DNA from: an uncultured Spirochaetales bacterium
GTDB taxonomy: Bacteria > UBP6 > UBA1177
Reading direction: 5' to 3'
Assembly: GCA_902774115.1 (NCBI GenBank)
Contig: CACYHH010000001.1
Location: forward strand, 310,001 to 374,000
Length of the DNA stretch: 64,000 bases
Notes under the pieces: generated by a model
What the model saw: the letters and a program-made list of their open reading frames with translations, nothing else
Databases searched by the model: none
Told to the model about the DNA's origin: nothing
Made by a program: the position numbers and the translations under genes
Part shown: positions 1-64,000 of the stretch, in pieces
Numbering within the stretch: position 1 is the stretch's first letter
Layout: the number at the start of each line of letters is the position of its first letter

Positions 1-2037
1 GGTTACACCTTTCTTTATGAACTCAACCGGCGAGTAACCGCGGTAGAATGAGCCGTCGCACCATCTGCTGACTATAGCTTCGACCGGCACAGGGAGCGAA
101 TTCGAATTGATCAGGAATTCCGAGAAGTGTCCTGTTTTTGCAATCATTACGCTGGAACTTGTTCCCATCATAATCGGGTCGCCCGCTGCAATTCTGCTGG
201 TCTCGCTATTTACAGGAATCATAATCGGATCGCCGCCTGCCGCCGCACCTGCAGGATTTTCTCCTGAGGAAATCATGATCGGATCGCCGCCCGCGGAGTA
301 CATGATCGGATCTCCCGCCATGATCGGATCGCCGCCCGATGAACGGAGAACGTGCATGATAGGATCGCCGCCCGCCGTGAACATAATCGGATCGCCGCCG
401 TCTTCCATCATGATGGGATCACCGCCCGATGACTGGAGAACATCGCTTGTGCCGTCGGCATTGTTTCTTCTCGCCGAAAGCATGATGGGATCACCGCCGA
501 AAACTGTGCCGAGCTCATAGACGAAATAGAGTGAATCGCCGGTGAAAGTCGTTCCCGCCGGTTCAAAAGTTATCTTTGAAACCTGAGAGCCACCGTTTGA
601 TTTTGCGAGCCTGTAAGTCAGGTAATTTACAGGTGAATTTCCTCTTTTTATTGTCGTATTCTTAGGAATGACGGCATAAATTCCGTTATCGATATAGTGC
701 ACGATATCCTTAGACATGTCGCGGACATCAATTACGTCGGTCGCTTTCTCAAGCAGGAAAAGAATTGTTGCGGAATCTTCCGTTATCATGATGGGATCTC
801 CGCCGTCGTCACCGTTTCCGCCCATGATCGGATCTCCGCCTTCATCCTCCATGATCGGGTCGCCTCCGAGCCTTGCACGGACAAGATATTCGCCGGGTTC
901 GACACTTTTGAACTTGTGTGACGCCGCTTCGGCAGTGTTGTTCATGACAGTCCATGTAATTTTGAAACCTTCCGCAACCACACTGCTGCCGCCTTCGATA
1001 TTGAGCGTTACTTCGTTACTGTCAGGATTTGCGACATTTATAAGAACTTCATTTCTATTTGCCGAAATTTTGAAACCGTTGAAAAATTTCCGGAACTTAC
1101 GGTCTGTCCTCAGAATATCATCCGCAATCTCTTCGGAAAGAGTTTTTGAATCGGTCGTGTCGAGATAACTTGAAAGAAGTCTGAGTCCTTCTTTGATGCC
1201 CGAAAGCTTCGTGTAATCGAGCTCTCCCAGCCATTCGCCAGTTCCAAGTTTTACATATTTTCTGACTTTCGTCTCGTTTTTTCTAAAATCGGGACATGTT
1301 GAAATGAGAGCAACAACATGAGTGATTTCGGAAATGTTGGCTGTATGATCGCTCATCCCTGCAAAGCAGCTGTAAAAGCTGTTTGCATTCACGCAGTAAA
1401 CCTTATCAGCCGAAATATCGGCGTTGAAAGAATATTTTCCGTCCGCGTCAGTATTTGCGTAAGCTATTTTTTCGGTTTTGCCGCACTCATGAAGAAACAC
1501 TTCTATTCCCGAAACATCGCTGCCGATCTGGTATGAACCTGAAATATTGTGATTTTCGGTTACTTCGGGAATTTCAGGAGTATCGGTGTCCTCATCCGGA
1601 GTCGGTTCGGTCGGATCTGTGTCAGTGTCTTCATCCGGAGTCTGGTCGGTCGGCTCAGTATCTGTGTCTTCATCCGGAGTCTGGTCAGTCGGATCGGTAT
1701 CGGCATCGTTATCCGTTATTCCGGAATCCGAAGTGTCAGTATCTTGATCAGGTTCAGGTTCTTCCGTGTCGGTATCATCGGCAGGTTCTTCAATGTTTCC
1801 CGGATCTTTGATGCAGATGTTGTTATCTTTATCGCAGACAAGACCTTCGTTGCAGGTTTTGTTCGGATAACACTCGCCGTAAAGCTCGCCCGGCTTTCTG
1901 TCTGAATCGTCATCGGCCGAATCTTCGTCAGGGTAGTCATAAACATTGTCTTTCTTGCTTTCACCGCAGCCAAGCACAAAAACAAGTGCCGAAAGAATTA
2001 AACAGAGCGAAAGGAATCTTTTCATGAATCTTTTCAT
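1..2037 (-). CDS. Lipoprotein with GGDPIM peptide repeats (3' end outside window)
   Basis: Open reading frame on the minus strand that runs off the left edge, so its C-terminus is missing. The ATG at 2037 is chosen because AGGAG lies six bases upstream; a second ATG at 2025 is too far from it. The N-terminus is a lipoprotein signal ending VLGCG, predicting an outer-membrane or periplasmic lipoprotein. Next come a short Cys module (CYPNKTC..GLVC....NIC), an acidic linker with tandem TPDEDTDT units, and a region like a carboxypeptidase-regulatory or SpaA-type beta domain (KIAYANTDADGKYSFNADIS). The C-terminal half carries twelve copies of (G)GDPIM, three clustered and then nine. I do not recognise the family and the repeat function is unknown; surface display is inferred. 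The Cys module is shared with the lipoprotein at 23925-24980. Confidence 0.85.
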   Translation of the reverse strand, partial: MKRFMKRFLSLCLILSALVFVLGCGESKKDNVYDYPDEDSADDDSDRKPGELYGECYPNKTCNEGLVCDKDNNICIKDPGNIEEPADDTDTEEPEPDQDTDTSDSGITDNDADTDPTDQTPDEDTDTEPTDQTPDEDTDTDPTEPTPDEDTDTPEIPEVTENHNISGSYQIGSDVSGIEVFLHECGKTEKIAYANTDADGKYSFNADISADKVYCVNANSFYSCFAGMSDHTANISEITHVVALISTCPDFRKNETKVRKYVKLGTGEWLGELDYTKLSGIKEGLRLLSSYLDTTDSKTLSEEIADDILRTDRKFRKFFNGFKISANRNEVLINVANPDSNEVTLNIEGGSSVVAEGFKITWTVMNNTAEAASHKFKSVEPGEYLVRARLGGDPIMEDEGGDPIMGGNGDDGGDPIMITEDSATILFLLEKATDVIDVRDMSKDIVHYIDNGIYAVIPKNTTIKRGNSPVNYLTYRLAKSNGGSQVSKITFEPAGTTFTGDSLYFVYELGTVFGGDPIMLSARRNNADGTSDVLQSSGGDPIMMEDGGDPIMFTAGGDPIMHVLRSSGGDPIMAGDPIMYSAGGDPIMISSGENPAGAAAGGDPIMIPVNSETSRIAAGDPIMMGTSSSVMIAKTGHFSEFLINSNSLPVPVEAIVSRWCDGSFYRGYSPVEFIKKGVT
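155..866 (-). repeat. Twelve copies of a GGDPIM-encoding repeat
   Basis: On the minus strand the codons for Gly-Gly-Asp-Pro-Ile-Met (or Ala-Gly-Asp-Pro-Ile-Met) recur three times between about 784 and 866 and nine times between about 155 and 500. The unit is largely conserved at DNA level (GGCGGCGATCCGATCATG and close variants). Spacing between copies varies from none to about 25 codons, so this is a scattered short repeat rather than a regular tandem array. Confidence 0.9.
1573..1740 (-). repeat. Tandem repeat encoding TPDEDTDT-type acidic linker
   Basis: Three imperfect in-frame units of about 45 bases encode (D/E)PT(D/E)(Q/P)TPDEDTDT within the lipoprotein. Such Asp/Thr/Pro-rich stretches usually act as extended spacers between the lipid anchor and the folded domain. 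Confidence 0.8.
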
Positions 2038-2090
2038 TTTTATCTCCTTTTAGCAGACATATTAATCTATTCAATTAACGAGCGCGCAAT

Positions 2091-2118
2091 ATTGTATAGA
2101 TTTTAGGAAAAAATGCAA
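2091..2118 (-). promoter_or_regulatory. Promoter-like site for the GGDPIM lipoprotein
   Basis: On the minus strand TTGCAT (2113-2118) and TACAAT (2091-2096) are separated by 16 bases, upstream of the lipoprotein start at 2037. Assigned by similarity to sigma-70 consensus only. Confidence 0.5.
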
Positions 2119-2190
2119 AAAACCGGCGGAAACTTGAATTGTTAGAAATATCGGTATGATGTTTCGTTTTTCTGTGTTTTCGGAGTCTGA

Positions 2191-2970
2191 ATGATTTTTT
2201 TATATGACGGCACCTTTGAAGGTTTTCTGAGCGCGGTTTTTGATGCGTTTTTAGAGAAAGAAGAAGTCGAAATTGCGAAAAAGACCGGTTTTCAGCCGCA
2301 GTTTTTCACTGAAACACGCGAAGTTGAAACTTCACCCGAAAAGGCGGAAAGGGTTGCCTCGAAACTTCTGGAAATATGCGGAGAGCGCGGATTTACGGCG
2401 ATAGTCTATATCTTTCTTTCGGAAGAGGAACACTGCGAAACTTACGGCTTTTATCTGATAAAAGCTGCTTTGAAGAACGGAAAAAGGGCATTCTCCTGTT
2501 TTCAGGACGAAAAGATCGCTCGTGCGATGATGATGCGTAAAAAAGTGTCGCGTGAATACGACAAAATGCTCGGACTGCTGCGGTTTTCCGAGCTTTCAAA
2601 CGGTATTTTCTATGCTCCCTTTGAACCCGATTTCAACCTTATCCCGCTTCTTGTTCCCCATTTTTATGAGCGTCTTTCGGGAACGAAGTGGATGATTCAC
2701 GATCTGAAACGCGGAATAGCCGTCTATCATGCCGAAGGAAAAACTGAAAATGTTGAATTTATTGACGAAATCACATCTCACATGAATATGGAAATACTTC
2801 TCGGAAAATCTGAAAACGAGGATTCTTTCGAAAAAATGTGGTCAAATTACTTCAAGATAATAGCGATAGAAAGCCGCATAAATCCGAAACTCCAGCTGCG
2901 TTTTGTGCCGGAGCGTTACTGGAAACACCTGACGGAAAGGAAGAACGAAGTTTCTGACTTCAAAGTCTGA
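2191..2970 (+). CDS. DUF4130 / TIGR03915-type DNA metabolism protein
   Basis: The 259-residue protein opens with MIFLYDGTFEGFLSAVFDAF, the hallmark of the DUF4130 family, and continues with the matching RKVSREYDKMLGLLRFSEL and FYAPFEPDFNLIPLLVPHFYERL segments. This family usually occurs next to a radical-SAM protein related to spore photoproduct lyase and is thought to act in DNA repair or modification, possibly with uracil-DNA glycosylase activity in fused members. No radical-SAM partner is adjacent here; the next gene is unrecognised. GGAG seven bases before the ATG supports the start. The final codons and stop lie inside a 25-base direct repeat. Confidence 0.85.
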   Translation: MIFLYDGTFEGFLSAVFDAFLEKEEVEIAKKTGFQPQFFTETREVETSPEKAERVASKLLEICGERGFTAIVYIFLSEEEHCETYGFYLIKAALKNGKRAFSCFQDEKIARAMMMRKKVSREYDKMLGLLRFSELSNGIFYAPFEPDFNLIPLLVPHFYERLSGTKWMIHDLKRGIAVYHAEGKTENVEFIDEITSHMNMEILLGKSENEDSFEKMWSNYFKIIAIESRINPKLQLRFVPERYWKHLTERKNEVSDFKV

Positions 2971-3012
2971 AAGTCTGCGAAAAATAAAAGTTTCTGACTT
3001 CAAAGTCTGAAA
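2948..3012. repeat. 25-base direct repeat spanning a stop codon
   Basis: An identical 25-base segment occurs at 2948-2972 and 2988-3012, 40 bases apart. The first copy includes the last codons and stop of the DUF4130 gene. Each copy contains an imperfect palindrome (GACTT-CA-AAGTC). Confidence 0.85.
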
Positions 3013-3137
3013 CTTGTTGAAATTTGACAAAAGTGTGATGTAGAGGTGTTCTGCAAAAAAAAATAAAGAAAAGATTCTTGCCAAAGATTCAGCTCTGCTG
3101 TAATTTCAAAGGCACTTCTTTAAGTAAGGAGATGACT

Positions 3138-5414
3138 ATGAGTAAATTCGGTAAATTTGACGAGAAAGAGACAAAAGAAGGCAACATCAGACGTGTTTTC
3201 TCTATATTTTTGGGGAAACGTGAAAATGAAAAACTGAGTTTGTGCACCAAAGAAGAAAGAGAGGACTGGGATACATTCAAGAAAGGGCATCCGGCAGATG
3301 AATACGCAAAAAGGTTCCTCCGCGTCTGCGACAAGGCGCAAAGAGAAGAACTGATGAAAGTGACGGCGGAACTCTTGACCGAAGAAGAGGCAGGACAGCT
3401 GCTCAAAATTGCGAATTACGATGACGGCAAGTTCTGGTTTGCCGATAAATCTTTGAGTGACAAGGAGAAGTTTGCAGGAGGTTTTTATCACAAAGTTCTG
3501 CCAGCGGTAATGTCGGTTTTCAACCCGCGCTTTGATGCTGTAAGAGTTGATTTCCTCAGATATTTCATACTTTGGGACAACTTTGCGGAAGAACGCCGCT
3601 ATGAAAAGGAATACGATACTCTTACTGATAATTTTTTTGTTCCGAAAGATAGGTTTGATGCCTTTAAAAGCGGAGACACTCTTAAAAAACTTAAAACTAT
3701 CAGTGATATTCCGGCATTATACAAATTCGCGGCTGATGAAATCGCCTTCGTAAGGTTGGAAAAGCGTTTCGATAGAGAAATTTATACAAATGAACTAAAG
3801 TATTTGAGAGATCAGATTTTGATCGCAGACTACAACAAAGCTGCAAGGTGTTTTTACAAAATTTGCAAAGGGATTCTCAACAATACCGCTTTTTTGAATG
3901 CTGCAATAGGTCAGAGCCTGCTTTCCGCAAAGTTTGTTTTTGAAACTTTGAAGTACAAGGAATATGTGGGAAAATACCATGAAATTTTAGCCACGACTTC
4001 CAAAATGCTTATGGGAGCGAAAAGTGATGAAGAAGTCAGGGCTTTACGTAAGAAACATGAAAGTAGAGGTATATATGTCGTCAAAGTTGAAAACGACGAT
4101 TCTTTGAAGGAAATGATGTCGGAACATGAGAGTTATGACGAAATTCTCGAACGTGAAACAAAAGAGAAACTCGCCGGAATCTTATTCGCAGATGAAGAAA
4201 TGAAAAATTACCTTGCAGAAAAAGTTTCCAGGTTCGGCATTGATGAATTCAGAAACAGCGAGTTTTTCTCTTTTATGATGAAGCTTGATCCTGGGTATAG
4301 AATACCGATAAAAAGGCGTGTGTTTAAAGTGAATTTAAAAAATTTGGAGGAGTTGAGAGACGCCTGCGATCTTTTTGTGAATTACGGCGAGATTCTGCTG
4401 GGGCAGCAGGAACGCTGCTGCAACGATGAACCAGTGGAGTCTCAGGAGAGAGTTGAGTATCTCAAAGAGTTTCTTGAGGAATGGGTGTGCGGAAAATGGT
4501 ATTTTACGGAGCTTCCGGAACTTTTTCAGAAAATAGTTTTAACTTCGCATACATTGGATTTTTGCGGAAAAAGTGCCGATTTTTCAGAAGTCGGCATCGA
4601 CAAAGATGCTTTGAAAAAAGATATAGACGCTTTTCTGAGTGAGCTTAAAAAAATCGCTGCATCTGGCGGCAAACCGTCTGATTATTATGCAAACAAGCCT
4701 TTTGAATCTTATACTATTTCCAATGTCGAATCCTATGTATCGACTCAGGCATTTCACACAGCCGTCTCGTTTTTGATAAACTGTTTCGGTGCATGGAAAG
4801 CGGTAAAGCCGCTGCTTGCGATTTTCAGGAATCTAAAGGAGCAGGCGTATTCGATCGACATGGAACATTACGAGTATGACCGCTACACTTGGGCTTTCGT
4901 GCCGCTGCGCCTGACTCCGCTTCTCGGCAGTCTGGAAAATGATGAAGCCGCCAAGGTGTGCGAAGAGTGGTTCAAGCATCTTGCCGAGCAGCTCAAATCT
5001 GCGGATGATTTTGTAATAGAGAAGCGCAAGGAAAACCCTGAAAATGTGCCGGAAGAGTTCAGGGAAGGCTACGACATAAAAATTATCGAGCCGCATCCGC
5101 TCTGGAGGGAGGCTTTCTGTGAAGCGGCGGGAGATCTTAGAGTCAATCTTGGATTCAACAACTGCAAAATTTTCAACCACCTGAAAAAAAACGATATCGA
5201 CAAAGATGTCAGGGAAGCAGCTGAAAAAACGCTCGAACGCATTGAAAAAATCAAAGAAAAATTCGATTCCGGCTCGAGAAAAAGGGCTCTTCTCAATGCG
5301 TGGTGGTGGTACAGAGTAGCACACCTGAAGAGTCTCGGCATTGATTTCGACTGGGTTGCCGCGCAGAATCTCAAAATCAAGGAAGTCAAAATAAATTACC
5401 CGAAAAATTATTAA
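3138..5414 (+). CDS. Large unrecognised soluble protein
   Basis: I do not recognise this 758-residue protein. The start at 3138 is preferred because AAGGAG (3126-3131) lies six bases upstream; reading could open earlier at 3078 without a good ribosome site. No signal peptide or membrane segment is visible. The sequence is rich in charged and aromatic residues and looks mainly helical, with patches such as WEEDWDTF-like, YFTELPELFQKIV and WWWYRVAHLKSLG near the C-terminus. Cysteines are scattered without a clear metal motif. It stands alone between the DUF4130 gene and a 400-base gap, so context gives little help. A cytoplasmic, alpha-helical protein is as far as the sequence goes. Confidence 0.75.
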   Translation: MSKFGKFDEKETKEGNIRRVFSIFLGKRENEKLSLCTKEEREDWDTFKKGHPADEYAKRFLRVCDKAQREELMKVTAELLTEEEAGQLLKIANYDDGKFWFADKSLSDKEKFAGGFYHKVLPAVMSVFNPRFDAVRVDFLRYFILWDNFAEERRYEKEYDTLTDNFFVPKDRFDAFKSGDTLKKLKTISDIPALYKFAADEIAFVRLEKRFDREIYTNELKYLRDQILIADYNKAARCFYKICKGILNNTAFLNAAIGQSLLSAKFVFETLKYKEYVGKYHEILATTSKMLMGAKSDEEVRALRKKHESRGIYVVKVENDDSLKEMMSEHESYDEILERETKEKLAGILFADEEMKNYLAEKVSRFGIDEFRNSEFFSFMMKLDPGYRIPIKRRVFKVNLKNLEELRDACDLFVNYGEILLGQQERCCNDEPVESQERVEYLKEFLEEWVCGKWYFTELPELFQKIVLTSHTLDFCGKSADFSEVGIDKDALKKDIDAFLSELKKIAASGGKPSDYYANKPFESYTISNVESYVSTQAFHTAVSFLINCFGAWKAVKPLLAIFRNLKEQAYSIDMEHYEYDRYTWAFVPLRLTPLLGSLENDEAAKVCEEWFKHLAEQLKSADDFVIEKRKENPENVPEEFREGYDIKIIEPHPLWREAFCEAAGDLRVNLGFNNCKIFNHLKKNDIDKDVREAAEKTLERIEKIKEKFDSGSRKRALLNAWWWYRVAHLKSLGIDFDWVAAQNLKIKEVKINYPKNY

Positions 5415-5820
5415 AAATTTGATTTTCATCTCAAAATCCCCATAATTTCCGCGTTTATTGTTGCGCTGTGAGCAGCAGATGTTATTTGTGCGATCTGGGA
5501 AGGTTTTCCCGCTTTTCGCGAACGGCGAGCATTTCACCGGCAGGTAACGGAGTTGCCAAAAGGCATTAAAAGGTTTTTTGGACTTCGGATGGTTGTTTAC
5601 CGCAGGTAGACAGTCATTTATTTCAGCTTAACAATCGGTCGTTTTAAAAATTCAGGGCTTGTTTTTTGTTTTAGAGCCTTTTTGTCAGCCGATTGCGCCA
5701 GAATCCAAAACTCTTTGCAACAAGTTGATTTTATTAACTTTTTGTGGGTCGTCAGAAAAAACTTTTATGCCAAAATGGTAGGGATAAGCAAAATCGGTTT
5801 TTTTTGATGCAAGGAGGATT
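5415..5820. other. 400-base gap with a possible long hairpin
   Basis: No credible coding region. An exact seven-base inverted repeat, CAATCGG near 5633 and CCGATTG near 5690, encloses about 50 bases with an inner weak pairing (GGCT/AGCC) and T-rich segments. It could be a terminator region, a leader of the gene at 5821 or a small RNA; nothing decides between these. Confidence 0.3.
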
Positions 5821-6309
5821 ATGGAAAAGATTTGTGATGCCGAAACATTGGTGCTTTTCGATTTTATTCGGGAGCTTGGTTACGAAAATCCGGGAAAACT
5901 TGCGAACTGGGTTCGCGAAATTATCAAAAACAAAGAGGACTTCGACAAACGTTTTCATGTTCCGAGCGCCGACAGTTTTTTTAACAGGCGCGAAGACAAG
6001 TTCATGCTTGCTCCTGAAGCCAAAATTCTGGTCGAAAATCTCTGCTTTCTGAAACCTTACATGTCATGTTTCGGAAAATCTCTCGAAAGCCAGCGGGAAT
6101 TTCAGCCTTACCGCGTTCTTGGCGGGGAAAAGGCGGACAAGGCGGCTCTTGAGAAAAAGTTCAAGAGACTGAAGATGGAACTTCAGGCTGAAAAAGAAAG
6201 AAACGAGCGTGCAATGGCCAATCTGGAGTATTTCCACTCAATTCTTGTGGGAGATAAAGCTGTTGATATTACTGAAGAAAAACTGATTAAAGAAAAAAAA
6301 GACGAATGA
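5821..6309 (+). CDS. Small unrecognised protein with C-terminal coiled coil
   Basis: 162 residues, preceded by a strong AAGGAGG site. No family recognised. The N-terminal ~100 residues look globular (FDFIRELGYENPGKLANWVREII, then LAPEAKILVENLCFLKPYMSCF). The last ~60 residues are highly charged and helical (KAALEKKFKRLKMELQAEKE...), typical of a coiled coil ending in KEKKDE. There is no signal peptide, so it is probably cytoplasmic. The unusually long upstream region suggests it has its own promoter. Function unknown. Confidence 0.75.
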   Translation: MEKICDAETLVLFDFIRELGYENPGKLANWVREIIKNKEDFDKRFHVPSADSFFNRREDKFMLAPEAKILVENLCFLKPYMSCFGKSLESQREFQPYRVLGGEKADKAALEKKFKRLKMELQAEKERNERAMANLEYFHSILVGDKAVDITEEKLIKEKKDE

Positions 6310-6390
6310 TCCGGGATTTTTTTGCGTACCAAATTGGTAGCCATAAACGAAATTGTTTTTTGTGTTTTTATTAACTTTTGGAGGTTAAAG

Positions 6391-7299
6391 ATGAAAAAGT
6401 TTTTTGTTTGCGCAGCTATGCTTGCTGCGATGGTTTTTACTGTTTCATGCGGCGGCGGTGACGGCGGTAGCGACAACAACGAACAGGGAGGAAACGGCGG
6501 CTCCCAGATCTGTAACTACGGTCAGTACAAATGCGACGGCGGAAATTCCTATGTCTGCGGCTACATGGATTCAGGCAACGATCTGACCTGGAAATTTTCT
6601 GAACAGTGTTCTAACGGATGTGATTCCGTAACAGGAAAATGTTCCGAGGGTTCAAACAACAATGAAAGTGAGAACAACAACGAAAACAACGGCGGCGGTG
6701 ACAGCGATTATCCGGCAGCTGACAATTCCTACAACGCAAACTATGGCTTCATTTCGCTGAACTTTGCTTTCGACGGCATCGGAAACGCTGATGACAGCGA
6801 TTTCACTTCAGACAGTTACGCTTATGGTGTCGAACAGGGTGATGCTTATGCAACGGGAACTTACGGCAACGGAAGTGCTGCGATAGCTCCGGCAAACGCT
6901 TACACTTTTGTCAAACAGGCAGACTATTATTCTTCACAAAATTTGATTTGGGTCGCTCAGAATCCTGTTTTTCAGAACGGAAGCGATTATGTCGGCGGAA
7001 ATCCGACGATATCTCTGTATATAAACGCAAATCAGGCTGCTGTCGGCAAAATGGAAGTGTCGCCTTTTGAAGATTCCCATGTCCACTTGTATGTTATAGA
7101 ACATAACTGGAGTACGCATCAGGATAAATGTATCCATGCGTTTGCAGAAGGCCAGATCAACATTTCTAAACTCGGCGACCTTGTTTATCACGGTGCTTTG
7201 GAACTTACTGGTGCTTTGCAGCTTTACAGCCCGAAAAATTACAAAGGTCACGATGTTTCTTCCGCTATTGACATGGACGTCTGTCCTGTCGTCTACTAA
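6391..7299 (+). CDS. Lipoprotein with Asn/Gly-rich linker
   Basis: 302 residues from the ATG at 6391, which follows GGAGG by six bases. The signal peptide ends FTVSC, a clear lipobox. A Cys-rich segment follows (CNYGQYKCDGGNSYVCGY ... CSNGCDSVTGKC), which looks like a small disulfide-bonded module, then a Asn/Gly/Glu-rich linker. The C-terminal ~200 residues look like beta-rich sequence without a recognised domain. Expected in the outer or inner membrane, facing the periplasm or surface. It belongs to the same style of Cys-module-plus-linker lipoproteins as the genes at 1-2037 and 23925-24980, although the Cys spacing differs. Function unknown. Confidence 0.85.
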   Translation: MKKFFVCAAMLAAMVFTVSCGGGDGGSDNNEQGGNGGSQICNYGQYKCDGGNSYVCGYMDSGNDLTWKFSEQCSNGCDSVTGKCSEGSNNNESENNNENNGGGDSDYPAADNSYNANYGFISLNFAFDGIGNADDSDFTSDSYAYGVEQGDAYATGTYGNGSAAIAPANAYTFVKQADYYSSQNLIWVAQNPVFQNGSDYVGGNPTISLYINANQAAVGKMEVSPFEDSHVHLYVIEHNWSTHQDKCIHAFAEGQINISKLGDLVYHGALELTGALQLYSPKNYKGHDVSSAIDMDVCPVVY

Positions 7300-7334
7300 A
7301 CTTCCAGTTTTTCTGACTACATCCCTAACAAAAA

Positions 7335-7362
7335 TTGTCATTTTTTGATTTCTGCTTAAAAT
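7335..7362 (+). promoter_or_regulatory. Promoter-like site upstream of the Pro/Glu-rich protein
   Basis: TTGTCA (7335-7340), 16-base spacer, TAAAAT (7357-7362), 30 bases before the start at 7393. Confidence 0.5.
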
Positions 7363-7392
7363 AAACCGGCTTTTTTATTTATGGAGGCAAAA

Positions 7393-8112
7393 ATGAAAAA
7401 AATTTCTATGTTCATGTTGATGATTTTCGGAATGTTCATGCTTTTCGCTACTGATGCTGCGCCTGAAACTGCTCAGGAAAATGCTGCTGCTCCTGAAACG
7501 GCTGCCGAACAGGCTCAACCCGCAGAAAACACTGCCGAACCTGCAGAGACGGCGCCTGAAACGACTCAGGAACCCGTACAAACTGCTGAAACGCCTGCGG
7601 AACAAAACGTAGAAACTTCACCTGAAACACCCGCGGAAACTGCGGAACAAAAGGTAGAAACGGCGCCTGAAACGTCTCAGGAAACCGCAGAACAGGATGT
7701 TGAAAAGGCAAAAGCCGCTAAAAAATCGAAAAAAAACCGCTCTGAAAAACCGCAGAAAATCAAAATGGACAGACCTTATGCCGGTGCCGGAATACCGCTT
7801 ATTGCAATCGGCGCAGTATCTTTCGCAGTTATGATGCCTGCTATGGGAGCTATGGCGTTTGCAGCTTCCGATGCATGCAAGGGCAAAGACTGGGGTTTCT
7901 GCGAGGAGCTTCACGACAACAATAAAAAGCATCACACCGCATGGACTGTAGGTGCTGTTATGACCGGAGTTGTCGGCGCAGGAATGATTGTTGTCGGATC
8001 ATGGATGACAAGTGTTAAAAAAACTAAAGAAAATCAATGCATTGAGTTGAAGAATATGGCCGTTCTCCCGACGAAGGAAGGAATGTATGCTTCAATAGGT
8101 TTTGGTTTCTGA
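7393..8112 (+). CDS. Envelope protein with Pro/Glu repeat linker and two hydrophobic segments
   Basis: 239 residues. The start at 7393 is chosen because the in-frame ATG at 7381 is itself part of the GGAGG site. An N-terminal signal (MKKISMFMLMIFGMFMLFATDA) is followed by about 100 residues built from PET, AEQ and ETAE units, including VETSPETP and VETAPETSQ. These peptides and their DNA resemble the palindromic element found at 11.1 kb and 46.8 kb. A basic patch (KAAKKSKKNRSEKPQK) leads to a C-terminal half with two hydrophobic segments (IPLIAIGAVSFAVMMPAMGAMAF and AWTVGAVMTGVVGAGMIVVGSW). It probably spans the inner membrane with a periplasmic linker. No family recognised. LeuC starts 37 bases downstream. 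Confidence 0.8.
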   Translation: MKKISMFMLMIFGMFMLFATDAAPETAQENAAAPETAAEQAQPAENTAEPAETAPETTQEPVQTAETPAEQNVETSPETPAETAEQKVETAPETSQETAEQDVEKAKAAKKSKKNRSEKPQKIKMDRPYAGAGIPLIAIGAVSFAVMMPAMGAMAFAASDACKGKDWGFCEELHDNNKKHHTAWTVGAVMTGVVGAGMIVVGSWMTSVKKTKENQCIELKNMAVLPTKEGMYASIGFGF

Positions 8113-8148
8113 CCAGAATAGACCGCTTATATTTTGAGGGGAAAAATT

Positions 8149-9360
8149 ATGGGAAAAACTGTCATCGAAAAGATTTTTTACAACCATCTTATTGACAAAA
8201 ACGAGCCTGTCACACCGGGTTCGATCGTCTGGATAAACATTGATTACAAAAGCGCACGTGATTTCGGCGGCGCGAATGTAGTAAACAACCTCGAAAGCAA
8301 ATTTTCGGGTTCGCTTATCGCCGACAAGGAGCGCACGATGTTCACCTTTGACTGTGTCGCTCCGGCAAAAACCATTCCTTATGCCGTAAACCAGCAGAGA
8401 TGCAGGGTTTTTGCGAGAAAGGAAGGGCTCAAAGTCTACGATGTCGATTCCGGAATCGGTTCGCACATCCTCATTGACGAGTACGCAAAACCGGGAATGA
8501 CCATCGTCAGCACCGACAGCCACTTCAACATCATGGGGGCTATAAGCTGCTTCGGTCAGGGAATGGGCGATGTCGACATTTCCTACATCTGGAAAACAGG
8601 CAGAACATGGTTTGAAGTGCCGCAGAGCGTAAAACTTACACTTAAAGGAACGAGAAAACCGGGCATAAAAGCGAAGGATATCGTTCTTTTCATGCTCAAA
8701 AAGTTCGGTTCGCGCACATTCCTCGGGCAGGTCGTAGAACTTTACGGTGAAGAAGCGGCAAAACTCACGCTTGACGAAAGAGTCACGATCGCCAGCATGG
8801 GAACAGAAATGGGTGTCATTTCGATAATGATCCCCACAACGGGACTTGAAGGTTTCGAGGAAATCAAGGCTGATCCCGATGCAGATTATGCCGCGGAATA
8901 CGAGCTTGATCTCGATGCTCTCACCGAGCCGCAGGTCGCTGCTCCGCCGCATCCGCACAATGTCCATAACGTCAGTGAATTTGCAGGAAAAGCGGTTGAC
9001 ACGGTTTTCATCGGAAGCTGTACGAACGGCAGAATTTCTGATTTTGAAGACGTTGCAAAGATAGTCAAAGGCAAAAAAATCAAAACCAACGGATATATCG
9101 TTCCTTCATCGCGCAGGATTTACGGCGAACTTATGAAATCGGGCATTCTCGAGATACTTTTCGATGCAGGTTTCGTGATCGCAAATCCGGGCTGCGGCGG
9201 CTGTGCTTCAGGTCAGATCGGCATGACAGGCGACGGCGAAGTCATCGTTTCGACTTCAAACCGCAACTTCAAGGGCAAACAGGGAAACGGCGAAGTCCAT
9301 CTCGCCAGCCCGGCAACTGCGGCATATTCGGCTTTGAAAGGGGAGATCTGTGGATTCTGA
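8149..9360 (+). CDS. leuC: 3-isopropylmalate dehydratase large subunit (aconitase family)
   Basis: 403-residue large subunit of the LeuC/homoaconitase group, which isomerises 2-isopropylmalate to 3-isopropylmalate in leucine synthesis using a [4Fe-4S] cluster. The cluster ligands are visible: Cys291 in GSCTNG and Cys349/Cys352 in NPGCGGCASG. The active-site DSH motif lies in TIVSTDSHFNIMG. Length is typical of the short, two-subunit type. The ATG at 8149 follows GAGGGG; an upstream TTG at 8134 has no ribosome site. The cognate small subunit is not next door but lies 2.3 kb downstream, after a glycosyltransferase and a SPOR protein whose starts overlap. Homoaconitase or a related hydro-lyase cannot be excluded from sequence alone. 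Confidence 0.9.
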   Translation: MGKTVIEKIFYNHLIDKNEPVTPGSIVWINIDYKSARDFGGANVVNNLESKFSGSLIADKERTMFTFDCVAPAKTIPYAVNQQRCRVFARKEGLKVYDVDSGIGSHILIDEYAKPGMTIVSTDSHFNIMGAISCFGQGMGDVDISYIWKTGRTWFEVPQSVKLTLKGTRKPGIKAKDIVLFMLKKFGSRTFLGQVVELYGEEAAKLTLDERVTIASMGTEMGVISIMIPTTGLEGFEEIKADPDADYAAEYELDLDALTEPQVAAPPHPHNVHNVSEFAGKAVDTVFIGSCTNGRISDFEDVAKIVKGKKIKTNGYIVPSSRRIYGELMKSGILEILFDAGFVIANPGCGGCASGQIGMTGDGEVIVSTSNRNFKGKQGNGEVHLASPATAAYSALKGEICGF

Positions 9361-10768
9361 GAATTTGATCTCGCTCCTCTTTGTTCTGGATTCGTCTCCT
9401 CAAAGCGGTGCGTCTCTCGCATTTTTCAACAGTTTTATCGAGCAGCTCATAGACTGTATGGCTGAAAAAGCGGCTCTGACGGTTTTTTATCCCGAATTTT
9501 CGGATAAGGAAGAGCATTTTTCTTTGAGTATAACGCAAATGCCGAAGTACCGCCGCATGGTGACATACATTCCGACACGTCTCGAATCTTTCAGCGAGAC
9601 TTATCTCAACGAAAAAATGGACGGCGTTTTCAGTTTCATTCTGAAGGATGACCACTTCGATGCGATCCACATCTGGAGTCTCAAAAACCACTCTTTCAAC
9701 TATCCGGCAATCGCGAAAGAACGCGGGATTCCAGTTGTTTACACTTTCTGCGACGGATTCCTTTTCTCAAATTCGATCTTTGAAAAAGGGCTCGGAGAAA
9801 ACGGCGGAACGGTGAGAGTTTCAAATTTCGTGAACTCTTCCATAACTTCGTTTGTGCGAAGGTTGGTAAGTGCCGTCAAGCCGAAACCGCGTTCATACTG
9901 GTTTGAAAATATCGGCAGATACAGCCGTTACTACAACCGCACGTCCGAAAGCGGGATCGAACCTGACGTTTTTGAGGAACGTGCCGAGTTGTCTGATGAA
10001 GTTGTGTCGTTCTGCGATAAGTTCATCTTCTTTTCGGAGCTTGAATACAACCTCTTCTATCGTCCGCTGATTCCCGAAAGCAAAGCCGCTTTCATGGAGC
10101 AGGGGATTTTGCACGAACTCGATTTCTGGAACCGTCCTTTCGAGATCGAAGGTGCGGTGAAATTCTGTTTTATGGGCGAAATCCTGCCTGAAGAGGGTGT
10201 TTTTGAACTTGTCGAGGCGTTCAACATCCTTTACAGCGAAGGATTCCGCAACGAACTGCATGTCTACGGCGAAACGCACGAAAATTCACCGTATTTCAGC
10301 AGGCTCAAACAGCGCGTCAAAAACCCCGACATTTTTTTCCACGGCTCTATACAGGGCGGAAGAATAAATGCAGCGCTGAATACCGCTGATGTACTTATTG
10401 TTCCTGCCAAATGGACCAGAAACGACACTTTTTTAGTGAATAACGCGATTTTAGAAAGGAAGGCACTCATTGTTTCAGGAAAGAATGCGCTGGCCGAAAA
10501 AGTGAGAAAGTCGGGCAGGGGGCTTATTCTTGATGAAGTGACGCCGCACGCTATTGCAGACGCTGTTTCGGAACTTGAGCGCAACAGGAAAAGGCTCTAC
10601 TATTTCATGCGTGTCACCGACGATTTCAGAGTACCCGATATAAACGAAAACTGCGAGTTTCTGACTTCGCTTTACGGCGAACTTGCCAAAAATTACAAAG
10701 AGGTCGATCCGCTTTTGCTTGCAAGAAAACTTAACAGAAGAAGAAAAGAGAGGCAACAACGTGGATAA
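9350..10768 (+). CDS. GT4-type glycosyltransferase
   Basis: 472 residues from a GTG at 9350 that overlaps the end of leuC by 11 bases and has AAGGGGAG just upstream. The N-terminal half (LLFVLDSSPQSGASLAFFNSF... HIWSLKN) looks like the acceptor-binding Rossmann domain. The C-terminal half matches the GT-B nucleotide-sugar domain: KFCFMGEILPEEGVFELVEAF, then FFHGSIQGGRINAALNTADV and LIVPAKWTRNDTFLVNNAIL, which corresponds to the E-x7-E region. It probably transfers a sugar from a nucleotide donor to an envelope or secondary metabolite acceptor; substrate unknown. It sits inside the leuC-leuD operon with overlapping starts on both sides, so it is likely translationally coupled. Confidence 0.8.
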   Translation: MDSENLISLLFVLDSSPQSGASLAFFNSFIEQLIDCMAEKAALTVFYPEFSDKEEHFSLSITQMPKYRRMVTYIPTRLESFSETYLNEKMDGVFSFILKDDHFDAIHIWSLKNHSFNYPAIAKERGIPVVYTFCDGFLFSNSIFEKGLGENGGTVRVSNFVNSSITSFVRRLVSAVKPKPRSYWFENIGRYSRYYNRTSESGIEPDVFEERAELSDEVVSFCDKFIFFSELEYNLFYRPLIPESKAAFMEQGILHELDFWNRPFEIEGAVKFCFMGEILPEEGVFELVEAFNILYSEGFRNELHVYGETHENSPYFSRLKQRVKNPDIFFHGSIQGGRINAALNTADVLIVPAKWTRNDTFLVNNAILERKALIVSGKNALAEKVRKSGRGLILDEVTPHAIADAVSELERNRKRLYYFMRVTDDFRVPDINENCEFLTSLYGELAKNYKEVDPLLLARKLNRRRKERQQRG

Positions 10769-11633
10769 ATTGAAAAACAGTGCTGCTCCTACGCCGGCTT
10801 TGGTCGTAAAACTTATACTCGTGCTCGTTTTTCTGCTCACGGCAGCTTTTGTGAGCGGGGTAGTGATAGGTAAAAACGGCAGACGGAATGTCGACAGAAC
10901 GAGTTCCGACGAAGAGGGGATAAACGAAAAACTCTCAAACTGCATTTTTAATTCGGACGAGCTTCGTGAAAAATATCTGAAACTCAGGGATGCAGCCCGT
11001 GAAAAAGGACTCCTGGACGAAAATGACGTTGTCAACGCGAAGGTGATTTGTAAACCGGAAACGAAGCCCGCGGAAAAATCCGTTGAACCGGAACCTGCGG
11101 AAAAACCAGCCGAAAAAAACGTAGAGACGTTACCTGAAACGTCTCCGAAAGAATCATCAAAAACGGAAAAACCAGCTGAAAAAACGGCTGAAAAACCTGT
11201 AGAGAAATCCCCTGAGACGTCTCCGAAAAACCAGGAACCAGTTGAATCAAAATCCGAAAAAACTGTCGAAAAAATTGTTGAAAAACCAAAACCTGAGGAA
11301 AAACCTGATAAAAACAAGACGATCGATGAAATCCTGACAGAGAAAAAGGCAGAACAGAAACCTGTAGAGACGTTACCTGAAACGTCTCCAAAAAAAGATA
11401 GCGCAAAAAAATGTCTCTTTGCCATTCAGCTCGCGTTTTTGGACAGCATTGAACAGGTAAACGCATCGAAGAAAGAGTTCAAATCTTTGAAACTGAGGGT
11501 AATTGACGGCGAAAACAACGGCAAAAAGTGGTATAAAATCAGAACCGGCTGCTTTGATTCGCGTGAAGCTGCCGCTGCCGAGCTTACAAAAGTAAAAAGT
11601 GTTAAAAAAGATGCATTCATAGTCTCGGAATAA
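10761..11633 (+). CDS. SPOR-domain inner-membrane protein with Pro/Glu/Lys repeat linker
   Basis: 291 residues. The GTG at 10761 is preceded by AGAGAGG and overlaps the glycosyltransferase stop by eight bases. A single hydrophobic segment (VKLILVLVFLLTAAFVSGVVIG, residues ~14-36) anchors it in the inner membrane. A linker of ~150 residues rich in EKPAEK, VETLPETSPK and VEKSPETSPK follows. The C-terminal ~75 residues match a SPOR domain (FAIQLAFLDSIEQVNASKKEF...WYKIRTGCFDSREAAAAELTKVKS), which binds denuded peptidoglycan glycans at division sites in other proteins. Three copies of the palindromic element lie in the linker. Location within the leuC-leuD operon is unexpected; a role at the cell wall is inferred from SPOR. 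Confidence 0.85.
   Translation: MDKLKNSAAPTPALVVKLILVLVFLLTAAFVSGVVIGKNGRRNVDRTSSDEEGINEKLSNCIFNSDELREKYLKLRDAAREKGLLDENDVVNAKVICKPETKPAEKSVEPEPAEKPAEKNVETLPETSPKESSKTEKPAEKTAEKPVEKSPETSPKNQEPVESKSEKTVEKIVEKPKPEEKPDKNKTIDEILTEKKAEQKPVETLPETSPKKDSAKKCLFAIQLAFLDSIEQVNASKKEFKSLKLRVIDGENNGKKWYKIRTGCFDSREAAAAELTKVKSVKKDAFIVSE
11121..11146 (+). repeat. Palindromic coding element, copy 1 (in-frame VETLPETSP)
   Basis: 26-base unit with arms GAGACGTT and AACGTCTC around ACCTGA, inside the SPOR-protein linker. Identical to the copy at 11364-11389. Confidence 0.85.
11199..11224 (+). repeat. Palindromic coding element, diverged copy 2 (VEKSPETSP)
   Basis: Same position pattern and reading frame as copy 1, but the left arm is degraded (GAGAAATC) while the right half (CCTGAGACGTCTCC) is kept. 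Confidence 0.7.
11364..11389 (+). repeat. Palindromic coding element, copy 3 (in-frame VETLPETSP)
   Basis: Exact repeat of the 26 bases at 11121-11146, again in the frame that reads VETLPETSP. Confidence 0.85.
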
Positions 11634-11654
11634 TAATTTTTAAAGGAGGAATCC

Positions 11655-12164
11655 ATGGCAATTATTAAAGGAAAGGTTTTCGTTTACGGACACGATGTAA
11701 ATACCGATGTTATTTTCCCCGGAAAATACACATACACCGTGACTGACCCGAAAGAGATCGCGTCTCATGCACTTGAAGACGAAGATCCCGATTTTATTAA
11801 AGAAGTTAAACCGGGAGACATCATTGTCGCAGGTAAAAACTTCGGTTGCGGCTCATCGCGCGAGCAGGCTGCATTCTGCTTCAAATATCTTGGAATGGGC
11901 GCTGTAATCGCTGAATCCTACAGCAGAATCTACTTCAGAAACTGCATAAACGCAGGACTTCCGGCACTCGAAATCAAAAATCTCCTCGGTAAGGTAAAAA
12001 GAGGCGACACTCTTGAAATCAACACCGAAACCGGAACAGTTTTCCTTCCCGACGGCTCGACCGTTACATTCCCGCCGCTTCCTCCGGAAGTTGATGAAAT
12101 CATGCAGAAAGGCGGTCTCGACGAATACATCAAAGCAAAACTCGCCGCGAAAAACAACAATTAA
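11655..12164 (+). CDS. leuD: 3-isopropylmalate dehydratase small subunit
   Basis: 169 residues with the swivel-domain signatures of LeuD-type proteins: [14 protein letters not shown] near the N-terminus and [10 protein letters not shown] at about residues 59-68, followed by [20 protein letters not shown]. It pairs with LeuC at 8149-9360 to complete the active site. AAGGAGG lies six bases upstream and the gene starts 21 bases after the SPOR gene. The loop that sets substrate choice in this family, often YLxx after the PG(K/R), reads YTYT here, which is not a pattern I associate with either isopropylmalate or homoaconitate enzymes. Isopropylmalate dehydratase is the default call; another 2-alkylmalate substrate is possible. 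Confidence 0.85.
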
Positions 12165-12192
12165 ATCAAAAAAACGCTGCCGTCGAATAACT

Positions 12193-12254
12193 GTCGCCGC
12201 TCTCGAAATATCGGAATATCGAAATTACGAAATATCGACACAAATTGGCGGCGG
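12193..12254. repeat. Intergenic palindromic repeat family B, copy 1
   Basis: Arms CGCCGC (12195-12200) and GCGGCG (12248-12253) enclose an AT-rich core with repeated CGAAATATCG-like units. It lies between convergent leuD and the AgmX-type lipoprotein gene and may double as a transcription terminator. Relatives at 29285-29375 and 34106-34164. Confidence 0.6.
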
Positions 12255-12260
12255 AACAAG

Positions 12261-12288
12261 GTGAGACGTTTCAGGAAACGTCTCTACA
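12261..12288 (-). repeat. Palindromic element copy 4, supplying a stop codon
   Basis: Read on the minus strand, GTAGAGACGTTTCCTGAAAC continues into GTCTCAC, matching the copies at 11121 and 11364 with one change near the centre. The TAG inside its first four bases (12286-12284) is the stop codon of the minus-strand lipoprotein gene. Confidence 0.8.
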
Positions 12289-13087
12289 GGCTCAGGGATT
12301 TTCTTGGCTTATCCGGTCTCGGATTGTCTGATGTCGCCGTATAATCGAAGTTTACTTCAACTTCATCGTCGCTGTCTCCTTTCGGAAAGACGGTGTCTTC
12401 AAGTTTTTCGACAGTGCAGTTGATAACGTATTTATCGGTGAAAGTGTTGTTCCTGAGTTTGATGTCGTAAACTTCGCCGTCAGGGTCAATTGTGAATTTA
12501 AGTGTGAATTTTCCCTGCAGTTTCGGATTTTTTGCTTTACGGTTGTCGAAACATTCCTTGAATTTCTTCATTTTGGCAAGCGATGCTATCGTCTGTGAGC
12601 GAAGATCGTTTATTTTGTGTTTTTCCTTTTCTTTGTGTCTTTCTTTAACGATTTTATAGGAAAGGTGGAAATCGGCGTCACGTGAATTTCCGGGTCTTAC
12701 ACCGATCTGCTCCATCTCTTTTTTGATGCATTTGGCGATTTTGTTGGCGTTTTTCGATTTCATTTTTTCAAATTCTATCGTTTCGAAGAAGCCTTCGTCA
12801 TCGATATTGAGAGCAAAATCGATATTTATATTTTCAGCTTCGCCCGTTTTTACCGTTGCCTGATAGCAGTCAATGAAATCCATATCAAGCATCTTCATTT
12901 TGCGGGCGACTTCGCTGTCTTTTGAATATCCGTAGACTTTGAGCGTTTCGCCGCCTTCTATTTCGACATATCCTATTTCGGAGTTGTCTCCTTTCTTTTC
13001 ATGTTTTTTGGAAGAATTTTTTCCGGATGAACAGGAAAAAATGAAACTTAAACAAACGATTAAAAAGACGGTAAATAATTTTTTCAC
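12284..13087 (-). CDS. Lipoprotein with AgmX/PglI-type C-terminal domain
   Basis: 267 residues. A GTG at 13087 follows GAGG and overlaps the stop of the upstream HAD gene by four bases (GTGA), so it is the likely start. The signal peptide ends IFSCSSG, a lipobox. The C-terminal ~100 residues (FKECFDNRKAKNPKLQGKF..., FTIDPDGEVYDIKLRNNTFTDKYVINCTVEKL..., VFPKG) match the TonB-like AgmX/PglI domain common in myxobacteria and relatives, including the paired cysteines. A similar shorter segment around residues 75-150 (FIDCYQATVKTGE...ALNIDDEGFFETIEF... AKCIKKEM) suggests an internal duplication of the domain. Probably a periplasmic lipoprotein; partner unknown. The stop codon lies inside a palindromic element, so the C-terminus may have been altered by its insertion. 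Confidence 0.85.
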   Translation of the reverse strand: MKKLFTVFLIVCLSFIFSCSSGKNSSKKHEKKGDNSEIGYVEIEGGETLKVYGYSKDSEVARKMKMLDMDFIDCYQATVKTGEAENINIDFALNIDDEGFFETIEFEKMKSKNANKIAKCIKKEMEQIGVRPGNSRDADFHLSYKIVKERHKEKEKHKINDLRSQTIASLAKMKKFKECFDNRKAKNPKLQGKFTLKFTIDPDGEVYDIKLRNNTFTDKYVINCTVEKLEDTVFPKGDSDDEVEVNFDYTATSDNPRPDKPRKSLSL

Positions 13088-13728
13088 ATCAACCTCTTCT
13101 TTAAAAGTTCCGTCAATGAACTGAAAACGGGAGCGCCGGTGCTTTTCAATACTTCCGCCGTGTTGTGACCGCGTGAAACGAGTGCGACCTCGCATCCTGC
13201 GGCTTTAGCCGTTTCATAGTCGTGGCACGTATCACCGACAAAAAGAATATCGTTTTCGGAATAACCTGATTCGTCGAGGATTTTTCTGCAGAGGTGTGTT
13301 TTTCCTTCGGCATAGTAGTTTTCAATACCTTCTATAAATCGGAAATATTGGCTTATTCTGAGCATTCCGACGTGTTTGTTGAGCATTTTGTGCTCCATAG
13401 CCGAAAGTATGCTGACTTCGATTCCGGCTTTTGCAAGTTCTTCAAGTGTCGGAACGACATCGGGGAACAGTTTTACTTTTTCTATATCGGAAATGTAGAG
13501 TTGCCCGAATTCCTTTGCAATCTCATCCCATTCGTCTTTGACGTCAAGTCCCAGCTCTTTATAAAATACAGATACCGGAAACTGAAAGTTTTCTCTGTAA
13601 TATTCGGTTGTCACCGGCTTCATTCCGCGCTTTTCCAAAACGCCGTTTATTGCGTTGAGGTTAAGCCATACATCGTCGATCAGAGTGCCGTTCCAATCGA
13701 AAATTATCATTTTTTTGCCGTTTGCCAT
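13084..13728 (-). CDS. HAD-family phosphatase
   Basis: 214 residues with all four HAD motifs: DWNGTLID (nucleophile Asp and acid/base region), SAMEH, the Lys in EGKTHLCRKIL, and GDTCHDYETAKAAG. The cap and overall length match phosphoglycolate phosphatase-like or beta-phosphoglucomutase-like subfamily I enzymes. It hydrolyses a small phosphate ester in the cytoplasm; the substrate cannot be read from sequence. It lies three bases after the lipoprotein at 13732-14319 and overlaps the next gene by four bases, so the three form an operon. Confidence 0.85.
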   Translation of the reverse strand: MANGKKMIIFDWNGTLIDDVWLNLNAINGVLEKRGMKPVTTEYYRENFQFPVSVFYKELGLDVKDEWDEIAKEFGQLYISDIEKVKLFPDVVPTLEELAKAGIEVSILSAMEHKMLNKHVGMLRISQYFRFIEGIENYYAEGKTHLCRKILDESGYSENDILFVGDTCHDYETAKAAGCEVALVSRGHNTAEVLKSTGAPVFSSLTELLKKRLM

Positions 13729-13731
13729 CTT

Positions 13732-14319
13732 TTACTCCACGGCATAGCTTACAAGTTCGGTCGTCGTCTGCGGGATCATTTTGTTTTCACGGACATCTTC
13801 AAGAACCGTAACGATCTTTACGATGCCGACTTTTAGCGCGAAGTAGTGGTATGAATGGAGCACTTTTTTGCCTGGAAGCTCGACTGTGGTGTGGACCTTG
13901 ATCGTTCCTTCGAATTTTCCTGCGGGAACGGTGACAGTCTCGTCAACACCTTCGGTTTTTCTGATTTCGCGCGTTTTCTGCTTGATTATTGTGATCCATG
14001 CCTCTCTCTGGAGCGGGAACATCAGGAGATAACGTTCTGCGTCTCTGATTCCGTGCCTGTCGGTTTTGAGCCTGCCGCCTTTGTTATCGAGAAACCAGTC
14101 ACTGTCAGTTCCGACGATGCTGATCTCGGTTTCACCGTTTTGTCCGAAGTAGTTGACTTTATATTTCCAGCTGTTGCCGACTGCGAGCGGAAAATAGCGG
14201 TCAGCCGATTCCTTGTAGTCGGAAAGGTAGTATTTTTCATCCTTCTTTTTGTCCGCGCTGCCGCATGCAACCGCAAAAACCGCAATAAAAACCAATAAAA
14301 TCAGAAGTGCTTTTTTCAT
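13732..14319 (-). CDS. Lipoprotein of unknown function
   Basis: 195 residues from the ATG at 14319, preceded by GAGG at six bases; the ATG at 14331 overlaps that site. The signal peptide ends AVACGSA. After a short Lys/Asp-rich linker comes a domain starting YFPLAVGNSWKYKV, followed by VTVPAGKFEGTIKVHTT and HSYHYFALKVGIVKIV. The phrases LAVGNSWKY and TVPAGKFE are typical of beta-rich DUF-type periplasmic lipoproteins in myxobacteria and planctomycetes. First gene of an operon with the HAD phosphatase and the AgmX-type lipoprotein. Function unknown. Confidence 0.8.
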   Translation of the reverse strand: MKKALLILLVFIAVFAVACGSADKKKDEKYYLSDYKESADRYFPLAVGNSWKYKVNYFGQNGETEISIVGTDSDWFLDNKGGRLKTDRHGIRDAERYLLMFPLQREAWITIIKQKTREIRKTEGVDETVTVPAGKFEGTIKVHTTVELPGKKVLHSYHYFALKVGIVKIVTVLEDVRENKMIPQTTTELVSYAVE

Positions 14320-14359
14320 AATTTTCCTCATTTTTTTAAACGCCCAAAAATGCCGCGGA

Positions 14360-14387
14360 ATTATAATGATTTATCGGAAAAGAGCAA
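14360..14387 (-). promoter_or_regulatory. Promoter-like site for the lipoprotein-HAD-AgmX operon
   Basis: Minus strand TTGCTC (14382-14387), 16-base spacer, perfect TATAAT (14360-14365), 41 bases before the start at 14319. Confidence 0.6.
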
Positions 14388-14399
14388 CAGATTTCGGTT

Positions 14400-15509
14400 T
14401 TAAATTTTTGCCCTGTTTTTGACAAAAGAAGTTTCCATGAGCTTTTGGATTTCTTCAAACGACAGGATAGTCAGGTGAGACAAACTGTTCCGGGCTTCTT
14501 TAAATGTGAATAGTTCTTCTTTTTCTTTATAGTAGATATTCAGTTTTTTTCCCATCTTCTTCGAGTAGTCTTCCGTTGTCATGTAAAATAAGATCCCCAG
14601 TCCGATTTCTTCAGGGGTATCAATTGTTTCGTCAAATGATGTCGTCTTTATCGGAAGATGTGTTTCGATTGCGGCACGATATTTTTTTATGAAATCTCTT
14701 CTGTATTCTTCAAGCAAGGGATAAAATGTCCTGATCTGAGCAGTCCAGACAGCCTGTTCTATTTCGTCATCTGTTTTTGAGAATTGGAACGGAGTGCCGT
14801 TGCTTCGTGATTTTTGGACGATTTTTTCTATTGTTTTCAGAGGATTGATAAGGAAATCTCCGTATTGTTCTATGCATTCCGAAGAAAGTTCGGCATCTTT
14901 TCCAACAATGTTGGAAATTAGTTCAACAAGATATGTTTTCAAATCAAGGCCTTCTTTAATAGGCGAAGCTGCCAGTATTGCAAAAACCACATAGTCATAG
15001 TCATTTATAAAATCTTCAAGTGAAATAGGGGATATATTTTTTCTATGCTCTATTTTTTCTGCTTTTGTTTCCAATATGAAAACAGCTTTGTTTCTGTCTC
15101 CGCGCTTTTTTACATATTCACAAATAAAATCCATCCAGGAATTCAAATTTTCTTTTTCTACGGAGTTTACCCAAATAAACCTGTCGTGCAGAGTAATACT
15201 GTCGTTTTCAGCTAAAAAAGCAGAATATCCTTTGGCCGGTCTGTATTGGTTTCTTATTTCAGGTCTGCAGAATTTTTCAAGAAAATATTTTCCGATATCA
15301 TGTATATTGCCGCTCTCTATTTTTTCCAAACTTTTGTGTCCTACAGATTTAAGTTGAGTTTCTATATTCATGGCAAAATGCGAATACCATGGGATATCAT
15401 GATGGTTTTTTATTATAATGCTTGTCTCATCATATAATTTTTTGACAATGCTTTCAATGTAATTTTTCGCATTGGTCTGTTCCCACCATATTTTATCTTC
15501 TTTTCCCAT
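14400..15509 (-). CDS. Partner protein with HEPN-like R-x4-H motif
   Basis: 369 residues, no family recognised. No signal or membrane segment. It starts two bases after the stop of the giant ATPase gene, with AGGAG inside that gene's last codons, so the two are translationally coupled. The central part includes a block that reads like a nuclease or helical fold (NKAVFILETKAEKIEHRKNI, where ETK could be the E-x-K of a PD-(D/E)xK site). Near the C-terminus EARNSLSHLTILSFEEIQKL contains R-N-x3-H, the sequence signature of HEPN ribonucleases, followed by the (L)S-x-EEI helix common after it. Both are motif-level observations. A toxin or effector role next to an ATPase is inferred. AT-rich base use sets it apart from neighbouring genes. 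Confidence 0.7.
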   Translation of the reverse strand: MGKEDKIWWEQTNAKNYIESIVKKLYDETSIIIKNHHDIPWYSHFAMNIETQLKSVGHKSLEKIESGNIHDIGKYFLEKFCRPEIRNQYRPAKGYSAFLAENDSITLHDRFIWVNSVEKENLNSWMDFICEYVKKRGDRNKAVFILETKAEKIEHRKNISPISLEDFINDYDYVVFAILAASPIKEGLDLKTYLVELISNIVGKDAELSSECIEQYGDFLINPLKTIEKIVQKSRSNGTPFQFSKTDDEIEQAVWTAQIRTFYPLLEEYRRDFIKKYRAAIETHLPIKTTSFDETIDTPEEIGLGILFYMTTEDYSKKMGKKLNIYYKEKEELFTFKEARNSLSHLTILSFEEIQKLMETSFVKNRAKI

Positions 15510-15511
15510 AT

Positions 15512-18500
15512 TTACTCCTGTCCAAGTAATTCGAAAATCTTATCATCAACTTTTTCTTTTGTTCCCATAAGTTGGAAAAAGTTGTATCTTGCAAACCAAT
15601 AACGATTTTCACCGGTATTTCTTAAAATATTGAGTTCTTTCAATTCATTAAGAAGAACAGTCAGTTCTTGAGTTTTCATGTTTGTTATTTTATCGAAACC
15701 CCAGTCTTTGCAGAAATCTTTGACATCTTCCGGCGAATAACCTGAAATATTTTTCTTATTATGATGCAGCCAGGCTATTGCCAATGCAATGATGTAGTAA
15801 TATTTATTATCTTTATCTGTCAAGCCTAAAGTTATTTCATACTTTTCACGGATTTGGTCTATAAAATCAGGATCCGAGAGGACTTTTTTGATATGGTTTT
15901 CACTGATTTCATAGGCTGGCGTATCAGCTTCGCTATAACCGGCATAATCGTCTTTGTGCATTGCCTCCAGTAACTTTGCGCAATACATTTGAATCAGTCC
16001 AGGGAAGTAATTCGTGGTAGCAAGAATGAGATAAATCAAATACTCTTTGTCTTTAGGAAATCTTAATCCCAAATAGTGCAGTGGAATAGCCAAAAGCTCT
16101 CTTGCCTCACTTGGATTGAAGGGTGTAACTGTCATTGATTCCAAGTGCGGAAGGACAGCGTTGTCACCAATCGCTCTTTCTTTATCAAATTTAACAATAT
16201 TCCTAAGACCGGCTATGACAAATTTAAACTGTCCGGGGTCAGCGTTCTGCTGGATGTCTTTAAGAGCATTGAAAGGAGCATATTTTATATCTTTACAGGA
16301 GCTTATAAATGTGTCAGCTTCATCCAGCAACAACAACAGATAGGAAATTTTAGTAGGATGATCTGATTTTAATCTTTTCTTGACGGCTCTGGCCAAATCG
16401 TTCCAATTGTCAGAAATTTCAATATCTTTTTTGAGAATTTTCTCATCGCAAAGTGTTTCGAATATTTTTTTAGCTGTTTCTTTACAATCGCAATCTTTTA
16501 TATCAATAAAAACAGCTATTTCGTTTTCATTTCCATTTTTATTGATGTCATCTTTAGCTTTTTTCAATAAAGCTGATTTTCCTAATTGGCGACCACCGTA
16601 AACAATATTGACACCTGTGGGGGATTTTATTTTTTCGAGTTGAGTCTTTCTTCCTTTGAACATTTCAGGAGGCATAGGATCGGCGGATTTATAGACGTAA
16701 GGCTGATAATATGTGAAAGGCATTATCAGAGCCATAAGCATAGGGTTCATATTTGAGTTGTCATATTTTTTGAGCATATATGTCATTACTGTTCTGTCTA
16801 TTACCGCAAATAATTTGTCTCCAAGCAGGATTTTTGATTTTTTTGCAAGCAACCTTCTGTCGGGGAGATTGATGGCAGAGTCAAGCAGTATGATGGAGTG
16901 TCTTTTGTCTATACCCAATTGTTTTATCGTATTTACTAATTGTTCCCCGTTTTTGTTTTCACATATACAGACAACCCTTACTCCGTTGCGCATTCCGGAA
17001 CCAAGAGCCGCTATCGGATGAATAATATTGGAGTAGCTTTTGGTTTTCATTATGATATAATTTTCATATTCGGAAGAGCCTATTTTTATCGGTTGCTGAG
17101 TTTCTATCGTTATTTTTCCAAAACCTAGATGAGTAAACAGGTTGTTTAGTTTGTTTTCTCCTATATTGCCGCGTTCTGAAAACCAATTTCTTGCCATTGC
17201 TTTAGCTTCATCGCTTTTAATGGATGATGAAATAATACTGAAAAAATTGCCTTGTTTAGATGCAGGATTGTAATATTCGTTGTAATTTTCTATAAAGTCA
17301 TTCAAATAATTTTTCTCTGAAACATCATAGGAAAGCTCAGTCTCATAAGGCGGCATAAGCAGTTCTTCCGCAACAGTGTATATTTGTTTGTCTATCATTT
17401 CTTTTATTTTGGCAAGAATCTTTTTTTTGCTTTCCATTGAAAGATTGTCATTTTTTGTTGATTCGAATTCTTCAAGTTGTTTGCAACGTTCTTCTCCTAT
17501 GCTTTTAGCTTTTTCTTTTATATCTTTCAGATAAGAAGCCAATACCATACGGAAGAATCCGTAATTTTCTGTTTCGGAAGTATATTTGAACCATTCATTG
17601 ATGTTTGTAAGTATTTCGTCTTTTTTATCCCCCTCTGAAATGTCGATTTGGCCGTATGCGTAAGCCAGTTCAAGTTCACCTACAAAATCTTCTTTTTTGT
17701 CTTTGACATTTTCTTCAGCAAAATCTTTTCCGTCTTTTATTATTGAATCTGTATATTCAAGTTCCTGTTCTTTGTTTTTGAGATATTCGTTTATAAGTCT
17801 GAATGAACCGTAGTCATCTCCGGATTCTTCCAAGATATTATTCAACCTTTTTTCAAAAGATGATGAATCAACATTATTGGCATGCTGGAGAATTCTGTTT
17901 TCAGGGAGCAGATATGAAGGATCTGAGTGGAATCTCTTTAGAACTGGAAGGTAGTTGTTATCCAGCAGAATGTATGGGGTCTTTAAAAAATCAGCATAAA
18001 AATATTTTTTCTCATTTTCGATATAATTATTATTGTCGATGCACTTCTTTATCTCATAAACAGTATATTCCACAATCTTCAATCCGGCATATTTTTTCAT
18101 GTCGTTTTTATATCGGTCCAAGCAATCTTTTATGTCTTTTTGGGCAGTTTGTTGTAATGAAGAGATAAATGATTTTTTCGATCGATTATATTCATTTATT
18201 CCTGTATCTGATTCATTCGGCATTTTTTCTATTAAAAGAAACCAGTCGATTAGAAGAGTTACACATTTTTTAGTGTCTCCGATTATATTGTTGCGTAGAG
18301 ATCCTCTAAGGTCATCGTGTTGCTTCATAGACATTTTGTCTGCAGCCTTATCCCAAAACTGCTTTATGTACTCCCATATTTTTTCATCATCAATATAGGC
18401 TTGAGATATGGAACGTCCTTCTTTGATAAAATTCTTTTTTACAAATTCCGAAATATTGTGCTGAGTGTCTTTTTCGATGTTTCCGTCTTTGATAAGGTTC

Positions 18501-20827
18501 AAAAATTTAATAAATTTGCCATTCGGTTCGAAAATTAGTCTTTTTGTTTTTTTAAATCTTGTGTGATCTATTCTTTCTTTAAAATTGCTGGTTAAGTTGA
18601 TAAAATCAGCTGCGTCCTGTTTTAATTGTTTTATTTCTTTTTCAAGAGACGGATTGTTTTGAGAAACATAAAAATCAAGACCTTTATGATGACTTTCCTT
18701 GAATTTGAAAAGATTGGAAATAGTCTCTTTTAAATTCGAATTGCTGTCAACTGTTTCAAATCCTCGAATTGTGTCGTGCAGTGATTGTAAAGTGTAGTCG
18801 TAAGTGTTCCGACCTGAGAAAAAAGTTCTTATTGCGGCCGATACGATCAAAGGTTCGATAAACTCTCTTTCCTCAGTGATTTCATTAAGTTTTTGAATGT
18901 TGGTTGATATATAGTCGCATTTAGCCATAGGATCATCAACCGCGTAGGCAAGGGCATTATATATTTTTTCATAATAAGGTTCTGTCGCAACTTTTGCTTT
19001 TGCATAGGCGGTTGCACAGTAGATTTTGTCTGATTTGATAAGGTTGCAGATTGTTGTTAAAGCATCATCGCGGTTTTCTGTTTGTTCCGGCTCTGTTTCC
19101 TGAGTTGCAGTGTCGGCGTTGGAAATTTCTTTTTCTTTAGGTGAATCCTCAACGGTGCTTTCTTCTTCTTCAATATTTTCTTCCTTAATGCTGTCTTCCG
19201 GCTGAGGAATCTCTGAAACCGGACTTTCCGATTCAGTCTGTTCCGCTGGTTCGGCTTGTTTTTTCGGTTCGGTTTCATCTTGTTTTGCGGGAATTTCTTC
19301 TTCTGATTTTATTGGTTCGATTTGCACAGGTTCGACCTGTTTCGGCTCTTCTATTGCTGACGTTTGTTCTACTCCAGGCTTGTTGGGTTCTGGTTCCGAT
19401 ATTTCGTGTTGTTTAGTTGTTTCAACAGTTGGTGAAAAAAATGTTTCATTGGAATTTTCAAGAAGATAATATGGATTTTGTGCGAAATCCTTGTCTGAGA
19501 GTATTGATTTAAGATAATCTTGATCCTTTATTCTTTCCAGCAAATCTAAAAGGGAGTCGTTTTTTTCTTTTTGATCTATTAGGATTTCTTCTTCTATGGT
19601 TTCATCGGTGAAAAATTTGCTGTTACCTAAAGGCATATCTTGTAATGCAGCTCCAAATTCTTTTTTTAAATTCTTTATAGGGTTTGAATTGAATCCGTCT
19701 AAAGTATATTTTGTGAGACAGTACACTCGCTCTTTTGTTGTTGTAAGAATGAAAGTTGAAATAAGGCAGGCATTATCTTTTTTTGTTAAGTCGCTGAAAG
19801 CTATTTGAATGAGTTTTAAGGGGATGGGAAGCTTAAAAAAATCAAATGAAAATTGAAATATGTCACTAAATTTTTTAGCTTGTATATCAGTTAATGCTCC
19901 AAAATATGTTAAAAGTGAGAGAATCAACATATGTGATAAATTTTGAGTTTTTTTGTTTCTCAATTCTTTTACAAATTTTGAACCGGGCTTGTCTTTTTTT
20001 CGTATTTTGTTTTCGGAAGTCAATATTATCGGCTGTTGATTGTTTTCTGATTTAGCCTCATTGATTGTCGGTTGATTTGAGGTTAAAGCGCTGTCGATTT
20101 CTTCGGCAGTCGTATTATCTGCCGGAGTTTCATCAATAGCGTTTGGTTCTTCAGTCTGTGCCTGTTCTGGCTCGGCATCAGGTTCTTGTGCTGGTTTGGA
20201 CTGTTCGTTTTCTGTGGAAATTTTTAATTCAGAGGAGTTCGTATCGGCCAAAAAATATTTGTTGCGAAGTAATCCTCTCTCTACTTCTTTGGCTACTTCT
20301 TTGGGATAAATTTCATCGATAACATCGAAAGCTTCATCATTATCAGGGTTGTTCAATGCTTCAATAAAATATTTTGCCCTTCGATAAGGATTGGAAGTCA
20401 GTAATTCCTCACAGTTTTGGTTGTTTATTTCTTGTATAAGTTTTTTTGCTTCCTCTTGATATGGTTCGAGAGCTTTGGTATATTTCTCTATGTATGATTT
20501 TACCTGAATAAACTGCTTCAAAATTTTTTTAGCTTCATCTATTTTATTCAGTGTGTTATCGTGCTTTTTTATTATTTGTCTTAATTCTTCAATGGAAAGA
20601 TCTTCATTGACATCGGGGTTGATTTCCCGTGCCTTATTGAAGATGTTTTTATAGCACTTCTCGATTTCATTGAATTCCTTGTTAAATGCTTCGTGCTGTT
20701 CTTTTGTAGGAATGCGGCCTTGTGAAATTAAGTCTAACAAGGTTTTTGTGCTTGTTTTAAAGAGTTCTGCGCGCTCAAAAAATTTTTCGACAACTGTCTC
20801 GATGTTGAAATTTTCTGATTTTTCCAT
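15512..20827 (-). CDS. Giant multidomain P-loop ATPase, possible defence sensor
   Basis: 1771 residues from the ATG at 20827 (GAGG six bases upstream). N-terminal ~190 residues are helical. Two long acidic Pro/Glu/Gln linkers (about 200-270 and 480-600) separate a globular region, then ~600 helical residues. At about 1210-1390 an alpha/beta domain (NWFSERGNIGENKLNNLFTH... HPIAALGSGMRNGVRVVCIC) precedes the ATPase. The P-loop GGRQLGKSALL is at about 1408-1418, Walker B LLLLLDEAD at about 1493-1501 and a sensor-like VIAGLRN near 1535; the C-terminal ~200 residues look like a winged-helix region. This is a STAND/AAA-like architecture as used in antiviral sensors. It is cotranscribed with the HEPN-motif protein. 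AT-rich composition suggests transfer. Function is unproven. Confidence 0.8.
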   Translation of the reverse strand: MEKSENFNIETVVEKFFERAELFKTSTKTLLDLISQGRIPTKEQHEAFNKEFNEIEKCYKNIFNKAREINPDVNEDLSIEELRQIIKKHDNTLNKIDEAKKILKQFIQVKSYIEKYTKALEPYQEEAKKLIQEINNQNCEELLTSNPYRRAKYFIEALNNPDNDEAFDVIDEIYPKEVAKEVERGLLRNKYFLADTNSSELKISTENEQSKPAQEPDAEPEQAQTEEPNAIDETPADNTTAEEIDSALTSNQPTINEAKSENNQQPIILTSENKIRKKDKPGSKFVKELRNKKTQNLSHMLILSLLTYFGALTDIQAKKFSDIFQFSFDFFKLPIPLKLIQIAFSDLTKKDNACLISTFILTTTKERVYCLTKYTLDGFNSNPIKNLKKEFGAALQDMPLGNSKFFTDETIEEEILIDQKEKNDSLLDLLERIKDQDYLKSILSDKDFAQNPYYLLENSNETFFSPTVETTKQHEISEPEPNKPGVEQTSAIEEPKQVEPVQIEPIKSEEEIPAKQDETEPKKQAEPAEQTESESPVSEIPQPEDSIKEENIEEEESTVEDSPKEKEISNADTATQETEPEQTENRDDALTTICNLIKSDKIYCATAYAKAKVATEPYYEKIYNALAYAVDDPMAKCDYISTNIQKLNEITEEREFIEPLIVSAAIRTFFSGRNTYDYTLQSLHDTIRGFETVDSNSNLKETISNLFKFKESHHKGLDFYVSQNNPSLEKEIKQLKQDAADFINLTSNFKERIDHTRFKKTKRLIFEPNGKFIKFLNLIKDGNIEKDTQHNISEFVKKNFIKEGRSISQAYIDDEKIWEYIKQFWDKAADKMSMKQHDDLRGSLRNNIIGDTKKCVTLLIDWFLLIEKMPNESDTGINEYNRSKKSFISSLQQTAQKDIKDCLDRYKNDMKKYAGLKIVEYTVYEIKKCIDNNNYIENEKKYFYADFLKTPYILLDNNYLPVLKRFHSDPSYLLPENRILQHANNVDSSSFEKRLNNILEESGDDYGSFRLINEYLKNKEQELEYTDSIIKDGKDFAEENVKDKKEDFVGELELAYAYGQIDISEGDKKDEILTNINEWFKYTSETENYGFFRMVLASYLKDIKEKAKSIGEERCKQLEEFESTKNDNLSMESKKKILAKIKEMIDKQIYTVAEELLMPPYETELSYDVSEKNYLNDFIENYNEYYNPASKQGNFFSIISSSIKSDEAKAMARNWFSERGNIGENKLNNLFTHLGFGKITIETQQPIKIGSSEYENYIIMKTKSYSNIIHPIAALGSGMRNGVRVVCICENKNGEQLVNTIKQLGIDKRHSIILLDSAINLPDRRLLAKKSKILLGDKLFAVIDRTVMTYMLKKYDNSNMNPMLMALIMPFTYYQPYVYKSADPMPPEMFKGRKTQLEKIKSPTGVNIVYGGRQLGKSALLKKAKDDINKNGNENEIAVFIDIKDCDCKETAKKIFETLCDEKILKKDIEISDNWNDLARAVKKRLKSDHPTKISYLLLLLDEADTFISSCKDIKYAPFNALKDIQQNADPGQFKFVIAGLRNIVKFDKERAIGDNAVLPHLESMTVTPFNPSEARELLAIPLHYLGLRFPKDKEYLIYLILATTNYFPGLIQMYCAKLLEAMHKDDYAGYSEADTPAYEISENHIKKVLSDPDFIDQIREKYEITLGLTDKDNKYYYIIALAIAWLHHNKKNISGYSPEDVKDFCKDWGFDKITNMKTQELTVLLNELKELNILRNTGENRYWFARYNFFQLMGTKEKVDDKIFELLGQE

Positions 20828-20887
20828 TGATGACCTCAAATGTTCAGGTTTTTAAGCATCTCGAAATAAAATGAAATATGACACAAA

Positions 20888-20917
20888 ATAGTAATTGAAA
20901 AGTATGGTTCCAGTCAA
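20888..20917 (-). promoter_or_regulatory. Possible promoter of the two-gene ATPase operon
   Basis: Minus strand TTGACT (20912-20917) and TACTAT (20888-20893) with an 18-base spacer, about 60 bases before the start codon. Confidence 0.35.
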
Positions 20918-20935
20918 GTTTTTACAGAGCTTTAT

Positions 20936-20963
20936 TTGACTTAAAAAGCGGCGCAAATAAACT
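20936..20963 (+). promoter_or_regulatory. Promoter-like site for the M29 aminopeptidase
   Basis: TTGACT (20936-20941), 16-base spacer, TAAACT (20958-20963), 38 bases upstream of the start at 21002. Confidence 0.5.
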
Positions 20964-21001
20964 TTTCCGTTTTTTGTTTTTATTTAACTTTGGAGGAAAA
21001 A

Positions 21002-22123
21002 ATGAAAGATCCGAGAATTACGAAAATCGCAAAAAATCTTGTAAACTACAGCACAAGAGTTCAGCCGGGCGACAATGTCCTGATTGAATATCGTGACAAC
21101 TGGCCGCTTCCGCTTGTTACGGCTCTTATCGAAGAAGTCAAAGCAGCCGGCGGAAGACCTTTCGTCAACTTCACAGACATGCAGATCCAGAGAAAACTTC
21201 TCCAGGCCGCTGATGACGAATGGTTCGACACGATGTGCGAAATCGACCTTCTCAGAATGAAGAAGATGCAGGCTTACATTTCGATCAACGGCAGAAACAA
21301 CAGTTTCGAACTTTCGGATGTCGCGCCTGAGCAGATGAAGAAAAACACCCAGAAATACCTCATCCCTGTTCATCTTGACCAACGCGTAGCCCACACCAAA
21401 TGGTGTATTCTCGCTTTCCCGAACCCGTCTTACGCTCAGGCTTCTTCAATGAGCACGGAAGCTTTTGAAGATTTCTACTGCGATGTATGCTCGGTCGACT
21501 ATGCAAAAATGGACAAAGCTATGGATCCGCTCAAGGAACTTATGGACAAAACCGATAAAGTCCGTCTTTTGGGTCCCGGCAGAACAGATCTTACTTTCTC
21601 GATCAAAGGGCTTCCGGGAATCAAATGCTCCGGTCAGTGCAACATTCCTGACGGCGAAGTTTTCACCGCTCCGGTAAAAGATTCCGTTAACGGTGTTATC
21701 GAATACAATACTCCGACCGCTTATCACGGCACAAAATTCGATAAAGTCATCCTTACTTTCAAAGACGGCAAAATCGTCAAAATCGAAGGTTCTGACGTCG
21801 AGAAACTTGAAGAGATCTTCAACACTGACGAAGGTGCAAGATATGTCGGCGAATTCGCGATCGGCGTAAACCCGTATGTCACGAAACCGATGGTTGATAT
21901 CCTTTTCGACGAGAAAATCTGCGGCTCGATCCACTTCACGCCCGGTGATTCTTATGAAGAATGCCCGAACGGCAACAAATCAGGCGTTCACTGGGATCTC
22001 GTCATGATCCAGACTCCGGAATACGGCGGCGGAGAGATTTATTTCGACGACGTTCTCATCAGAAAGGACGGCCGCTTCGTTCTGCCGGAGCTTGAGGCAT
22101 TGAATCCGGAAAATCTTAAATAA
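21002..22123 (+). CDS. M29-family aminopeptidase
   Basis: 373 residues. Start at 21002 after GGAGG at seven bases. The protein matches thermophilic-type (AmpS/PepS) metalloaminopeptidases, cytoplasmic enzymes that remove N-terminal residues from peptides using two divalent metals. Putative ligands and catalytic residues are visible: the Glu in NIPDGEVFTAP, the Glu in YVGEFAIGVNP, the His in GSIHFTPGDSYEE and the His/Asp pair in GVHWDLVM. Full family length. It is a single-gene unit, divergent from the ATPase operon, and ends 13 bases before a strong palindrome at 22137-22193. Confidence 0.9.
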   Translation: MKDPRITKIAKNLVNYSTRVQPGDNVLIEYRDNWPLPLVTALIEEVKAAGGRPFVNFTDMQIQRKLLQAADDEWFDTMCEIDLLRMKKMQAYISINGRNNSFELSDVAPEQMKKNTQKYLIPVHLDQRVAHTKWCILAFPNPSYAQASSMSTEAFEDFYCDVCSVDYAKMDKAMDPLKELMDKTDKVRLLGPGRTDLTFSIKGLPGIKCSGQCNIPDGEVFTAPVKDSVNGVIEYNTPTAYHGTKFDKVILTFKDGKIVKIEGSDVEKLEEIFNTDEGARYVGEFAIGVNPYVTKPMVDILFDEKICGSIHFTPGDSYEECPNGNKSGVHWDLVMIQTPEYGGGEIYFDDVLIRKDGRFVLPELEALNPENLK

Positions 22124-22136
22124 TCGTTATTATTAA

Positions 22137-22193
22137 GCGCGCCATCGCCGTCACGGCGTCACGACGTAACGTCGTCACGATGACATGGCGCGC
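22137..22193. repeat. Palindromic repeat family C, copy 1 (possible terminator)
   Basis: Outer arms GCGCGCCAT (22137-22145) and ATGGCGCGC (22185-22193) enclose CGTCACGGCGTCACG and an inner palindrome ACGACGT-A-ACGTCGT. Shares GACGTTACG and GCCGTGACG words with 31190-31245. It follows the aminopeptidase gene and could end its transcript, although no T tract follows on the plus strand. Confidence 0.6.
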
Positions 22194-22201
22194 GAAAAAA
22201 A

Positions 22202-22230
22202 TTGATAAAAATTAATCTTTTGTTTATAAC
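22202..22230 (+). promoter_or_regulatory. Promoter-like site for the ankyrin lipoprotein
   Basis: TTGATA (22202-22207), 17-base spacer, TATAAC (22225-22230), 42 bases before the start at 22272. Confidence 0.5.
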
Positions 22231-22271
22231 GCTTCGGTTTTTTGTTTTTACTTAATTTTTTGGAGTCAAAA

Positions 22272-23882
22272 ATGAAGAAATTTTTCGTGATTTTGATTTG
22301 TCTGCTTTCCATTGTCGCATGCGGAGACGGCAAGGATCCGATGATGAAGAAAATGGAAGAAGCTGCGGAAAGAAACAAAGCCTACAAAGAGGCTGAAGAG
22401 GCAAAAAAGAAAGAAAAACCGAAATTTGTAGATGATGAAATCAAAGAAGAGCTTCCGGCTGTTGTCGATGCTGCGGCAAAAGGCAATCTTGCTGCTGTAA
22501 AGGCTGAAATCAGCAAGGGAACTCTTGTCGATACGAAGGACGGACGCGGCAGAACCCCGCTTTACATGGCTGCTTCTGAAGGCAAAAAAGATGTCGTTGA
22601 CTACCTCATTGAAGAAGGAGCTAACGTCAACACGAAGCGCGATGACGGCGATACTCCGCTCATGGCTGCAGCAAGAAGAGGCGACAAAGCGGTTGTTGAA
22701 GCACTTATCAATGCGAAAGCCGATATCGCTCAGACTGACAATTTCGGCAGAACTCCGCTTATGATGGCGGCTTCCAGCGGTTCGAAAGAACTCGTCGACT
22801 ATATGCTTGCAAACGGTGCAGACCTCAACGCGACCGATAAATACGAGCTTTCGGCTCTTATTTTCGCGATGAAGGCTCACAAAATGGACCTTGCGAAATA
22901 TTTGCTCAGCAAAGGTGCTAAGGTTTGGAAAGCGAAACCTCTCGTAATCAAGGAGAAACCCCTTGTTCTCAAGATCGAAGGAAAAGTTCAGCCGGGAATG
23001 GAAGAAGTCATTGAAAACCTTGACAAAAAGGATGTTCATCTTCGTCAGAAAACCGAGCTTTTCTACGCTGTTGAAACCGGCGACCTTGATCTTGTAAAAC
23101 TTCTTGTCCAGAAAGGTTCGCCCGTTCTTGTTGACGATGTAGAGCAGAGCCGCGAAACGATAATTTATGAATTCGGCCAGGGCAAGGAAGAAGAACGCGA
23201 TATGCTTTTCCAGAGAAAAATCACAAGAACTTCCTACGACCGCGACCAGAAAAACCTTCTTCACTATGCTGCTGAAGGCGGTTATGTCGAGATCATGAAG
23301 TTCCTCATTTCCAAAGGCGCAAGACTTGAAGAAACCGACGGTGAAAACGTCCGCGGTCCGCTTTTCTACGTCGTAGCTCAGGAAGTTGACCCGAAAGATC
23401 CGGGAAAAGAGGCGAGACTTGTCGCAACTGCCGACTACATCATCGAAGAAGGCAAAAAGACCTGGACGAAGAGAGTCAGACTTACCAAAAAAGAACTCGA
23501 CAAGATGAGAGAGAAGGAAAAATCGAAAAACTGGTGGGAAAAGAACCCGTTCGACACCGAATGGAAAGATGTCACCGCTCCGAAAGTAGACATTGAGGAA
23601 TACGACTACGAAGGCTGGCATGTTCTTGCACTCGCTGCGAAATACGGTCACACCGACCTTGTCAAACTTCTCATCAACAAAGGCGCGAACATCAACCACA
23701 AAGAAAGAAAAATGGGAAATACGGCGCTCATTTATTCTAGAGTCGGCAAGTTTGCTGAAATGGAAAAATTCCTTCTTGAGCACTGCGCGAAAGAGGGTAT
23801 CAACTTCGATCACGAAGAGCTTGCAAAACAGGGCTGGAAATGTGTTGACGGCAAGGAAGTTTTCGAAAAACCTGCCGAATAA
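22272..23882 (+). CDS. Ankyrin-repeat lipoprotein
   Basis: 536 residues. ATG at 22272 follows GGAG. The signal peptide ends SIVACGDG (lipobox), then a charged helical stretch of ~40 residues. From about residue 55 it carries ankyrin repeats: GRGRTPLYMAASEGKKDVVDYLI, DGDTPLMAAARRGDKAVVEALI, FGRTPLMMAASSGSKELVDYML, and later KNLLHYAAEGGYVEIMKFLI and EGWHVLALAAKYGHTDLVKLLI. The later repeats are separated by insertions of 50-100 residues, including a Trp/Lys-rich segment. Ankyrins mediate protein binding; a lipid-anchored periplasmic scaffold is likely. Partner unknown. Confidence 0.9.
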   Translation: MKKFFVILICLLSIVACGDGKDPMMKKMEEAAERNKAYKEAEEAKKKEKPKFVDDEIKEELPAVVDAAAKGNLAAVKAEISKGTLVDTKDGRGRTPLYMAASEGKKDVVDYLIEEGANVNTKRDDGDTPLMAAARRGDKAVVEALINAKADIAQTDNFGRTPLMMAASSGSKELVDYMLANGADLNATDKYELSALIFAMKAHKMDLAKYLLSKGAKVWKAKPLVIKEKPLVLKIEGKVQPGMEEVIENLDKKDVHLRQKTELFYAVETGDLDLVKLLVQKGSPVLVDDVEQSRETIIYEFGQGKEEERDMLFQRKITRTSYDRDQKNLLHYAAEGGYVEIMKFLISKGARLEETDGENVRGPLFYVVAQEVDPKDPGKEARLVATADYIIEEGKKTWTKRVRLTKKELDKMREKEKSKNWWEKNPFDTEWKDVTAPKVDIEEYDYEGWHVLALAAKYGHTDLVKLLINKGANINHKERKMGNTALIYSRVGKFAEMEKFLLEHCAKEGINFDHEELAKQGWKCVDGKEVFEKPAE

Positions 23883-23924
23883 TTCTTAAAATTCTTAGTT
23901 TTTTTCAATAAATTGAGGTGCTCA

Positions 23925-24980
23925 ATGAAAAAAATCTTTTTGATTCTGTTTGCTCTTTTTCTGATAGTTTCATGCGGCGGAGACGATCCGAAAGCTGAAG
24001 CAGCCCAGGGTTCTCTTGGCGGAAGCTGCTATCCGAACAAAACCTGCGACGACGGTCTTGTCTGCATGGAAAGCCGCAATATCTGCGTTAAAGATTCAGA
24101 CGGCGATACTGACACGACAGATCCGACAAATCACTATCCGGATGCAGATTCCGGCGATTCTTCGGATAACGATCCGTCGGAAACCGGCGACGAAAACAAC
24201 GATTCTTCGGATTCTGTTTCTGACGATGATCCAACCGGGAATGATTCGGAATGCGGCAACGGAACAAAAGAAACCGGCGAACTTTGCGAAAAAGGCGACT
24301 ATGTACAGTGTTCGGAAGTAAGCAGCCAGTATGACTCTTCAAATTTTGCAACCTGCAACGATTACTGCAACGGCTGGAACACTGATAAATGCACAGAATC
24401 TCAACAGGGAGTACAACCGCTTGCAAGTTTTCCGGCTGTAGATTTTGAACTTGACTATCTTTATAACGGTATTGATGCATATGAAGCGGCGGACAATCAG
24501 CTTCACGAACTCTGGAATGCGGCACTTTTCAATGCGTCGATAACGATGAACGGCGGAACATATTTTATCCCGAACCCACAGGCGAATACTCACTGGATCG
24601 CGGCTTATTATGATTCTTCGGTGCTCTCTTTTTATCAGAATTCGTATGAATGCGACGATTCAATGAACTGCCAGTATGCGACTCCAGCAGTTCTGTTCGG
24701 AGCCGCTTTATCAGCTTTGAAGGCAGGGAACGAGCTTTCGATAGGCATTTCCGATGAAAATCAGGTCAATATGCTTATCGAAGACTTCATGAACGATAAA
24801 GACTGCGTCATGCTTGTCGGATACGGCACTTTGACAGTCGGTTCTGTCAATATCTCTGCCGGGGAAGCCGGAAATTTCAAATTCACGACTTCAGAAATCG
24901 GCTTGTATCTGCCAGGTGTAACACCTGAAGGCAATATGACGAACGAGCTTGAAAATGCGGGGTTCACGATATGCAAATAA
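23925..24980 (+). CDS. Lipoprotein with Cys module and acidic linker
   Basis: 351 residues from the ATG at 23925 (GAGG upstream). Lipobox LIVSCGG. The mature N-terminus has GGSCYPNKTCDDGLVC....NICVKD, almost the same Cys module as the lipoprotein at the left edge. An Asp/Ser-rich linker and a second Cys-rich block follow (CGNGTKETGELCEKGDYVQC... CNDYCNGW), like the C-x-NG-x-EE-x-CD spacing of myxobacterial disulfide repeats. The C-terminal ~190 residues are a beta-rich domain of unknown family with similarity in style to the lipoprotein at 6391-7299 (GTLTVGSVNISAGEAGNFKFT). It overlaps the next gene by ten bases. Confidence 0.85.
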   Translation: MKKIFLILFALFLIVSCGGDDPKAEAAQGSLGGSCYPNKTCDDGLVCMESRNICVKDSDGDTDTTDPTNHYPDADSGDSSDNDPSETGDENNDSSDSVSDDDPTGNDSECGNGTKETGELCEKGDYVQCSEVSSQYDSSNFATCNDYCNGWNTDKCTESQQGVQPLASFPAVDFELDYLYNGIDAYEAADNQLHELWNAALFNASITMNGGTYFIPNPQANTHWIAAYYDSSVLSFYQNSYECDDSMNCQYATPAVLFGAALSALKAGNELSIGISDENQVNMLIEDFMNDKDCVMLVGYGTLTVGSVNISAGEAGNFKFTTSEIGLYLPGVTPEGNMTNELENAGFTICK

Positions 24981-26263
24981 AAACTAAAACGGCAATAATT
25001 TCAGCAATTTTTGTTTGTTTGTTCTTCGCAGTTTCATGCGGAGGCTCTTCGAAAGAGGAACCGAAGAATGACACAGATAACGAAACTCCTGACGAGGCTG
25101 AAGCAGACGATGACGACGAAATATCCGATGATGCAGAGGATATGAGCGGCAGGGCGGGCGTTTCTTCGATAAAATTCACGATTCCGGAAGAGGCATCGGC
25201 TGTTGCGGAATTTTCAGGTCATTTTGCTTTTCCGGATGTGGTTAAACTCAAAAGCGGAAAATTCATGGCTGTTTTCAGAAACGGAAGCACTCATGCTGAT
25301 AAAGGCGGTGTTATAATCTATGCGCTTTCCAGCGACGGAATAAACTGGGGAGAACCTGATATTCTGCTGGACGACGAAACGATTGACGACAGAGATCCGT
25401 CGATCGCCGTTTTCTCGGACGGAAGAGTCGGCATGAACTGGTTCAAATACCGCTATCCCGCTGATTATTCCGAACCTTGGGTGCATCATCTGTTTTTTGC
25501 GGTTTCCGATAGCAGCGGGCTTAATTTCGGCGACCAGATCCAGGTCGACGGCGGCGTTTTCGACTATTCCGAAACGGCGGAGATGAATGAATCGGGAATC
25601 TGGGTTGATGAAAACGGTGATGAAGTCACAGTCGCGGCTTCTTCAAGCTCGATGGTTGAAGACGGAGAAAAGATAATAATTCCGGCGTATTTCGGCAATG
25701 CGCTCAACTGGCAGTCAATGTCGAAAACTCCGAAAACGAGAGTCGTTCTCTATGAAAGCGCAGACGGAGGCAAAACGTGGACTCCGAACGAGGTCAAAGC
25801 CGAAATCGACGAAAAAAGCTGGCTCAGCGAACCGGCTCTGCTCAAAGTCACCGACAAACGCTGGCTTTTACATGTCAGAACGGCAAAAGGTTCCAGCCCG
25901 AGTGCAAAAGGCGAGATGGTTCAGAGCATTTCGGAAGACGGCGGCAAAACGTGGTCTGCATACAAAAGTCTCGGTTTTGTAGCGCACGCTCCTGAACTCT
26001 TAAAACTTGAAAACGGTGTCATAATCAGCTCTTTCCGCTGGCTCGACTGGACTACGGATGTGAACAGGGAAGCAGTGTCGATGGTCTATTCGCTTGACGG
26101 CGGTGAAACATGGTCCGATCTCGTTGAAATTCTCGACTGCGGCAAGGCTGAATGCGGCTATCCCGGCATGGTAGAACTTCCTGACAACAAAATTCTCGTA
26201 GTTTACTACACGCCTGGCGGAAAAGGAATCGAGTCAAAAATCATAAGTTTCGAAGCTGAATAA
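24971..26263 (+). CDS. Sialidase-like (BNR/Asp-box) lipoprotein
   Basis: 430 residues. Start ATG at 24971 overlaps the previous gene by ten bases. Lipobox FAVSCGG, then an acidic linker (DTDNETPDEAEADDDDE). The rest is a six-bladed sialidase-like propeller: repeated Asp boxes ESADGGKTW, SEDGGKTW and SLDGGETW plus a degenerate SSDGINW, and VVKLKSGKFMAVFRNGS, DRDPSIAVFSDGRVGMNWF near the N-terminus, which resembles the RDP region of exo-sialidases. True sialidase activity needs an arginine triad; candidate arginines are present (FRNG, HVRTAKG) but cannot be assigned with confidence. Likely a surface or periplasmic glycan-binding or glycosidase lipoprotein. Confidence 0.8.
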   Translation: MQIKTKTAIISAIFVCLFFAVSCGGSSKEEPKNDTDNETPDEAEADDDDEISDDAEDMSGRAGVSSIKFTIPEEASAVAEFSGHFAFPDVVKLKSGKFMAVFRNGSTHADKGGVIIYALSSDGINWGEPDILLDDETIDDRDPSIAVFSDGRVGMNWFKYRYPADYSEPWVHHLFFAVSDSSGLNFGDQIQVDGGVFDYSETAEMNESGIWVDENGDEVTVAASSSSMVEDGEKIIIPAYFGNALNWQSMSKTPKTRVVLYESADGGKTWTPNEVKAEIDEKSWLSEPALLKVTDKRWLLHVRTAKGSSPSAKGEMVQSISEDGGKTWSAYKSLGFVAHAPELLKLENGVIISSFRWLDWTTDVNREAVSMVYSLDGGETWSDLVEILDCGKAECGYPGMVELPDNKILVVYYTPGGKGIESKIISFEAE

Positions 26264-26371
26264 CTGTCGTTTTCTTCTTTAGCAAATTTGATTTTATTTT
26301 TTTTATAATTATAATAATTTGCTTATGTTTTTTGGTGTTTGTTGGCAGTTTAATATTTTACGGAGTTAAAA

Positions 26372-27232
26372 ATGAAAAAAATTTTGTTGGCAATGCTTGT
26401 TTGTTCGTTGTTTTTCGCTCTTTCCTGCGGCAGCAGCGATAAAAAAGACGGAAAAACCTCCCTTATCGAAAAGAAAGTCGAAATGATCAAAAACGACAAT
26501 CAGAACAAACCGGTAAAACAGATGGTCGAAATCCTCAAACTCAAAGGTGAAAACGAGGAATTCGTAAAGAAATCGGTTATGAAGATTTATTCCGAAGTAA
26601 CCGGAAAAGTCGCTCCTCACAAACTCGCAGAATTCAAGGAATCTCCGAACAGAAACATCAAGGTTCCCGGCAATGTTTCGAGAATTCACATCAAAAGCGA
26701 CTATATTTCCAGCGCGAACGTAATGCTTTTCCTCATGAAGGGAAACGAACCGGTCGTTTGGGACGAGCTTGAGTTCAACACCGAGAAAAAATACGATTTC
26801 GCTCCGGGCAACTACGATTTTATAATGATCGTCGACAGACCGGACAACGGAAATGTTTACGTTTTCAAGTATGACCGCAATTTCAAAGGCGGCGAGCTTT
26901 ACCTCGGCGAATTCAAAATCATCGGAAAATACAGCAACTCCGGCGAATGCGCTGCAGGCTATCTTCGTGACGACGCTGAAACCTGCATTGCTCCTTCATT
27001 CAAAATTTTCGACAACTGCGATGCCGGAACTCACCTTGTAGAGCACCTTTGCTGCGAGGAAGGATTCAACTTCATTATGGAAGGACAGTGCTCGAGATAC
27101 AGCGACACGGTTGAAAACGTAATCTGCCCGGCAGGATACCACGAAGCAGGCAAGGGAAGATGCTGCCCGACCGGTCAGCTTTTCATCGAGAACAAATGCC
27201 AGGTTCCGCCAAAAGAAGAGCCTGCGAAATAA
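26372..27232 (+). CDS. Lipoprotein with Cys-rich C-terminus
   Basis: 286 residues; GGAG seven bases before the ATG. Lipobox FALSCGS. The middle contains a beta-rich domain (NIKVPGNVSRIHIKSDYISSANVMLF, KYDFAPGNYDFIMIVDRP) resembling a PEGA/carbohydrate-binding fold in pattern. The C-terminal ~90 residues hold at least ten cysteines in repeated C-x-AGxx-(x)-x-CC units (CDAGTHLVEHLCCEEG, CPAGYHEAGKGRCCPTG), likely a disulfide-rich tail. No family recognised. Probably periplasmic or surface exposed. Confidence 0.8.
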   Translation: MKKILLAMLVCSLFFALSCGSSDKKDGKTSLIEKKVEMIKNDNQNKPVKQMVEILKLKGENEEFVKKSVMKIYSEVTGKVAPHKLAEFKESPNRNIKVPGNVSRIHIKSDYISSANVMLFLMKGNEPVVWDELEFNTEKKYDFAPGNYDFIMIVDRPDNGNVYVFKYDRNFKGGELYLGEFKIIGKYSNSGECAAGYLRDDAETCIAPSFKIFDNCDAGTHLVEHLCCEEGFNFIMEGQCSRYSDTVENVICPAGYHEAGKGRCCPTGQLFIENKCQVPPKEEPAK

Positions 27233-27244
27233 CCAAATTTTCTT

Positions 27245-27583
27245 ATGAATCAAAAACTTCTTCCCGAAATAAAACTTTTTAAAGAGCGCTTCCGCGAATT
27301 TCTTGAAGATGAAGCCGCTCTCAACGGAAAACTGCTTGTCCGAGAGCTTATTTTCCGCTTTGCGACGGTTCAGTTCCGCGATACTCACGGTTTTACGGCG
27401 GGAAAAGTCGAATATATCGCCAAGGTTTTTGACGAGGCTCAGGCGGAATTCGGGAACATTTTCGAGGAGTTCGCTGTTTTCTGCATTGAAAACGGTTTCG
27501 ACGAGACTTTTATCAACTCTGAGATGAAGAAATGGCTGACGGAAATTTCGCAAGATTTGGAGCTCGAAAAGGCAGAAGACTGA
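27245..27583 (+). CDS. Small unrecognised cytoplasmic protein
   Basis: 112 residues starting 12 bases after the previous stop, with no strong ribosome site, so it may be translated from the preceding transcript. The sequence is helical and acidic (LLPEIKLFKERFREFLEDEAALNGKLLVRELIFRFATVQF...), lacking signal peptide or known motif. Its end overlaps the TonB-family gene by 52 bases in another frame. The protein call rests on codon-like composition and operon fit, so confidence is moderate. Confidence 0.6.
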   Translation: MNQKLLPEIKLFKERFREFLEDEAALNGKLLVRELIFRFATVQFRDTHGFTAGKVEYIAKVFDEAQAEFGNIFEEFAVFCIENGFDETFINSEMKKWLTEISQDLELEKAED

Positions 27584-28614
27584 TTCTTTTCATTCTTCTC
27601 TCTGTGCTTCTCCACGGTCTGGTTTTTTTAGTAAAAATCGACCTTTCGACTGATAAAAGCAACGAGGAAAGTCTTGTTTCTATAAAGTATCTCGATGATT
27701 CCGCTGCGAAACTTCCTGCGACACCCGTTCTACCGCCGAAACCTGAAAAAAAGAAGGAAGATATCAAGCCGAAAGGGCAGGTTGTCGATATCGCGAAACC
27801 GAAAATTGAGAAAAAGCCTTCCAAAAGCCGTTTCCTTTCTGAATTTGACAGCTCTGTCGAAAAGGAAACTGTTGCAACCGAACATGATGAGAATATCAAC
27901 GTCCGCGGCGAAAGGCTGAAAAGACAGCTTGCGAAAAAGGCTGAAAACGTGAATGCCGAATCGGACGAAAACATGGTCGCACCGCTTCAGACCAATAACA
28001 ACGAGAAGAATGAACCCGCCAAAGAGCAGAAAATCAAGAAGGGCGAACTTAAAGGTTTTGAAGGAACTGAAGGTGACTATGCGGCGGGAAAAGACAGGGA
28101 AATCGCAGGGAAAATCGATGCTAAGGACGAAAAGGACGAGGAAGGGCGCGTGAATGTCGGCGGAAGGTGGATTCCGAAGAAACTTCTGCCGTATCTCAAC
28201 GGTTCAGACGCAGTGCTCATGAGTCCGTCGAACGACTTTCTGGAAGATGTCAAAAAAGGTAATGAGACTTATATCAATACGCAAAAATTCGCTTACGCGG
28301 CATATTTCAACAAGATGAAACAGGCGATCTCGCGAAACTGGAGTCCCAATACCGCGATAATGGTTAATGATCCGACCGGCAGACTGTACACTAAAAAGGA
28401 TAGGTTTACGGAACTCAAAGTTTTTATTTCCGACAGGGGAAAATTGGTCAAAGCCAAGGTCGTTACGAGCTGCGGGGTCGATTTTCTCGACCGTGAGGCG
28501 ATAAACGCATTCAAAATGGCGGCTCCTTTCGCTCCTCCGCCCGAAATCCTTCTTAATAAAGACAGACAGCTTGAAGTACGCTTCTCATTTATCTTGTGGA
28601 GGTTACATGAATAA
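27532..28614 (+). CDS. TonB-family energy-transducing protein
   Basis: 360 residues. A basic N-terminus (RFGARKGRR) precedes one membrane helix (LILFILLSVLLHGLVFLVKI), with the S-x3-H pattern seen in TonB/TolA anchors. A long Lys/Pro/Glu periplasmic linker follows. The C-terminal ~95 residues match the TonB C-terminal fold: YFNKMKQAISRNWSP, then LKVFISDRGKLVKAKVVTSCGVDFLDREAINAFKMAAPFAPPP. Such proteins transmit proton-motive force to outer-membrane partners. The ATG at 27532 has only a weak ribosome site and overlaps the preceding gene by 52 bases; a later non-ATG start is possible. QueC overlaps its end by eight bases. Confidence 0.85.
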   Translation: MADGNFARFGARKGRRLILFILLSVLLHGLVFLVKIDLSTDKSNEESLVSIKYLDDSAAKLPATPVLPPKPEKKKEDIKPKGQVVDIAKPKIEKKPSKSRFLSEFDSSVEKETVATEHDENINVRGERLKRQLAKKAENVNAESDENMVAPLQTNNNEKNEPAKEQKIKKGELKGFEGTEGDYAAGKDREIAGKIDAKDEKDEEGRVNVGGRWIPKKLLPYLNGSDAVLMSPSNDFLEDVKKGNETYINTQKFAYAAYFNKMKQAISRNWSPNTAIMVNDPTGRLYTKKDRFTELKVFISDRGKLVKAKVVTSCGVDFLDREAINAFKMAAPFAPPPEILLNKDRQLEVRFSFILWRLHE

Positions 28615-29284
28615 TTCGAAAAAAGCGGTCGTTCTTTTCAGCGGCGGTCTTGATTCGACGACGGTTCTGGTCTACGCGCTGAAACAGGGGTATGACGTTT
28701 ATCCGCTTACTTTTTCCTACGGTCAGAGGCATGCGATCGAAATAAAACAGTCTGAAAGAACGCTTGAAAAATACGGACTTATGCAGCGTCAGACAATATT
28801 TTCGATTGATTTGACGCCGTTTGTGAACTGCTCGCTTATCAACAAAAATTTAGAAGTCCCGGAATTTGCCGAAAACAGGATTCCTTCGACTTATGTGCCC
28901 TCACGAAACATAATTTTTCTCTCGATTGCATCCGGTTTAGCCGAAACGTTGGGCGCTGAAAAAATCTTTATCGGTGTCAATTCAGTCGATTATTCCGGTT
29001 ATCCTGACTGCCGTCCTGAGTTCGTCGATGCTTTCAACAAAACGATTGCAGTCGGCACGAAGCAGGGAGTCGAAAGCGGAATAAAAGTCGAGGCACCGAT
29101 TCTCAACATGTCGAAAAAAGAGATAATCGAGCTCGGAATGTCGCTCGGAGTCGATTATTCGCTCACTCACAGCTGCTATAATCCGACTCCCGACGGGCTT
29201 TCATGCGGAGTCTGTGACAGCTGCCGTCTCAGACTTGAGGGTTTCAGGCAGGCAGGATTTGAAGATCCGTTGAAATATCGTTAA
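28607..29284 (+). CDS. queC: 7-cyano-7-deazaguanine synthase
   Basis: 225 residues. ATG at 28607 after TGGAGG, overlapping the TonB-family stop by eight bases. The ATP-pyrophosphatase PP-loop is FSGGLDSTT near the N-terminus. The substrate region (IPSTYVPSRNIIFLSIASGLAE, GVNSVDYSGYPDCRPEF) and the C-terminal zinc site (CYNPTPDGLSCGVCDSCRLR) are intact. It converts 7-carboxy-7-deazaguanine to preQ0 in queuosine synthesis, in the cytoplasm. No other queuosine genes are adjacent. Confidence 0.95.
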   Translation: MNNSKKAVVLFSGGLDSTTVLVYALKQGYDVYPLTFSYGQRHAIEIKQSERTLEKYGLMQRQTIFSIDLTPFVNCSLINKNLEVPEFAENRIPSTYVPSRNIIFLSIASGLAETLGAEKIFIGVNSVDYSGYPDCRPEFVDAFNKTIAVGTKQGVESGIKVEAPILNMSKKEIIELGMSLGVDYSLTHSCYNPTPDGLSCGVCDSCRLRLEGFRQAGFEDPLKYR

Positions 29285-29375
29285 TGCCGCCGCGCGCCGG
29301 TCGTTCTTTTCGACGCGCCGAAGATCAGGTTCGTTATATCGAAATATCGTTATAACATTATACCGACGGCGCGAA
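29285..29375. repeat. Intergenic palindromic repeat family B, copy 2
   Basis: Directly after queC. Arms CGCGCCGGTCG (29293-29303) and CGACGGCGCG (29364-29373) pair with one bulge, around a core with TATCGAAATATCG. Related to 12193-12254 and 34106-34164. Confidence 0.6.
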
Positions 29376-29403
29376 TCGACATCTCGATAAGAACGATAAA
29401 TTC

Positions 29404-29431
29404 TTGCCTTTTCCACGATTTTTCTTAAAAT
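29404..29431 (+). promoter_or_regulatory. Promoter-like site for the lipoprotein at 29464
   Basis: TTGCCT (29404-29409), 16-base spacer, TAAAAT (29426-29431). Confidence 0.5.
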
Positions 29432-29463
29432 TCCCGCCGTTGATCTTTTTTTAGGAGGAAAAA

Positions 29464-30651
29464 ATGAAAAAAACTTGGTTGGTTTTAATTTTGGCCTGCA
29501 TTTTTATGCTTTCGAGCTGCGGTGACAGCAAATCGCCGTCAAAAGTTGAAGAACCAGATAATGAGCCTGCAGAAACTGCTGATGCAGATGCTGAAGAGAC
29601 TCCTGATGCTGAAGTTCCTGAAGAACCTACAGCAGACAACAACGCTGAATTTGATCCGGAACACCCCGGTTATACTGTCGAATTCAACATCATTGATGTC
29701 GATATGATGGGACAGGGACAGTCGATGGCTATCGGATACTTCATGAAGACGGCTCGTGAAGATCTTGAAGAAGGTGCGGCCGAGGATGTAACGCTTGACA
29801 CTTGTGTCATGGGCGAATCTTCTCCGCGTGTTCCGAGCTGTACGAGCAAAGAAGACTGTGCTCCGGAGCAGGAATGTGTGCCTGAGACTGACAGTAATGG
29901 TCAGGTTATAGAAAACAGCGAACACTGCGAAACTCCGAACAGGGCTTCGCTTGATGTTGGTCCTGTAATGATTTCCGGTTTCAACGGAGGTCCTTATCCG
30001 TTTGCATACGAACCTGGAGATCAGGTTTACAAACTCAACGGAACCGGTGACGGCAGTATAGACCGTTCTATTATCGCTTACAACACGGAATACGAGATCG
30101 CTGCGGATAGTCTTATTCCTGATGATCTCAAATCGCTTTCGGCGAAGTTCACAATGCCTCCGGCACTCGCACTTATCGAGCCTGCAATGGTTGAAGGCGG
30201 AATGTTCGGCGCAGCTGTAGAAGTTGACAACACGAAACCGCTTACTTTCAAATGGGAAAGCAACGGCGGAAAAGGCTACATCGACATTACCATCACGGCG
30301 GCGCAGTCTCTTGCCAATGTTGTTTCCGTAACATGCAAAGTTCGTGACGACGGCGAATTTACGGTTCCGGATGAATTTACTTCCCAGCTCGTTTTCGGCG
30401 GCGGCGGCGATGACATGATGAGCCAGATGCTTCAGATGATGAACATGATAACGATGGACAGACACTCTGAAGCTCCGATCACCGGCGAGGGCATTTCAAG
30501 CGGCAGAGTCACATCCGAACAGCTTGTAATGGCAAATGTTATTCCGGCAGGATCAAATGTTCCTGCTCCGGAACCTGAACCTACCACTGAGCCTGAACCT
30601 ACCAACGAACCTGAACCGGAACCAGAACCGGAAGAACCTGAAGGCGAATAA
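29464..30651 (+). CDS. Lipoprotein with acidic linker and Pro/Glu tail
   Basis: 395 residues; AGGAGG before the ATG. Lipobox MLSSCGD. An acidic Ala/Asp/Glu/Pro linker of ~40 residues is followed by a domain beginning YTVEFNIIDVDMMGQGQSMAIGYF. A disulfide-type segment CTSKEDCAPEQEC resembles the C-x4-DC-x4-EC modules of myxobacterial surface proteins. A long beta-rich region and a Gly/Met-rich patch (GGGGDDMMSQMLQMMNMITM) precede a tail of repeated EPEPT units. No function recognised. Likely surface or periplasmic. Confidence 0.8.
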   Translation: MKKTWLVLILACIFMLSSCGDSKSPSKVEEPDNEPAETADADAEETPDAEVPEEPTADNNAEFDPEHPGYTVEFNIIDVDMMGQGQSMAIGYFMKTAREDLEEGAAEDVTLDTCVMGESSPRVPSCTSKEDCAPEQECVPETDSNGQVIENSEHCETPNRASLDVGPVMISGFNGGPYPFAYEPGDQVYKLNGTGDGSIDRSIIAYNTEYEIAADSLIPDDLKSLSAKFTMPPALALIEPAMVEGGMFGAAVEVDNTKPLTFKWESNGGKGYIDITITAAQSLANVVSVTCKVRDDGEFTVPDEFTSQLVFGGGGDDMMSQMLQMMNMITMDRHSEAPITGEGISSGRVTSEQLVMANVIPAGSNVPAPEPEPTTEPEPTNEPEPEPEPEEPEGE

Positions 30652-30659
30652 ATTTCATC

Positions 30660-31205
30660 ATGAAAATCATCCGCATCAACAAAGATCTGATTCTCAAAGA
30701 GTTGGAACTTTCTGATGCGGAATATATCTTCAAAGCAATCGATTCTCAGCGTGAATATCTCGGCGAATGGCTCCCGTTTGTCGAATTTACGAAAAGCGTG
30801 AAAGATTCCCTCGATTACGTCAATTCAGTCGTAACAATGCCGGAAGAGTGCAAAGAATGGCAGTTCGCGGTTTTCTGCGGCGATGATTTTGCGGGGCTTG
30901 CCGGATTCAAAGGAACAGACAGACTCAACATGAAAAGCGAGATAGGATACTGGCTGAAAGAAGAATTTCAGCATCGCGGCATAATGACTGAATCGGTGCG
31001 TGCCTTGATAAAATTCGGCTTTTCCGAGCTTGATCTCAACAGAATCCAGATAAAGTGCGCTCCGGAAAATGTGAAAAGCAACAAAATTCCGCAAAGACTC
31101 GGTTTTACACTTGAAGGGATCGAGCGCGAGAGCGAATTCGTGAAAGAAGGCGTTTTCCGTGACGCCAATGTCTGGAGTTTTCTGAAAAAAGACGTTACGC
31201 CGTGA
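30660..31205 (+). CDS. RimJ/RimL-type N-acetyltransferase (GNAT)
   Basis: 181 residues with the GNAT fold typical of ribosomal-protein serine acetyltransferases: KELELSDAEYIFKAIDSQREYLGEWLPFV at the N-terminus, GYWLKEEFQHRGIMTESVRALIKFGF (the acetyl-CoA pyrophosphate loop, Q-x-x-G-I/x-M) and NVKSNKIPQRLGFTLEGIERESEF at the C-terminus. It probably acetylates an N-terminal amine of a protein, or a small molecule. It starts nine bases after the lipoprotein stop. Its last four codons (DVTP) and stop lie in a palindromic repeat shared with convergent lipA. Confidence 0.85.
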   Translation: MKIIRINKDLILKELELSDAEYIFKAIDSQREYLGEWLPFVEFTKSVKDSLDYVNSVVTMPEECKEWQFAVFCGDDFAGLAGFKGTDRLNMKSEIGYWLKEEFQHRGIMTESVRALIKFGFSELDLNRIQIKCAPENVKSNKIPQRLGFTLEGIERESEFVKEGVFRDANVWSFLKKDVTP

Positions 31206-31245
31206 CGTTATTTCGTCTCGTCGTTACGCCGTGCCAACGTTACGT
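31190..31245. repeat. Palindromic repeat family C, copy 2, at a convergent gene junction
   Basis: CGTTACGCCGTG occurs at 31193-31204 and 31222-31233 with further GACGTTA and ACGTTACG words. It encodes the C-terminal residues of both the acetyltransferase and lipA, whose stops are two bases apart. Confidence 0.55.
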
Positions 31246-32092
31246 TATCAATCATGTTCTGATGGATTTCCTTAGCGTTGAAGGAACTTCTGACGAATCT
31301 GCCTGAATAAACTTCTTTGAATCCGATTTCCAGACCGTAGTCGCGGAGTGCGTCAAATTCTGCCTGAGTGTAGTCCTTTTCAACCGGAATGTGCTGCAGC
31401 GACGGGCGGAAATACTGTCCGATCGTCATAATGTCACATCCTACATCGCGCAGATCGCGCATCAGAGCGTGAACTTCATCAACTGTTTCGCCGACACCGA
31501 GCATTATTCCCGATTTTGTGATCAAACCTTTGCGCTTCATATAGCAGAGAACGTCAAGGGAGCGCTTGTAATCGGCCTGCGGACGCACTTTCGGGTAGAG
31601 CGAGCAGATCGTCTCGACATTGTGGTTGAAAACGTCAATCGGCGACTCTGCGACGATATCGAGATTTTCCTTTATTCCGAGAAAATCAGGTGTGAGCACT
31701 TCGACAAGCGTATCCGGTGACAACTCCTTGACTTTCCTGACTGTTTCGGCAAAGTGACCTGCTCCGCAATCGGGCAGATCGTCTCTTGTTACCGAAGTGA
31801 TAACTGTGTAAAGAAGTCCTAAATCTTTAACCGCAAGTGCGAGATTCATCGGTTCTTCCGGATCGGGAAGGGGAATGTTTTCGTTGTGGACGATGTTGCA
31901 GAAACGGCAGTTGCGCGTGCAGCTGTTCCCAAGAATCAGGAAAGTCGCCGTTCTTTTCTTGAAACAGTCGCCTATATTCGGGCAGTGCGCCGATTCGCAG
32001 ACCGAATGAAGGTGGTGCAGGCGCAGGATTTTCTTCATTTCTGCCACGAAAGGTGATTTGAAAGTCGATTTTTTGAGCATTTCTTCAGCCAT
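31208..32092 (-). CDS. lipA: Lipoyl synthase
   Basis: 294 residues. Radical-SAM enzyme that inserts two sulfurs into octanoyl chains on lipoyl domains. Both clusters are visible: the auxiliary cluster C32-x4-C37-x5-C43 (CESAHCPNIGDC) and the SAM cluster C58-x3-C62-x2-C65 (CTRNCRFC). The family pattern GLLYTVITSVTRDDLPDCGAGHFAETVR is intact, as is the C-terminal RSSFNAKEIH segment with the conserved RSS(Y/F). The C-terminal tail NVTLARRNDETK is encoded by a repeat. It is the distal gene after the prepilin peptidase and rlmN, with a 64-base gap from rlmN. Confidence 0.95.
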   Translation of the reverse strand: MAEEMLKKSTFKSPFVAEMKKILRLHHLHSVCESAHCPNIGDCFKKRTATFLILGNSCTRNCRFCNIVHNENIPLPDPEEPMNLALAVKDLGLLYTVITSVTRDDLPDCGAGHFAETVRKVKELSPDTLVEVLTPDFLGIKENLDIVAESPIDVFNHNVETICSLYPKVRPQADYKRSLDVLCYMKRKGLITKSGIMLGVGETVDEVHALMRDLRDVGCDIMTIGQYFRPSLQHIPVEKDYTQAEFDALRDYGLEIGFKEVYSGRFVRSSFNAKEIHQNMIDNVTLARRNDETK

Positions 32093-32156
32093 GTCAAAAC
32101 CTATTGAACGTTCATAAAACGCGGGATTTAAGCCTTTGAGAGAGCGGTTGTCAAGG

Positions 32157-33176
32157 TTAATTTTTTACTCTTCCTAGCTGACCGCAGGCTGCAAGTTTGT
32201 CGCCGCCGCGCGATTTTCTGATTAGTGCGGTCACGTTTTTCGCGATTAAAATATTCTGAAAATCGATGATTTTTTTCATCGGAGTGGGCTCGAAAGCAGC
32301 TCCGTCAAAGGTGTTGAACGGGATTATGTTGACTTTCGCGTCATATCTTTTGGCGATTTTGGCAAGTTTTTCTGCGTCTTCGGGAAAGTCGTTGAAATTT
32401 TTGAGCATGACATACTCTAAAACTACCATTTTGCGCGAAATAGGGTAGGAATCTATCGCTTTCAGCAGCTCTTTCAGCGGATATTTTTTGTTTACAGGCA
32501 TGATTTTGTCGCGTTTTTCATCAGTCACGGCGTGAAGCGAAACGGCGAGATTAACCTTTGTCTTTTCGCCGAGTTCCACGATTTTGTCGGCGATTCCCGA
32601 AGTCGAAACGGTGATTTTTCTGTTTGAAAAGTTGAAGCCGAAGTCGTCAAGCAGAATATCAATAGAATCAAGAAGGTTTTCAAAGTTGAGAAGCGGCTCT
32701 CCCATCCCCATGAAAACGAGGTTCGTGATTCTTTTTTCGTTTTTTCCGGCTTCGATCTGAGCGGAAAGAACCTGTGAATTTATCTCCGCAACGGTGAGAT
32801 TGCGCCTGAATCCGAGGCTTCCCGTGCGGCAGAAAGCGCATTTTATGGGACATCCCGCCTGAGTCGAGACGCAGAGAGTGCAGCGCGTCTCTTCGGGAAT
32901 TATGACCGCTTCGACGACATTTCCGTCGGAAAGGGTGAAAGCGAGTTTCTTTGTGCCGTCCGACGAAGTGAAAATTTCATTCGGAAAAACAGGGGTTATT
33001 TCGAACATTCCGGCAAGTTTTTCGCGGTCGGATTTGCTGATATTTGTCATTTCGTCGAACGAGAAAACCCGTTTCTGGTAGATCCACTGCATTATCTGGG
33101 TCGCCTTGAATTTCGGAAAACCGTTCTCAAGGAGTGTTGATTCAAGTTTTTTGCGGGTCAAATCGAAGATCTGCAT
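32157..33176 (-). CDS. rlmN: Dual-specificity 23S rRNA/tRNA adenine-C2 methyltransferase
   Basis: 339 residues. Radical-SAM methylase that makes m2A2503 in 23S rRNA and m2A37 in some tRNAs. The cluster motif CPIKCAFC lies near residues 109-116, with the characteristic CTLCVSTQAGC just before it. The GMGEPLLN motif and the C-terminal catalytic Cys (KLAACGQL) are present. Full family length. It starts two bases after the prepilin peptidase stop, so the two are coupled. Confidence 0.95.
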   Translation of the reverse strand: MQIFDLTRKKLESTLLENGFPKFKATQIMQWIYQKRVFSFDEMTNISKSDREKLAGMFEITPVFPNEIFTSSDGTKKLAFTLSDGNVVEAVIIPEETRCTLCVSTQAGCPIKCAFCRTGSLGFRRNLTVAEINSQVLSAQIEAGKNEKRITNLVFMGMGEPLLNFENLLDSIDILLDDFGFNFSNRKITVSTSGIADKIVELGEKTKVNLAVSLHAVTDEKRDKIMPVNKKYPLKELLKAIDSYPISRKMVVLEYVMLKNFNDFPEDAEKLAKIAKRYDAKVNIIPFNTFDGAAFEPTPMKKIIDFQNILIAKNVTALIRKSRGGDKLAACGQLGRVKN

Positions 33177-33178
33177 GG

Positions 33179-34045
33179 TTACATTCCGAAAAAGAAAGAT
33201 AAAATCGAATTCATTGTTTCAGTCGGAAGAAGAAACATTAGAAGTCCGCCCGCTGCAAGGAAGGGACCGAAGTAAATCGCGTGTTCGACATCCTTTTCGT
33301 CTTTTGAGTTGAGGTCTTCAGCCGAAATGTTGCCTGCAAGACGCTTTTTCCCGAATAAAAGTTTTGCCAACAGATAAAAAATTATTCCGCCGAATGATGC
33401 CAGAAAGAGGACAAACGGGATTTTGACAGGACCTGTGAACGCGCCGATTGCGGCTAAAATGTAGACATCTCCGAGTCCCATGCCGATCTTGCGTGTGACA
33501 ATGTAAAAAAGAAAAATCGCGAGCAGAAGAAATCCCGCTCCGACGCCGATTCCGATGAGCGATTCCTGCCAGGTGATCGAGGGCTCGAAAAAGCTCCACA
33601 GGATCCCCATAAAAATAGGCGGAATTATAACTTTTGAATAGACAAACTGCGTTTTGTAGTCGATTGCCGCGGTAACGACGAGCGCCGAAATGAAGTAAAG
33701 CGGGAGAATCAGGCGCGGATGAAGCCCGAATTTCAGGAAGGCGAAAAGGTATAAAACTGCATTCAAAAGCTCTATCACAGGGTAAATCAGCGAAATTTTC
33801 TCGCCGCAGCCGGAACATTTTCCGCGTAAAAAAAGCCAGCTGAAAACGGGTATATTCTCGTACCACGTGATCTTATGACCGCATTTGGTGCACGAACTCG
33901 GCGGAAAAACAATGCTTTTGCCAAGCGGGATGCGGTAGATGCAGACATTGAGAAAACTGCCGAAAAGAAGCCCGTAGATAAATACGAAAGCGACCGAAAA
34001 CGGCATGAAACGCTTCGAATTGAGTATAAAGAAAAGATCTTCCAT
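33179..34045 (-). CDS. Prepilin peptidase (A24 family)
   Basis: 288 residues, polytopic. The N-terminal methylase-like domain has FGSFLNVCIYRIP and two zinc CxxC pairs (CTKCGHKITWYENIPVFSW... CSGCGEKIS). Catalytic aspartates are in TAAIDYKTQ and GMGLGDVYILAAIGA. The first motif lacks the usual LPD that follows, reading FVYSKV instead. It cleaves leader peptides of type IV pilins or type II secretion pseudopilins at the inner membrane. No pilus genes are adjacent. A strong GGAGG precedes the ATG. Confidence 0.9.
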   Translation of the reverse strand: MEDLFFILNSKRFMPFSVAFVFIYGLLFGSFLNVCIYRIPLGKSIVFPPSSCTKCGHKITWYENIPVFSWLFLRGKCSGCGEKISLIYPVIELLNAVLYLFAFLKFGLHPRLILPLYFISALVVTAAIDYKTQFVYSKVIIPPIFMGILWSFFEPSITWQESLIGIGVGAGFLLLAIFLFYIVTRKIGMGLGDVYILAAIGAFTGPVKIPFVLFLASFGGIIFYLLAKLLFGKKRLAGNISAEDLNSKDEKDVEHAIYFGPFLAAGGLLMFLLPTETMNSILSFFFGM

Positions 34046-34105
34046 AAAAACCTCCGCAGCAAAAGACCGGAAATTTTCAATATAACGGCGAAAATGTCAA
34101 TATAC

Positions 34106-34164
34106 TGCCGCCGGATCTTGGTCGAAATTTCGAATGTCGAAATATCGAAATATCGACGGCGGCA
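34106..34164. repeat. Intergenic palindromic repeat family B, copy 3
   Basis: Perfect arms TGCCGCCG (34106-34113) and CGGCGGCA (34157-34164) around a core with GTCGAAATTTCGA and tandem CGAAATATCGAAATATCG. Lies between the divergent prepilin peptidase and rdgB genes. Confidence 0.7.
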
Positions 34165-34228
34165 AAGAAATTTATTTTTTTCTCTCTTTTCTTTAAAATC
34201 CTGCGGTGATTTTGTTTCAGGAGGAGAA

Positions 34229-34807
34229 ATGAAAATAGTTTTTGCATCCGGAAACTGCGGAAAACTGCGGGAGGCATCTGAAATTTTCGAGGGTTTTGAG
34301 ATTGTTCCGATAAGCGCTTTTTCAGCTTGGAATGCGCCAGACGAAAACGGTTCGACTTTTCTGCAGAACGCGGTGATAAAGGCTGAGGCTGCGGCAAAGG
34401 CTGCGCCTGATTCGGTCGTGCTTGCTGACGATTCAGGCCTGGTTGTTCCCGCTTTGGACGGAGCACCGGGAATATTTTCGGCAAGGTTTTCAAAAGAAGG
34501 AACCGATGCGGCAAACCGGGAGAAACTCCTTGCCGAACTTTCGGGAAAAAGTGAGAGAAGCGCATATTTCGTGTGTGCCGCTGTCCTGATTTTTCCGGAT
34601 AAAACGGTGTTTGCGGCAGAAGGAAGATGCTGCGGCAGAATAATAGAAAGCTGCCGCGGAGAGAACGGTTTCGGCTACGATCCGCTTTTTGTTCCCGAAG
34701 GTTTTGACAAAACTCTGGCTGAACTTTCCGAGGATGAAAAAAACGCGATAAGCCACAGGGGGAGGGCTTTCCGAAAATTGTTGACTTTTAAAGGCTCTTC
34801 ACTATAA
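34229..34807 (+). CDS. rdgB: XTP/dITP diphosphatase
   Basis: 192 residues from the ATG at 34229, preceded by AGGAGG. All signature motifs of the RdgB/HAM1 family are present: FASGNCGKLREA, VVLADDSGLVVPALDGAPGIFSARF, GFGYDPLFVPEG and ISHRGRAF. It removes inosine and xanthosine triphosphates from the nucleotide pool in the cytoplasm. Single gene upstream of the YfgM-like protein. Confidence 0.93.
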   Translation: MKIVFASGNCGKLREASEIFEGFEIVPISAFSAWNAPDENGSTFLQNAVIKAEAAAKAAPDSVVLADDSGLVVPALDGAPGIFSARFSKEGTDAANREKLLAELSGKSERSAYFVCAAVLIFPDKTVFAAEGRCCGRIIESCRGENGFGYDPLFVPEGFDKTLAELSEDEKNAISHRGRAFRKLLTFKGSSL

Positions 34808-34853
34808 AGACGCGTTATTTTTTGTTTGTTTTATTTTTTTCTTGGAGGAAATT

Positions 34854-35594
34854 ATGGCTTTAAAGCTTAGAGGAGCAAGAAAAGCTAAGAAAAAAGAGCT
34901 CGAAACGGCGGCAAATATCGTTGAAAATGACGCTTTTCAGGAGCAGGGGAAAAAGGTTGTTCTCGAACATCCTTACTTTATTTTCGGTTGTGTTGCAGCG
35001 ATCGTTGTAGTAGTTATTGTCGCAATGCTTGTTTCGACAGCTGTAAAATCGGCATCCGATGCGAAATCGGTTGAATATGCCGCAGCTACGGAACTTCTCG
35101 ACAAGGCTGACGACGATTCTTCCGAAAACGCGAAAGCAACTTACGAACAGGCTCTTGCCGCTTTCGACAAAGTTATAAAAAATCAGTCCGGTTCGATGAA
35201 TGCGGCTGCTTCTATGGTATTTTCAGGTCGTATTTATAAGGAAAGCATGAACAACTGCGACAAGGCGGTTGATTTCTTCAAACAGGCACGCATGAGCGGA
35301 AAACTCAGCACCGATATCCGTTTCGTAGCTTACGAAGGCGAAGCGATGTGCTACTTCGACAAAGGCGATTACGAAAAAGCTGCCGGTCTCTGGAAGGAAT
35401 GGCTCAATCAGAAAACTGATATCTACAAGGATTACGCGCTTTACTACACCGCTATGACCTGCGAGAAACTCGGCAAGGCTGACGAGGCTGCTCAATATTA
35501 CAACAGATTGAAAGACGAGTATCCGAAAAGCCTTCTTCTTGCAAAGATTGCGGGCAAAGTTACAACGAAAGAGCCTGAAAAAGCACAGAATTAA
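34854..35594 (+). CDS. YfgM-like TPR inner-membrane protein
   Basis: 246 residues; ATG at 34854 with TTGGAGG upstream. A ~45-residue charged cytoplasmic N-terminus leads to one membrane helix (YFIFGCVAAIVVVVIVAMLV) and a periplasmic domain with tetratricopeptide-like repeats (YEGEAMCYFDKGDYEKAAGLWKEWL, YALYYTAMTCEKLGKADEAAQYY). This architecture matches YfgM, an ancillary SecYEG-associated chaperone. The very next gene, overlapping by one base, is a BamB-like propeller, the same order as yfgM-bamB in Enterobacteria, which supports the call. Confidence 0.75.
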   Translation: MALKLRGARKAKKKELETAANIVENDAFQEQGKKVVLEHPYFIFGCVAAIVVVVIVAMLVSTAVKSASDAKSVEYAAATELLDKADDDSSENAKATYEQALAAFDKVIKNQSGSMNAAASMVFSGRIYKESMNNCDKAVDFFKQARMSGKLSTDIRFVAYEGEAMCYFDKGDYEKAAGLWKEWLNQKTDIYKDYALYYTAMTCEKLGKADEAAQYYNRLKDEYPKSLLLAKIAGKVTTKEPEKAQN

Positions 35595-36805
35595 TGTTTC
35601 CACGCAAATTTTTCCCAATTTTTTTCATTTTTTTATTTTCCCTGCCGGTTTGTGCCGAGTTTAACGAATTTGCGGAATCAGCCGGAAAAGCGCCTGAATT
35701 TGTCAAAAAAGGAGAGCCTCTTCTTGCGATAGAATGGGCGGTTCCTCTCAAAAAAAATCAGGTTCAGGTAAACAGACGAGAAGAAGCGGGAGTGACTCTT
35801 TTCGGAGAGGATATCCTCGTCGCAACGAGAGCTGGCGAGCTTCATCTTTTCGGAAAAAACGGCGAACTCAAAGTTACTGCCGTATTTGAAGGCGAGTGCA
35901 CGGTGGCGCCTGTCGCAGTCGATGAAACCCACGCGCTTGTCTCTGTTTCGAATTCGGTTTTCATGATGGAACTTGTTACGGAAAAAAAAGGGAAAAAGAC
36001 GCAGTACAGCTGGAAAGTTCTCTGGAATATCGCCGGAAAGGCGACGGTGGCGGCACAGCCTTTCGTTTATGAGAACAGGATCGTTCTCATTCAGTTCCAC
36101 GACAGTGTGATTTATGTCGTCGACAAAGAGAGCGGCGAACTCAAAAATATGTACAGCGACTACGAAAACAGCGAGGAACTTGCCGTTGTCCGTCTTGCAC
36201 AGCCGGTATTTGTCGGCGGAAAGATCGTTTTCGGCTTTTCGGACGGCACGATAACATTTTTCATGCTGCGCGACGAAGGTAAAGTCGATCTGATCCCTTA
36301 CTATAAATTCAAAACGGCAAACTCGATGAGAAGATTTGAAAAACGTGATTTTTTTGATCTTCTTTCCTTTGTTCAGATTGAAGATTCGATTCTTTTTTCT
36401 GGCGGAGAATACGGCGGCGTGATTGTTGACGGAAAGCCTGTAAAACTTGAAAACATGGAAGATCTTCAGCTTTTCAGATACGAAAACGGTTTTGCAGGTT
36501 TCGGTCGTCGCGGAATTTTTCTTTTCGATGAAAACGGAAAATTCAAAACGCAGCCTTTCAAGTCGATGAATTATGTTACAAATCTTGTTCAGGGAAACGG
36601 TTTTGCAGTTGCGATGACTTCGGGTGAAGGACCGATGCTTGGCGAAACGGACGCATTTATTTATCTGCTTTCGCCTGATTTTATGAAGATACATTACTCC
36701 ATGATGATACCGAACGGAGTGTCGAGCAATGCTGTATGCGACAAGGGGGCGGTATACTTCGTTTCGGACATGGGAGTTCTGTATAAATTTAAAGTGTTAA
36801 AATAA
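35594..36805 (+). CDS. BamB-like beta-propeller protein
   Basis: 403 residues; ATG overlaps the previous stop (TAATG). N-terminal signal peptide ending near PVCA-EF. The mature protein shows repeated PQQ/BamB-type blades such as EDILVATRAGELHLFGKNGEL, ENRIVLIQFHDSVIYVVDKESGEL and GKIVFGFSDGTITFFML. BamB is the outer-membrane-assembly scaffold; here the lipobox is not convincing (LPVC), so it may be a soluble periplasmic relative. Context after the YfgM-like gene favours the BamB role. No other Bam genes in the window. Confidence 0.65.
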   Translation: MFPRKFFPIFFIFLFSLPVCAEFNEFAESAGKAPEFVKKGEPLLAIEWAVPLKKNQVQVNRREEAGVTLFGEDILVATRAGELHLFGKNGELKVTAVFEGECTVAPVAVDETHALVSVSNSVFMMELVTEKKGKKTQYSWKVLWNIAGKATVAAQPFVYENRIVLIQFHDSVIYVVDKESGELKNMYSDYENSEELAVVRLAQPVFVGGKIVFGFSDGTITFFMLRDEGKVDLIPYYKFKTANSMRRFEKRDFFDLLSFVQIEDSILFSGGEYGGVIVDGKPVKLENMEDLQLFRYENGFAGFGRRGIFLFDENGKFKTQPFKSMNYVTNLVQGNGFAVAMTSGEGPMLGETDAFIYLLSPDFMKIHYSMMIPNGVSSNAVCDKGAVYFVSDMGVLYKFKVLK

Positions 36806-36887
36806 TGGAAAATTTTCTTGCAATATCGCAAAAAATGGATAGAAAAGAGCGGCTTTTTTGGAGCAAAGACTTTTTATGGAGGAATAA

Positions 36888-37163
36888 ATGAATAAGTCGA
36901 ATTTAATTGCTGTTTTTTCAGAAAAAGCAAACCTTTCAAAGAGAAATGCGGAACAGTTCGTAAACATTATGATTGATTCAATGATCAAAGCTCTCAAAAA
37001 CGGCGAGCGCGTTGAAATCAGAGGCTTCGGCAGTTTCGTAGTCCGCACTTACGGTGCTTATGAAGGCAGAAATCCCAAGACCGGCGAAACGATAAACGTC
37101 GATCAGAAGAAACTTCCTTTCTTCAAGGCCGGAAAAGATCTTCTTTCCCGCATCAATGACTGA
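36888..37163 (+). CDS. HU/IHF-family DNA-binding protein
   Basis: 91 residues with the HU fold: N-terminal helices (NKSNLIAVFSEKANLSKRNAEQFVNIMIDSMIKAL), the beta-ribbon core VEIRGFGSFVVRTYGAYEGRNPKTGETINV and the C-terminal KKLPFFKAGKDLL. The GRNPKTGE sequence carries the DNA-intercalating proline. It is a nucleoid protein that bends DNA. IHF and HU cannot be told apart here. TGGAGG precedes the ATG and a clear terminator follows. Confidence 0.93.
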   Translation: MNKSNLIAVFSEKANLSKRNAEQFVNIMIDSMIKALKNGERVEIRGFGSFVVRTYGAYEGRNPKTGETINVDQKKLPFFKAGKDLLSRIND

Positions 37164-37180
37164 TTAACTTCAGTTTTTTT

Positions 37181-37202
37181 GCCGCTTCGTGCGGCTTTTT
37201 TA
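37181..37202 (+). terminator. Rho-independent terminator after the HU gene
   Basis: GCCGC-TTCGT-GCGGC hairpin followed by six Ts. Confidence 0.85.
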
Positions 37203-37219
37203 TATTTTTCGGATAACTA

Positions 37220-39730
37220 ATGTCGTTTAAAGCTGAACTTTATTTTACGGCTGCGGCCATCCGGCTTGCGAGATATTTCATTTCGCAGAACGACGGAAAC
37301 GAAATCGTTATGGTCGGCAAGACCGGTTCAGACGGCAAAATCTGCGATCTGCGCCGTGCGGCGATGGGGGACTCGGGTTCCGTTCCGGCCGTTATCGCGA
37401 CTGCTTCTCCGGGCGAAATACTTATCCACAACCATCCGGGCGGAAACATAAATCCGAGCGGTGCCGATATCGAAGTCGCGGCCAGGGCAGCCGAAAAAAG
37501 CGTCGGTTCATACATTGTTGACAACGATGTGATAAATGTCTTTCCCGTTGTTGAAAGAATCGAGCCCGAAAACAGCGAAACGGCGCTGGTTGATCTTGAA
37601 GAAGTCGCCGAAATTTTTAGTAAAAACGGCAGACTTGCGCAGTCAGACAGCGCATTCGAGTTCAGACGCCCGCAGACCGAAATGGCTCTCGGTGTCGCCG
37701 AGGCGATAAACTCTTCGTCGGTTCTGGTTTCGGAAGCGGGAACGGGAACGGGAAAAAGTTTCGCATACCTTGTTCCTGCGCTGCTTTATGTCTCGAAAAA
37801 CAAAGGGAAGAGAGTTGTCGTAAGTACTTCGACGATCGCTTTGCAGGAGCAGCTTTTCAACAAGGATATTCCGGCTCTTCTCAAAAAACTTGATATCGGC
37901 GATGTCGGAACGGTCGTTCTGAAAGGGAGAGGAAACTATCTCTGCAAAAGGCGTTATGCCGATTTCAGAATGGGAAGTATCCAGACGAAGATCGACGATG
38001 CAGCTTCGCAAAAAAGTATTGAGACGGTTGAAGAGATCGACCGCTGGCTCAACTACACCGACGACGGATCCCGCTCGAATATGAATTCGTCTCTTGCTCT
38101 CGATATCTGGAATGAAATCTGTGCAGACGAACTTGCCTGTGAGAAGAGCAAGTGCCGTTTTTTCAGTTCATGCTTTTTTTTCAAGGCGAGAAGACGCGCG
38201 AATTTTGCTTCGCTGATTCTTGTCAACCATCATCTTCTTATGGCTGATGTCTCGATGAAATCATCGGATGATGAGGGCGAAGGCATTATTCCGAAGTTCG
38301 ATATTTTAGTCATTGACGAGGCGCACAACATTTTTAAAAGCGCAGTAAGTTTCCTTGGCGAATCGGTTTCGTCGAACAGTGTCAGAAAGCTGCTCGGAAA
38401 ACTTTACAACACTAATTCAGGGCAGGGGCTTCTGACAAAAATCCTCAGCAACAACGCGAATTCAGTGCTGCTGAAACCGCTTGAAAAGGCTGTGAACATA
38501 CTTTCCGGCGGTTTTCAGGCAAAACTTGCACACTCATTTCTTCCGGAATTGATTTCGATTTTAGTCAAAAACAGCGATGAAACCCTTTTCGAGCTTGACG
38601 ATCCCGAAAAACGGAAGGAAATGACCGATGTTCTGGGTAAAATCGTGACCGTAGTTACCGATGTGACCGATCTTATTGCGCCGGTCGTAAAACTTTTGAA
38701 GGAAAAGGATGAAGCGCAAACCGAACTCAGGACCGTTATGGACGATATGAACCGCTCGCTTCTTACCGATCTTGAAGGAGTTGTTGCAAAACTTGCTTCC
38801 TATGCCGGATTTTACAGTGAGTTCTGTATCGGGACGAATACCGAAAATCAGGTTTTCTGGGGCGAAAAAAGCGGCGAAACGCTCACTTTGACGATAAGTC
38901 CGCTCGATGTCCAGCGGATCCTTGCGGAAAACCTCTACAAAGATACCAAAAGCATAATTTTTACTTCGGCGACTCTTACCACAAGCCGGGACGAGCACGG
39001 TTTCGATTTTTTCTACCGCGAAAGCGGACTTGCACTTTCAGAAAGGGAAAAGAAGGCGGTCAGTCTGGAGAGCTGTTTCGATTACGCCTCTCAGATAAAG
39101 GCTTTTATCGGCGGCGATATGCCCGATCCTGCTAAAAACAGGGAACTTTTCGATTCTGCAAGTATTGATGCCGCTCATGAAATCGTCAAGGCTTCAGGCG
39201 GAGGCGCACTTGTCCTTTTCACTTCGATAAGTCACCGTGAAGCTGCCCTGAAATATTTTTCCGATCTCGATTTCGAGGTTTTTTCGCAGGGAAAAATGTC
39301 GGTTCAGGCGATAATGAAGAAGTTCCGCGAAGACGTAAATGCAACTCTTCTGGCGACTGAGACTTTCTGGGAAGGGATCGACATGAAAGGGGAGACTCTG
39401 CGCAATCTTGTGATAATCAAACTTCCGTTCCGTTATCCGAGCCATCCGTTCGTCAAGCGTTATGTCGCGCGTCTTGAGCAGGAAACCGGAAAAGGCGGTT
39501 TTCAGGTCTACACACTGCCGAATGCGGTGCTAAAGTTCAAGCAGGGTTTCGGCAGACTCATCCGCACGAAAAGCGACATCGGGACTGTGACGGTGCTTGA
39601 CAAGCGCATAGCTGAAAAAAGTTACGGACGCGATTTTATCAGGTCTGCACCTGTCGGAGTGAAGTTCAACGTCCTGCCGGTTGCCGAAATCGCACGCAGA
39701 GTTGAAGAATTTTTTGGCAGAAACGATTGA
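37220..39730 (+). CDS. dinG: DinG/XPD-type helicase with N-terminal JAMM domain
   Basis: 836 residues. Residues 1-~125 form a JAB/MPN (RadC-like) domain: Glu28 in NEIVMVGK, then H70-N-H72-P...S80-x2-D83 in HNHPGGNINPSGAD, an exact JAMM zinc motif. From ~150 it is a superfamily-2 helicase: Walker A EAGTGTGKSF (~173), cysteines of the Fe-S domain (NYLCKRR ~240, and CADELACEKSKCRFFSSC at 300-317), DEAH box at ~365 and C-terminal motifs ETFWEGIDMKGETL and FKQGFGRLIRT. DinG unwinds 5'-3' and resolves R-loops or damaged forks. I believe similar JAMM fusions exist in myxobacteria, though from memory. The start at 37220 has little ribosome-site support. Confidence 0.9.
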   Translation: MSFKAELYFTAAAIRLARYFISQNDGNEIVMVGKTGSDGKICDLRRAAMGDSGSVPAVIATASPGEILIHNHPGGNINPSGADIEVAARAAEKSVGSYIVDNDVINVFPVVERIEPENSETALVDLEEVAEIFSKNGRLAQSDSAFEFRRPQTEMALGVAEAINSSSVLVSEAGTGTGKSFAYLVPALLYVSKNKGKRVVVSTSTIALQEQLFNKDIPALLKKLDIGDVGTVVLKGRGNYLCKRRYADFRMGSIQTKIDDAASQKSIETVEEIDRWLNYTDDGSRSNMNSSLALDIWNEICADELACEKSKCRFFSSCFFFKARRRANFASLILVNHHLLMADVSMKSSDDEGEGIIPKFDILVIDEAHNIFKSAVSFLGESVSSNSVRKLLGKLYNTNSGQGLLTKILSNNANSVLLKPLEKAVNILSGGFQAKLAHSFLPELISILVKNSDETLFELDDPEKRKEMTDVLGKIVTVVTDVTDLIAPVVKLLKEKDEAQTELRTVMDDMNRSLLTDLEGVVAKLASYAGFYSEFCIGTNTENQVFWGEKSGETLTLTISPLDVQRILAENLYKDTKSIIFTSATLTTSRDEHGFDFFYRESGLALSEREKKAVSLESCFDYASQIKAFIGGDMPDPAKNRELFDSASIDAAHEIVKASGGGALVLFTSISHREAALKYFSDLDFEVFSQGKMSVQAIMKKFREDVNATLLATETFWEGIDMKGETLRNLVIIKLPFRYPSHPFVKRYVARLEQETGKGGFQVYTLPNAVLKFKQGFGRLIRTKSDIGTVTVLDKRIAEKSYGRDFIRSAPVGVKFNVLPVAEIARRVEEFFGRND

Positions 39731-39787
39731 TTGTGCTATGAATGCCCGTAATTTGTTATATTTTTGTTTTTTATAGGAGATTCAAAG

Positions 39788-41512
39788 ATGAGAGTAAGTC
39801 AGCTTTTTTTCCAGACATTGAAGGAAGTTCCGAAAGAGGCGCAGATCGACAGCCACAGGCTTCTTTACCGCGCCGGAATGATACAGAAACTTGCGAGCGG
39901 CGTTTACAACTATCTTCCTCTTGCCCTCAGAAGCATCAGAAAACTTGAAGACATAATCCGTGAAGAGCTCAATAAACGCGGCTGTCAGGAAGTTCTCATG
40001 CCTTCGGTCCAGCCTGCCGAGCTTTGGCAGGAAAGCGGCAGATGGGGTTACTACGGTCCCGAACTTCTCCGTTTGAAAGACAGAAAGGGCGGTGATTTCT
40101 GCCTTGGTCCGACGCACGAAGAAGTAATCACCGACATGGTACGCAGAAACCTCAGAAGCTACAAGCAGCTTCCGTACAACCTTTACCAGTTCCAGAGCAA
40201 GTTCCGCGACGAAGTCCGTCCGCGCTTCGGCCTGATGAGAGGCAGAGAGTTCATAATGAAAGACGGCTACTCATTCGATGTCAGCGAGGAGAAGGCGAAG
40301 GAATCCTACAAAAAAATGTATGAGGCTTACAACGCGATTTTCAGAAGAAGCGGTCTTAAATTCAAGCCTGTCGATGCTGCAACCGGCGCAATAGGCGGTG
40401 ACATGAGCCACGAATTCCAGGTTCTTGCCGATGCCGGAGAAGATACGATCCTTTCGTGCAGCAAGTGCAGCTACGCGGCAAACCTTGAGAAGGCGACTTC
40501 GGTCTACAGCGAAAACAAGCTCGATTCTTCAGCAGTTCCGCCTGTAAAAGATGTTGAAACTCCGAATCAGAGATCGGTCGAAGAAGTTGCCGAATTTTTG
40601 GGCAAAACCACGAAAGAAATAATGAAATCAATGATTTATATGGTTGATGAAGAACCTGTTCTCATCCTTGTAAGAGGCGACAAAGAGATCAACGAAGCGA
40701 AAGTTCAGGCTTTCTGCAAAGGGAATGCGGTCGAACTTGCAAGTGACTCGGTAATCGAAGAGATTTCGGGTGCGCCTCACGGATTCATCGGACCTGTAAA
40801 CCTCAGAAAACAGATAAGAATCCTTGCTGACTATTCGGTAACTACGATGCCTTCGCTTACGGCAGGCGCCAACAAAGAAGGTTACCACATCGAAAATGTC
40901 GTTATGCACAGGGATTTCACTCCTGATGCGGTCGCTGATTTCGTCGTTACTACGGCAGGCGAAAGATGCCCGCACTGCGACGGCGTGCTTGAAGAGTGCA
41001 GAGGAATCGAAGTAGGACAGGTTTTCTATCTCGGAACGAAGTACAGCTCTAAAATGAAATGTGAATTCATCGATGAAAACGGCGAGTCTGTTCCTGCGGT
41101 CATGGGCTGCTACGGAATCGGCGTCGGCAGAACGGTGCAGGCTGCAATCGAGCAGAATCACGACGAATTCGGCATAATCTGGCCGATGGCGCTTGCTCCG
41201 TATGAGGCGATAGTTCTTCCGCTCCAGATGAACAAGGAAGAAGTAAAGAACGCGGCGTTCGATTTTTATGAAAAACTCAATGCGACAGGAGTTGAAACGG
41301 TCATTGACGACCGTGACGAAAGGGCAGGGTTCAAATTCAACGATGCCGATCTTGTCGGATATCCTGTCCAGATAATTTTCGGCGCAAAATCTCTTGAAAA
41401 GGGCGTTGTCGAAGTAAAAATCCGCAAGACCAACGAGAAACAGGAGATGAAAATCGAAGACGCTGTTGATTTTGTCGTCAATTTCAAGAAGGAAGAACTT
41501 AAGCTCAAATGA
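39788..41512 (+). CDS. proS: Prolyl-tRNA synthetase
   Basis: 574 residues from the ATG at 39788 (AGGAG upstream). Bacterial-type class II enzyme: motif 1 region (EVLMPSVQPAELWQESGRW), motif 2 (FRDEVRPRFGLMRGREFIMKDGYSFD) and motif 3 (GCYGIGVGRTVQAAIEQNHDE) are present, with the editing INS domain between them (KEIMKSMIYMVDEEPVLILVRGDKEINEAKV) and an anticodon-binding C-terminus. Charges tRNA-Pro in the cytoplasm. The next gene starts within its stop (ATGA). Confidence 0.96.
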   Translation: MRVSQLFFQTLKEVPKEAQIDSHRLLYRAGMIQKLASGVYNYLPLALRSIRKLEDIIREELNKRGCQEVLMPSVQPAELWQESGRWGYYGPELLRLKDRKGGDFCLGPTHEEVITDMVRRNLRSYKQLPYNLYQFQSKFRDEVRPRFGLMRGREFIMKDGYSFDVSEEKAKESYKKMYEAYNAIFRRSGLKFKPVDAATGAIGGDMSHEFQVLADAGEDTILSCSKCSYAANLEKATSVYSENKLDSSAVPPVKDVETPNQRSVEEVAEFLGKTTKEIMKSMIYMVDEEPVLILVRGDKEINEAKVQAFCKGNAVELASDSVIEEISGAPHGFIGPVNLRKQIRILADYSVTTMPSLTAGANKEGYHIENVVMHRDFTPDAVADFVVTTAGERCPHCDGVLEECRGIEVGQVFYLGTKYSSKMKCEFIDENGESVPAVMGCYGIGVGRTVQAAIEQNHDEFGIIWPMALAPYEAIVLPLQMNKEEVKNAAFDFYEKLNATGVETVIDDRDERAGFKFNDADLVGYPVQIIFGAKSLEKGVVEVKIRKTNEKQEMKIEDAVDFVVNFKKEELKLK

Positions 41513-42087
41513 AAAGGCTGTTTTTTCTGATCATAATTTTTTGTCTGACATTTCCAGTTTTTGCAGCCAAAGTAAAGTATGATCCGGAAATAAAAGTCAA
41601 TGAAGATCTTACTATTCCGCTCAGAAACTACGGTGTTTTCGCACCGGCTTCTTTTTCAATCTACGCGATCGGGCTTTACGTAGCCGGTAACGAGACTGAC
41701 AATATGAAAATCAAAAATGCTGATAAACCTATGGCGATCAGACTTGTTTCACTTTCAAATATTCTAAGGATGAAAAGGCTCATCAGCGAGCTGAGGCGCG
41801 GTTTCAGTTACGGAATGGATCACGACAAAGAGTTTTTGAAGACTATTCAGACCAGAATAGACACTTTTCTTAGTTTGCTCGAAAATTCCGGCAGGAAACC
41901 TAAGAAAAATAAGTCCATAACTTTTTTATACCGTCCGGGAAAAGGAACTGAAGTTTATTTCGAGCAGGAATTTCTGGGAGTTATCAAAGGTTACGATTTT
42001 AAACGGGCGCTCTTCGGGATATGGTTCAACAACAACTGCGCCGATAAGAAACTTCGTGACGAAGCGATAAAAATAAGGAACAAGTGA
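41509..42087 (+). CDS. Chalcone isomerase-like periplasmic protein
   Basis: 192 residues. Signal peptide MKRLFFLIIIFCLTFPVFA, then a chalcone-isomerase-like domain: VFAPASFSIYAIGLYVAGNETD, ADKPMAIRLVSLSNI, and GVIKGYDFKRALFGIWFNNNCADKKLRDE at the end, which is the diagnostic C-terminus of bacterial CHI-fold proteins. These bind lipophilic ligands and have no established enzymatic role in bacteria. It overlaps proS by four bases and precedes rpoH by seven. Confidence 0.85.
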   Translation: MKRLFFLIIIFCLTFPVFAAKVKYDPEIKVNEDLTIPLRNYGVFAPASFSIYAIGLYVAGNETDNMKIKNADKPMAIRLVSLSNILRMKRLISELRRGFSYGMDHDKEFLKTIQTRIDTFLSLLENSGRKPKKNKSITFLYRPGKGTEVYFEQEFLGVIKGYDFKRALFGIWFNNNCADKKLRDEAIKIRNK

Positions 42088-42094
42088 GGCTGTT

Positions 42095-42994
42095 TTGAGT
42101 GAAAAACAAAGTTTGAGCAAAATTCCGATACTTTCACAGAATACTCTTTCGACATATATCCGCAGCGTCCTTTCTGTTCCCGACCTGACGCGGGAAGAGG
42201 AGGCAGATCTTTTCAAGGAGTTCAAGGAAACGCAAAGCAAGGAAGCTGCTCAGAAAATCGTCGTCAGCAACCTGAAACTTGTCGTAAATCTTGCTTACAA
42301 ATTCAGAAATTTCCGTGACGTTCCCGATCTTATCCAGGAGGGGAGTCTCGGGCTTCTCACCGCTCTTCAGAAGTTTGATCTCGACAAAGGAGTCCGTTTC
42401 GCGACTTATGCGACATGGTGGATCCGTGCAAAAATCCAGGAGTTCATCATCAGTCAGATGAGTATCGTAAGATTCGGAAAAAGCAGGGATGAACGCAAAC
42501 TTTTCTTCAACATGATGGCAACCATCAAAGACATTCAGAGTTACGACAAAGACGGCGAAATATCGAAAGAAGAACTTATTCAGGAAGTTGCGAGGAGACT
42601 CAATGTCACGCCGGATAAAGTCATTGACGCACTACAGGTTGTTTCTTCCTACAACGATATTTCGATCGATCAGACTATCGAAGGAAGCGATGAAAAACTG
42701 ATCGAGCTCAAGGACAAAAGCGATTTTGATCAGGAAATCGATGACGAAGATATGAAGGTAAAGCTCCAGAACGCGATAAGTACACTTAACGAAAGGGAAA
42801 AATTCGTAATCTGGAACCGTTATCTTGCCGAAGAGACAATGACTTTGGAAGAGATAGGCGAGAAATACGGAATCTCAAAAGAGCGCGTAAGACAGATAGA
42901 ATCCCGCGCTCTTGCCAAAATAAAAATGTTTACGATGAAAGAGCCGAAACTTCTTCCTCAGGCTGCTTCCAGCGATATCGAAGATGCTTTTTAA
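42095..42994 (+). CDS. rpoH: RpoH-type alternative sigma factor
   Basis: 299 residues. Region 2 is intact (AQKIVVSNLKLVVNLAYKFRNF, DLIQEGSLGLLTALQKFDLDKGVRFATYATWWIRAKIQEFI) and region 4 has EEIGEKYGISKERVRQIESRAL. The RpoH box lies in SRDERKLFFNMM, which supports the heat-shock sigma call over a housekeeping one. There is no region 1.1. The start is a TTG at 42095 after TGAGG. It directs transcription of chaperone genes; the Hsp70-like gene at 51 kb is a possible target. Its stop is one base from that of convergent mtaB. Confidence 0.88.
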   Translation: MSEKQSLSKIPILSQNTLSTYIRSVLSVPDLTREEEADLFKEFKETQSKEAAQKIVVSNLKLVVNLAYKFRNFRDVPDLIQEGSLGLLTALQKFDLDKGVRFATYATWWIRAKIQEFIISQMSIVRFGKSRDERKLFFNMMATIKDIQSYDKDGEISKEELIQEVARRLNVTPDKVIDALQVVSSYNDISIDQTIEGSDEKLIELKDKSDFDQEIDDEDMKVKLQNAISTLNEREKFVIWNRYLAEETMTLEEIGEKYGISKERVRQIESRALAKIKMFTMKEPKLLPQAASSDIEDAF

Positions 42995-42995
42995 A

Positions 42996-44216
42996 TTATA
43001 ATTTTGAACCCCAGAGCCTTCCTTTTTCAAAAGAAAGTCTGACTTTAACGAGTTCGCGCGGCTGAAAAACGCCTTTGACACTGACTGTCTGGTACTTTGA
43101 AGAAGTCGATGCGAACAGGTTTTCATCGATTTTTTCTTCGATTATTACTTCATCAGTTGTACCGTCGAGAGATTTCATGAATTTTTCTTTTTTTGTCTGG
43201 AAAATATCTCGGAGTATTGCCGCACGCTCTTTTTTGAGCTGCTTGGGTACAGGATTTTCCTTCTCCATTTTTTCTGCCGGAGTCCCGGGACGTGCTGAGA
43301 AGGGGAAGACGTGGCCATATGCGAAAGGAAGCGATTCTATAAATTTCGCGGTTTCGGTGAAATCTTCGTCTGTTTCGCCAGGGAAACCTGTTATGACATC
43401 TGTGCCTAAAGCTGGCATGGAATCGTAACATCCGATAACTTTTTCGACTGAACGCCTGAAAGCTTCGGTTCTATAAGGTCTCCGCATTGCCACGAGAGTT
43501 TTGTCGCAGCCGCTCTGCAAAGGAATATGCCAGTGCGGAAGGATCATTCCGTTTTTCGCGTATTCGAAAAGCCTTTCATCGATTTCAGGCGATTCAAGCG
43601 AACCCATGCGGACACGTCCTACAGTTTCGAAAGCCGCTTTGACGACATCCGCAAGAGTCGAGCCGTCGCTCAGATCCTTTCCGTATTTTCCGATGTGGAT
43701 TCCTGTGAGGACGACTTCTTTGAAATTTTCTTCTCTGATTTTTTCGAGCAGAGATCTGATTTCATGCAGCGGAACGCTCTTCAAAGGTCCGCGAAGATAA
43801 GGAATTATGCAGTATGCGCAGAACTGGTCACAGCCGCTCTGGATCTTGATGAAAGGGCGGCTCCGCGTGAAAAAGGCGTCATAAGAAAGGCTTGAACCGA
43901 GCATTTCGGCGACATCTTTGATGTCAGGCACGATTTCTGTGTTTTCAAAGCTTAATTCGCATTTTATTTTTCTTGCATAGCAGCCTGTGAGTATCACTTT
44001 TCCGCGTTGCGAGAGGCGCCTTACCATGTTTCTTGCCTGACTTTCGGCGGTTGCCGTGACGGCACAGCTGTTGATTACGAAAATATCTGCATCGTCGTCG
44101 CAAGAGACGATTTCAACATTACCGAGCGATTTTTTGAGCTGGTCGCTTTCAAACAGGTTGACCTTGCAGCCGAAAGTGTAGAAGGCGACTTTCAAACGGC
44201 GTTCAGAAAGGTTCAT
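42996..44216 (-). CDS. mtaB: tRNA t6A37 methylthiotransferase
   Basis: 406 residues. Methylthiotransferase domain cysteines are in YTFGCKVN, INSCAVTA and LTGCYARK; the radical-SAM cluster is CDQFCAYCIIPYLRG. The C-terminus has a TRAM-like domain (IEEKIDENLFASTSSKYQTVSVKG). The short N-terminal spacing and KVNLFES match MtaB rather than MiaB or RimO. It converts t6A37 to ms2t6A37 in tRNA. AGGAG lies six bases before the ATG. Downstream of rpsA, beyond a terminator. Confidence 0.9.
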   Translation of the reverse strand: MNLSERRLKVAFYTFGCKVNLFESDQLKKSLGNVEIVSCDDDADIFVINSCAVTATAESQARNMVRRLSQRGKVILTGCYARKIKCELSFENTEIVPDIKDVAEMLGSSLSYDAFFTRSRPFIKIQSGCDQFCAYCIIPYLRGPLKSVPLHEIRSLLEKIREENFKEVVLTGIHIGKYGKDLSDGSTLADVVKAAFETVGRVRMGSLESPEIDERLFEYAKNGMILPHWHIPLQSGCDKTLVAMRRPYRTEAFRRSVEKVIGCYDSMPALGTDVITGFPGETDEDFTETAKFIESLPFAYGHVFPFSARPGTPAEKMEKENPVPKQLKKERAAILRDIFQTKKEKFMKSLDGTTDEVIIEEKIDENLFASTSSKYQTVSVKGVFQPRELVKVRLSFEKGRLWGSKL

Positions 44217-44233
44217 TCAGCACTCCTGAATAC

Positions 44234-44257
44234 AAAAAAAGGGCACCGAAGTGCCCT
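44234..44257 (-). terminator. Rho-independent terminator of rpsA
   Basis: Minus strand GGGCAC-TTC-GGTGCCC hairpin followed by seven Ts (44240-44234). Confidence 0.85.
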
Positions 44258-44278
44258 TCAAAATCATAGCGGAAAAAC

Positions 44279-45943
44279 TTATTCTTCGGTTTTTTCTTCA
44301 GCTTTTTTGAAAGCATCTGCCATGGAACCGAGTTTCTCCGGAACTTTTTCGACAACCGTTTCAGCTTCTTCAACGATCTTCTGGTTTTCTTCATCGCTGA
44401 CAGCTTTTACGCTGAGAGAAACCTTTCTGTCGGTGTCGGAGATCGATTTGATGATGACTTCGAGTTTGTCGCCCGGCTGGTATTCTTTGTTGTCTTCGAA
44501 TTCAGTTTTGTGGACAAGACCTTCGATCGTGTCGAAAACTTTTACGAAAACGCCGAATTCAGCAACTTTTACGACTTCGACTTCAATTTTGTCGCCTACG
44601 TTGTGCTGATCTTTGAAGATTTTCCAAGGATCTTCGGTAAGCTGTTTAATGCCGAGAGAGAATCTCTGTTTTTCGGAGTCGATATTGAGAACGACAGCTT
44701 CGATTTCGTCGCCTTTCTTGTAGTATTCCGACGGGTGTTTCAGTTTTCTGTCCCATGTAATATCGCTGGTTCTTACGAGACCGTCGATACCCTCTTCAAC
44801 ACCTACGAAAAGACCGAAATCGGTAATGTTGCGGATTGTTCCCTTTACGATCGTGCCTACCGGATATTTGTCTTTGAGAAGTTCCCAGGGATTCGGCTCG
44901 ATCTGTTTCATGCCGAGAGAAATTCTTCTGTTCTCGACGTCGATTTCAAGGATTTTGACTTCGACTTCATCGCCGATGGCAACCATTTTGCCCGGGTGTT
45001 TGATTCTTCTCGTCCAGGACATTTCGGAAATGTGGATGAGACCTTCAACGCCTTTTTCGAGCTCGACGAAAGCGCCGTAATCTTCAAGAGAAACGACAAC
45101 GCCTTTAACAGTTTTGCCTGCTGCGTATTTTTCGGTAGCGTGGATCCACGGATCGTCCGTGATCTGTTTTACGCCGAGGCTGACTCTTTCGGAGTCTTTG
45201 TCATATTTGAGGACTTTGACATCAACTTCGTCGCCGATTTTGAACATTTCGGACGGATGGTTTACTCTGCCCCATGACATATCGGTGATGTGAAGAAGAC
45301 CGTCGATACCGCCGAGGTCAACGAAAACGCCGTAGTAGGTGATGTTCTTGACAAGACCTTTAACGATTGCGCCTTCCTGAAGTTTTTCGAGGGTCGTGTT
45401 CTTGAGAGCTTCTCTTTCTTTCTCAAGAAGGTCTCTTCTCGAAATGACAATGTTGCCTTTCTTCTTGTCGAATTTGATGACTTTGAAGTCATAGGTTTTG
45501 CCGATAAGGTCATCGACGTTTTTAATAGGTCTCAGGGCAACCTGCGAATTGGGAAGGAACGCCTTGACGCCGATATCAACTGCGAGACCGCCGTTGACTT
45601 TCGCAACGATCGTACCGTTGACGAGCGAGCCGTCCTGGAAAGCTTTTTCAACAACTTCCCAAACTTTGAGCTTGGAAGCCTTCTCTTTGGAAAGAGACAT
45701 GCCTCTGTCGCCGTCCCAGTTTTCAACAACGACTTCGATTTCGTCGTTGACTTTAAGGTTTGCAAGTTCTTCCGGCGTGAATTCGCTTGCCGAAATAACT
45801 CCGTCGCTTTTAAGGCCGACATCAACGATGATGACATCCTTTCTGATTGCGCGAACGATACCCTTACTGATTTTTTCGCCTGAATTTTCTTCTTTGTTCG
45901 GAAGATAACTCTCAAGCAGTTCTTCAAAAGTTTCTTGTGACAT
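44279..45943 (-). CDS. rpsA: 30S ribosomal protein S1
   Basis: 554 residues, close to the usual six-domain length. Six S1 repeats are seen, each with a G-x-V-K/R-x-I...GVFV(D/E)L..G..GL(L/V)H pattern (for example KGLVKNITYYGVFVDLGGIDGLLHITDMSW and KGTIRNITDFGLFVGVEEGIDGLVRTSDITW). S1 melts mRNA structure on the small subunit. An acidic/Lys tail follows the sixth repeat. The ATG is preceded by GGAGGTATTT. It has a near-consensus promoter at 46002-46029 and its own terminator. Confidence 0.96.
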   Translation of the reverse strand: MSQETFEELLESYLPNKEENSGEKISKGIVRAIRKDVIIVDVGLKSDGVISASEFTPEELANLKVNDEIEVVVENWDGDRGMSLSKEKASKLKVWEVVEKAFQDGSLVNGTIVAKVNGGLAVDIGVKAFLPNSQVALRPIKNVDDLIGKTYDFKVIKFDKKKGNIVISRRDLLEKEREALKNTTLEKLQEGAIVKGLVKNITYYGVFVDLGGIDGLLHITDMSWGRVNHPSEMFKIGDEVDVKVLKYDKDSERVSLGVKQITDDPWIHATEKYAAGKTVKGVVVSLEDYGAFVELEKGVEGLIHISEMSWTRRIKHPGKMVAIGDEVEVKILEIDVENRRISLGMKQIEPNPWELLKDKYPVGTIVKGTIRNITDFGLFVGVEEGIDGLVRTSDITWDRKLKHPSEYYKKGDEIEAVVLNIDSEKQRFSLGIKQLTEDPWKIFKDQHNVGDKIEVEVVKVAEFGVFVKVFDTIEGLVHKTEFEDNKEYQPGDKLEVIIKSISDTDRKVSLSVKAVSDEENQKIVEEAETVVEKVPEKLGSMADAFKKAEEKTEE

Positions 45944-46001
45944 ACGAAAATACCTCCTTTGTTTTTCGTCACCGCCGGTTATCCGGCAAAGTGCGGGCGG
46001 A

Positions 46002-46029
46002 ATTATAGGGGAAGAGAGTCTTTTGTCAA
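46002..46029 (-). promoter_or_regulatory. Near-consensus promoter of rpsA
   Basis: Minus strand TTGACA (46024-46029), 16-base spacer, TATAAT (46002-46007), both hexamers perfect. Confidence 0.8.
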
Positions 46030-46069
46030 TAAAAATTGTTAGTAATAATCAAATATTTTTGGTGTAAAA

Positions 46070-46504
46070 TTACCTTTTTCCTTTTTTTGCGGCATCCAGC
46101 GCGGCCGGTAGTGAAAATCCCCTTGAAACGAGTTTTGATACTAATTTTTTCTCTTCGCATTTTCCGAGTTTCGCAAGCGCTTTTTCTGCCGCGGCGCACT
46201 CTTCTTCAAAAGGGTAGAATTCCGTCAGATCGAATGAAGAGAGCAGGGCGGAACACCCTTTTTCGTAGAGTTTCTGCTTCAGGTAGTTGATCCCTTTTCC
46301 TTTCACGGAAATTTCGGAAACGTATTTTCTGAGAACTTTTGTGTCGTCTAAGTAATTGAATTTATTTAGTTTTTCAATTACTTTATCTGCTTCGTCATCA
46401 GTCGCGCCTTTGACTAATATTTTCTGCCGCAGCTCTTCAGTGAAGTAGTCTCTTCCTGCGAGAAGTCTGCACGCGAAATCAAAATATTTGTCTGATTGAT
46501 CCAT
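46070..46504 (-). CDS. recX: RecX-family regulatory protein
   Basis: 144 residues, helical, with the three-helix repeats typical of RecX: ACRLLAGRDYFTEELRQKILVKGATDDEADKVIEKLNKFNYLDD, then YLKQKLYEKGCS. RecX modulates RecA filaments. It begins four bases after the restriction-modification gene stop with AAGGGG as ribosome site, so it may be cotranscribed with it. recA is not in the window. Confidence 0.85.
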   Translation of the reverse strand: MDQSDKYFDFACRLLAGRDYFTEELRQKILVKGATDDEADKVIEKLNKFNYLDDTKVLRKYVSEISVKGKGINYLKQKLYEKGCSALLSSFDLTEFYPFEEECAAAEKALAKLGKCEEKKLVSKLVSRGFSLPAALDAAKKGKR

Positions 46505-46508
46505 GATT

Positions 46509-49500
46509 TTAATTTATCCCCTTTTTTGTCAGCTTTTCATACATCTTGAAAAGCTCGGCAACAATTTCAGCTTCACTCATTTTCGAATTAAAACCGTAAG
46601 CCGCCATAACAGCCTTGTCGTTTTCTTTGTGAGCTTTTCTGAGGTCAGGCGGCATCGTGGTTTCATCGTAAAGGTCGGCAAGAGACGAGTCCGGATATTT
46701 CGCTCTTGCATCAAGAATCGCCTGCGCTGTCTGTTCGACCTTGTCCCGTAGAGACGTGACCTGACACGTCTCTTTTGCGTTTGCCACGGTTTTTCTTTTG
46801 TGAGACGTCTCAGGTGACGTCTCTACATCCGGCCACGGGAAATTGTTGTAAATAAACGGTGAATAATTGTAATCGCTCTTTAATCTACCGCAGACGACAC
46901 GCATCCATGCATTGTGAACATTGGATGACATAACACCGAAAAGATAGAGTGTTGCATTTGAAATGTAACTAACACGATCGCTCAAAATAATATCAGGTTT
47001 AATAAATCCGATCGGAATATATTTTCTGTTTTCTGATGAAACTCTCGGTATTGCCAGATAATCCGTCTCAGGTTGACGAATCTGTGTGAAAAGCATCGGT
47101 GTTTCTGAATCACGCTGAACCGAAGCAGTAGGACTCTTCCGTCTGAACTCAGAGACTCTTTCAAGACGCGCAATGACCGGCGGAATTTTTCTGTATTCGT
47201 CCGGTGCGACATTTTTCAGCCAGAGACACCACCGTTTTTTGTTGTTTATAAACTCCTCTGCCCCCATAAACTGCCGGATAAATTTCGCGCTTTCTGGATA
47301 CTTTCGGATCAGTTCATCTTTTTCATCAGTTGAAAGAATCAGATTTCCACCGTCTGTCGGCTGACTTCCTTTGCTCATTTTCGGTAATGTCGGATTTAAA
47401 TTCTGATTTCTGTTCTGAATAAAAACATTCGGTGCGTCAAGCAAGTATCCGTTGATATTTTTTGCTTCGATAACTGTTCCGTCAGCATTGAAAATTTGTC
47501 GGTGTGCAATCGGCTCGACTGCATTCTTTTCTGCACGCGAGCCGCGTGCATGCCGACAAGAAAATCCAACAATCACGCAGTGAACATGGGCTTTCTGCGT
47601 TGATTCGCTGTCCCAGCGGAATGTCCTCCACGCAAAATCTATATTCAGAGCATCGTCAAACAAAGGTTTCCACAAAGTTGCAACACTTTCGCCCTGACAT
47701 ATTGAGTTTGTTGAAACAAATGCACATTTTACATTAGTGCCGCGAATAATATCCAATGCTTTTTTATACCAGCAGCATACATAATCAAGCTTACCGTGGT
47801 TGTTTCCGAAGTCTTTGAAAACCGTGTCCATGTCGCTCTGCTGTTCCTTGCTTCGCCACTGATGTCCTACAAACGGCGGATTTCCCATGATGTAGTCGTA
47901 ATGGTTTTCCGTCTTTTTCTGCCGCGGTTTTCCGACATTTATTTCGTCTGTGATAAGATTGATTTCGTCATATTTGCTATCGGATCCTTTCACCGGGTAA
48001 TATCTGCCAGGGTGGTATTCCACTTCAGGTTCCCTGATCATAAAAGGATAAATGAGATTAGTCTTTTTCGCGGTTATCGTGGGAATTTTTTCCTCTTCTT
48101 CGCACAAATATCTCCAGTCCATCCTAAGGGCATTGCCCTCAACAATTGTCGCGCTTGTCGAAAGCGGCAGAAAATCGAGGTCTTCTTCAACAATTTCCTC
48201 AGTTTCTTTCATCATCTGCGATTCAGCGATCCAAAGTGCCGTTTTTGCGACAGTGACAGCAAAATCGTTGATTTCAATGCCGTAAAACTGCGAGATTTTT
48301 ACTTTTATAGGTGAAAAATCACTCCCTAAAAGCTGCTGGTTTCCGTGAATCTTTTTAAGGATTTCGTTTTCCAAGCGGCGCAGTGAAATATAGGTTTCTG
48401 TCAGGAAATTTCCGCTTCCGCAGGCAGGATCGAGAAATTTTAAATCTGCGATTTTATTGCGTAACTGCTCTAAACGGGAACGCTGTTTGGCCGTCAATCT
48501 TAACTCCTCTCCTAAGTTAGGGGAGGTGCCGCTTGCGGCGGTGGAGTGTGTTGCCTTTTTGTTTTGACACACGCCCCAGTCGCTTCGCGACAGCCCCTCT
48601 AGCTTAGAGGGGCATTTTTTGCCCGTAATTTCATAAAATTCCTTCCATAAACCATTCAGAAACAGCGGATCAATCACTTTGTGAATATTTGTGATCGAGG
48701 TGTAGTGCATTCCGCCTTGGTGCCGTGTTTCGGGGTTTAAAGTCGATTCAAAAACTGCTCCAAAAATCGTGGGAGAAATTTTAGACCAGTCAAAACCGGC
48801 ACTTGCTTTGTTCACAAGAATGTCGACAATCTCTTCATTAAATCTGGGTATTTCGATTTCACGCTCGGCAAAAAGTCCGCCGTTGACATACGGAAACGCT
48901 GCCAAATCATCATTCAAATACGGATCCCGATCTTCAGGTTTTGTGTTCAGAATTGCGAACAAATTCAATATCTTTTCGCGAGCTTCCTCAGGTCTGAATT
49001 TTGCAAGATAACGCCCGAACATATCTTTTTCAGGGAAGATTCCCGCATCTTCGGCATAAAGCAGAAAAACAAGTCTGACACAGAGGATATTCAGAGATTT
49101 GAGAGTTTCTGCTCTTTCTTGATTTTTATACTGCTTAAGAATCGCATCATAAAGCTTCCCGACAAGTTCTCCGGCCTTCAGAGAAATCTGCGTTTCCGGC
49201 GGAATCAAATCTTTTTCTGAATCGACCAGAAAATGTAAACTCTCAAAATCATTTGATAAATTTTCGAGCAAAACAGTACCAAAATGCTTTTCCGGTTCTT
49301 CTTTTTCCATGTCGTAAATGCGGAACTCGGCAAAATTCGACACCACAATCCAGCGGCAGCGTTCCGAGTAGCGCAGATTGTCGTTGTAGCGTTTTGCCTG
49401 CTCGTAAGGCGTGAGCAGACTACCGTCGCTCTGGAGAGCTTTTTTGTCGAGGTCGATTCCCAGGCTTTTCTGCTCGATAGCGGTATTTGTCGCCGCAATG

Positions 49501-49700
49501 TAGGCATCGATATATTTAATTCCGTTGATTTTGACCCTTTTTTCAAAGTCAATGACGGTTTCTGGCTTTTCGATTCCGAAAACATTCCGCAGAAGTGAGG
49601 TCCAGAAAAGCTCCTTGTCCTGTTTTTCGTCCCCTTTACCTTGCCAGAAATCAGCGAATTCCTTAGCCGCTTTTTTGCGATTTATTGCAGTTCTTGCCAT
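46509..49700 (-). CDS. MmeI-like restriction-modification enzyme with three in-frame palindromic insertions
   Basis: 1063 residues. N-terminal MmeI-type nuclease region (FADFWQGKGDEKQDKELFWTSLLRNVFG; E-x-K in NTAIEQKSLG near 73), helical spacer, SAM motif FLDPACGSGNFLTE (~423), target-adenine motif GNPPFVGHQ (~607) and a target-recognition C-terminus ending DLYDETTMPPDLRKAH. This group methylates adenine and cuts with one polypeptide. Three segments look foreign to the family: ~37 residues before DPACGSG (CPSKLEGLSRSDWGV...), ~21 residues around CRHARGSRAEKN, and ~26 residues (VETSPETSHK...KETCQVTS) after NNFPWPD. Each coincides with a palindromic DNA element and keeps the frame open. Insertions lie at linker positions, so activity may survive. 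Confidence 0.9.
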   Translation of the reverse strand: MARTAINRKKAAKEFADFWQGKGDEKQDKELFWTSLLRNVFGIEKPETVIDFEKRVKINGIKYIDAYIAATNTAIEQKSLGIDLDKKALQSDGSLLTPYEQAKRYNDNLRYSERCRWIVVSNFAEFRIYDMEKEEPEKHFGTVLLENLSNDFESLHFLVDSEKDLIPPETQISLKAGELVGKLYDAILKQYKNQERAETLKSLNILCVRLVFLLYAEDAGIFPEKDMFGRYLAKFRPEEAREKILNLFAILNTKPEDRDPYLNDDLAAFPYVNGGLFAEREIEIPRFNEEIVDILVNKASAGFDWSKISPTIFGAVFESTLNPETRHQGGMHYTSITNIHKVIDPLFLNGLWKEFYEITGKKCPSKLEGLSRSDWGVCQNKKATHSTAASGTSPNLGEELRLTAKQRSRLEQLRNKIADLKFLDPACGSGNFLTETYISLRRLENEILKKIHGNQQLLGSDFSPIKVKISQFYGIEINDFAVTVAKTALWIAESQMMKETEEIVEEDLDFLPLSTSATIVEGNALRMDWRYLCEEEEKIPTITAKKTNLIYPFMIREPEVEYHPGRYYPVKGSDSKYDEINLITDEINVGKPRQKKTENHYDYIMGNPPFVGHQWRSKEQQSDMDTVFKDFGNNHGKLDYVCCWYKKALDIIRGTNVKCAFVSTNSICQGESVATLWKPLFDDALNIDFAWRTFRWDSESTQKAHVHCVIVGFSCRHARGSRAEKNAVEPIAHRQIFNADGTVIEAKNINGYLLDAPNVFIQNRNQNLNPTLPKMSKGSQPTDGGNLILSTDEKDELIRKYPESAKFIRQFMGAEEFINNKKRWCLWLKNVAPDEYRKIPPVIARLERVSEFRRKSPTASVQRDSETPMLFTQIRQPETDYLAIPRVSSENRKYIPIGFIKPDIILSDRVSYISNATLYLFGVMSSNVHNAWMRVVCGRLKSDYNYSPFIYNNFPWPDVETSPETSHKRKTVANAKETCQVTSLRDKVEQTAQAILDARAKYPDSSLADLYDETTMPPDLRKAHKENDKAVMAAYGFNSKMSEAEIVAELFKMYEKLTKKGIN
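46748..46772 (-). repeat. Palindromic coding element, copy 5 (reads KETCQVTS)
   Basis: GTAGAGACGTGACCTGACAC and CGTCTC on the plus strand, arms GAGACGTG/CACGTCTC. It lies inside the MmeI-like gene, opposite in orientation to copy 6. Confidence 0.8.
46800..46826 (-). repeat. Palindromic coding element, copy 6 (reads VETSPETSHK)
   Basis: On the minus strand GTAGAGACGT, CACCTG and AGACGTCTCAC encode VETSPETSH, matching the linker peptides of the SPOR protein 35 kb away. Together with copy 5 it forms an inverted pair with a 27-base spacer. Confidence 0.8.
47496..47559. repeat. Palindromic element inside the MmeI-like gene (family E)
   Basis: Arms of 22 bases (47496-47517 and 47538-47559) match as TTGTCGGnnTGCAnnCGGCTCG and its complement, with a 20-base loop. 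Encodes the CRHARGSRAEKNAVEPIAH segment. Confidence 0.8.
48506..48613. repeat. Four-hairpin repeat inside the MmeI-like gene (family D)
   Basis: Hairpins CCTCTCCTAA/TTAGGGGAGG (48506-48526), GCCGC/GCGGC (48528-48539), GTCGC/GCGAC (48579-48591) and GCCCCTCTA/TAGAGGGGC (48593-48613). Total span 108 bases, exactly 36 codons. This type of CTCCCCTAACTTAG-like repeat is widespread between genes in many bacteria. Confidence 0.85.
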
Positions 49701-49868
49701 ATTTCACTCCGCTAATCACGATTAAAGCGTTTGGTTGTATCACATAAACAAACAGAAAACAAGTTTTAGATTCTTTGCCGAAAAATTATTCTTCATCTTC
49801 TCAAATTTATGTTTAAAAATAGGCGGGGATTTTTTGTTAAGTCTTTGATAAATTTGGTGAAATCGTGC

Positions 49869-50432
49869 CTACAGTTTTCCGAGGCCGAGTTCTTCCGAAT
49901 ATTCTTTCATTCCTTCGTGAACTATCGTGATGAAATCTTCGAGAGTGAGCGGAAAGTTTTCGGTCGCGCTATTGATCTGTTCTCTGTTTGCTCCTGCCGC
50001 AAAGCGTTTTTCCTTGAAGCGCTTCATCATGAAACCCATGTCGAGAAAGTGGATGTTTTTCGTCGGTGACATGAGGACGCATGCCGTCAGAAAGCCTGTT
50101 GTCGGATCGACTGCGTAAAGCGCTTTTCCCATCGCTGTGGTTGCCGGAATGTTGCCCGAGTGCATGACTATCGCGTCAAGAATTTCGGTATCGTCAAAAC
50201 CTTCTTTGCGGAGGATTTCGCCCGTGACAAGCCCGTGTTTAGGAAAGTCATCCTTCGTTTCTTCGTAGTCGAGATCGTGGAGAAGCCCCGACATCGCCCA
50301 TCTTTCGACATCTTTTTCGCCGAGGAACTCTGCCATTTTTCTCATTCCGGCTTCAACTGCGATGCTGTGTTTGATGAGATTTTTGTTCGGCAGATGGAGT
50401 TCAAGCAGTTTCAATGCGTCGTCTCTATTCAT
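49869..50432 (-). CDS. HD-domain phosphohydrolase
   Basis: 187 residues from the ATG at 50432 (six bases from GAGG; an ATG at 50435 is also possible). HD-domain motifs: H in IKHSIAVEAGMRKMA, HD in GLLHDLDYEET, H in KHGLVTGEIL and HSGN in IVMHSGNIPATT. Small HDIG proteins of this length hydrolyse phosphomonoesters or nucleotides with a divalent metal. Substrate unknown. It overlaps the zinc-ribbon gene upstream by eight bases. Confidence 0.85.
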   Translation of the reverse strand: MNRDDALKLLELHLPNKNLIKHSIAVEAGMRKMAEFLGEKDVERWAMSGLLHDLDYEETKDDFPKHGLVTGEILRKEGFDDTEILDAIVMHSGNIPATTAMGKALYAVDPTTGFLTACVLMSPTKNIHFLDMGFMMKRFKEKRFAAGANREQINSATENFPLTLEDFITIVHEGMKEYSEELGLGKL

Positions 50433-50823
50433 CATCTTCCTCTTTTTTGAATGGTAAAGATTCTTTTGCTGCCTGAGTTGAGGCGGCGAGTATCACGTTC
50501 CTTCTCGATTTTTTCCGTTCTTCCAGTTTCCGGTTCGATTCGCATTCCTTGCACATTATTTTTCCGTTTTCCCTTTTCGGAGCATAGAAAGCGTGTCTGA
50601 ATTCCCCGCAGATGTCGCAGATGAAATCAAACATGTATTTTTCGTTTTTCTGGTCGAAAACTTTTTTGATTTTTCCTTCTTTTTTGTGTTTGTTCATTTC
50701 CTTCAGGCATTCGTCGCAGTAGTAGTTTCTGTGTCCGTCGGCAACGAACGAGACGAAATACTCTTTTCCGCACTTTGCACAGGTGATTTTTGTCAAAGTC
50801 TGTGTTTTTTTGAGTTTTTTCAC
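50425..50823 (-). CDS. Zinc-ribbon protein
   Basis: 132 residues. GTG start at 50823 preceded by AGGAGG. Two pairs of CxxC: TCAKCGKEYFVSFVADGHRNYYCDECL and FICDICGEFRHAFYAPKRENGKIMCKECES, each likely to bind one zinc. The rest is Lys/Glu-rich. The first module, CxxCGKEYFVSF...YYCDEC, resembles zinc ribbons of uncharacterised DNA- or RNA-binding proteins. Cotranscribed with the HD gene. Function unknown. Confidence 0.8.
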   Translation of the reverse strand: MKKLKKTQTLTKITCAKCGKEYFVSFVADGHRNYYCDECLKEMNKHKKEGKIKKVFDQKNEKYMFDFICDICGEFRHAFYAPKRENGKIMCKECESNRKLEERKKSRRNVILAASTQAAKESLPFKKEEDDE

Positions 50824-50915
50824 GGTTCCACCTCCTAAAAAACAGCGCATAATACGACTTTTTCAAAAATCGGCAAGGGATTAAAGAGCAAAATCGGTGA
50901 ATTTTTCGCGAATAA

Positions 50916-50943
50916 TTGCCAAAACATAAAAAAAAAGTATTAT
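50916..50943 (+). promoter_or_regulatory. Promoter-like site for the Hsp70/J-domain operon
   Basis: TTGCCA (50916-50921), 16-base spacer, TATTAT (50938-50943). Confidence 0.5.
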
Positions 50944-50998
50944 TTTGCCCCTTTCTTTGTAAAGAGGGTTTGGTTGTTTTTTTGCTGGCGGAGATGAA

Positions 50999-52537
50999 AT
51001 GTCGAAATACGTTCTCGGTATCGATCTTGGAACTTCGACCACAACGGTCGCTGTCGTTCAGGACGGTCTTTCAACTGTTATTCCCATTCCCGGAGAGGAA
51101 GAAGACAAAATAATGCCTTCGGTCGTCTCTTTTGTTAATGAAGGCAGAAATATCATAGTCGGAAAGAAGGCTAAGGATATGCGGCACCTGAATCCAGTAA
51201 ACACGATTTACAGCATAAAAAGGATCATCGGCCGCAACTTCAGCCATCCTGAAACTATAAAATATGCCAGAAAGTTCCCTTATAAAGTTGTGGGCGGAAA
51301 GAACGACTCTGTAGAAATAGAGATATACGGCAAACGCATTACGCCGCAGATAATATCTTCTCTCGTTCTGAAAAAGGCTAAAAAGGCGGCTGCGGAATAT
51401 CTGGGCGAAGAAGTCGTCGATGCGGTTATTACCGTTCCGGCGAACTACAACGAGGCTCAGAGGCGTGCGACCCAGGAAGCGGGACAGCTTGCAGGGCTCA
51501 ATGTTCTCCGCATAATAAACGAGCCGACGGCAGCAGCTCTGGCTTACGGTTTCGGCAGCAACAGAGATGAAAAAATCGCCGTTTTCGATTTCGGCGGCGG
51601 AACTTTTGATATCACCGTTCTCGAAGTCAGGGACAACGTTTTCGAAGTCCTTTCGACTGCCGGCAACAGTTTCCTGGGCGGCGACGACATCGATGCTGCT
51701 ATCGTTCAGTTCATGATGTACGACATCGAAGTCAACTACGGTGTCAAAGTTTCGATGAACAGCGAAATGATGACAGTTTTCCTTGCCGAAGCCGAACGTA
51801 TAAAGATCGCCCTTTCAACTCAGGACAAGATCAAAGTTCTCATACGCAGCATGATCCCGCTCGGAGAGGAAAGATTTGCCGATTACGAAAGAGTCATTGA
51901 CAGAGAGCTTTTCAATCAGATCATCGATCCGATAGTCTCTCAGGCTTTCGATATCTGCCGCGATGCGATGGAAAGTGCCCATCTTGATGTTTCGGCTCTT
52001 GACGCGGTTATTCTTGTCGGCGGTTCGTCGAAGATCCCGCGAGTTCAGGAGCGCGTTTCAGAATTTTTTAAACAGCAGCCTTATTTCGGCATTGAGTCCG
52101 TACTTGTCATCGCGATGGGTGCGAGCATCATGGGTAATTCGCTCATCAGTGATTACAGTGATCAGGCACCGGTTCTGCTTGACGTTGTGCCGCTTTCGAT
52201 CGGTGTCGGCAGCGTAGGTGACTACATTGAAATATTGGTCGAAAAGAATGAACCTCTTCCCCTTGAAAGAACCAACATTTTTACGAATGCGGCAGACGAT
52301 GTAGATTCTGTAAAGATCGAAATTTATCAGGGCAACGCAAAAAGCAAGCGTGAATCGCATCTGATGGGAGAACTTACGCTTTCTGAAATGAGAAAGGCAA
52401 AACGAGGGGAACTCAAGATTGAGGTAAAATTCGAGATCGATACGAACGGCGTTCTCAACGTCAGCGCTGTTGATCTTGATACTGGAAGAATGCAAAAAAT
52501 TTCATTGAATATTCTTGGTTTGGAGCAACGCCAATGA
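50999..52537 (+). CDS. Short Hsp70 (DnaK-like) chaperone
   Basis: 512 residues. ATPase domain is complete: [14 protein letters not shown] (phosphate 1), [57 protein letters not shown] (phosphate 2) and [14 protein letters not shown] (adenosine). The substrate-binding beta domain is recognisable ([12 protein letters not shown]...[19 protein letters not shown]), but the helical lid found in canonical DnaK (~640 residues) is absent. It overlaps by four bases a J-domain protein, its likely partner. Probably a specialised Hsp70 rather than the main DnaK. Confidence 0.9.
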
Positions 52538-53430
52538 GAAAAAAGATAGCAATCCTTATGAAAGACGAAAAGTATTTGAAATTATTAGAGAAATTCTTGA
52601 TCTCAAAAATCAATGACTGTGAATGCTTCATCACGCAGGATGTGAAAGAGCTGCTTACCGAAAATCTGGAGAGCTACGACACGCTCATCGTTTCTTCGGT
52701 TCTGTCGGAAGGGATCTGGCTTAAAGCTCTGCCGGTTATCCGTAAAGCGAAAAGTTTCATTCTTTTAGCTGTTTCGGAAGGTCCGGAACTCAATGCCGAC
52801 ATCGCTGCAAAATATGGTGCGGCAGCGTTTTTCAAACTGCCTCTCAACAGTGAACTGTTCCTTGCAAAAGTTAAGGAAATAGTCGAAAGCGGAGCTGAAA
52901 AAGCAAAGATTCCGACCGCCGTTTCGGTCGATATGCTTGAAGAAATCTCCTATTTCTCAGAAAATATGGACAGTTATGACTACTATACGTTTTTCGGTCT
53001 GCCGCAGAATGCGTCTCTCGCAGACATCAAGAAAAAATATATCGCTATGGCGAGAAAGTATCACCCTGACAAATTCAGGAACATTCCTGCCGACATAAGG
53101 GAAAAGGCTTACGATATAACGAAGCGCGCAAATGAAGCATACTCCGTGCTGATGAATCCTTCGAGAAAGGTTATTTATGACAAGATGCTCAAGGAAAATC
53201 CCGATGCGAAACGCTTCGATTTCAGAATAAAAGTGTCATACAACGAAACGCCGGAAGATACGATTCAGAACAATCAGGCGCGCCGTTTTGCAATTCTTGC
53301 GACAAAAGCCATTGAAGTCGGTGATTACAAGTCGGCGCTGACGCAGCTCAAAATGGCGGCTTCGATGGAAAAGAACAACGCCTATATAGACCGTCTTATC
53401 GAGGAAGTCAGTCAGAAAATATCAAAGTAA
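52534..53430 (+). CDS. Pseudo-receiver/J-domain co-chaperone
   Basis: 298 residues. Residues 1-~125 follow a response-regulator receiver pattern ([52 protein letters not shown]), but the position of the phospho-acceptor Asp in beta-3 reads Ser-Ser, so it is probably not phosphorylated. Residues ~149-215 form a J domain with the essential HPD in [11 protein letters not shown]. The C-terminal ~70 residues are TPR-like ([36 protein letters not shown]). It should stimulate the ATPase of the Hsp70 encoded just upstream (ATGA overlap). Its pseudo-receiver may bind a client or localise the pair. Confidence 0.85.
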
Positions 53431-53441
53431 AGGCCTGATAA

Positions 53442-54197
53442 ATGAATGAATACTGCATTAAATACGGATTGAATGAAGATCGTCTGCCGCAGCATGTCGC
53501 AATCATCATGGACGGTAACGGACGCTGGGCCAAAAAGCGGCTCTGGAACCGGCTGGTAGGGCATAGAGCCGGAGCGGATGCGGTCGATGCAATTACTACG
53601 ATATGCCGCGAAATAGGGGTGAAATACCTGACACTTTACGCCTTTTCGACAGAAAACTGGAACCGTCCGGAATCGGAAGTCTCAGGTCTGATGGAGCTTT
53701 TTAAAGATTATCTCGTTTCCAAAAAGAATCTGCTTATCGAGAAAAACATAAGGCTCAATATCATCGGGAGCAAGGAGAAATTTTCGCCAGGACTGCTAAA
53801 ACTTATGAAAGAAACCATAGCAGAAACGGAAAAATATGATCCGAAAATGACCCTTACGCTCGCACTCAGCTACGGCTCGCGCCAGGAAATCACGCAGGCT
53901 GTAAGAAAAATCGCTCAAAAAGTCGCGGCGAATGAGATAATTCCCGAAAATATCGACGAAAAACTGATTTCAGAAAACCTCTACACATTCAATATGCCCG
54001 ATCCCGACCTCGTTATCCGGACAAGCGGCGAATACAGAATTTCCAACTATCTTCTCTGGCAGATAGCCTATTCCGAATTCTACTTCACCGACACACTCTG
54101 GCCCGATTTCAACAAAGACGAGTTCATCAAAGCCCTCAAGGACTTCGCCGGAAGGGAACGCCGCTTCGGCAAAACCGGCGACCAGGTGAAAGGGTAG
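53442..54197 (+). CDS. uppS: Undecaprenyl diphosphate synthase
   Basis: 251 residues. Cis-prenyltransferase motifs IIMDGNGRWAKKR, GHRAGADAVDAI, LTLYAFSTENWNRPESEVSGLM and PDLVIRTSGEYRISNYLLWQIAYSEFYF are intact. It makes the C55 lipid carrier for peptidoglycan and O-antigen precursors. Length is normal. It follows the J-domain gene by 11 bases and is the last housekeeping gene before an AT-rich accessory region. Confidence 0.95.
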   Translation: MNEYCIKYGLNEDRLPQHVAIIMDGNGRWAKKRLWNRLVGHRAGADAVDAITTICREIGVKYLTLYAFSTENWNRPESEVSGLMELFKDYLVSKKNLLIEKNIRLNIIGSKEKFSPGLLKLMKETIAETEKYDPKMTLTLALSYGSRQEITQAVRKIAQKVAANEIIPENIDEKLISENLYTFNMPDPDLVIRTSGEYRISNYLLWQIAYSEFYFTDTLWPDFNKDEFIKALKDFAGRERRFGKTGDQVKG

Positions 54198-54200
54198 GGA

Positions 54201-54494
54201 TTAACGCTTTTTCTTAAGATTTTCAGTTGAAATATAAGAAATAGGCTGGCTTTCATAAGAATATTTCGGTGCTTCTTTGCCGAAAGCAAGGAATTCTGCA
54301 GGGAAAAAGTCAAGAGCTTTTGCCAGTCTGTTGATCAAATCAATTGTTGCAGCCGATCTGCCGTTTTCGACTTCGGAAATATATCCGCGGTCGATACCGC
54401 TCAGACGTGAAAGTTCTTCCTGACACATTTTTCTGCATTTTCTTAAGAATTTCAGCCTTCTTCCGAATTCTTCACGGATGTCGATATTTGTCAC
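54201..54494 (-). CDS. XRE-type helix-turn-helix regulator
   Basis: 97 residues. N-terminal HTH_3 domain: FGRRLKFLRKCRKMCQEELSRLSGIDRGYISEVENGRSAATIDLINRLAKALDFFPAEF. The C-terminal ~25 residues are short and basic (ENLKKKR). Such small regulators often control neighbouring or mobile genes. It is convergent with uppS and stands at the edge of the accessory island, so it may regulate it, though this is a guess from position. Confidence 0.85.
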   Translation of the reverse strand: MTNIDIREEFGRRLKFLRKCRKMCQEELSRLSGIDRGYISEVENGRSAATIDLINRLAKALDFFPAEFLAFGKEAPKYSYESQPISYISTENLKKKR

Positions 54495-54804
54495 AGTTCT
54501 TTACCTCAAAAATCAAAAAAAGCAGCTGATATTGTAATAATTTACTTAGGCAAGTCAACGGTTTTCTTCAGGTGTGATGCGGCATAACCCAAAGACAGAA
54601 CAAATTGAAACACACTTATTTTATCAAATCGTTTTTTTTTTTTTTGAATTTGCATTAGATTTTTCTTTATAAACAGTGGCATGACAGATTCAGATAATGA
54701 ATTTTGCCGGTATTTTTTTTGTTGAATAAAACCGACAGCTGAGTATATAGAAGTGATTCTTTTGTTCAAAATTGAAAGTTCGTTGTTTTTAGAGGAGTCG
54801 AGTG
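54495..54804. other. AT-rich 310-base gap with a long T run
   Basis: No coding region seen. Contains a run of 14 Ts at about 54632-54645 and the likely promoter regions of both the XRE gene (minus) and the DUF1566-like gene (plus). Confidence 0.5.
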
Positions 54805-55215
54805 ATGAACAGAAATGACAATAATATTGTTAATTCAGACAAAATATCCGCCTTGTATGCAAATTTTATCGACAGAGGCGACTACATAGAACTAGTGCAT
54901 CCGATCGCCTCAATCAGGATGATCCAGAAGGGTATGGCTCCGAACGCCATGAACTGGCACGAAGCTGTGTGTTACGCAAAAAATTTAAATTTAGGCGGCT
55001 TCACCGACTGGCATCTTCCCACAATCGAAGAACTAAAAGAAATCTACACAATTCAAAAAATCTGCGGGATCGAAAAATCTGACGATTCATGGTTCTGGTC
55101 ATCAACAGACTCAGAAAATGATCCCGGATCAGCCTGTTTTCTAGGCTTTTTCAAAGGCATTGGCGGCTGCAGCGACAAAGGGCAAAGTTTCGGCTGCGTC
55201 AGGTGCGTGAGATAG
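54805..55215 (+). CDS. DUF1566-like protein, paralogue 1
   Basis: 136 residues; ATG at 54805 seven bases after GAGGAG (an adjoining GTG at 54802 is less well placed). The core reads FIDRGDYIELVHPIASIRMIQK... NWHEAVCYAKNLNLGGFTDWHLPTIEELKEIYTIQKICGI...WFWSSTDS...GCVRCVR, which matches the DUF1566/Lcl C-terminal domain, a C-type-lectin-like fold. No signal peptide is evident. The gene at 59179-59799 has the same domain with matching ends (GDYIEL...CVR). Function unknown; binding of proteins or glycans is inferred from the fold. Confidence 0.8.
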   Translation: MNRNDNNIVNSDKISALYANFIDRGDYIELVHPIASIRMIQKGMAPNAMNWHEAVCYAKNLNLGGFTDWHLPTIEELKEIYTIQKICGIEKSDDSWFWSSTDSENDPGSACFLGFFKGIGGCSDKGQSFGCVRCVR

Positions 55216-55485
55216 AAAATTATTGTGTTCCGCTGTCGCAGGTTAAATTGGAAAAAATCGCAAGTCTAAAAATTCCCATATTTTTCGTAAATCACAATCA
55301 TTATAAAGAGTTAGCAAGTATCTTATAAGATGCTGTGATTTTTTTGTTGACTTTGTCCGACATTTTTGATTTAAAGCGATGTTTTTTTTGTTGGTTATAT
55401 CCAGCATTTTGATTCGTTGAATTTTTAGATGACTATGGCAAAAGTTGTGGTCGATTTATTAATTAATTTTTCCATGGAGGGAAAG

Positions 55486-55767
55486 ATGAAAAAGTTTTTT
55501 AAAGTTCTTTTTGTCAGTCTTGTTCTTTCAGGTTGCTTGTTTGGCTCTATTTATGCCAGTGCTGTTACTTTTTCCTGTAAAACTGTCAGTTCCGCAATGA
55601 TTAGTGGTGTCGGAGAGGCGGAACGAAAAGGCATCAGCGATGCAAAAATGGATTGCAGGAATCATTCCAAAAGGTCAAGGAATCCTTATTCACCAGGCTC
55701 CCGAGAATATCAAGCATATCAGGAAGCCTATGACAGAACTTACCACAACTGTAAAAGAGCAAGATAA
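55486..55767 (+). CDS. Small secreted Cys-containing protein
   Basis: 93 residues. ATG at 55486 follows GGAGGG. Signal peptide MKKFFKVLFVSLVLSGCLFGSIYASA with probable cleavage before VTFSC; a lipobox at LSGC is an alternative. The mature part has three cysteines and a Tyr/Ser/Arg-rich segment (RSRNPYSPGSREYQAYQEAYDRTYHNC). No family recognised. Part of the AT-rich secreted-protein island. Confidence 0.7.
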   Translation: MKKFFKVLFVSLVLSGCLFGSIYASAVTFSCKTVSSAMISGVGEAERKGISDAKMDCRNHSKRSRNPYSPGSREYQAYQEAYDRTYHNCKRAR

Positions 55768-55791
55768 ATTTACTATTTAAAGGAGAGAAAA

Positions 55792-56166
55792 ATGAAAAAA
55801 ATTTTGGTTTTTGGTTTGGTCTTTTTCAGTTTTTTCATGATTTTTGCTTATAGTGGTAATTATGATGCTTACTGTGAGTTTGACAATCACAGCGATTCTC
55901 AGTATCACGAAGCTTCTAAAAAGATGAAATTATCAGATGCCAATAAATATTGTGATAACTTGGGGTCAGGATGGCGCTTGGCAACTATATGCGAATTAAG
56001 ATGGCGAGGAAACTGCTCTGCCATGAATGGTTGTTGGTCTGCTGAACAGTTAAAATTTCAGGGTAGCTGTTCAGAAGAAGAAAATGACAGTGGTAAAAGA
56101 AGCTACTATTGTAGAGCTGCTCGTGGTTGGGATAATCATGAAAATCAAGTGATCTGCGCTAAATAA
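55792..56166 (+). CDS. Small secreted DUF1566-like protein
   Basis: 124 residues; AAGGAG before the ATG. Signal peptide MKKILVFGLVFFSFFMIFAYS. The mature part (YHEASKKMKLSDANKYCDNLGSGWRLATICELR, then CWSAEQLK...YYCRAARGW) follows the DUF1566/lectin-like pattern with W-R-L-(P/A)-T and several cysteines. Starts 24 bases after the previous gene. Function unknown. Confidence 0.7.
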   Translation: MKKILVFGLVFFSFFMIFAYSGNYDAYCEFDNHSDSQYHEASKKMKLSDANKYCDNLGSGWRLATICELRWRGNCSAMNGCWSAEQLKFQGSCSEEENDSGKRSYYCRAARGWDNHENQVICAK

Positions 56167-56183
56167 TACAAATGGAGGAAAAG

Positions 56184-56441
56184 ATGAAAAAGTTTTTGTT
56201 TGGTTTGGCAATTTTCCTTTGTACGGCATCGGTATTTGCATGCAGCGGAAAGTATATATTACTCGCAGATGGCGGTAATCAATATTGCTTTGAAAGTTGT
56301 GGAGACGCAAAATCCTATGCTGCAAGTTTACTGAGGAGTGGTAGAGCAAAATCTGTCAGAATTGATACGAGATCTGGTAAATGGATAAGCCAAGACGCAT
56401 GTTCTGGGAAAACATATACCTCTGCAGATGAGATCCACTAA
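56184..56441 (+). CDS. Small secreted Cys protein, tandem copy 1
   Basis: 85 residues from 56184; the in-frame ATG at 56172 is part of the GGAGG site. Signal peptide to about TASVFA, then a mature protein beginning CSGKYILLADGG with four cysteines. Nearly the whole C-terminal half is identical to copy 2 (SVRIDTRSGKWISQDACSG). If the first Cys were lipidated three would remain; four suit two disulfides after signal peptidase I. No family recognised. Confidence 0.75.
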   Translation: MKKFLFGLAIFLCTASVFACSGKYILLADGGNQYCFESCGDAKSYAASLLRSGRAKSVRIDTRSGKWISQDACSGKTYTSADEIH

Positions 56442-56537
56442 AGGTCTGTTATAAATTTGTATGAGAAATAAAAAAGATTTGTTCCGTATAAAATGTAGTT
56501 TTGTTTATTATTAAACTTTTTTTCAATGGAGAAAAAA

Positions 56538-56795
56538 ATGAAAAAATTTTTGTTTGCTTTGGCAATTTTGGCTTGTACGGCATCAGTATTTGCATGTGGC
56601 GGAAAGTATGTGGTACTCGTAGATGGTAAATCTCAACAGTGTTTTGATAATTGCGGAGACGCAAAATCCTACGCTGCAAGATTACTGATGAGCGGCAAAG
56701 CAAAATCTGTCAGAATTGATACGAGATCGGGTAAATGGATTAGCCAAGATGCATGTTCAGGAATGACGTATACATCAGCAGATGAGATCCACTAA
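56538..56795 (+). CDS. Small secreted Cys protein, tandem copy 2
   Basis: 85 residues from 56538, after the GGAG-bearing ATG at 56526. Closely similar to the gene 97 bases upstream across its whole length, with the same four cysteines and the identical end TYTSADEIH. Differences cluster in the N-terminal mature part (YVVLVDGKSQQCFDNC against YILLADGGNQYCFESC). A recent tandem duplication. Confidence 0.75.
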   Translation: MKKFLFALAILACTASVFACGGKYVVLVDGKSQQCFDNCGDAKSYAARLLMSGKAKSVRIDTRSGKWISQDACSGMTYTSADEIH

Positions 56796-56824
56796 TATCC
56801 AATATAAACTGTAAATAATTTGAT

Positions 56825-56865
56825 AATCCCGATGCTGTTTTTTGTGATAGTATCGGGATTTTTTC
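56825..56865 (+). terminator. Rho-independent terminator after the tandem pair
   Basis: AATCCCGAT (56825-56833) pairs with ATCGGGATT (56852-56860), followed by Ts. Confidence 0.75.
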
Positions 56866-56881
56866 TTATGGAGACATCATT

Positions 56882-58261
56882 ATGAATAAAAAATGTTTAT
56901 TTATTTTACCATTGTTTTTTCTGAGTACTGCTTGTGCAACCATGGATTTCATTGTTGGATACGGTGGTTCCGCAATCAGAACAGGTGTTTCTGCTCTTGT
57001 TTCAAAAAGCGGTATAGATCAAACTCAAAGCGGAAAGGATTATGAGGCTCAAGCAAATAACACCAATAAACATCTTGAAGATGAAATCGCAAAGTTAGAG
57101 CAAGAAAAGAAAGAAAATCCTGAAAAAGCAGCCTACTATGACGAAGAAATCAGAAGAAGAAATTCACAAAAACAAGAAACGAAAATGTCTGCTGCTATCT
57201 TCAACATTCTTGGAATTTCAGAAGATGAACAAGAACTAGGAAGACAATTATCCTCAGGCGATAAATATGATAGGCGTAATGTCATTATAAAGACAAGTCT
57301 AAAAACAGTGGCTCAAGTTCAAAGCAAATCAGAGCTTGGATCAAAAAATGAAGAAATATGGAATGCCATCGGAATTGCTTTGACAAGTTCAGAAGTAAAA
57401 ATCTCTTGTGACAAAGAAATCAATAAATCTAAAACTCCACAAGAAAAGAAGCAAGCTCTTGACAACTGCAGAAAAAAACTTGCGGCTTCTATAAAGGATA
57501 TTGCTCAAAAAGAGCAAGAACGAAGTGCTAGATTGGCACAAATTGAAAAAGCTAAAATAGAAGAAATGAATGCAGAGGCGGAGAATCGTCTAAAAATGTC
57601 CCCCCAAGAGGCACAACAATATGCCAATGCTTCTGAAGAAGAAATAGCAGCTTGGATCAAACAAACATGGACAGATGAAGATTTTACCAAAGAAATTGAA
57701 GAAGATGTTAAAATATATGATATTGTGGCTCAACATTTAATTGATGCAGAGGAACGCAGAAAAGCCGACGAAGAAAAGAGAAATCGTGAAATTGCTGAAG
57801 AAGTAAACGAAAACGAAAATGAAGAGGTGGAAGAAGTTGAAGAAACAGATGTGGAATCAAATGAACAAATATACGAGACTGAATCCAAAAACTATAGGAC
57901 AAATGGGAGACAAAATGCAATAGAAGCTATTAATCAAACCCAGGTCAATTCATATAGAATCAATTCTTTCGAATTGACTCAAGAACAAAAGAATTCTCTC
58001 GATGATGTAGCTAAATTGTTATCTGATAATGAGGATTTGTCGATAACTATAATAGGCCATACCTGCAGTATGGGATCTTCCTACGTCAATAAATTGGTTG
58101 GAAAGAAAAGAGCGGAATCAGCAAAAAAATATCTAGTAAAAAAGGGAGTGTCTGCAAACCGGATTTCTGTATCAACTAAAGGTAAAAACGAACCAATCGA
58201 CTCAAACGATACACTGGAAGGTCGACAGGCAAACAGAAGAATTGAATTTAGAGTAGATTAG
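56882..58261 (+). CDS. OmpA-domain lipoprotein with long coiled-coil
   Basis: 459 residues. Lipoprotein signal ending STACAT. The central ~280 residues are charged and helical, with repeats of K/E/Q (HLEDEIAKLEQEKKENPEKAAYYDEEIRRRN, IAQKEQERSARLAQIEKAKIEEMNAEAE), and an acidic stretch (EEVNENENEEVEEVEETD). The C-terminal ~110 residues are an OmpA/MotB peptidoglycan-binding domain: LTQEQKNSLDDVAKLL, ITIIGHTCSMGSSYVNKLVGKKRAESAKKYLVKKGVSANRI and GRQANRRIEFRVD. An envelope anchor spanning lipid membrane and cell wall. Codon use is AT-rich. Confidence 0.88.
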   Translation: MNKKCLFILPLFFLSTACATMDFIVGYGGSAIRTGVSALVSKSGIDQTQSGKDYEAQANNTNKHLEDEIAKLEQEKKENPEKAAYYDEEIRRRNSQKQETKMSAAIFNILGISEDEQELGRQLSSGDKYDRRNVIIKTSLKTVAQVQSKSELGSKNEEIWNAIGIALTSSEVKISCDKEINKSKTPQEKKQALDNCRKKLAASIKDIAQKEQERSARLAQIEKAKIEEMNAEAENRLKMSPQEAQQYANASEEEIAAWIKQTWTDEDFTKEIEEDVKIYDIVAQHLIDAEERRKADEEKRNREIAEEVNENENEEVEEVEETDVESNEQIYETESKNYRTNGRQNAIEAINQTQVNSYRINSFELTQEQKNSLDDVAKLLSDNEDLSITIIGHTCSMGSSYVNKLVGKKRAESAKKYLVKKGVSANRISVSTKGKNEPIDSNDTLEGRQANRRIEFRVD

Positions 58262-58281
58262 TAACAATAAGAATTGCTACC

Positions 58282-58976
58282 GTGAAAAATCTCATACTTT
58301 TTTTCTTATCATTTCTATTTTTCCTTTCATGCGCTTCACAAAACATCGGTAGTCATTATACCGCTTCGTTGCAATATACAAACAAGGAACGCGTTTTAGC
58401 AATCCAGTTGCCAGACATTCCGCAGTTAGGTTCTGAGGCATCAGATTCTGATTTCAAAACATTGCATGAGTTTCAGAAGAATCGCACAAAAGATGAGTGT
58501 GAAGCCGCAAAGAAAGACGCGAAGTATGGATTCACTGAAATGTTTCCTGCTCAAAAAGCCTTTTATGAAGGCTTGACTCAAGAACAACGCGCATTTGTTG
58601 ATTCAATCGGAGAAGAAACCCTGACAGTAGTAAGAATCGTTAAGGAAAAGTTTGTCCGGCAGAGACCTTACGAAGCTGATTCCACGCTTGAACCTTGCAT
58701 AAACCGTTCCAAGACAGTAAGCAGATCCTATCCCAGCGGTCATACAGCCTACGCTTATGTTTACGCGCTTTTCATGGCAGAAATTATGCCGCAAAGCGTT
58801 CGGAATTTCTGAAACGGGCAGAAGAAATCGGTAAGAGCCGTATACTCTGAGGAGTTCACTACCCTTCTGATGTTGCCGCCGGACGCATTCTAGCCGAAGC
58901 GCTCTTCACGCAGTTCATGCAGAGCAAATTATTCCGCGAAAAAATAGACACCTATAATCACAGGAGAAAACAATGA
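58282..58976 (+). pseudogene. Broken PAP2-family acid phosphatase
   Basis: An intact reading frame of 176 residues ends early at 58812. It carries a lipoprotein-like signal (FLSCAS), then the PAP2 motifs K-x6-RP (KFVRQRPYE) and PSGH (SRSYPSGHTAYAYVYALFMAE). The third motif, S-R-...-H-Y-P-S-D, is found only after a shift of one base near 58794 (AAA run) and then contains an in-frame TGA at 58848-58850: KRSEFLKRAEEIGKSRIL-stop-GVHYPSDVAAGRILAEALF...NHRRKQ. Two lesions make a decayed gene more likely than an expressed one. The class A nonspecific acid phosphatase is the closest type I know. Confidence 0.8.
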
Positions 58977-59062
58977 AAAATCTTTTTATTTTAACACTAT
59001 TTTTGACCGCAATGTTTTTGAGTGTCGGTTGTTGTGAAACCGGTAGTCACAAATGTGTATAA
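58973..59062 (+). CDS. 29-residue lipoprotein-like peptide
   Basis: ATG at 58973 overlaps the decayed PAP2 frame and has AGGAG seven bases upstream. Product MKNLFILTLFLTAMFLSVGC plus CETGSHKCV: a complete lipoprotein signal with almost no mature part. It could be a lysis-type or entry-exclusion-like peptide, but in this eroded context it is more likely the stump of a longer lipoprotein gene. Confidence 0.45.
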   Translation: MKNLFILTLFLTAMFLSVGCCETGSHKCV

Positions 59063-59178
59063 TGGTCAAGCATTTCTGGACAAAAAAATCCTCCAAAAAA
59101 GCGTTCTTTTTATTGCAAAATATATTTCTTTAAGTAAATTACCTCGTTTTTTTTGGTATGACGCTGAAGGAGAACGGA

Positions 59179-59799
59179 ATGTTGTTGAAATGGAAGCTCT
59201 CTAAAATTCTCTCTAAAGACAAAGAGGCTAACAAAGATCTTGACGAATGGATGCACAAACAGGTCGATGAGAAAAAACAGCAGGAAGAGGAAAAGAAGGC
59301 AGAGGATATAAAAAAGGCCGCTGTAAAAAAGAGTTCGTTCGGTGCCGCTCCGCGCGAATGGACGGGGGAGGACGAAGATGAGGCGGATACTTTTTTCGTA
59401 AACCGTATGGCTGCGGATAATGCTGCAGGGGAGGGCGACCTCTATGCGCCGTCCAATTTCAGGGACAAAGGTGACTATATTGAACTTGTGAAGCCGATAG
59501 GCTCTATAACAATGATAGAAAAGACTGCCTTCGGCTTTCTTCTTTCGTGGAAAGACGCGATGCTTTATGCAAAAACGGTGATTAAAGGCGGTTTCTGGGA
59601 CTGGCGTGTTCCGACAAAAGATGAAATGATCACGATATATAAAATCAAGGATATCTGCGGAATAAACAAGTGCGACGACTGGTTCTGGACATCTACCGAG
59701 TGTGATGATTTTTTGGGTGCATACCGTATAAGTTTATACGGCGGTTATGTCAGCAGCGGCACGAAGTCCGGAAAATATTATGTCCGCTGTGTAAGGTAG
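59179..59799 (+). CDS. DUF1566-like protein, paralogue 2
   Basis: 206 residues from the ATG at 59179 (AAGGAG seven bases upstream). A charged, helical N-terminal region (KDKEANKDLDEWMHKQVDEKKQQEEEKKAEDIKKA) is followed by an acidic linker and a domain homologous to the 54805-55215 protein: GDYIELVKPIGSITMIEK, SWKDAMLYAKTVIKGGFWDWRVPTKDEMITIYKIKDICGI, DWFWTSTE and YYVRCVR. No signal peptide, so probably cytoplasmic like its paralogue. The two copies flank the secreted-protein island. Function unknown. Confidence 0.8.
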   Translation: MLLKWKLSKILSKDKEANKDLDEWMHKQVDEKKQQEEEKKAEDIKKAAVKKSSFGAAPREWTGEDEDEADTFFVNRMAADNAAGEGDLYAPSNFRDKGDYIELVKPIGSITMIEKTAFGFLLSWKDAMLYAKTVIKGGFWDWRVPTKDEMITIYKIKDICGINKCDDWFWTSTECDDFLGAYRISLYGGYVSSGTKSGKYYVRCVR

Positions 59800-59853
59800 C
59801 GTTTCCCTGAAAAGATATTTCTTCTGAAATTTTCTAATTACATCAAAAAACAG

Positions 59854-59877
59854 ACCGGCTTTAAGATCCGGTTTTTC
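59854..59877 (+). terminator. Terminator-like hairpin after the DUF1566-like gene
   Basis: ACCGG (59854-59858) and CCGGT (59868-59872) with five Ts after. Confidence 0.5.
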
Positions 59878-59980
59878 TGAAAAACAATGCCGTAGAGGAA
59901 TTCACCTGTGTCTTGAGTGCAGAAAATATCCTTAAATTTCAAGTATATATGTAAAAATAATATTTTTTTTAAAAAAAGTG

Positions 59981-60035
59981 TTGCTTTTGTGGTGCGTTTG
60001 TGGTAACAGAGGGTGGTTTTGTGTTGCTCAGTGGT
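59981..60035 (+). promoter_or_regulatory. mraZ promoter and probable MraZ operator
   Basis: TTGCTT (59981-59986) and TAACAG (60004-60009) with a 17-base spacer are overlapped by GTGGT boxes at 59989, 60000, 60013 and 60031. MraZ binds tandem GTGG-type boxes upstream of its own gene in other bacteria; spacing here (11, 13, 18) is less regular than usual. Confidence 0.55.
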
Positions 60036-60040
60036 AAAAG

Positions 60041-60538
60041 ATGTCAAATTTAGCAGATACATTTTACGGAAGGAAGGAATACAGGGTCGATCCGAAAGGA
60101 AGAATACCGCTTTCTACCGATTATTATTCAAAACTGGGCCTCAATGATGAAAATTCCACCATTATCATAACGCGCTGTCCTTACAGAAATGAGAACTGCC
60201 TTGAAGTTTTTTCGGAAAGAGAGTGGGCGGAAGAGCAGAAGCTGATAAAAAATATGGAGGAAGGTCCTGTTAAAAAGTTTTTGCTCAAGAAATATGTCGG
60301 AAGCGCAGAACCTGTCTCGCTTGACTCCCAGAACAGAATAAGAATTCCTAAATATATGATTGATTTCGCCGAAATAGACAAAGATGTCGTTTTTGTAGGC
60401 GAAATAACGCGTCTCAAAATCTGGGCTAAGGAAAGACTCGAACAGATAGAAAATGATTCGGAAGTCAGCGACGAGCTCATAGACGAGGCAATGAACAAAG
60501 CCAAAAAACTTGTAGCGGAAAACAGAGGGGACGAATAA
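60041..60538 (+). CDS. mraZ: Division/cell-wall cluster regulator MraZ
   Basis: 165 residues, two SpoVT/AbrB-like halves: YRVDPKGRIPLSTDYYSKLG and VSLDSQNRIRIPKYMIDFAEI, each with the D-x-x-(G/N)-R-I-x-(I/L)-P motif. MraZ forms rings and represses the dcw operon by binding its promoter. First gene of the cluster, overlapping rsmH by one base. GTGGT boxes upstream fit autoregulation. Confidence 0.93.
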   Translation: MSNLADTFYGRKEYRVDPKGRIPLSTDYYSKLGLNDENSTIIITRCPYRNENCLEVFSEREWAEEQKLIKNMEEGPVKKFLLKKYVGSAEPVSLDSQNRIRIPKYMIDFAEIDKDVVFVGEITRLKIWAKERLEQIENDSEVSDELIDEAMNKAKKLVAENRGDE

Positions 60539-61458
60539 TGGATTTCCTTCATGTTCCAGTCCTCTTTGACGAGGTTTTGTCTTCTTTTGACAATAAACCG
60601 TCTGTTTTTGTAGATCTTACTTCCGGCGGAGGCGGTCACGATGCAGGCATTCTTGAAAAATATCCGGATGTGCGCGCTATACTTATTGACAGGGATCAGG
60701 ATGCTGTCGCTCATCTTAAGGAGAAGTTCGCCTTTTTTCCGAATGTAACGGTCGTAAACGCTCCTTTCAGCGAAATCGACAAAGTCCTCTTTCTTCTTCA
60801 GATCCCTAAAGTTGACATCGTTTTTGCCGATCTCGGTGTCAGCAGTTTCCAGTTCGATACGCCGCAGCGCGGGTTCTCGATGCAGAAAGACGGTCCTATG
60901 GACATGAGAATGGATAAAAATTCTCCGCTCACGGCTCTTGACTACATCAAAAATTCGACCGAAGGCGAGCTCAGAAACATTTTGAGTCTTTACGCTCAGG
61001 AACGTGAGGCGGGAACGGTTGCGAGAACGCTGAAAAAATGCGCAGACGAAGGTATGACGACGACTCTTCAGTTCGCAGACGAAATAAGAAAGGCGAAAAG
61101 ATATGCAAAAAAGGGGATTGATCCTTCAACGCAGGTGTTCATGGCTCTCAGGATGGCTGTGAACGATGAACTCGGCGAGCTCGAAACTGCTCTGAAAAAG
61201 GCTTTTCCTCTTCTTTCCGACAAAGGGATAATGGGGGTTATCACGTTCCATTCGACTGAAGACCGGATCGTGAAAAACTTTTTCCGTGACCGCAAAAACA
61301 AAGTTCCGTTCTATATCGACGAAAAAGATGCCGTTCCTTTTTGTGACGGTGCGTCATTTGCAGTTGATATGATAACTCCGACAGATGATGAGTGTGCAAG
61401 AAATCCGCGTGCCAGAAGTGCAAAACTTAGAATATTGAAAAAGACCGTTTTTATATAA
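60538..61458 (+). CDS. rsmH: 16S rRNA m4C1402 N4-methyltransferase
   Basis: 306 residues. SAM-binding region VDLTSGGGGHDAGIL, catalytic segment FADLGVSSFQFDTPQRGFSMQKDGPMDMRMD, and RKAKRYAKKGIDPSTQVFMALRMAVNDEL and ITFHSTEDRIVKNFF near the C-terminus are all characteristic. It methylates C1402 in the ribosomal P site. Overlaps mraZ by one base (TAATG). Confidence 0.95.
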   Translation: MDFLHVPVLFDEVLSSFDNKPSVFVDLTSGGGGHDAGILEKYPDVRAILIDRDQDAVAHLKEKFAFFPNVTVVNAPFSEIDKVLFLLQIPKVDIVFADLGVSSFQFDTPQRGFSMQKDGPMDMRMDKNSPLTALDYIKNSTEGELRNILSLYAQEREAGTVARTLKKCADEGMTTTLQFADEIRKAKRYAKKGIDPSTQVFMALRMAVNDELGELETALKKAFPLLSDKGIMGVITFHSTEDRIVKNFFRDRKNKVPFYIDEKDAVPFCDGASFAVDMITPTDDECARNPRARSAKLRILKKTVFI

Positions 61459-61475
61459 CTTTGGGGAGGACAATT

Positions 61476-61838
61476 ATGCCGGCTTACATCCATGCAGATT
61501 CAGAAAACATTAAAAAAGAGAGAACCAGAATTTTCAGTAATTCAAGAGTGATCTCAACCAAGATCAGAACACTTTTTTCCGGAGAACTTGTTGTATATAT
61601 CTGCATGATCCTTGCGGCCGGTTCCCTGATGCTGACAGACAGCTACTACAAGGCTTACAAGGCAAACCTCAAAAGCGATATTATAAGAATGATCGAGGAT
61701 ACTCAGGAGCTTGTATGGCAGAAAGAGTTATCCGAGCGCGGCTATCTCAAGCTGACTTCTTCCGAAGCTCTTATGAAAAAAGCAAAGGAGATGAAACTTT
61801 CGGTCACCACTTCGGACAAATTCGTAAAATTGGATTAA
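61476..61838 (+). CDS. ftsL: FtsL-like cell division protein
   Basis: 120 residues; ATG at 61476 after GGGGAGGA. One membrane helix (ELVVYICMILAAGSLMLTDSYY, ~residues 36-57) with a ~35-residue cytoplasmic N-terminus and a helical periplasmic part (YKAYKANLKSDIIRMIEDTQELVWQKELSERGYLKLTSSEAL). The family is poorly conserved, so the call rests on topology, size and position between rsmH and ftsI. Confidence 0.75.
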   Translation: MPAYIHADSENIKKERTRIFSNSRVISTKIRTLFSGELVVYICMILAAGSLMLTDSYYKAYKANLKSDIIRMIEDTQELVWQKELSERGYLKLTSSEALMKKAKEMKLSVTTSDKFVKLD

Positions 61839-61865
61839 GAGACCTGAAATGTGGGGTAAGTCAGC

Positions 61866-63992
61866 ATGGATACCGGACGAAAAATATATCTTTTTTTCGC
61901 GTTTGTTATTTTAGTTCTTTTTTTTGTCGTAATAGGAAGATTCTATTATCTGCAGGTTGTAAAACATGCAGACCGTATGGATAAAATCGAAAATTCGGTC
62001 GAATTCTCAGTTGTCAGAGGTAAAAGGGGAACAATTTACGACAGAAACGGCAATCCCCTTGCAATGAGTGAGGTCAAAGTAAGTATCGCAGTCGATCCTG
62101 CAGGCGTCGTAAACAAGGAGTTCTTAGCTGATATAATTTCTGAAAATCTTGGCATGAACAGACAGGAAGTCCTTGAAATACTCAGAAAAAACAAAAAAAG
62201 AAACGGTCGTTCGAATCATTATGAAGTTCTGAAGCAGGATGTCGACTACGGCGAATACAAGGCTCTTAAAAATGCGGTAAACGAAGCAAAAAATAAAGAA
62301 TCCAGGATATCGAAAAGCGTAGCGAAAGGATCTCAGGAAAAAAAGCAGGCGGATGAGCTCCTGAGCGATCTGAACAGAATAATTTATGAAAAGAGTTTCA
62401 AACGTGTTTATCCGCAGGGAAAACTGCTTGCCAATGTTCTCGGTTTTGTTCAGGCAAATAAAAATCCTACGGAAGAGGGACCTGAAGGACTTGAAGGGAT
62501 CGAGCTCAGGTATGATTCCATGCTTGCCGGAGCAAAGGTTCAGGTAAAACAGAACAAACTTACCAAGAAAAGAATATATGAAGACGATATCGACATCGAA
62601 AGCGAGATCGGCGATTCAAAAAAAGGGAGCGATATTTATCTCACGATAGATTCCGAGATTCAGTTCATAGCAGAGGAAGAACTTGCTAAAATGGTGGAAA
62701 AAGTCCATGCGAAATGGGGCGGCGTAGTTATTATGGAGCCTTATTCCGGAAAAATACTCGCCATGGCGAACTATCCGACCTATGAGCCTGAGCGTTACCG
62801 CGAATATCCGATCGAAAACAAGAGGAATTTTGCTGTCAGCGATTTGTTTGAACCGGGTTCTACATTTAAATCCTTTTCCATTCTGGCGGTACTTAACGAA
62901 AATCTGGCTAAGCCCGGCGAACTTGTTTACGGCGAAAACGGAAGTTTTATTTTCGGCAAAAAGCTGGTCCGCGATTCCCACCCGAATCAGTGGATGACGA
63001 TCCGCGACGTTGTCGTAAATTCAAGTAATATCGGTACTATAAAGTTTGCGGACAGACTTACGAACGAACAGCTTTACAACTATTTCACCATGTTCGGATT
63101 CGGTCAGAAAAGCGGTATAAACATTCCCGGGGAATCGAACAAACCGATAAGGGATTACAAAAAATGGTATCCTATCGATAAGGGCAACCTCTCTTTCGGG
63201 CAGGGTCTTTCAGTCAATATGGTTCAGCTGGCGAGAGCTTATTCGGCGATATACAACGGCGGAGTTCTCTGGAAACCGGTTCTTGTCGATAAAATTGTCG
63301 GCAAAAATTCCGAAAAGGTTTTTATTCCGGAACCCAGACGTATAAACTTCGAATATAAATCCGATAAAAAGATAATCGAAATGCTTGAAGGAGTTGTTTC
63401 CGACGAGCACGGAACCGCAAAAAGGGCGCGTCTCAAAGGTGTCGAGGTCGGCGGCAAAACAGGAACTTCCCAAATATACGACCCCGCTCTCAAAAAGTAT
63501 TCGTGGAACAGAGTCGTCTGTTCTTTTGCCGGAGCCGTTCCCAACAACGATCCCAAATTCGTTATGGTAGTTGTTATCGACGAACCGAAAGGGAAGGAAT
63601 ACGGCGGAACTGTTGCCGCTCCGGTCTTCAAGGAGATAGCGGAAAGGGCTCTTCCCAAATTCGATGTATTCGTCTATAAAAGCGAAAAGGATAAAGACAA
63701 AATTCCTGAATATGTAACTACCGATATGACCGGCAGCGTTATTGATCTGGACGATTCGGAAATCGCGTCTGAAATAGGATCAGATTATGTCAAAATCCCC
63801 AATTTCAGAAATGTCGGCTCGAATGATGCGCTTGCTATAGCGAACGACAAAAATCTCGAAGTGGTTTTTATCGGCAATCCTATCAACAACAGAAAGATAG
63901 TCGGTCAGTCACCTAAAGCCGGTGAAGTCGTTCTTGCAGGAACGGTTGTAAGTCTCGATGTAGAAGAGGAAAAAAAGAATGAAAACGATTGA
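61866..63992 (+). CDS. ftsI: Septal transpeptidase FtsI (PBP3) with PASTA domain
   Basis: 708 residues, longer than enterobacterial FtsI. One N-terminal membrane helix (YLFFAFVILVLFFVVIGRFYYL), the PBP dimerisation domain (RGKRGTIYDRNGNPLAMS), then the transpeptidase with active-site PGSTFKSF (Ser ~331), NSSNIG (~385) and GGKTGTSQ (~530). A C-terminal PASTA domain (VKIPNFRNVGSNDALAIANDKNLEVVFIGNP...IVGQSPKAGEVVLAGTVVSL) is present, as in myxobacterial and Gram-positive homologues. It cross-links septal peptidoglycan. Ends 14 bases into the next gene. Confidence 0.93.
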   Translation: MDTGRKIYLFFAFVILVLFFVVIGRFYYLQVVKHADRMDKIENSVEFSVVRGKRGTIYDRNGNPLAMSEVKVSIAVDPAGVVNKEFLADIISENLGMNRQEVLEILRKNKKRNGRSNHYEVLKQDVDYGEYKALKNAVNEAKNKESRISKSVAKGSQEKKQADELLSDLNRIIYEKSFKRVYPQGKLLANVLGFVQANKNPTEEGPEGLEGIELRYDSMLAGAKVQVKQNKLTKKRIYEDDIDIESEIGDSKKGSDIYLTIDSEIQFIAEEELAKMVEKVHAKWGGVVIMEPYSGKILAMANYPTYEPERYREYPIENKRNFAVSDLFEPGSTFKSFSILAVLNENLAKPGELVYGENGSFIFGKKLVRDSHPNQWMTIRDVVVNSSNIGTIKFADRLTNEQLYNYFTMFGFGQKSGINIPGESNKPIRDYKKWYPIDKGNLSFGQGLSVNMVQLARAYSAIYNGGVLWKPVLVDKIVGKNSEKVFIPEPRRINFEYKSDKKIIEMLEGVVSDEHGTAKRARLKGVEVGGKTGTSQIYDPALKKYSWNRVVCSFAGAVPNNDPKFVMVVVIDEPKGKEYGGTVAAPVFKEIAERALPKFDVFVYKSEKDKDKIPEYVTTDMTGSVIDLDDSEIASEIGSDYVKIPNFRNVGSNDALAIANDKNLEVVFIGNPINNRKIVGQSPKAGEVVLAGTVVSLDVEEEKKNEND

Positions 63993-64000
63993 TTTTGTTG
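63979..64000 (+). CDS. Start of the next cluster gene, possibly murE (cut by window)
   Basis: ATG at 63979 overlapping the ftsI stop by 14 bases, with AGAGGAAA upstream; only MKTIDFV is visible. By the usual order (ftsI then murE) it is probably murE, but the sequence seen is too short to show it. Confidence 0.4.

Follow-up and report, generated by a model that had tools for sequence, protein, structure and literature searches.

The window, by which we mean the whole 64,000-nucleotide stretch of DNA analysed here, opens inside a lipoprotein gene on the reverse strand that extends to the left beyond it (whole gene contig C1:303563-312037, 2824 aa). The N-terminus of the protein lies within the window, and the features of this part are collected in table 1. 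As the earlier note described, the carrier is a lipoprotein and its GDPIM units number exactly 12, all lying between window positions 169 and 864; ten are GGDPIM and two AGDPIM. Their spacing is irregular in this protein; elsewhere in the family, intervals of 9 or 6 residues prevail. The trio in loop 1 is probably inserted in the loop of a β-hairpin (RARL...DSATILFL). The HFS motif that follows the main array appears, from the sequence, to stand where ZU5-superfamily domains have their HF|S autoproteolysis motif, with cleavage itself only putative. By eye, ZU5-like segments (IPKNT...FEPAG...GHFSEF) flank the array; residues 1-679 of the protein gave no match to Pfam ZU5, so the ZU5-like segment around the array is recognised only by its likeness to paralogues.

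Two further features of the window were noted in passing. A gene for a DUF4130 protein (window 2191-2970, forward strand) adjoins the lipoprotein gene in divergent orientation, and a 45-bp tandem repeat (window 7595-7694) lies in the gene for an Ala/Glu/Pro/Thr-rich, probably exported protein.

Table 1. Features of the lipoprotein gene within the window (window coordinates).
Feature	Position	Strand	Basis
Lipoprotein, N-terminal 679 aa	1..2037	-	ORF translation
Signal peptide with lipobox, to Cys24 (MKRFMKRFLSLCLILSALVFVLGC)	1966..2037	-	inferred from lipobox pattern
Asp/Thr/Pro-rich linker, 3.2 copies of a 39-bp tandem repeat	1579..1703	-	
Loop 1, three GGDPIM units (850-864, 823-837, 787-801)	787..864	-	
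Main array, nine (G/A)GDPIM units (481-495, 409-423, 382-396, 355-369, 319-333, 301-315, 274-288, 220-234, 169-183)	169..495	-	
HFS motif (CAC TTC TCG), after the main array	121..129	-	

Genomic copies and their host domains

The pattern GGNGAYCCNATHATG matched 114 times in the 2.51-Mb genome that contains the window, against 0 for the reversed control, and 100 shuffles of the window gave an expectation of 0 matches for the exact DNA pattern. All 114 copies are in frame, so that what had been said of the window's units holds genome-wide, and (G/A)GDPIM is indeed present in other proteins of the proteome: every copy lies in one of 15 large, lipoprotein-type ORFs of at least 432 codons. Several of the GDPIM lipoprotein genes lie at contig ends of this genome, G000 (C1 start, C2 end, C5 start), and 114 may therefore be an undercount. 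Across all loci, the lipobox pattern is present in 127 of 136 ORFs, as counted by a simple pattern match.

The host domain of most arrays is ZU5 (PF00791), which exceeds the curated cut-off in 23 of 28 genomes with a best Pfam E-value of 2.6e-11. Foldseek comparison of the modelled module yielded matches to the ZU5 domains of ankyrin (E 4.4e-6) and UNC5b (E 8.5e-4). Among 30 ZU5 loci picked by the Pfam profile, and thus independently of the motif, 29 contain GDPIM and 28 contain H[FY][ST]. The sole locus without GDPIM, in genome G013, also lacks the H motif, and the other H-lacking locus is a 226-residue open fragment. The motif after the array is HFS in 57 cases, HFT in 55 and HYS in 11, and its His is the fifth residue past the last Met in 96 ORFs. 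Modelling of the module (L143) gave a confident ZU5 fold; in it the array (residues 135-185) is disordered (pLDDT <50), and a break at the HF|T position separates strand 186-192 from strand 195-201. The array makes up the loop that runs into the final ZU5 strand pair, directly before HF[ST]. By this prediction, which draws on a 20-sequence alignment and is compatible with ordering on binding or in an oligomer, the units are disordered insertions and not elements of the fold.

No ZU5 domain known to us carries identical pentapeptides arrayed in this loop. The nucleoporin NUP98 combines GLFG repeats with an HF|S domain, and thus resembles the GDPIM proteins in joining a disordered array of an invariant motif to a ZU5-superfamily HF|S domain. 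The likeness is one of analogy only, since FG-repeat nucleoporins are eukaryotic, use another motif and carry the array outside the domain, and we claim no homology between the arrays. HF[ST] at the C-terminal strand pair is a feature shared with the autoproteolytic domains of the ZU5 superfamily (PIDD, UNC5CL, the FIIND of NLRP1 and CARD8, NUP98), and autoproteolysis has been proposed for the ZU5 domains of bacterial surface proteins (PMC3482391).

Repeat number was compared between related proteins and found to vary: the main array holds 6-11 units, while the loop 1 hairpin is empty in paralogues and holds 0-4 units across orthologues and paralogues. The notion of fixed copies within a known fold, raised in the earlier note as the mark of a plain structural motif, is thus borne out for position (the ZU5 loop and a second hairpin loop) but not for copy number, and the prediction makes the units disordered insertions.

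GDPIM is also found in loops of unrelated exported proteins, namely an alpha-2-macroglobulin-type lipoprotein, an alpha-amylase, an FGE-sulfatase-type protein and a coiled protein. In the alpha-2-macroglobulin-type lipoproteins (L103, L082), SGDPIM lies in an early domain loop, and L103 also has a GCFEQ thioester-like motif. The coiled proteins (L106, L079, L053) are exported and have a coiled N-terminus, GDPIM units and a C-terminal part that is transglutaminase-like by eye and gave no Pfam match. This protein was considered as a reader of the motif; it is present in 6 of 28 genomes and missing from that of the window, so it is a carrier rather than a general partner.

A near-invariant core with a lineage-specific preceding residue

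The unit can be written [AGSQLM]-GDPIM-x-x-x, with a dominant period of 9 residues; spacings of 6, 10, 11, 13, 15 and 17, and single units, also occur. Arrays reach approximately 18 units (L140) and some loops hold only 1-3. In 138 ORFs we counted 913 exact GDPIM units versus 21 one-substitution variants. As this sample was drawn with the exact motif, units were recounted in the ZU5-chosen sample, which yielded 178 exact and 5 near units (97% exact). The core shares Gly-Asp-Pro with the VWD-type GDPH site, which had raised the possibility of GDPH-type autocleavage. In every one of the 913 exact units Pro is followed by Ile, not His, and the domain hosting the arrays is ZU5, with no VWD domain detected, so this type of cleavage is unsupported.

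Conservation in the DNA, claimed for the window's units, proved to be no more than the amino acids impose, as the 12 units comprise eight different 15-mers. Over 12 genomes, the frequency of identical 15-mers between proteins was 0.026-0.153, compared to 0.040-0.142 expected from codon use, and synonymous sites are saturated between arrays and nearly so within them. Random codons beneath an invariant peptide imply strong selection at the protein level and no recent DNA copying.

The residue preceding GDPIM behaves differently from the core. Most species of the genus have A or G at this position. The species from red deer has S (42 of 44 units), RGIG8272 has L or M (37 of 41) and SW_4_4, whose genome belongs to another family, has Q throughout (21 of 21). 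Within the genus, the mutual information between this residue and the genome has a z-score of 12.3, compared to 1.4-3.5 for other flanking positions. To follow individual units, six arrays of the red-deer species were aligned with related arrays of the genus, pairing best domain matches with equal unit spacing (46-81% identity, some of them paralogues). In the resulting 37 unit pairs, which count units and not independent events, there were 0 amino-acid changes at 185 GDPIM positions and 78 synonymous changes, while the preceding residue differed in 36 of 37 pairs and its own N-terminal neighbour in 5. Gene conversion between arrays was considered as the cause of the concerted residue and rejected, codon diversity being near expectation.

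Distribution among lineages

Paired GDPIM units were found in 24 of 28 genomes of the phylum, covering every sampled family of the window's order; they were absent from the three genomes of the sister family and from all 358 sampled genomes of other phyla. Named records with the motif, among the matches listed, include UBP6_UBA1177 and UBP6_UBA1209. UBP6 is listed as Candidatus Asafiota, whose members come from rumen, sludge, cave and hypersaline sediment (PMC11382960); for genus UBA1177, UBP6 genomes from the rumen have been published (PMC7820578). The window probably belongs to UBP6 as well: RGIG2292, the named record that matches best, has a sequence 100% identical to one of G014, a member of the window's genus, and the named UBP6 records share its protein families. 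Records with the title Sumerlaeota also fall in this phylum, as the match coordinates of CSSed165cm_107 equal those of G018. One species of the genus, represented by the near-complete genome G013, has no GDPIM and is a natural loss of the motif. G013 retains one ZU5 lipoprotein (L048/L245), from which both GDPIM and HF[ST] are gone, the latter replaced by HLG.

Outside the order, where the distribution is a lower bound, at least 8 of 139 genomes of a spirochaete family encode a lipoprotein or secreted protein of 109-134 residues consisting mostly of GDPIM units; the linkers are conserved and the codons differ. In most of these copies (L080:998-1357, L156, L157, L094, L149, L089, L153) the stop codon comes straight after a final GDPIM. 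One of five structure models of the spirochaete protein is confidently β-structured; neither Foldseek nor a second aligner gave a convincing PDB match for it, and novelty of the fold is not implied. At least two Limnochordia/Bacillota records (L169, L181) encode exported proteins that are related to each other and have an SGDPIM array at the terminus, and at least three Bacteroidales records contain short GDPIM arrays, which may be due to chance. Collections of phage, plasmid and viral contigs yielded no array, their weak matches being RTX-like or unrelated.

Possible readers of the motif

The repeat falls within no Pfam or NCBIfam family, and RTX, VWD and PGDYG were all without a match over cut-off. 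PGDYG (PF14083) scored at best 24.6 bits against a cut-off of 27, in a local match to part of an array. A literature search returned no relevant paper on GDPIM or on such a repeat, its disorder or its lipoproteins. LPXTG, PEP-CTERM, GlyGly-CTERM and lipoprotein export signals are precedents for one short motif common to many unrelated exported proteins of a lineage. Tags of the LPXTG type are single terminal sorting signals, whereas GDPIM is internal, multi-copy and placed in loops.

The motif is nearly invariant, is under selection at the protein level, lies in loops and changes its preceding residue in concert, which argues for selection acting via one binding, modifying or self-association partner. 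A fold would hardly account for strict Ile and Met combined with a switch at one position throughout the genome, whereas a single partner that reads every copy would do so easily; this partner may be a further protein, an enzyme or the arrays. A recognition signal, or the processing signal suggested in the earlier note, is plausible. In our estimate there is an even chance that GDPIM is a lineage-specific short linear recognition motif, displayed multivalently on loops for a binding or sorting partner. We infer the surface location of the GDPIM proteins, their multivalency and the existence of the partner. Many copies would be presented on disordered loops of exported lipoproteins, and one surface or periplasmic partner would bind, sort or cross-link the carriers multivalently. 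Because the array stands directly before HF[ST], the self-cleavage motif of related ZU5-superfamily domains, it may also label that half of a self-cleaving surface protein which stays attached to the membrane. A recognition motif of this kind has several points against it: inspection by eye of the genes near the arrays gave no recurrent candidate for a partner and showed apparently conserved synteny of housekeeping-like genes; G013 is viable without the motif; one spirochaete model is β-structured; and ordering on binding is compatible with the disorder prediction.

If the partner is the arrays themselves, they would bind each other, as stickers and spacers or as a β-roll on assembly, and cross-link surface proteins, the concerted residue keeping the arrays of one species compatible. 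Such a homotypic adhesive or cohesive repeat needs no extra gene and would fit the concerted change of the preceding residue, the multivalent 9- and 6-residue spacing and the confident β prediction for the spirochaete repeats. We nevertheless think it unlikely, given the predicted disorder of the array in its ZU5 context, the lack of a solved fold clearly like the spirochaete model and the loops with only one to three units. A substrate for a modifying or cleaving enzyme, such as a peptidase or transpeptidase with specificity at the residue before Gly, would likewise show a near-invariant core and a lineage-tuned flanking residue, as enzyme substrate motifs do, and the array adjoins HF[ST] within a loop of what is probably an autoprocessing domain; the Asp-Pro bond is, besides, chemically labile. 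Arrays of approximately 18 units exceed what cleavage needs, however, and no co-located enzyme was seen near them, leaving this a rather doubtful proposition.

Structural and DNA-level explanations fare worse. RTX nonapeptide repeats, the calcium-binding units of a β-roll, share with GDPIM the nine-residue period, Gly-Asp and occurrence in exported proteins, and weak matches to calcium-binding repeat proteins were obtained by tblastn and in NCBIfam. GDPIM arrays differ in their irregular spacing and single units, their near-invariant core and lineage-specific preceding residue, and the absence of the GGxGxDxUx consensus or of any RTX family over cut-off, in keeping with the original remark that this is not RTX or another catalogued repeat. 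Structural repeats also tolerate I/V/L and D/N swaps, which GDPIM hardly does, making an RTX-type repeat or a new solenoid very unlikely. A mobile or slippage-amplified DNA cassette, in frame by chance, was another early proposal, consistent with the variable copy number between related proteins and the entry of the motif into unrelated genes. Recent spread of such a cassette is excluded by invariance, codon randomisation and the concerted change of the preceding residue taken together, and is contradicted by synonymous saturation, with 15-mer identity between proteins near the codon-use expectation, by the placement of every copy in frame within large ORFs of exported proteins, by the unit-by-unit alignment of arrays between species and by the absence from phage, plasmid and viral collections. 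Even with an ancient DNA-level origin included, we regard this explanation as highly improbable.

Returning to the short linear recognition motif, a more specific form can be put forward tentatively, as possible but less than probable: GDPIM could be the address code of a surface-assembly or processing system in the Asafiota/UBP6 order. A single trans-acting reader would recognize [A/G/S/Q/L/M]-GDPIM in dozens of unrelated exported proteins, its first-position specificity drifting between species and dragging all genomic sites with it, and the motif would also have been taken up by rumen spirochaetes. A recognition code would offer a direct handle on how the cell surface is built and processed in an uncultured phylum, and a rare natural experiment in motif-reader co-evolution, in which approximately 40 sites switched together at one position while the adjoining five residues stayed fixed. 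With array and HF[ST] coupled in 28 of the 30 ZU5 loci, self-cleavage by bacterial ZU5 can be put to the test in a small domain, and GDPIM provides a simple marker for exported proteins of the order.

Follow-up and report, generated by a model that had tools for sequence, protein, structure and literature searches.

REPs normally occur mostly outside genes, and the Rickettsia palindromic elements (RPEs) are palindromic repeats that lie in frame within protein-coding genes. The known systems closest to the one reported here include the GTAG REPs, for which intragenic in-frame dimers coding for 20–30 aa and two inserts in one uvrA have been described (Di Nocera et al, 2013, PMC3733652), and the REPINs or BIMEs with their RAYT transposases (PMC3116915, PMC2817692). 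Shuffling of target recognition domains (TRDs) has been reported for restriction-modification (R-M) systems in the specificity subunits of type I enzymes (PMC3077401).

The gene analysed here is an MmeI-family R-M gene with three unrelated palindromic elements, named A, B and C, and lies in a 64-kb stretch of DNA that is referred to as the window. Element A resembles the GTAG/CGTC REPs and REPINs, as it is formed by inverted tagged hairpins, is multicopy and has copies flanking a RAYT-like gene. Unlike in usual REPs, about half of its exact-stem copies in this genome are in frame, and unlike in the known intragenic REPs, three families are present in one gene and the same joints recur in paralogues and in another phylum. 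The RPEs are also in-frame palindromic inserts, but the likeness is one of mode only, and the organism is unrelated. TRDs are exchanged between otherwise near-identical genes as in type I specificity-subunit shuffling, whereas the family here is a single-chain type IIL one and its recombination was deduced from sequence. In-frame REP insertion is therefore of a known kind and is unusual in degree and address; what is new is that insertions recur at the same three joints within an R-M family that shuffles specificity, and a literature search listed no title on palindromic repeats in R-M recognition domains. Several palindromic families at the same three joints of one protein family in two phyla show, as a map drawn by natural insertions, where a type IIL enzyme tolerates inserts, which marks where the modules are separable or the linkers extendable. 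In addition, the alleles with and without elements allow testing whether REPs only hitch-hike or aid TRD exchange.

The window gene and its three palindromic elements

The MmeI_N, hel, Mtase, TRD and C domains of Pfam were found in order on the single chain of the window protein, PADLOC placed it in type IIG, and the nearest solved structure, MmeI (5HR4), is homologous over the whole length with the same domain order but without all three inserts and the long variable segment 536–598. These features confirmed the MmeI-family identity proposed for this gene in an earlier note. The nuclease motif PD-(D/E)xK (D65..E75-x-K77) and the gamma-class N6A methyltransferase motifs DPACGSGNF (424) and NPPF (607) are present and intact. 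A pseudogene was ruled out by the intact frame and motifs, and the enzyme is presumably active. The conserved region upstream of the gene (Table 1) is probably a promoter or leader that travels with the MmeI gene.

The coordinates and lengths given earlier for the three elements were correct, and all of them are read through in frame. Element A is made of two inverted GTAG-tagged REPs, each with its own hairpin, and its 25-nt arms (92% complementary) form the top inverted repeat of the window. Element B consists of two hairpin units in inverted orientation, with the core TGCACGCG-GCT-CGCGTGCA, and by our reading its 22-nt arms agree in 18 positions. Element C contains four stem-loops at about 48505–48526, 48528–48539, 48579–48591 and 48593–48613. 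The length is a multiple of three in element C only and not in A (79 nt) or B (64 nt). When compared with the commonest empty linkers of the genus, the net gain was 39, 12 and 21 aa at sites 1, 2 and 3, respectively. Because these gains are unequal to the element lengths, which counts against simple insertion, the events appear to be insertions combined with deletion or replacement of linker sequence.

Strict hairpins (arm score ≥ 8) occur inside ORFs at 0.17 per kb in 464 kb of the own genome, and the window gene exceeds this chance level with five in 3.19 kb (1.6 per kb), one of which is an ordinary conserved C-terminal hairpin. The fold z-scores of the three linkers were −4.6, −5.5 and −6.3 against mononucleotide shuffles. 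An assembly artefact was ruled out because the elements recur in independent genomes.

Table 1. Features of the MmeI-family gene, its palindromic elements and another REP-bearing gene of the window.
Feature	Position	Strand	Details
MmeI-family type IIL/IIG restriction-modification gene, 1063 aa	46509..49700	(-)	Pfam, PADLOC, 5HR4 alignment
Upstream region, ~70 bp	49701..49770	(-)	conserved upstream of most MmeI-like genes in the genus
Element C, site 1 (helical spacer/MTase joint), 108 nt	48506..48613	(-)	36 codons
Methyltransferase domain	47550..48488	(-)	Pfam MmeI_Mtase
Element B, site 2 (MTase/TRD joint), 64 nt	47496..47559	(-)	encodes CRHARGSRAEKNAVEPIAHRQI
Target recognition domain	46827..47438	(-)	between elements A and B; block differing among paralogues
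Element A, site 3 (TRD/C-terminal joint), 79 nt	46748..46826	(-)	encodes VETSPETSHKRKTVANAKETCQVTSLR(D)
REP arm 1 of element A	46748..46772	(+)	GTAGAGACGTGACCTGACACGTCTC
REP arm 2 of element A	46802..46826	(-)	GTAGAGACGTCACCTGAGACGTCTC (gene strand)
SPOR-like gene (C-terminal region, our reading)	10683..11633	(+)	in-frame REPs VETLPETSP at 11124–11145 and 11367–11388

The joints in homologues and their use among relatives

The earlier note had placed each element in a linker and suggested looking for gaps at the repeat borders in other MmeI-family proteins. The linker placement was borne out by the alignment with ~45 relatives of the genus, 62 relatives from other genera and MmeI (5HR4), in which the gaps match the elements, and the homologues without a palindrome are also without the peptide. 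In the phmmer alignment, MmeI continues straight from 344 where the window protein has 363–406, and the MmeI linkers at the other two sites are short. Linkers of the 62 relatives from other genera are likewise short and near-constant, with 20.7 ± 4.7 aa at site 1, 27.4 ± 3.7 aa at site 2 and 17.1 ± 0.6 aa at site 3, and no equivalent peptides encoded by non-repeat DNA were found among them; the few long-linker exceptions read at the DNA level are themselves palindromic. Within the genus (~45 relatives, 15 genomes), the length varies at the same three sites. Placement at a domain border held for site 3, which lies exactly at a border of the MmeI crystal structure, and failed for the other two: site 2 is located ~25–30 residues ahead of the TRD and site 1 precedes methyltransferase motif I within the crystallographic MTase domain. 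The AlphaFold model of the window protein, which is weak overall (mean pLDDT 65, with other segments low too), gave pLDDT < 50 and mostly coil for the element residues 363–400, 719–733 and 961–978, and this is consistent with the predicted segments being disordered loops.

When long and short linkers were compared by codon shuffling, the palindrome excess was clear at site 3 (p 1e-4), weak at site 1 (0.04) and not significant at site 2 (0.34). Many of the long linkers thus contain inserts that have decayed or are only weakly palindromic. The segment of aa 536–598 was considered as a fourth palindromic joint and rejected, as its length varies, yet no strict hairpins were found in it among the genus relatives.

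Elements have landed repeatedly in the three linkers, where the relatives carry different palindromes or none, and the insertions are not peculiar to the window gene, since both A and B are also present in a paralogue. Among ~45 genes of 15 genomes, the families are not bound to a site. In the window gene and in C6, element A occupies site 3; C4, C6, G002, G004 and G007 have it at site 1. Element B is found at site 2 in the window gene, with a copy of ~92–93% identity in the paralogue on G000:C6, and at site 1 in G001 and G012, and related B units are located at site 1 in other genes. A copy of element C (96%) lies at the same site (1) in G012:C53. Half-C units were also seen: one occupies site 2 of G012:C10, and a variant is present at site 3 in many paralogues. 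Furthermore, element D (CGTCATTCTGAGC...GACG) was observed at site 1, 2 or 3 and element E at site 1 or 2.

At the chromosomal locus of the window gene, between a recX-like gene and an HD-domain gene (names by our reading), an MmeI gene is present in G007:C55, G002:C110 and G004:C63 with other elements than the window gene or none, and G009 has the same junction without an MmeI gene. On G009:C1 (L201, 250–5320), the recX-like and HD-domain genes adjoin and an MmeI gene lies slightly further in the opposite orientation. Outside the genus, site 1 holds another palindrome in a Spirochaetaceae homologue (L189), and GTAG-tagged REPs fill sites 1, 2 and 3 in differing combinations in the homologues L191, L192 and L254 from Bacteroidales. 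The identity of these homologues to the window protein is only ~50%, which makes separate use of the same joints probable.

Several of the records that match genomes of the genus are from ruminant gut. Elements of the rarer kinds were also seen in other genes: another methylase-like R-M gene on G003:C1 (L055, 1–1704, reverse strand) has an in-frame C element near its C-terminus, and a reverse-transcriptase-like gene (L074, G002:C78) has an in-frame B element.

Origin of the elements and the proposed course of insertion

Element A has the structure of GTAG-tagged REPs, with GTAG on the 5′ side of a short imperfect hairpin and two such units in an inverted pair. Stretches of 27 nt in element A are without mismatch to the REPs beside an ORF of the own genome (G000:C3:184031-184624), which has REPs on both sides and one more within it, in frame. 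This ORF matches Y1_Tnp, and its best NCBIfam model was REP_Tyr_transpos with an E value of 8.5e-14 and a score below the curated cut-off. There is another RAYT-like gene at C7:44110, which is bordered by a variant REP. The RAYT-like genes were located through the flanking A copies, and a Pfam PF01797 search over the genus did not detect them. Element A was probably spread by a RAYT-like transposase encoded elsewhere in the genome, the flanking copies being the ground for this putative assignment. The RAYT-like gene of own C3 with the in-frame REP lies at 1290–2155 of L124, and the RAYT-like genes of G003 and G008 have a multiplied internal repeat (GDVSGH).

The own genome contains 30 exact-stem copies of the A-type REP and none of the reversed control. 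In a census made by pattern search of the genome together with 400 kb of stretches and the window, about half of the 30 were inside ORFs of ≥ 250 aa, with one consistent frame per orientation and the peptides VETxPETS or ETYQVTSL. The peptide is constant because the forward orientation has a single stop-free frame in the A copy. The hosts were MmeI genes (6), FtsY (2), the SPOR-like protein of the window (2) and others. Thus, 6 of 30 exact copies are in a gene family that makes up ~0.7% of the genome, an enrichment inflated by shared descent, conversion and dimers, and a cause beyond tolerance is possible. In FtsY (L126, 1365–2813; own C2:200365-201813), VETSPETSP is repeated in tandem and in frame in the acidic N-terminal linker, and REP-derived repeats are likewise in frame in FtsY of G001, G006 and G010. 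A further GTAG REP copy is intergenic at 12263–12284 of the window, past the gene that follows the SPOR-like gene.

Elements B and C are dimers that belong to other, rarer palindromic families. They are composed of inverted hairpin units with copies also outside MmeI genes in the genus, and few are present per genome (four matches each in the own genome). No GTAG/CGTC tag was seen at the ends of B and C, and no transposase could be linked to either. A DUF559 nuclease was considered as the mobiliser of C and rejected, as C adjoins a DUF559 gene at one locus only.

We consider it most likely that REP-type mobile palindromes landed in three flexible inter-module linkers of an MmeI-family gene and were kept as translated spacer. 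Element A is of the REPIN/BIME type and was probably mobilised by a RAYT-like transposase from elsewhere in the genome, presumably the one encoded on G000:C3, and B and C are dimers of other palindromic families. Each insertion seems to replace or delete a little linker sequence, and the only survivors would be those whose net change is divisible by three and free of stop codons, because linkers tolerate a disordered loop and domains do not. Selection is presumably the only filter on the insertions. The inserted elements would then be carried along whenever an MmeI gene of the genus is copied, moved or recombined, and this recombination includes swapping of the TRD that lies between sites 2 and 3. 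The earlier note had taken three insertions without a frame break as a sign either of strong functional selection or of some mechanism of tolerance. As stated, this alternative found no support. A special tolerance mechanism is unneeded, given that REPs of the same family are in frame in several other proteins of the genome, that the linkers have low predicted confidence and that some gene copies in the genus are broken. Ordinary purifying selection on random insertions would suffice.

Exchange of the TRD and the possible role of the elements

Sequence comparison indicated that the MmeI genes of the genus are modular, with TRDs swapped between near-identical flanks. The window gene and the paralogue at C6:43746 share ~40–75% DNA identity in the TRD, ~100% in the flanking element A and ~93% in B. 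The gene on G004:C25 is ~100% identical in DNA to that of its own C4:335167 through aa 597 and ~50% thereafter, and from aa 598 onward it is ~100% identical to G011:C9. Similarly, G008:C57 and G001:C27 are 95–100% identical near aa 600–740 and ~50% in the TRD, with the breakpoint at aa ~745.

The elements might accordingly be read as short homology patches at the module joints, kept for aiding TRD exchange and specificity switching. The TRD is bracketed by sites 2 and 3, the near-identical A and B flank divergent TRDs in the window gene and its C6 paralogue, and the G012 pair L034/L129 reaches 100% identity only around element D at site 2. The clearest breakpoints (aa ~598 and aa ~745), however, are without an element, and identity peaks are expected from conserved gene ends alone. 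We regard this reading as unlikely, and as the sharpest breakpoints are without an element, the elements are more likely passengers than drivers of exchange. The wider form, in which a RAYT-driven repeat family was co-opted for switching the R-M repertoire through recombination patches at the joints, likewise seems rather improbable.

The other two readings give the insert itself a function. The palindromes may be selected for an effect as RNA or DNA within the coding sequence, such as a pause in translation between domains at stem-loops of the mRNA, in line with the strong hairpins in the linkers and with the paired changes by which the stems of A copies differ (GAGCCGTTTCCTGAAACGGCTC vs GAGACGTCACCTGAGACGTCTC). 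Such paired changes are equally explained by different source REPs, most paralogues are without hairpins at two or three sites, and the same REPs occur in proteins without such domain joints, so that we give this role very little credence. The encoded peptides might instead have been co-opted as functional spacers that set the nuclease-methyltransferase reach or the TRD mobility. All catalytic motifs are intact and the inserts stay open while some sibling genes are broken, but close relatives hold very different peptides or none at a given site, and no peptide conservation above that expected from REP DNA was seen, which leaves co-option highly improbable. Insertion of mobile palindromes kept as translated spacer is the reading we prefer over these.

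A 6.5-kb contig (L142, G004:C38) contains two convergent MmeI 3′ parts, both cut at aa ~568, and two MmeI 5′ parts lie on other contigs (L143 and L144). The layout could be an assembly break at a repeat, or it could invert to swap TRDs.
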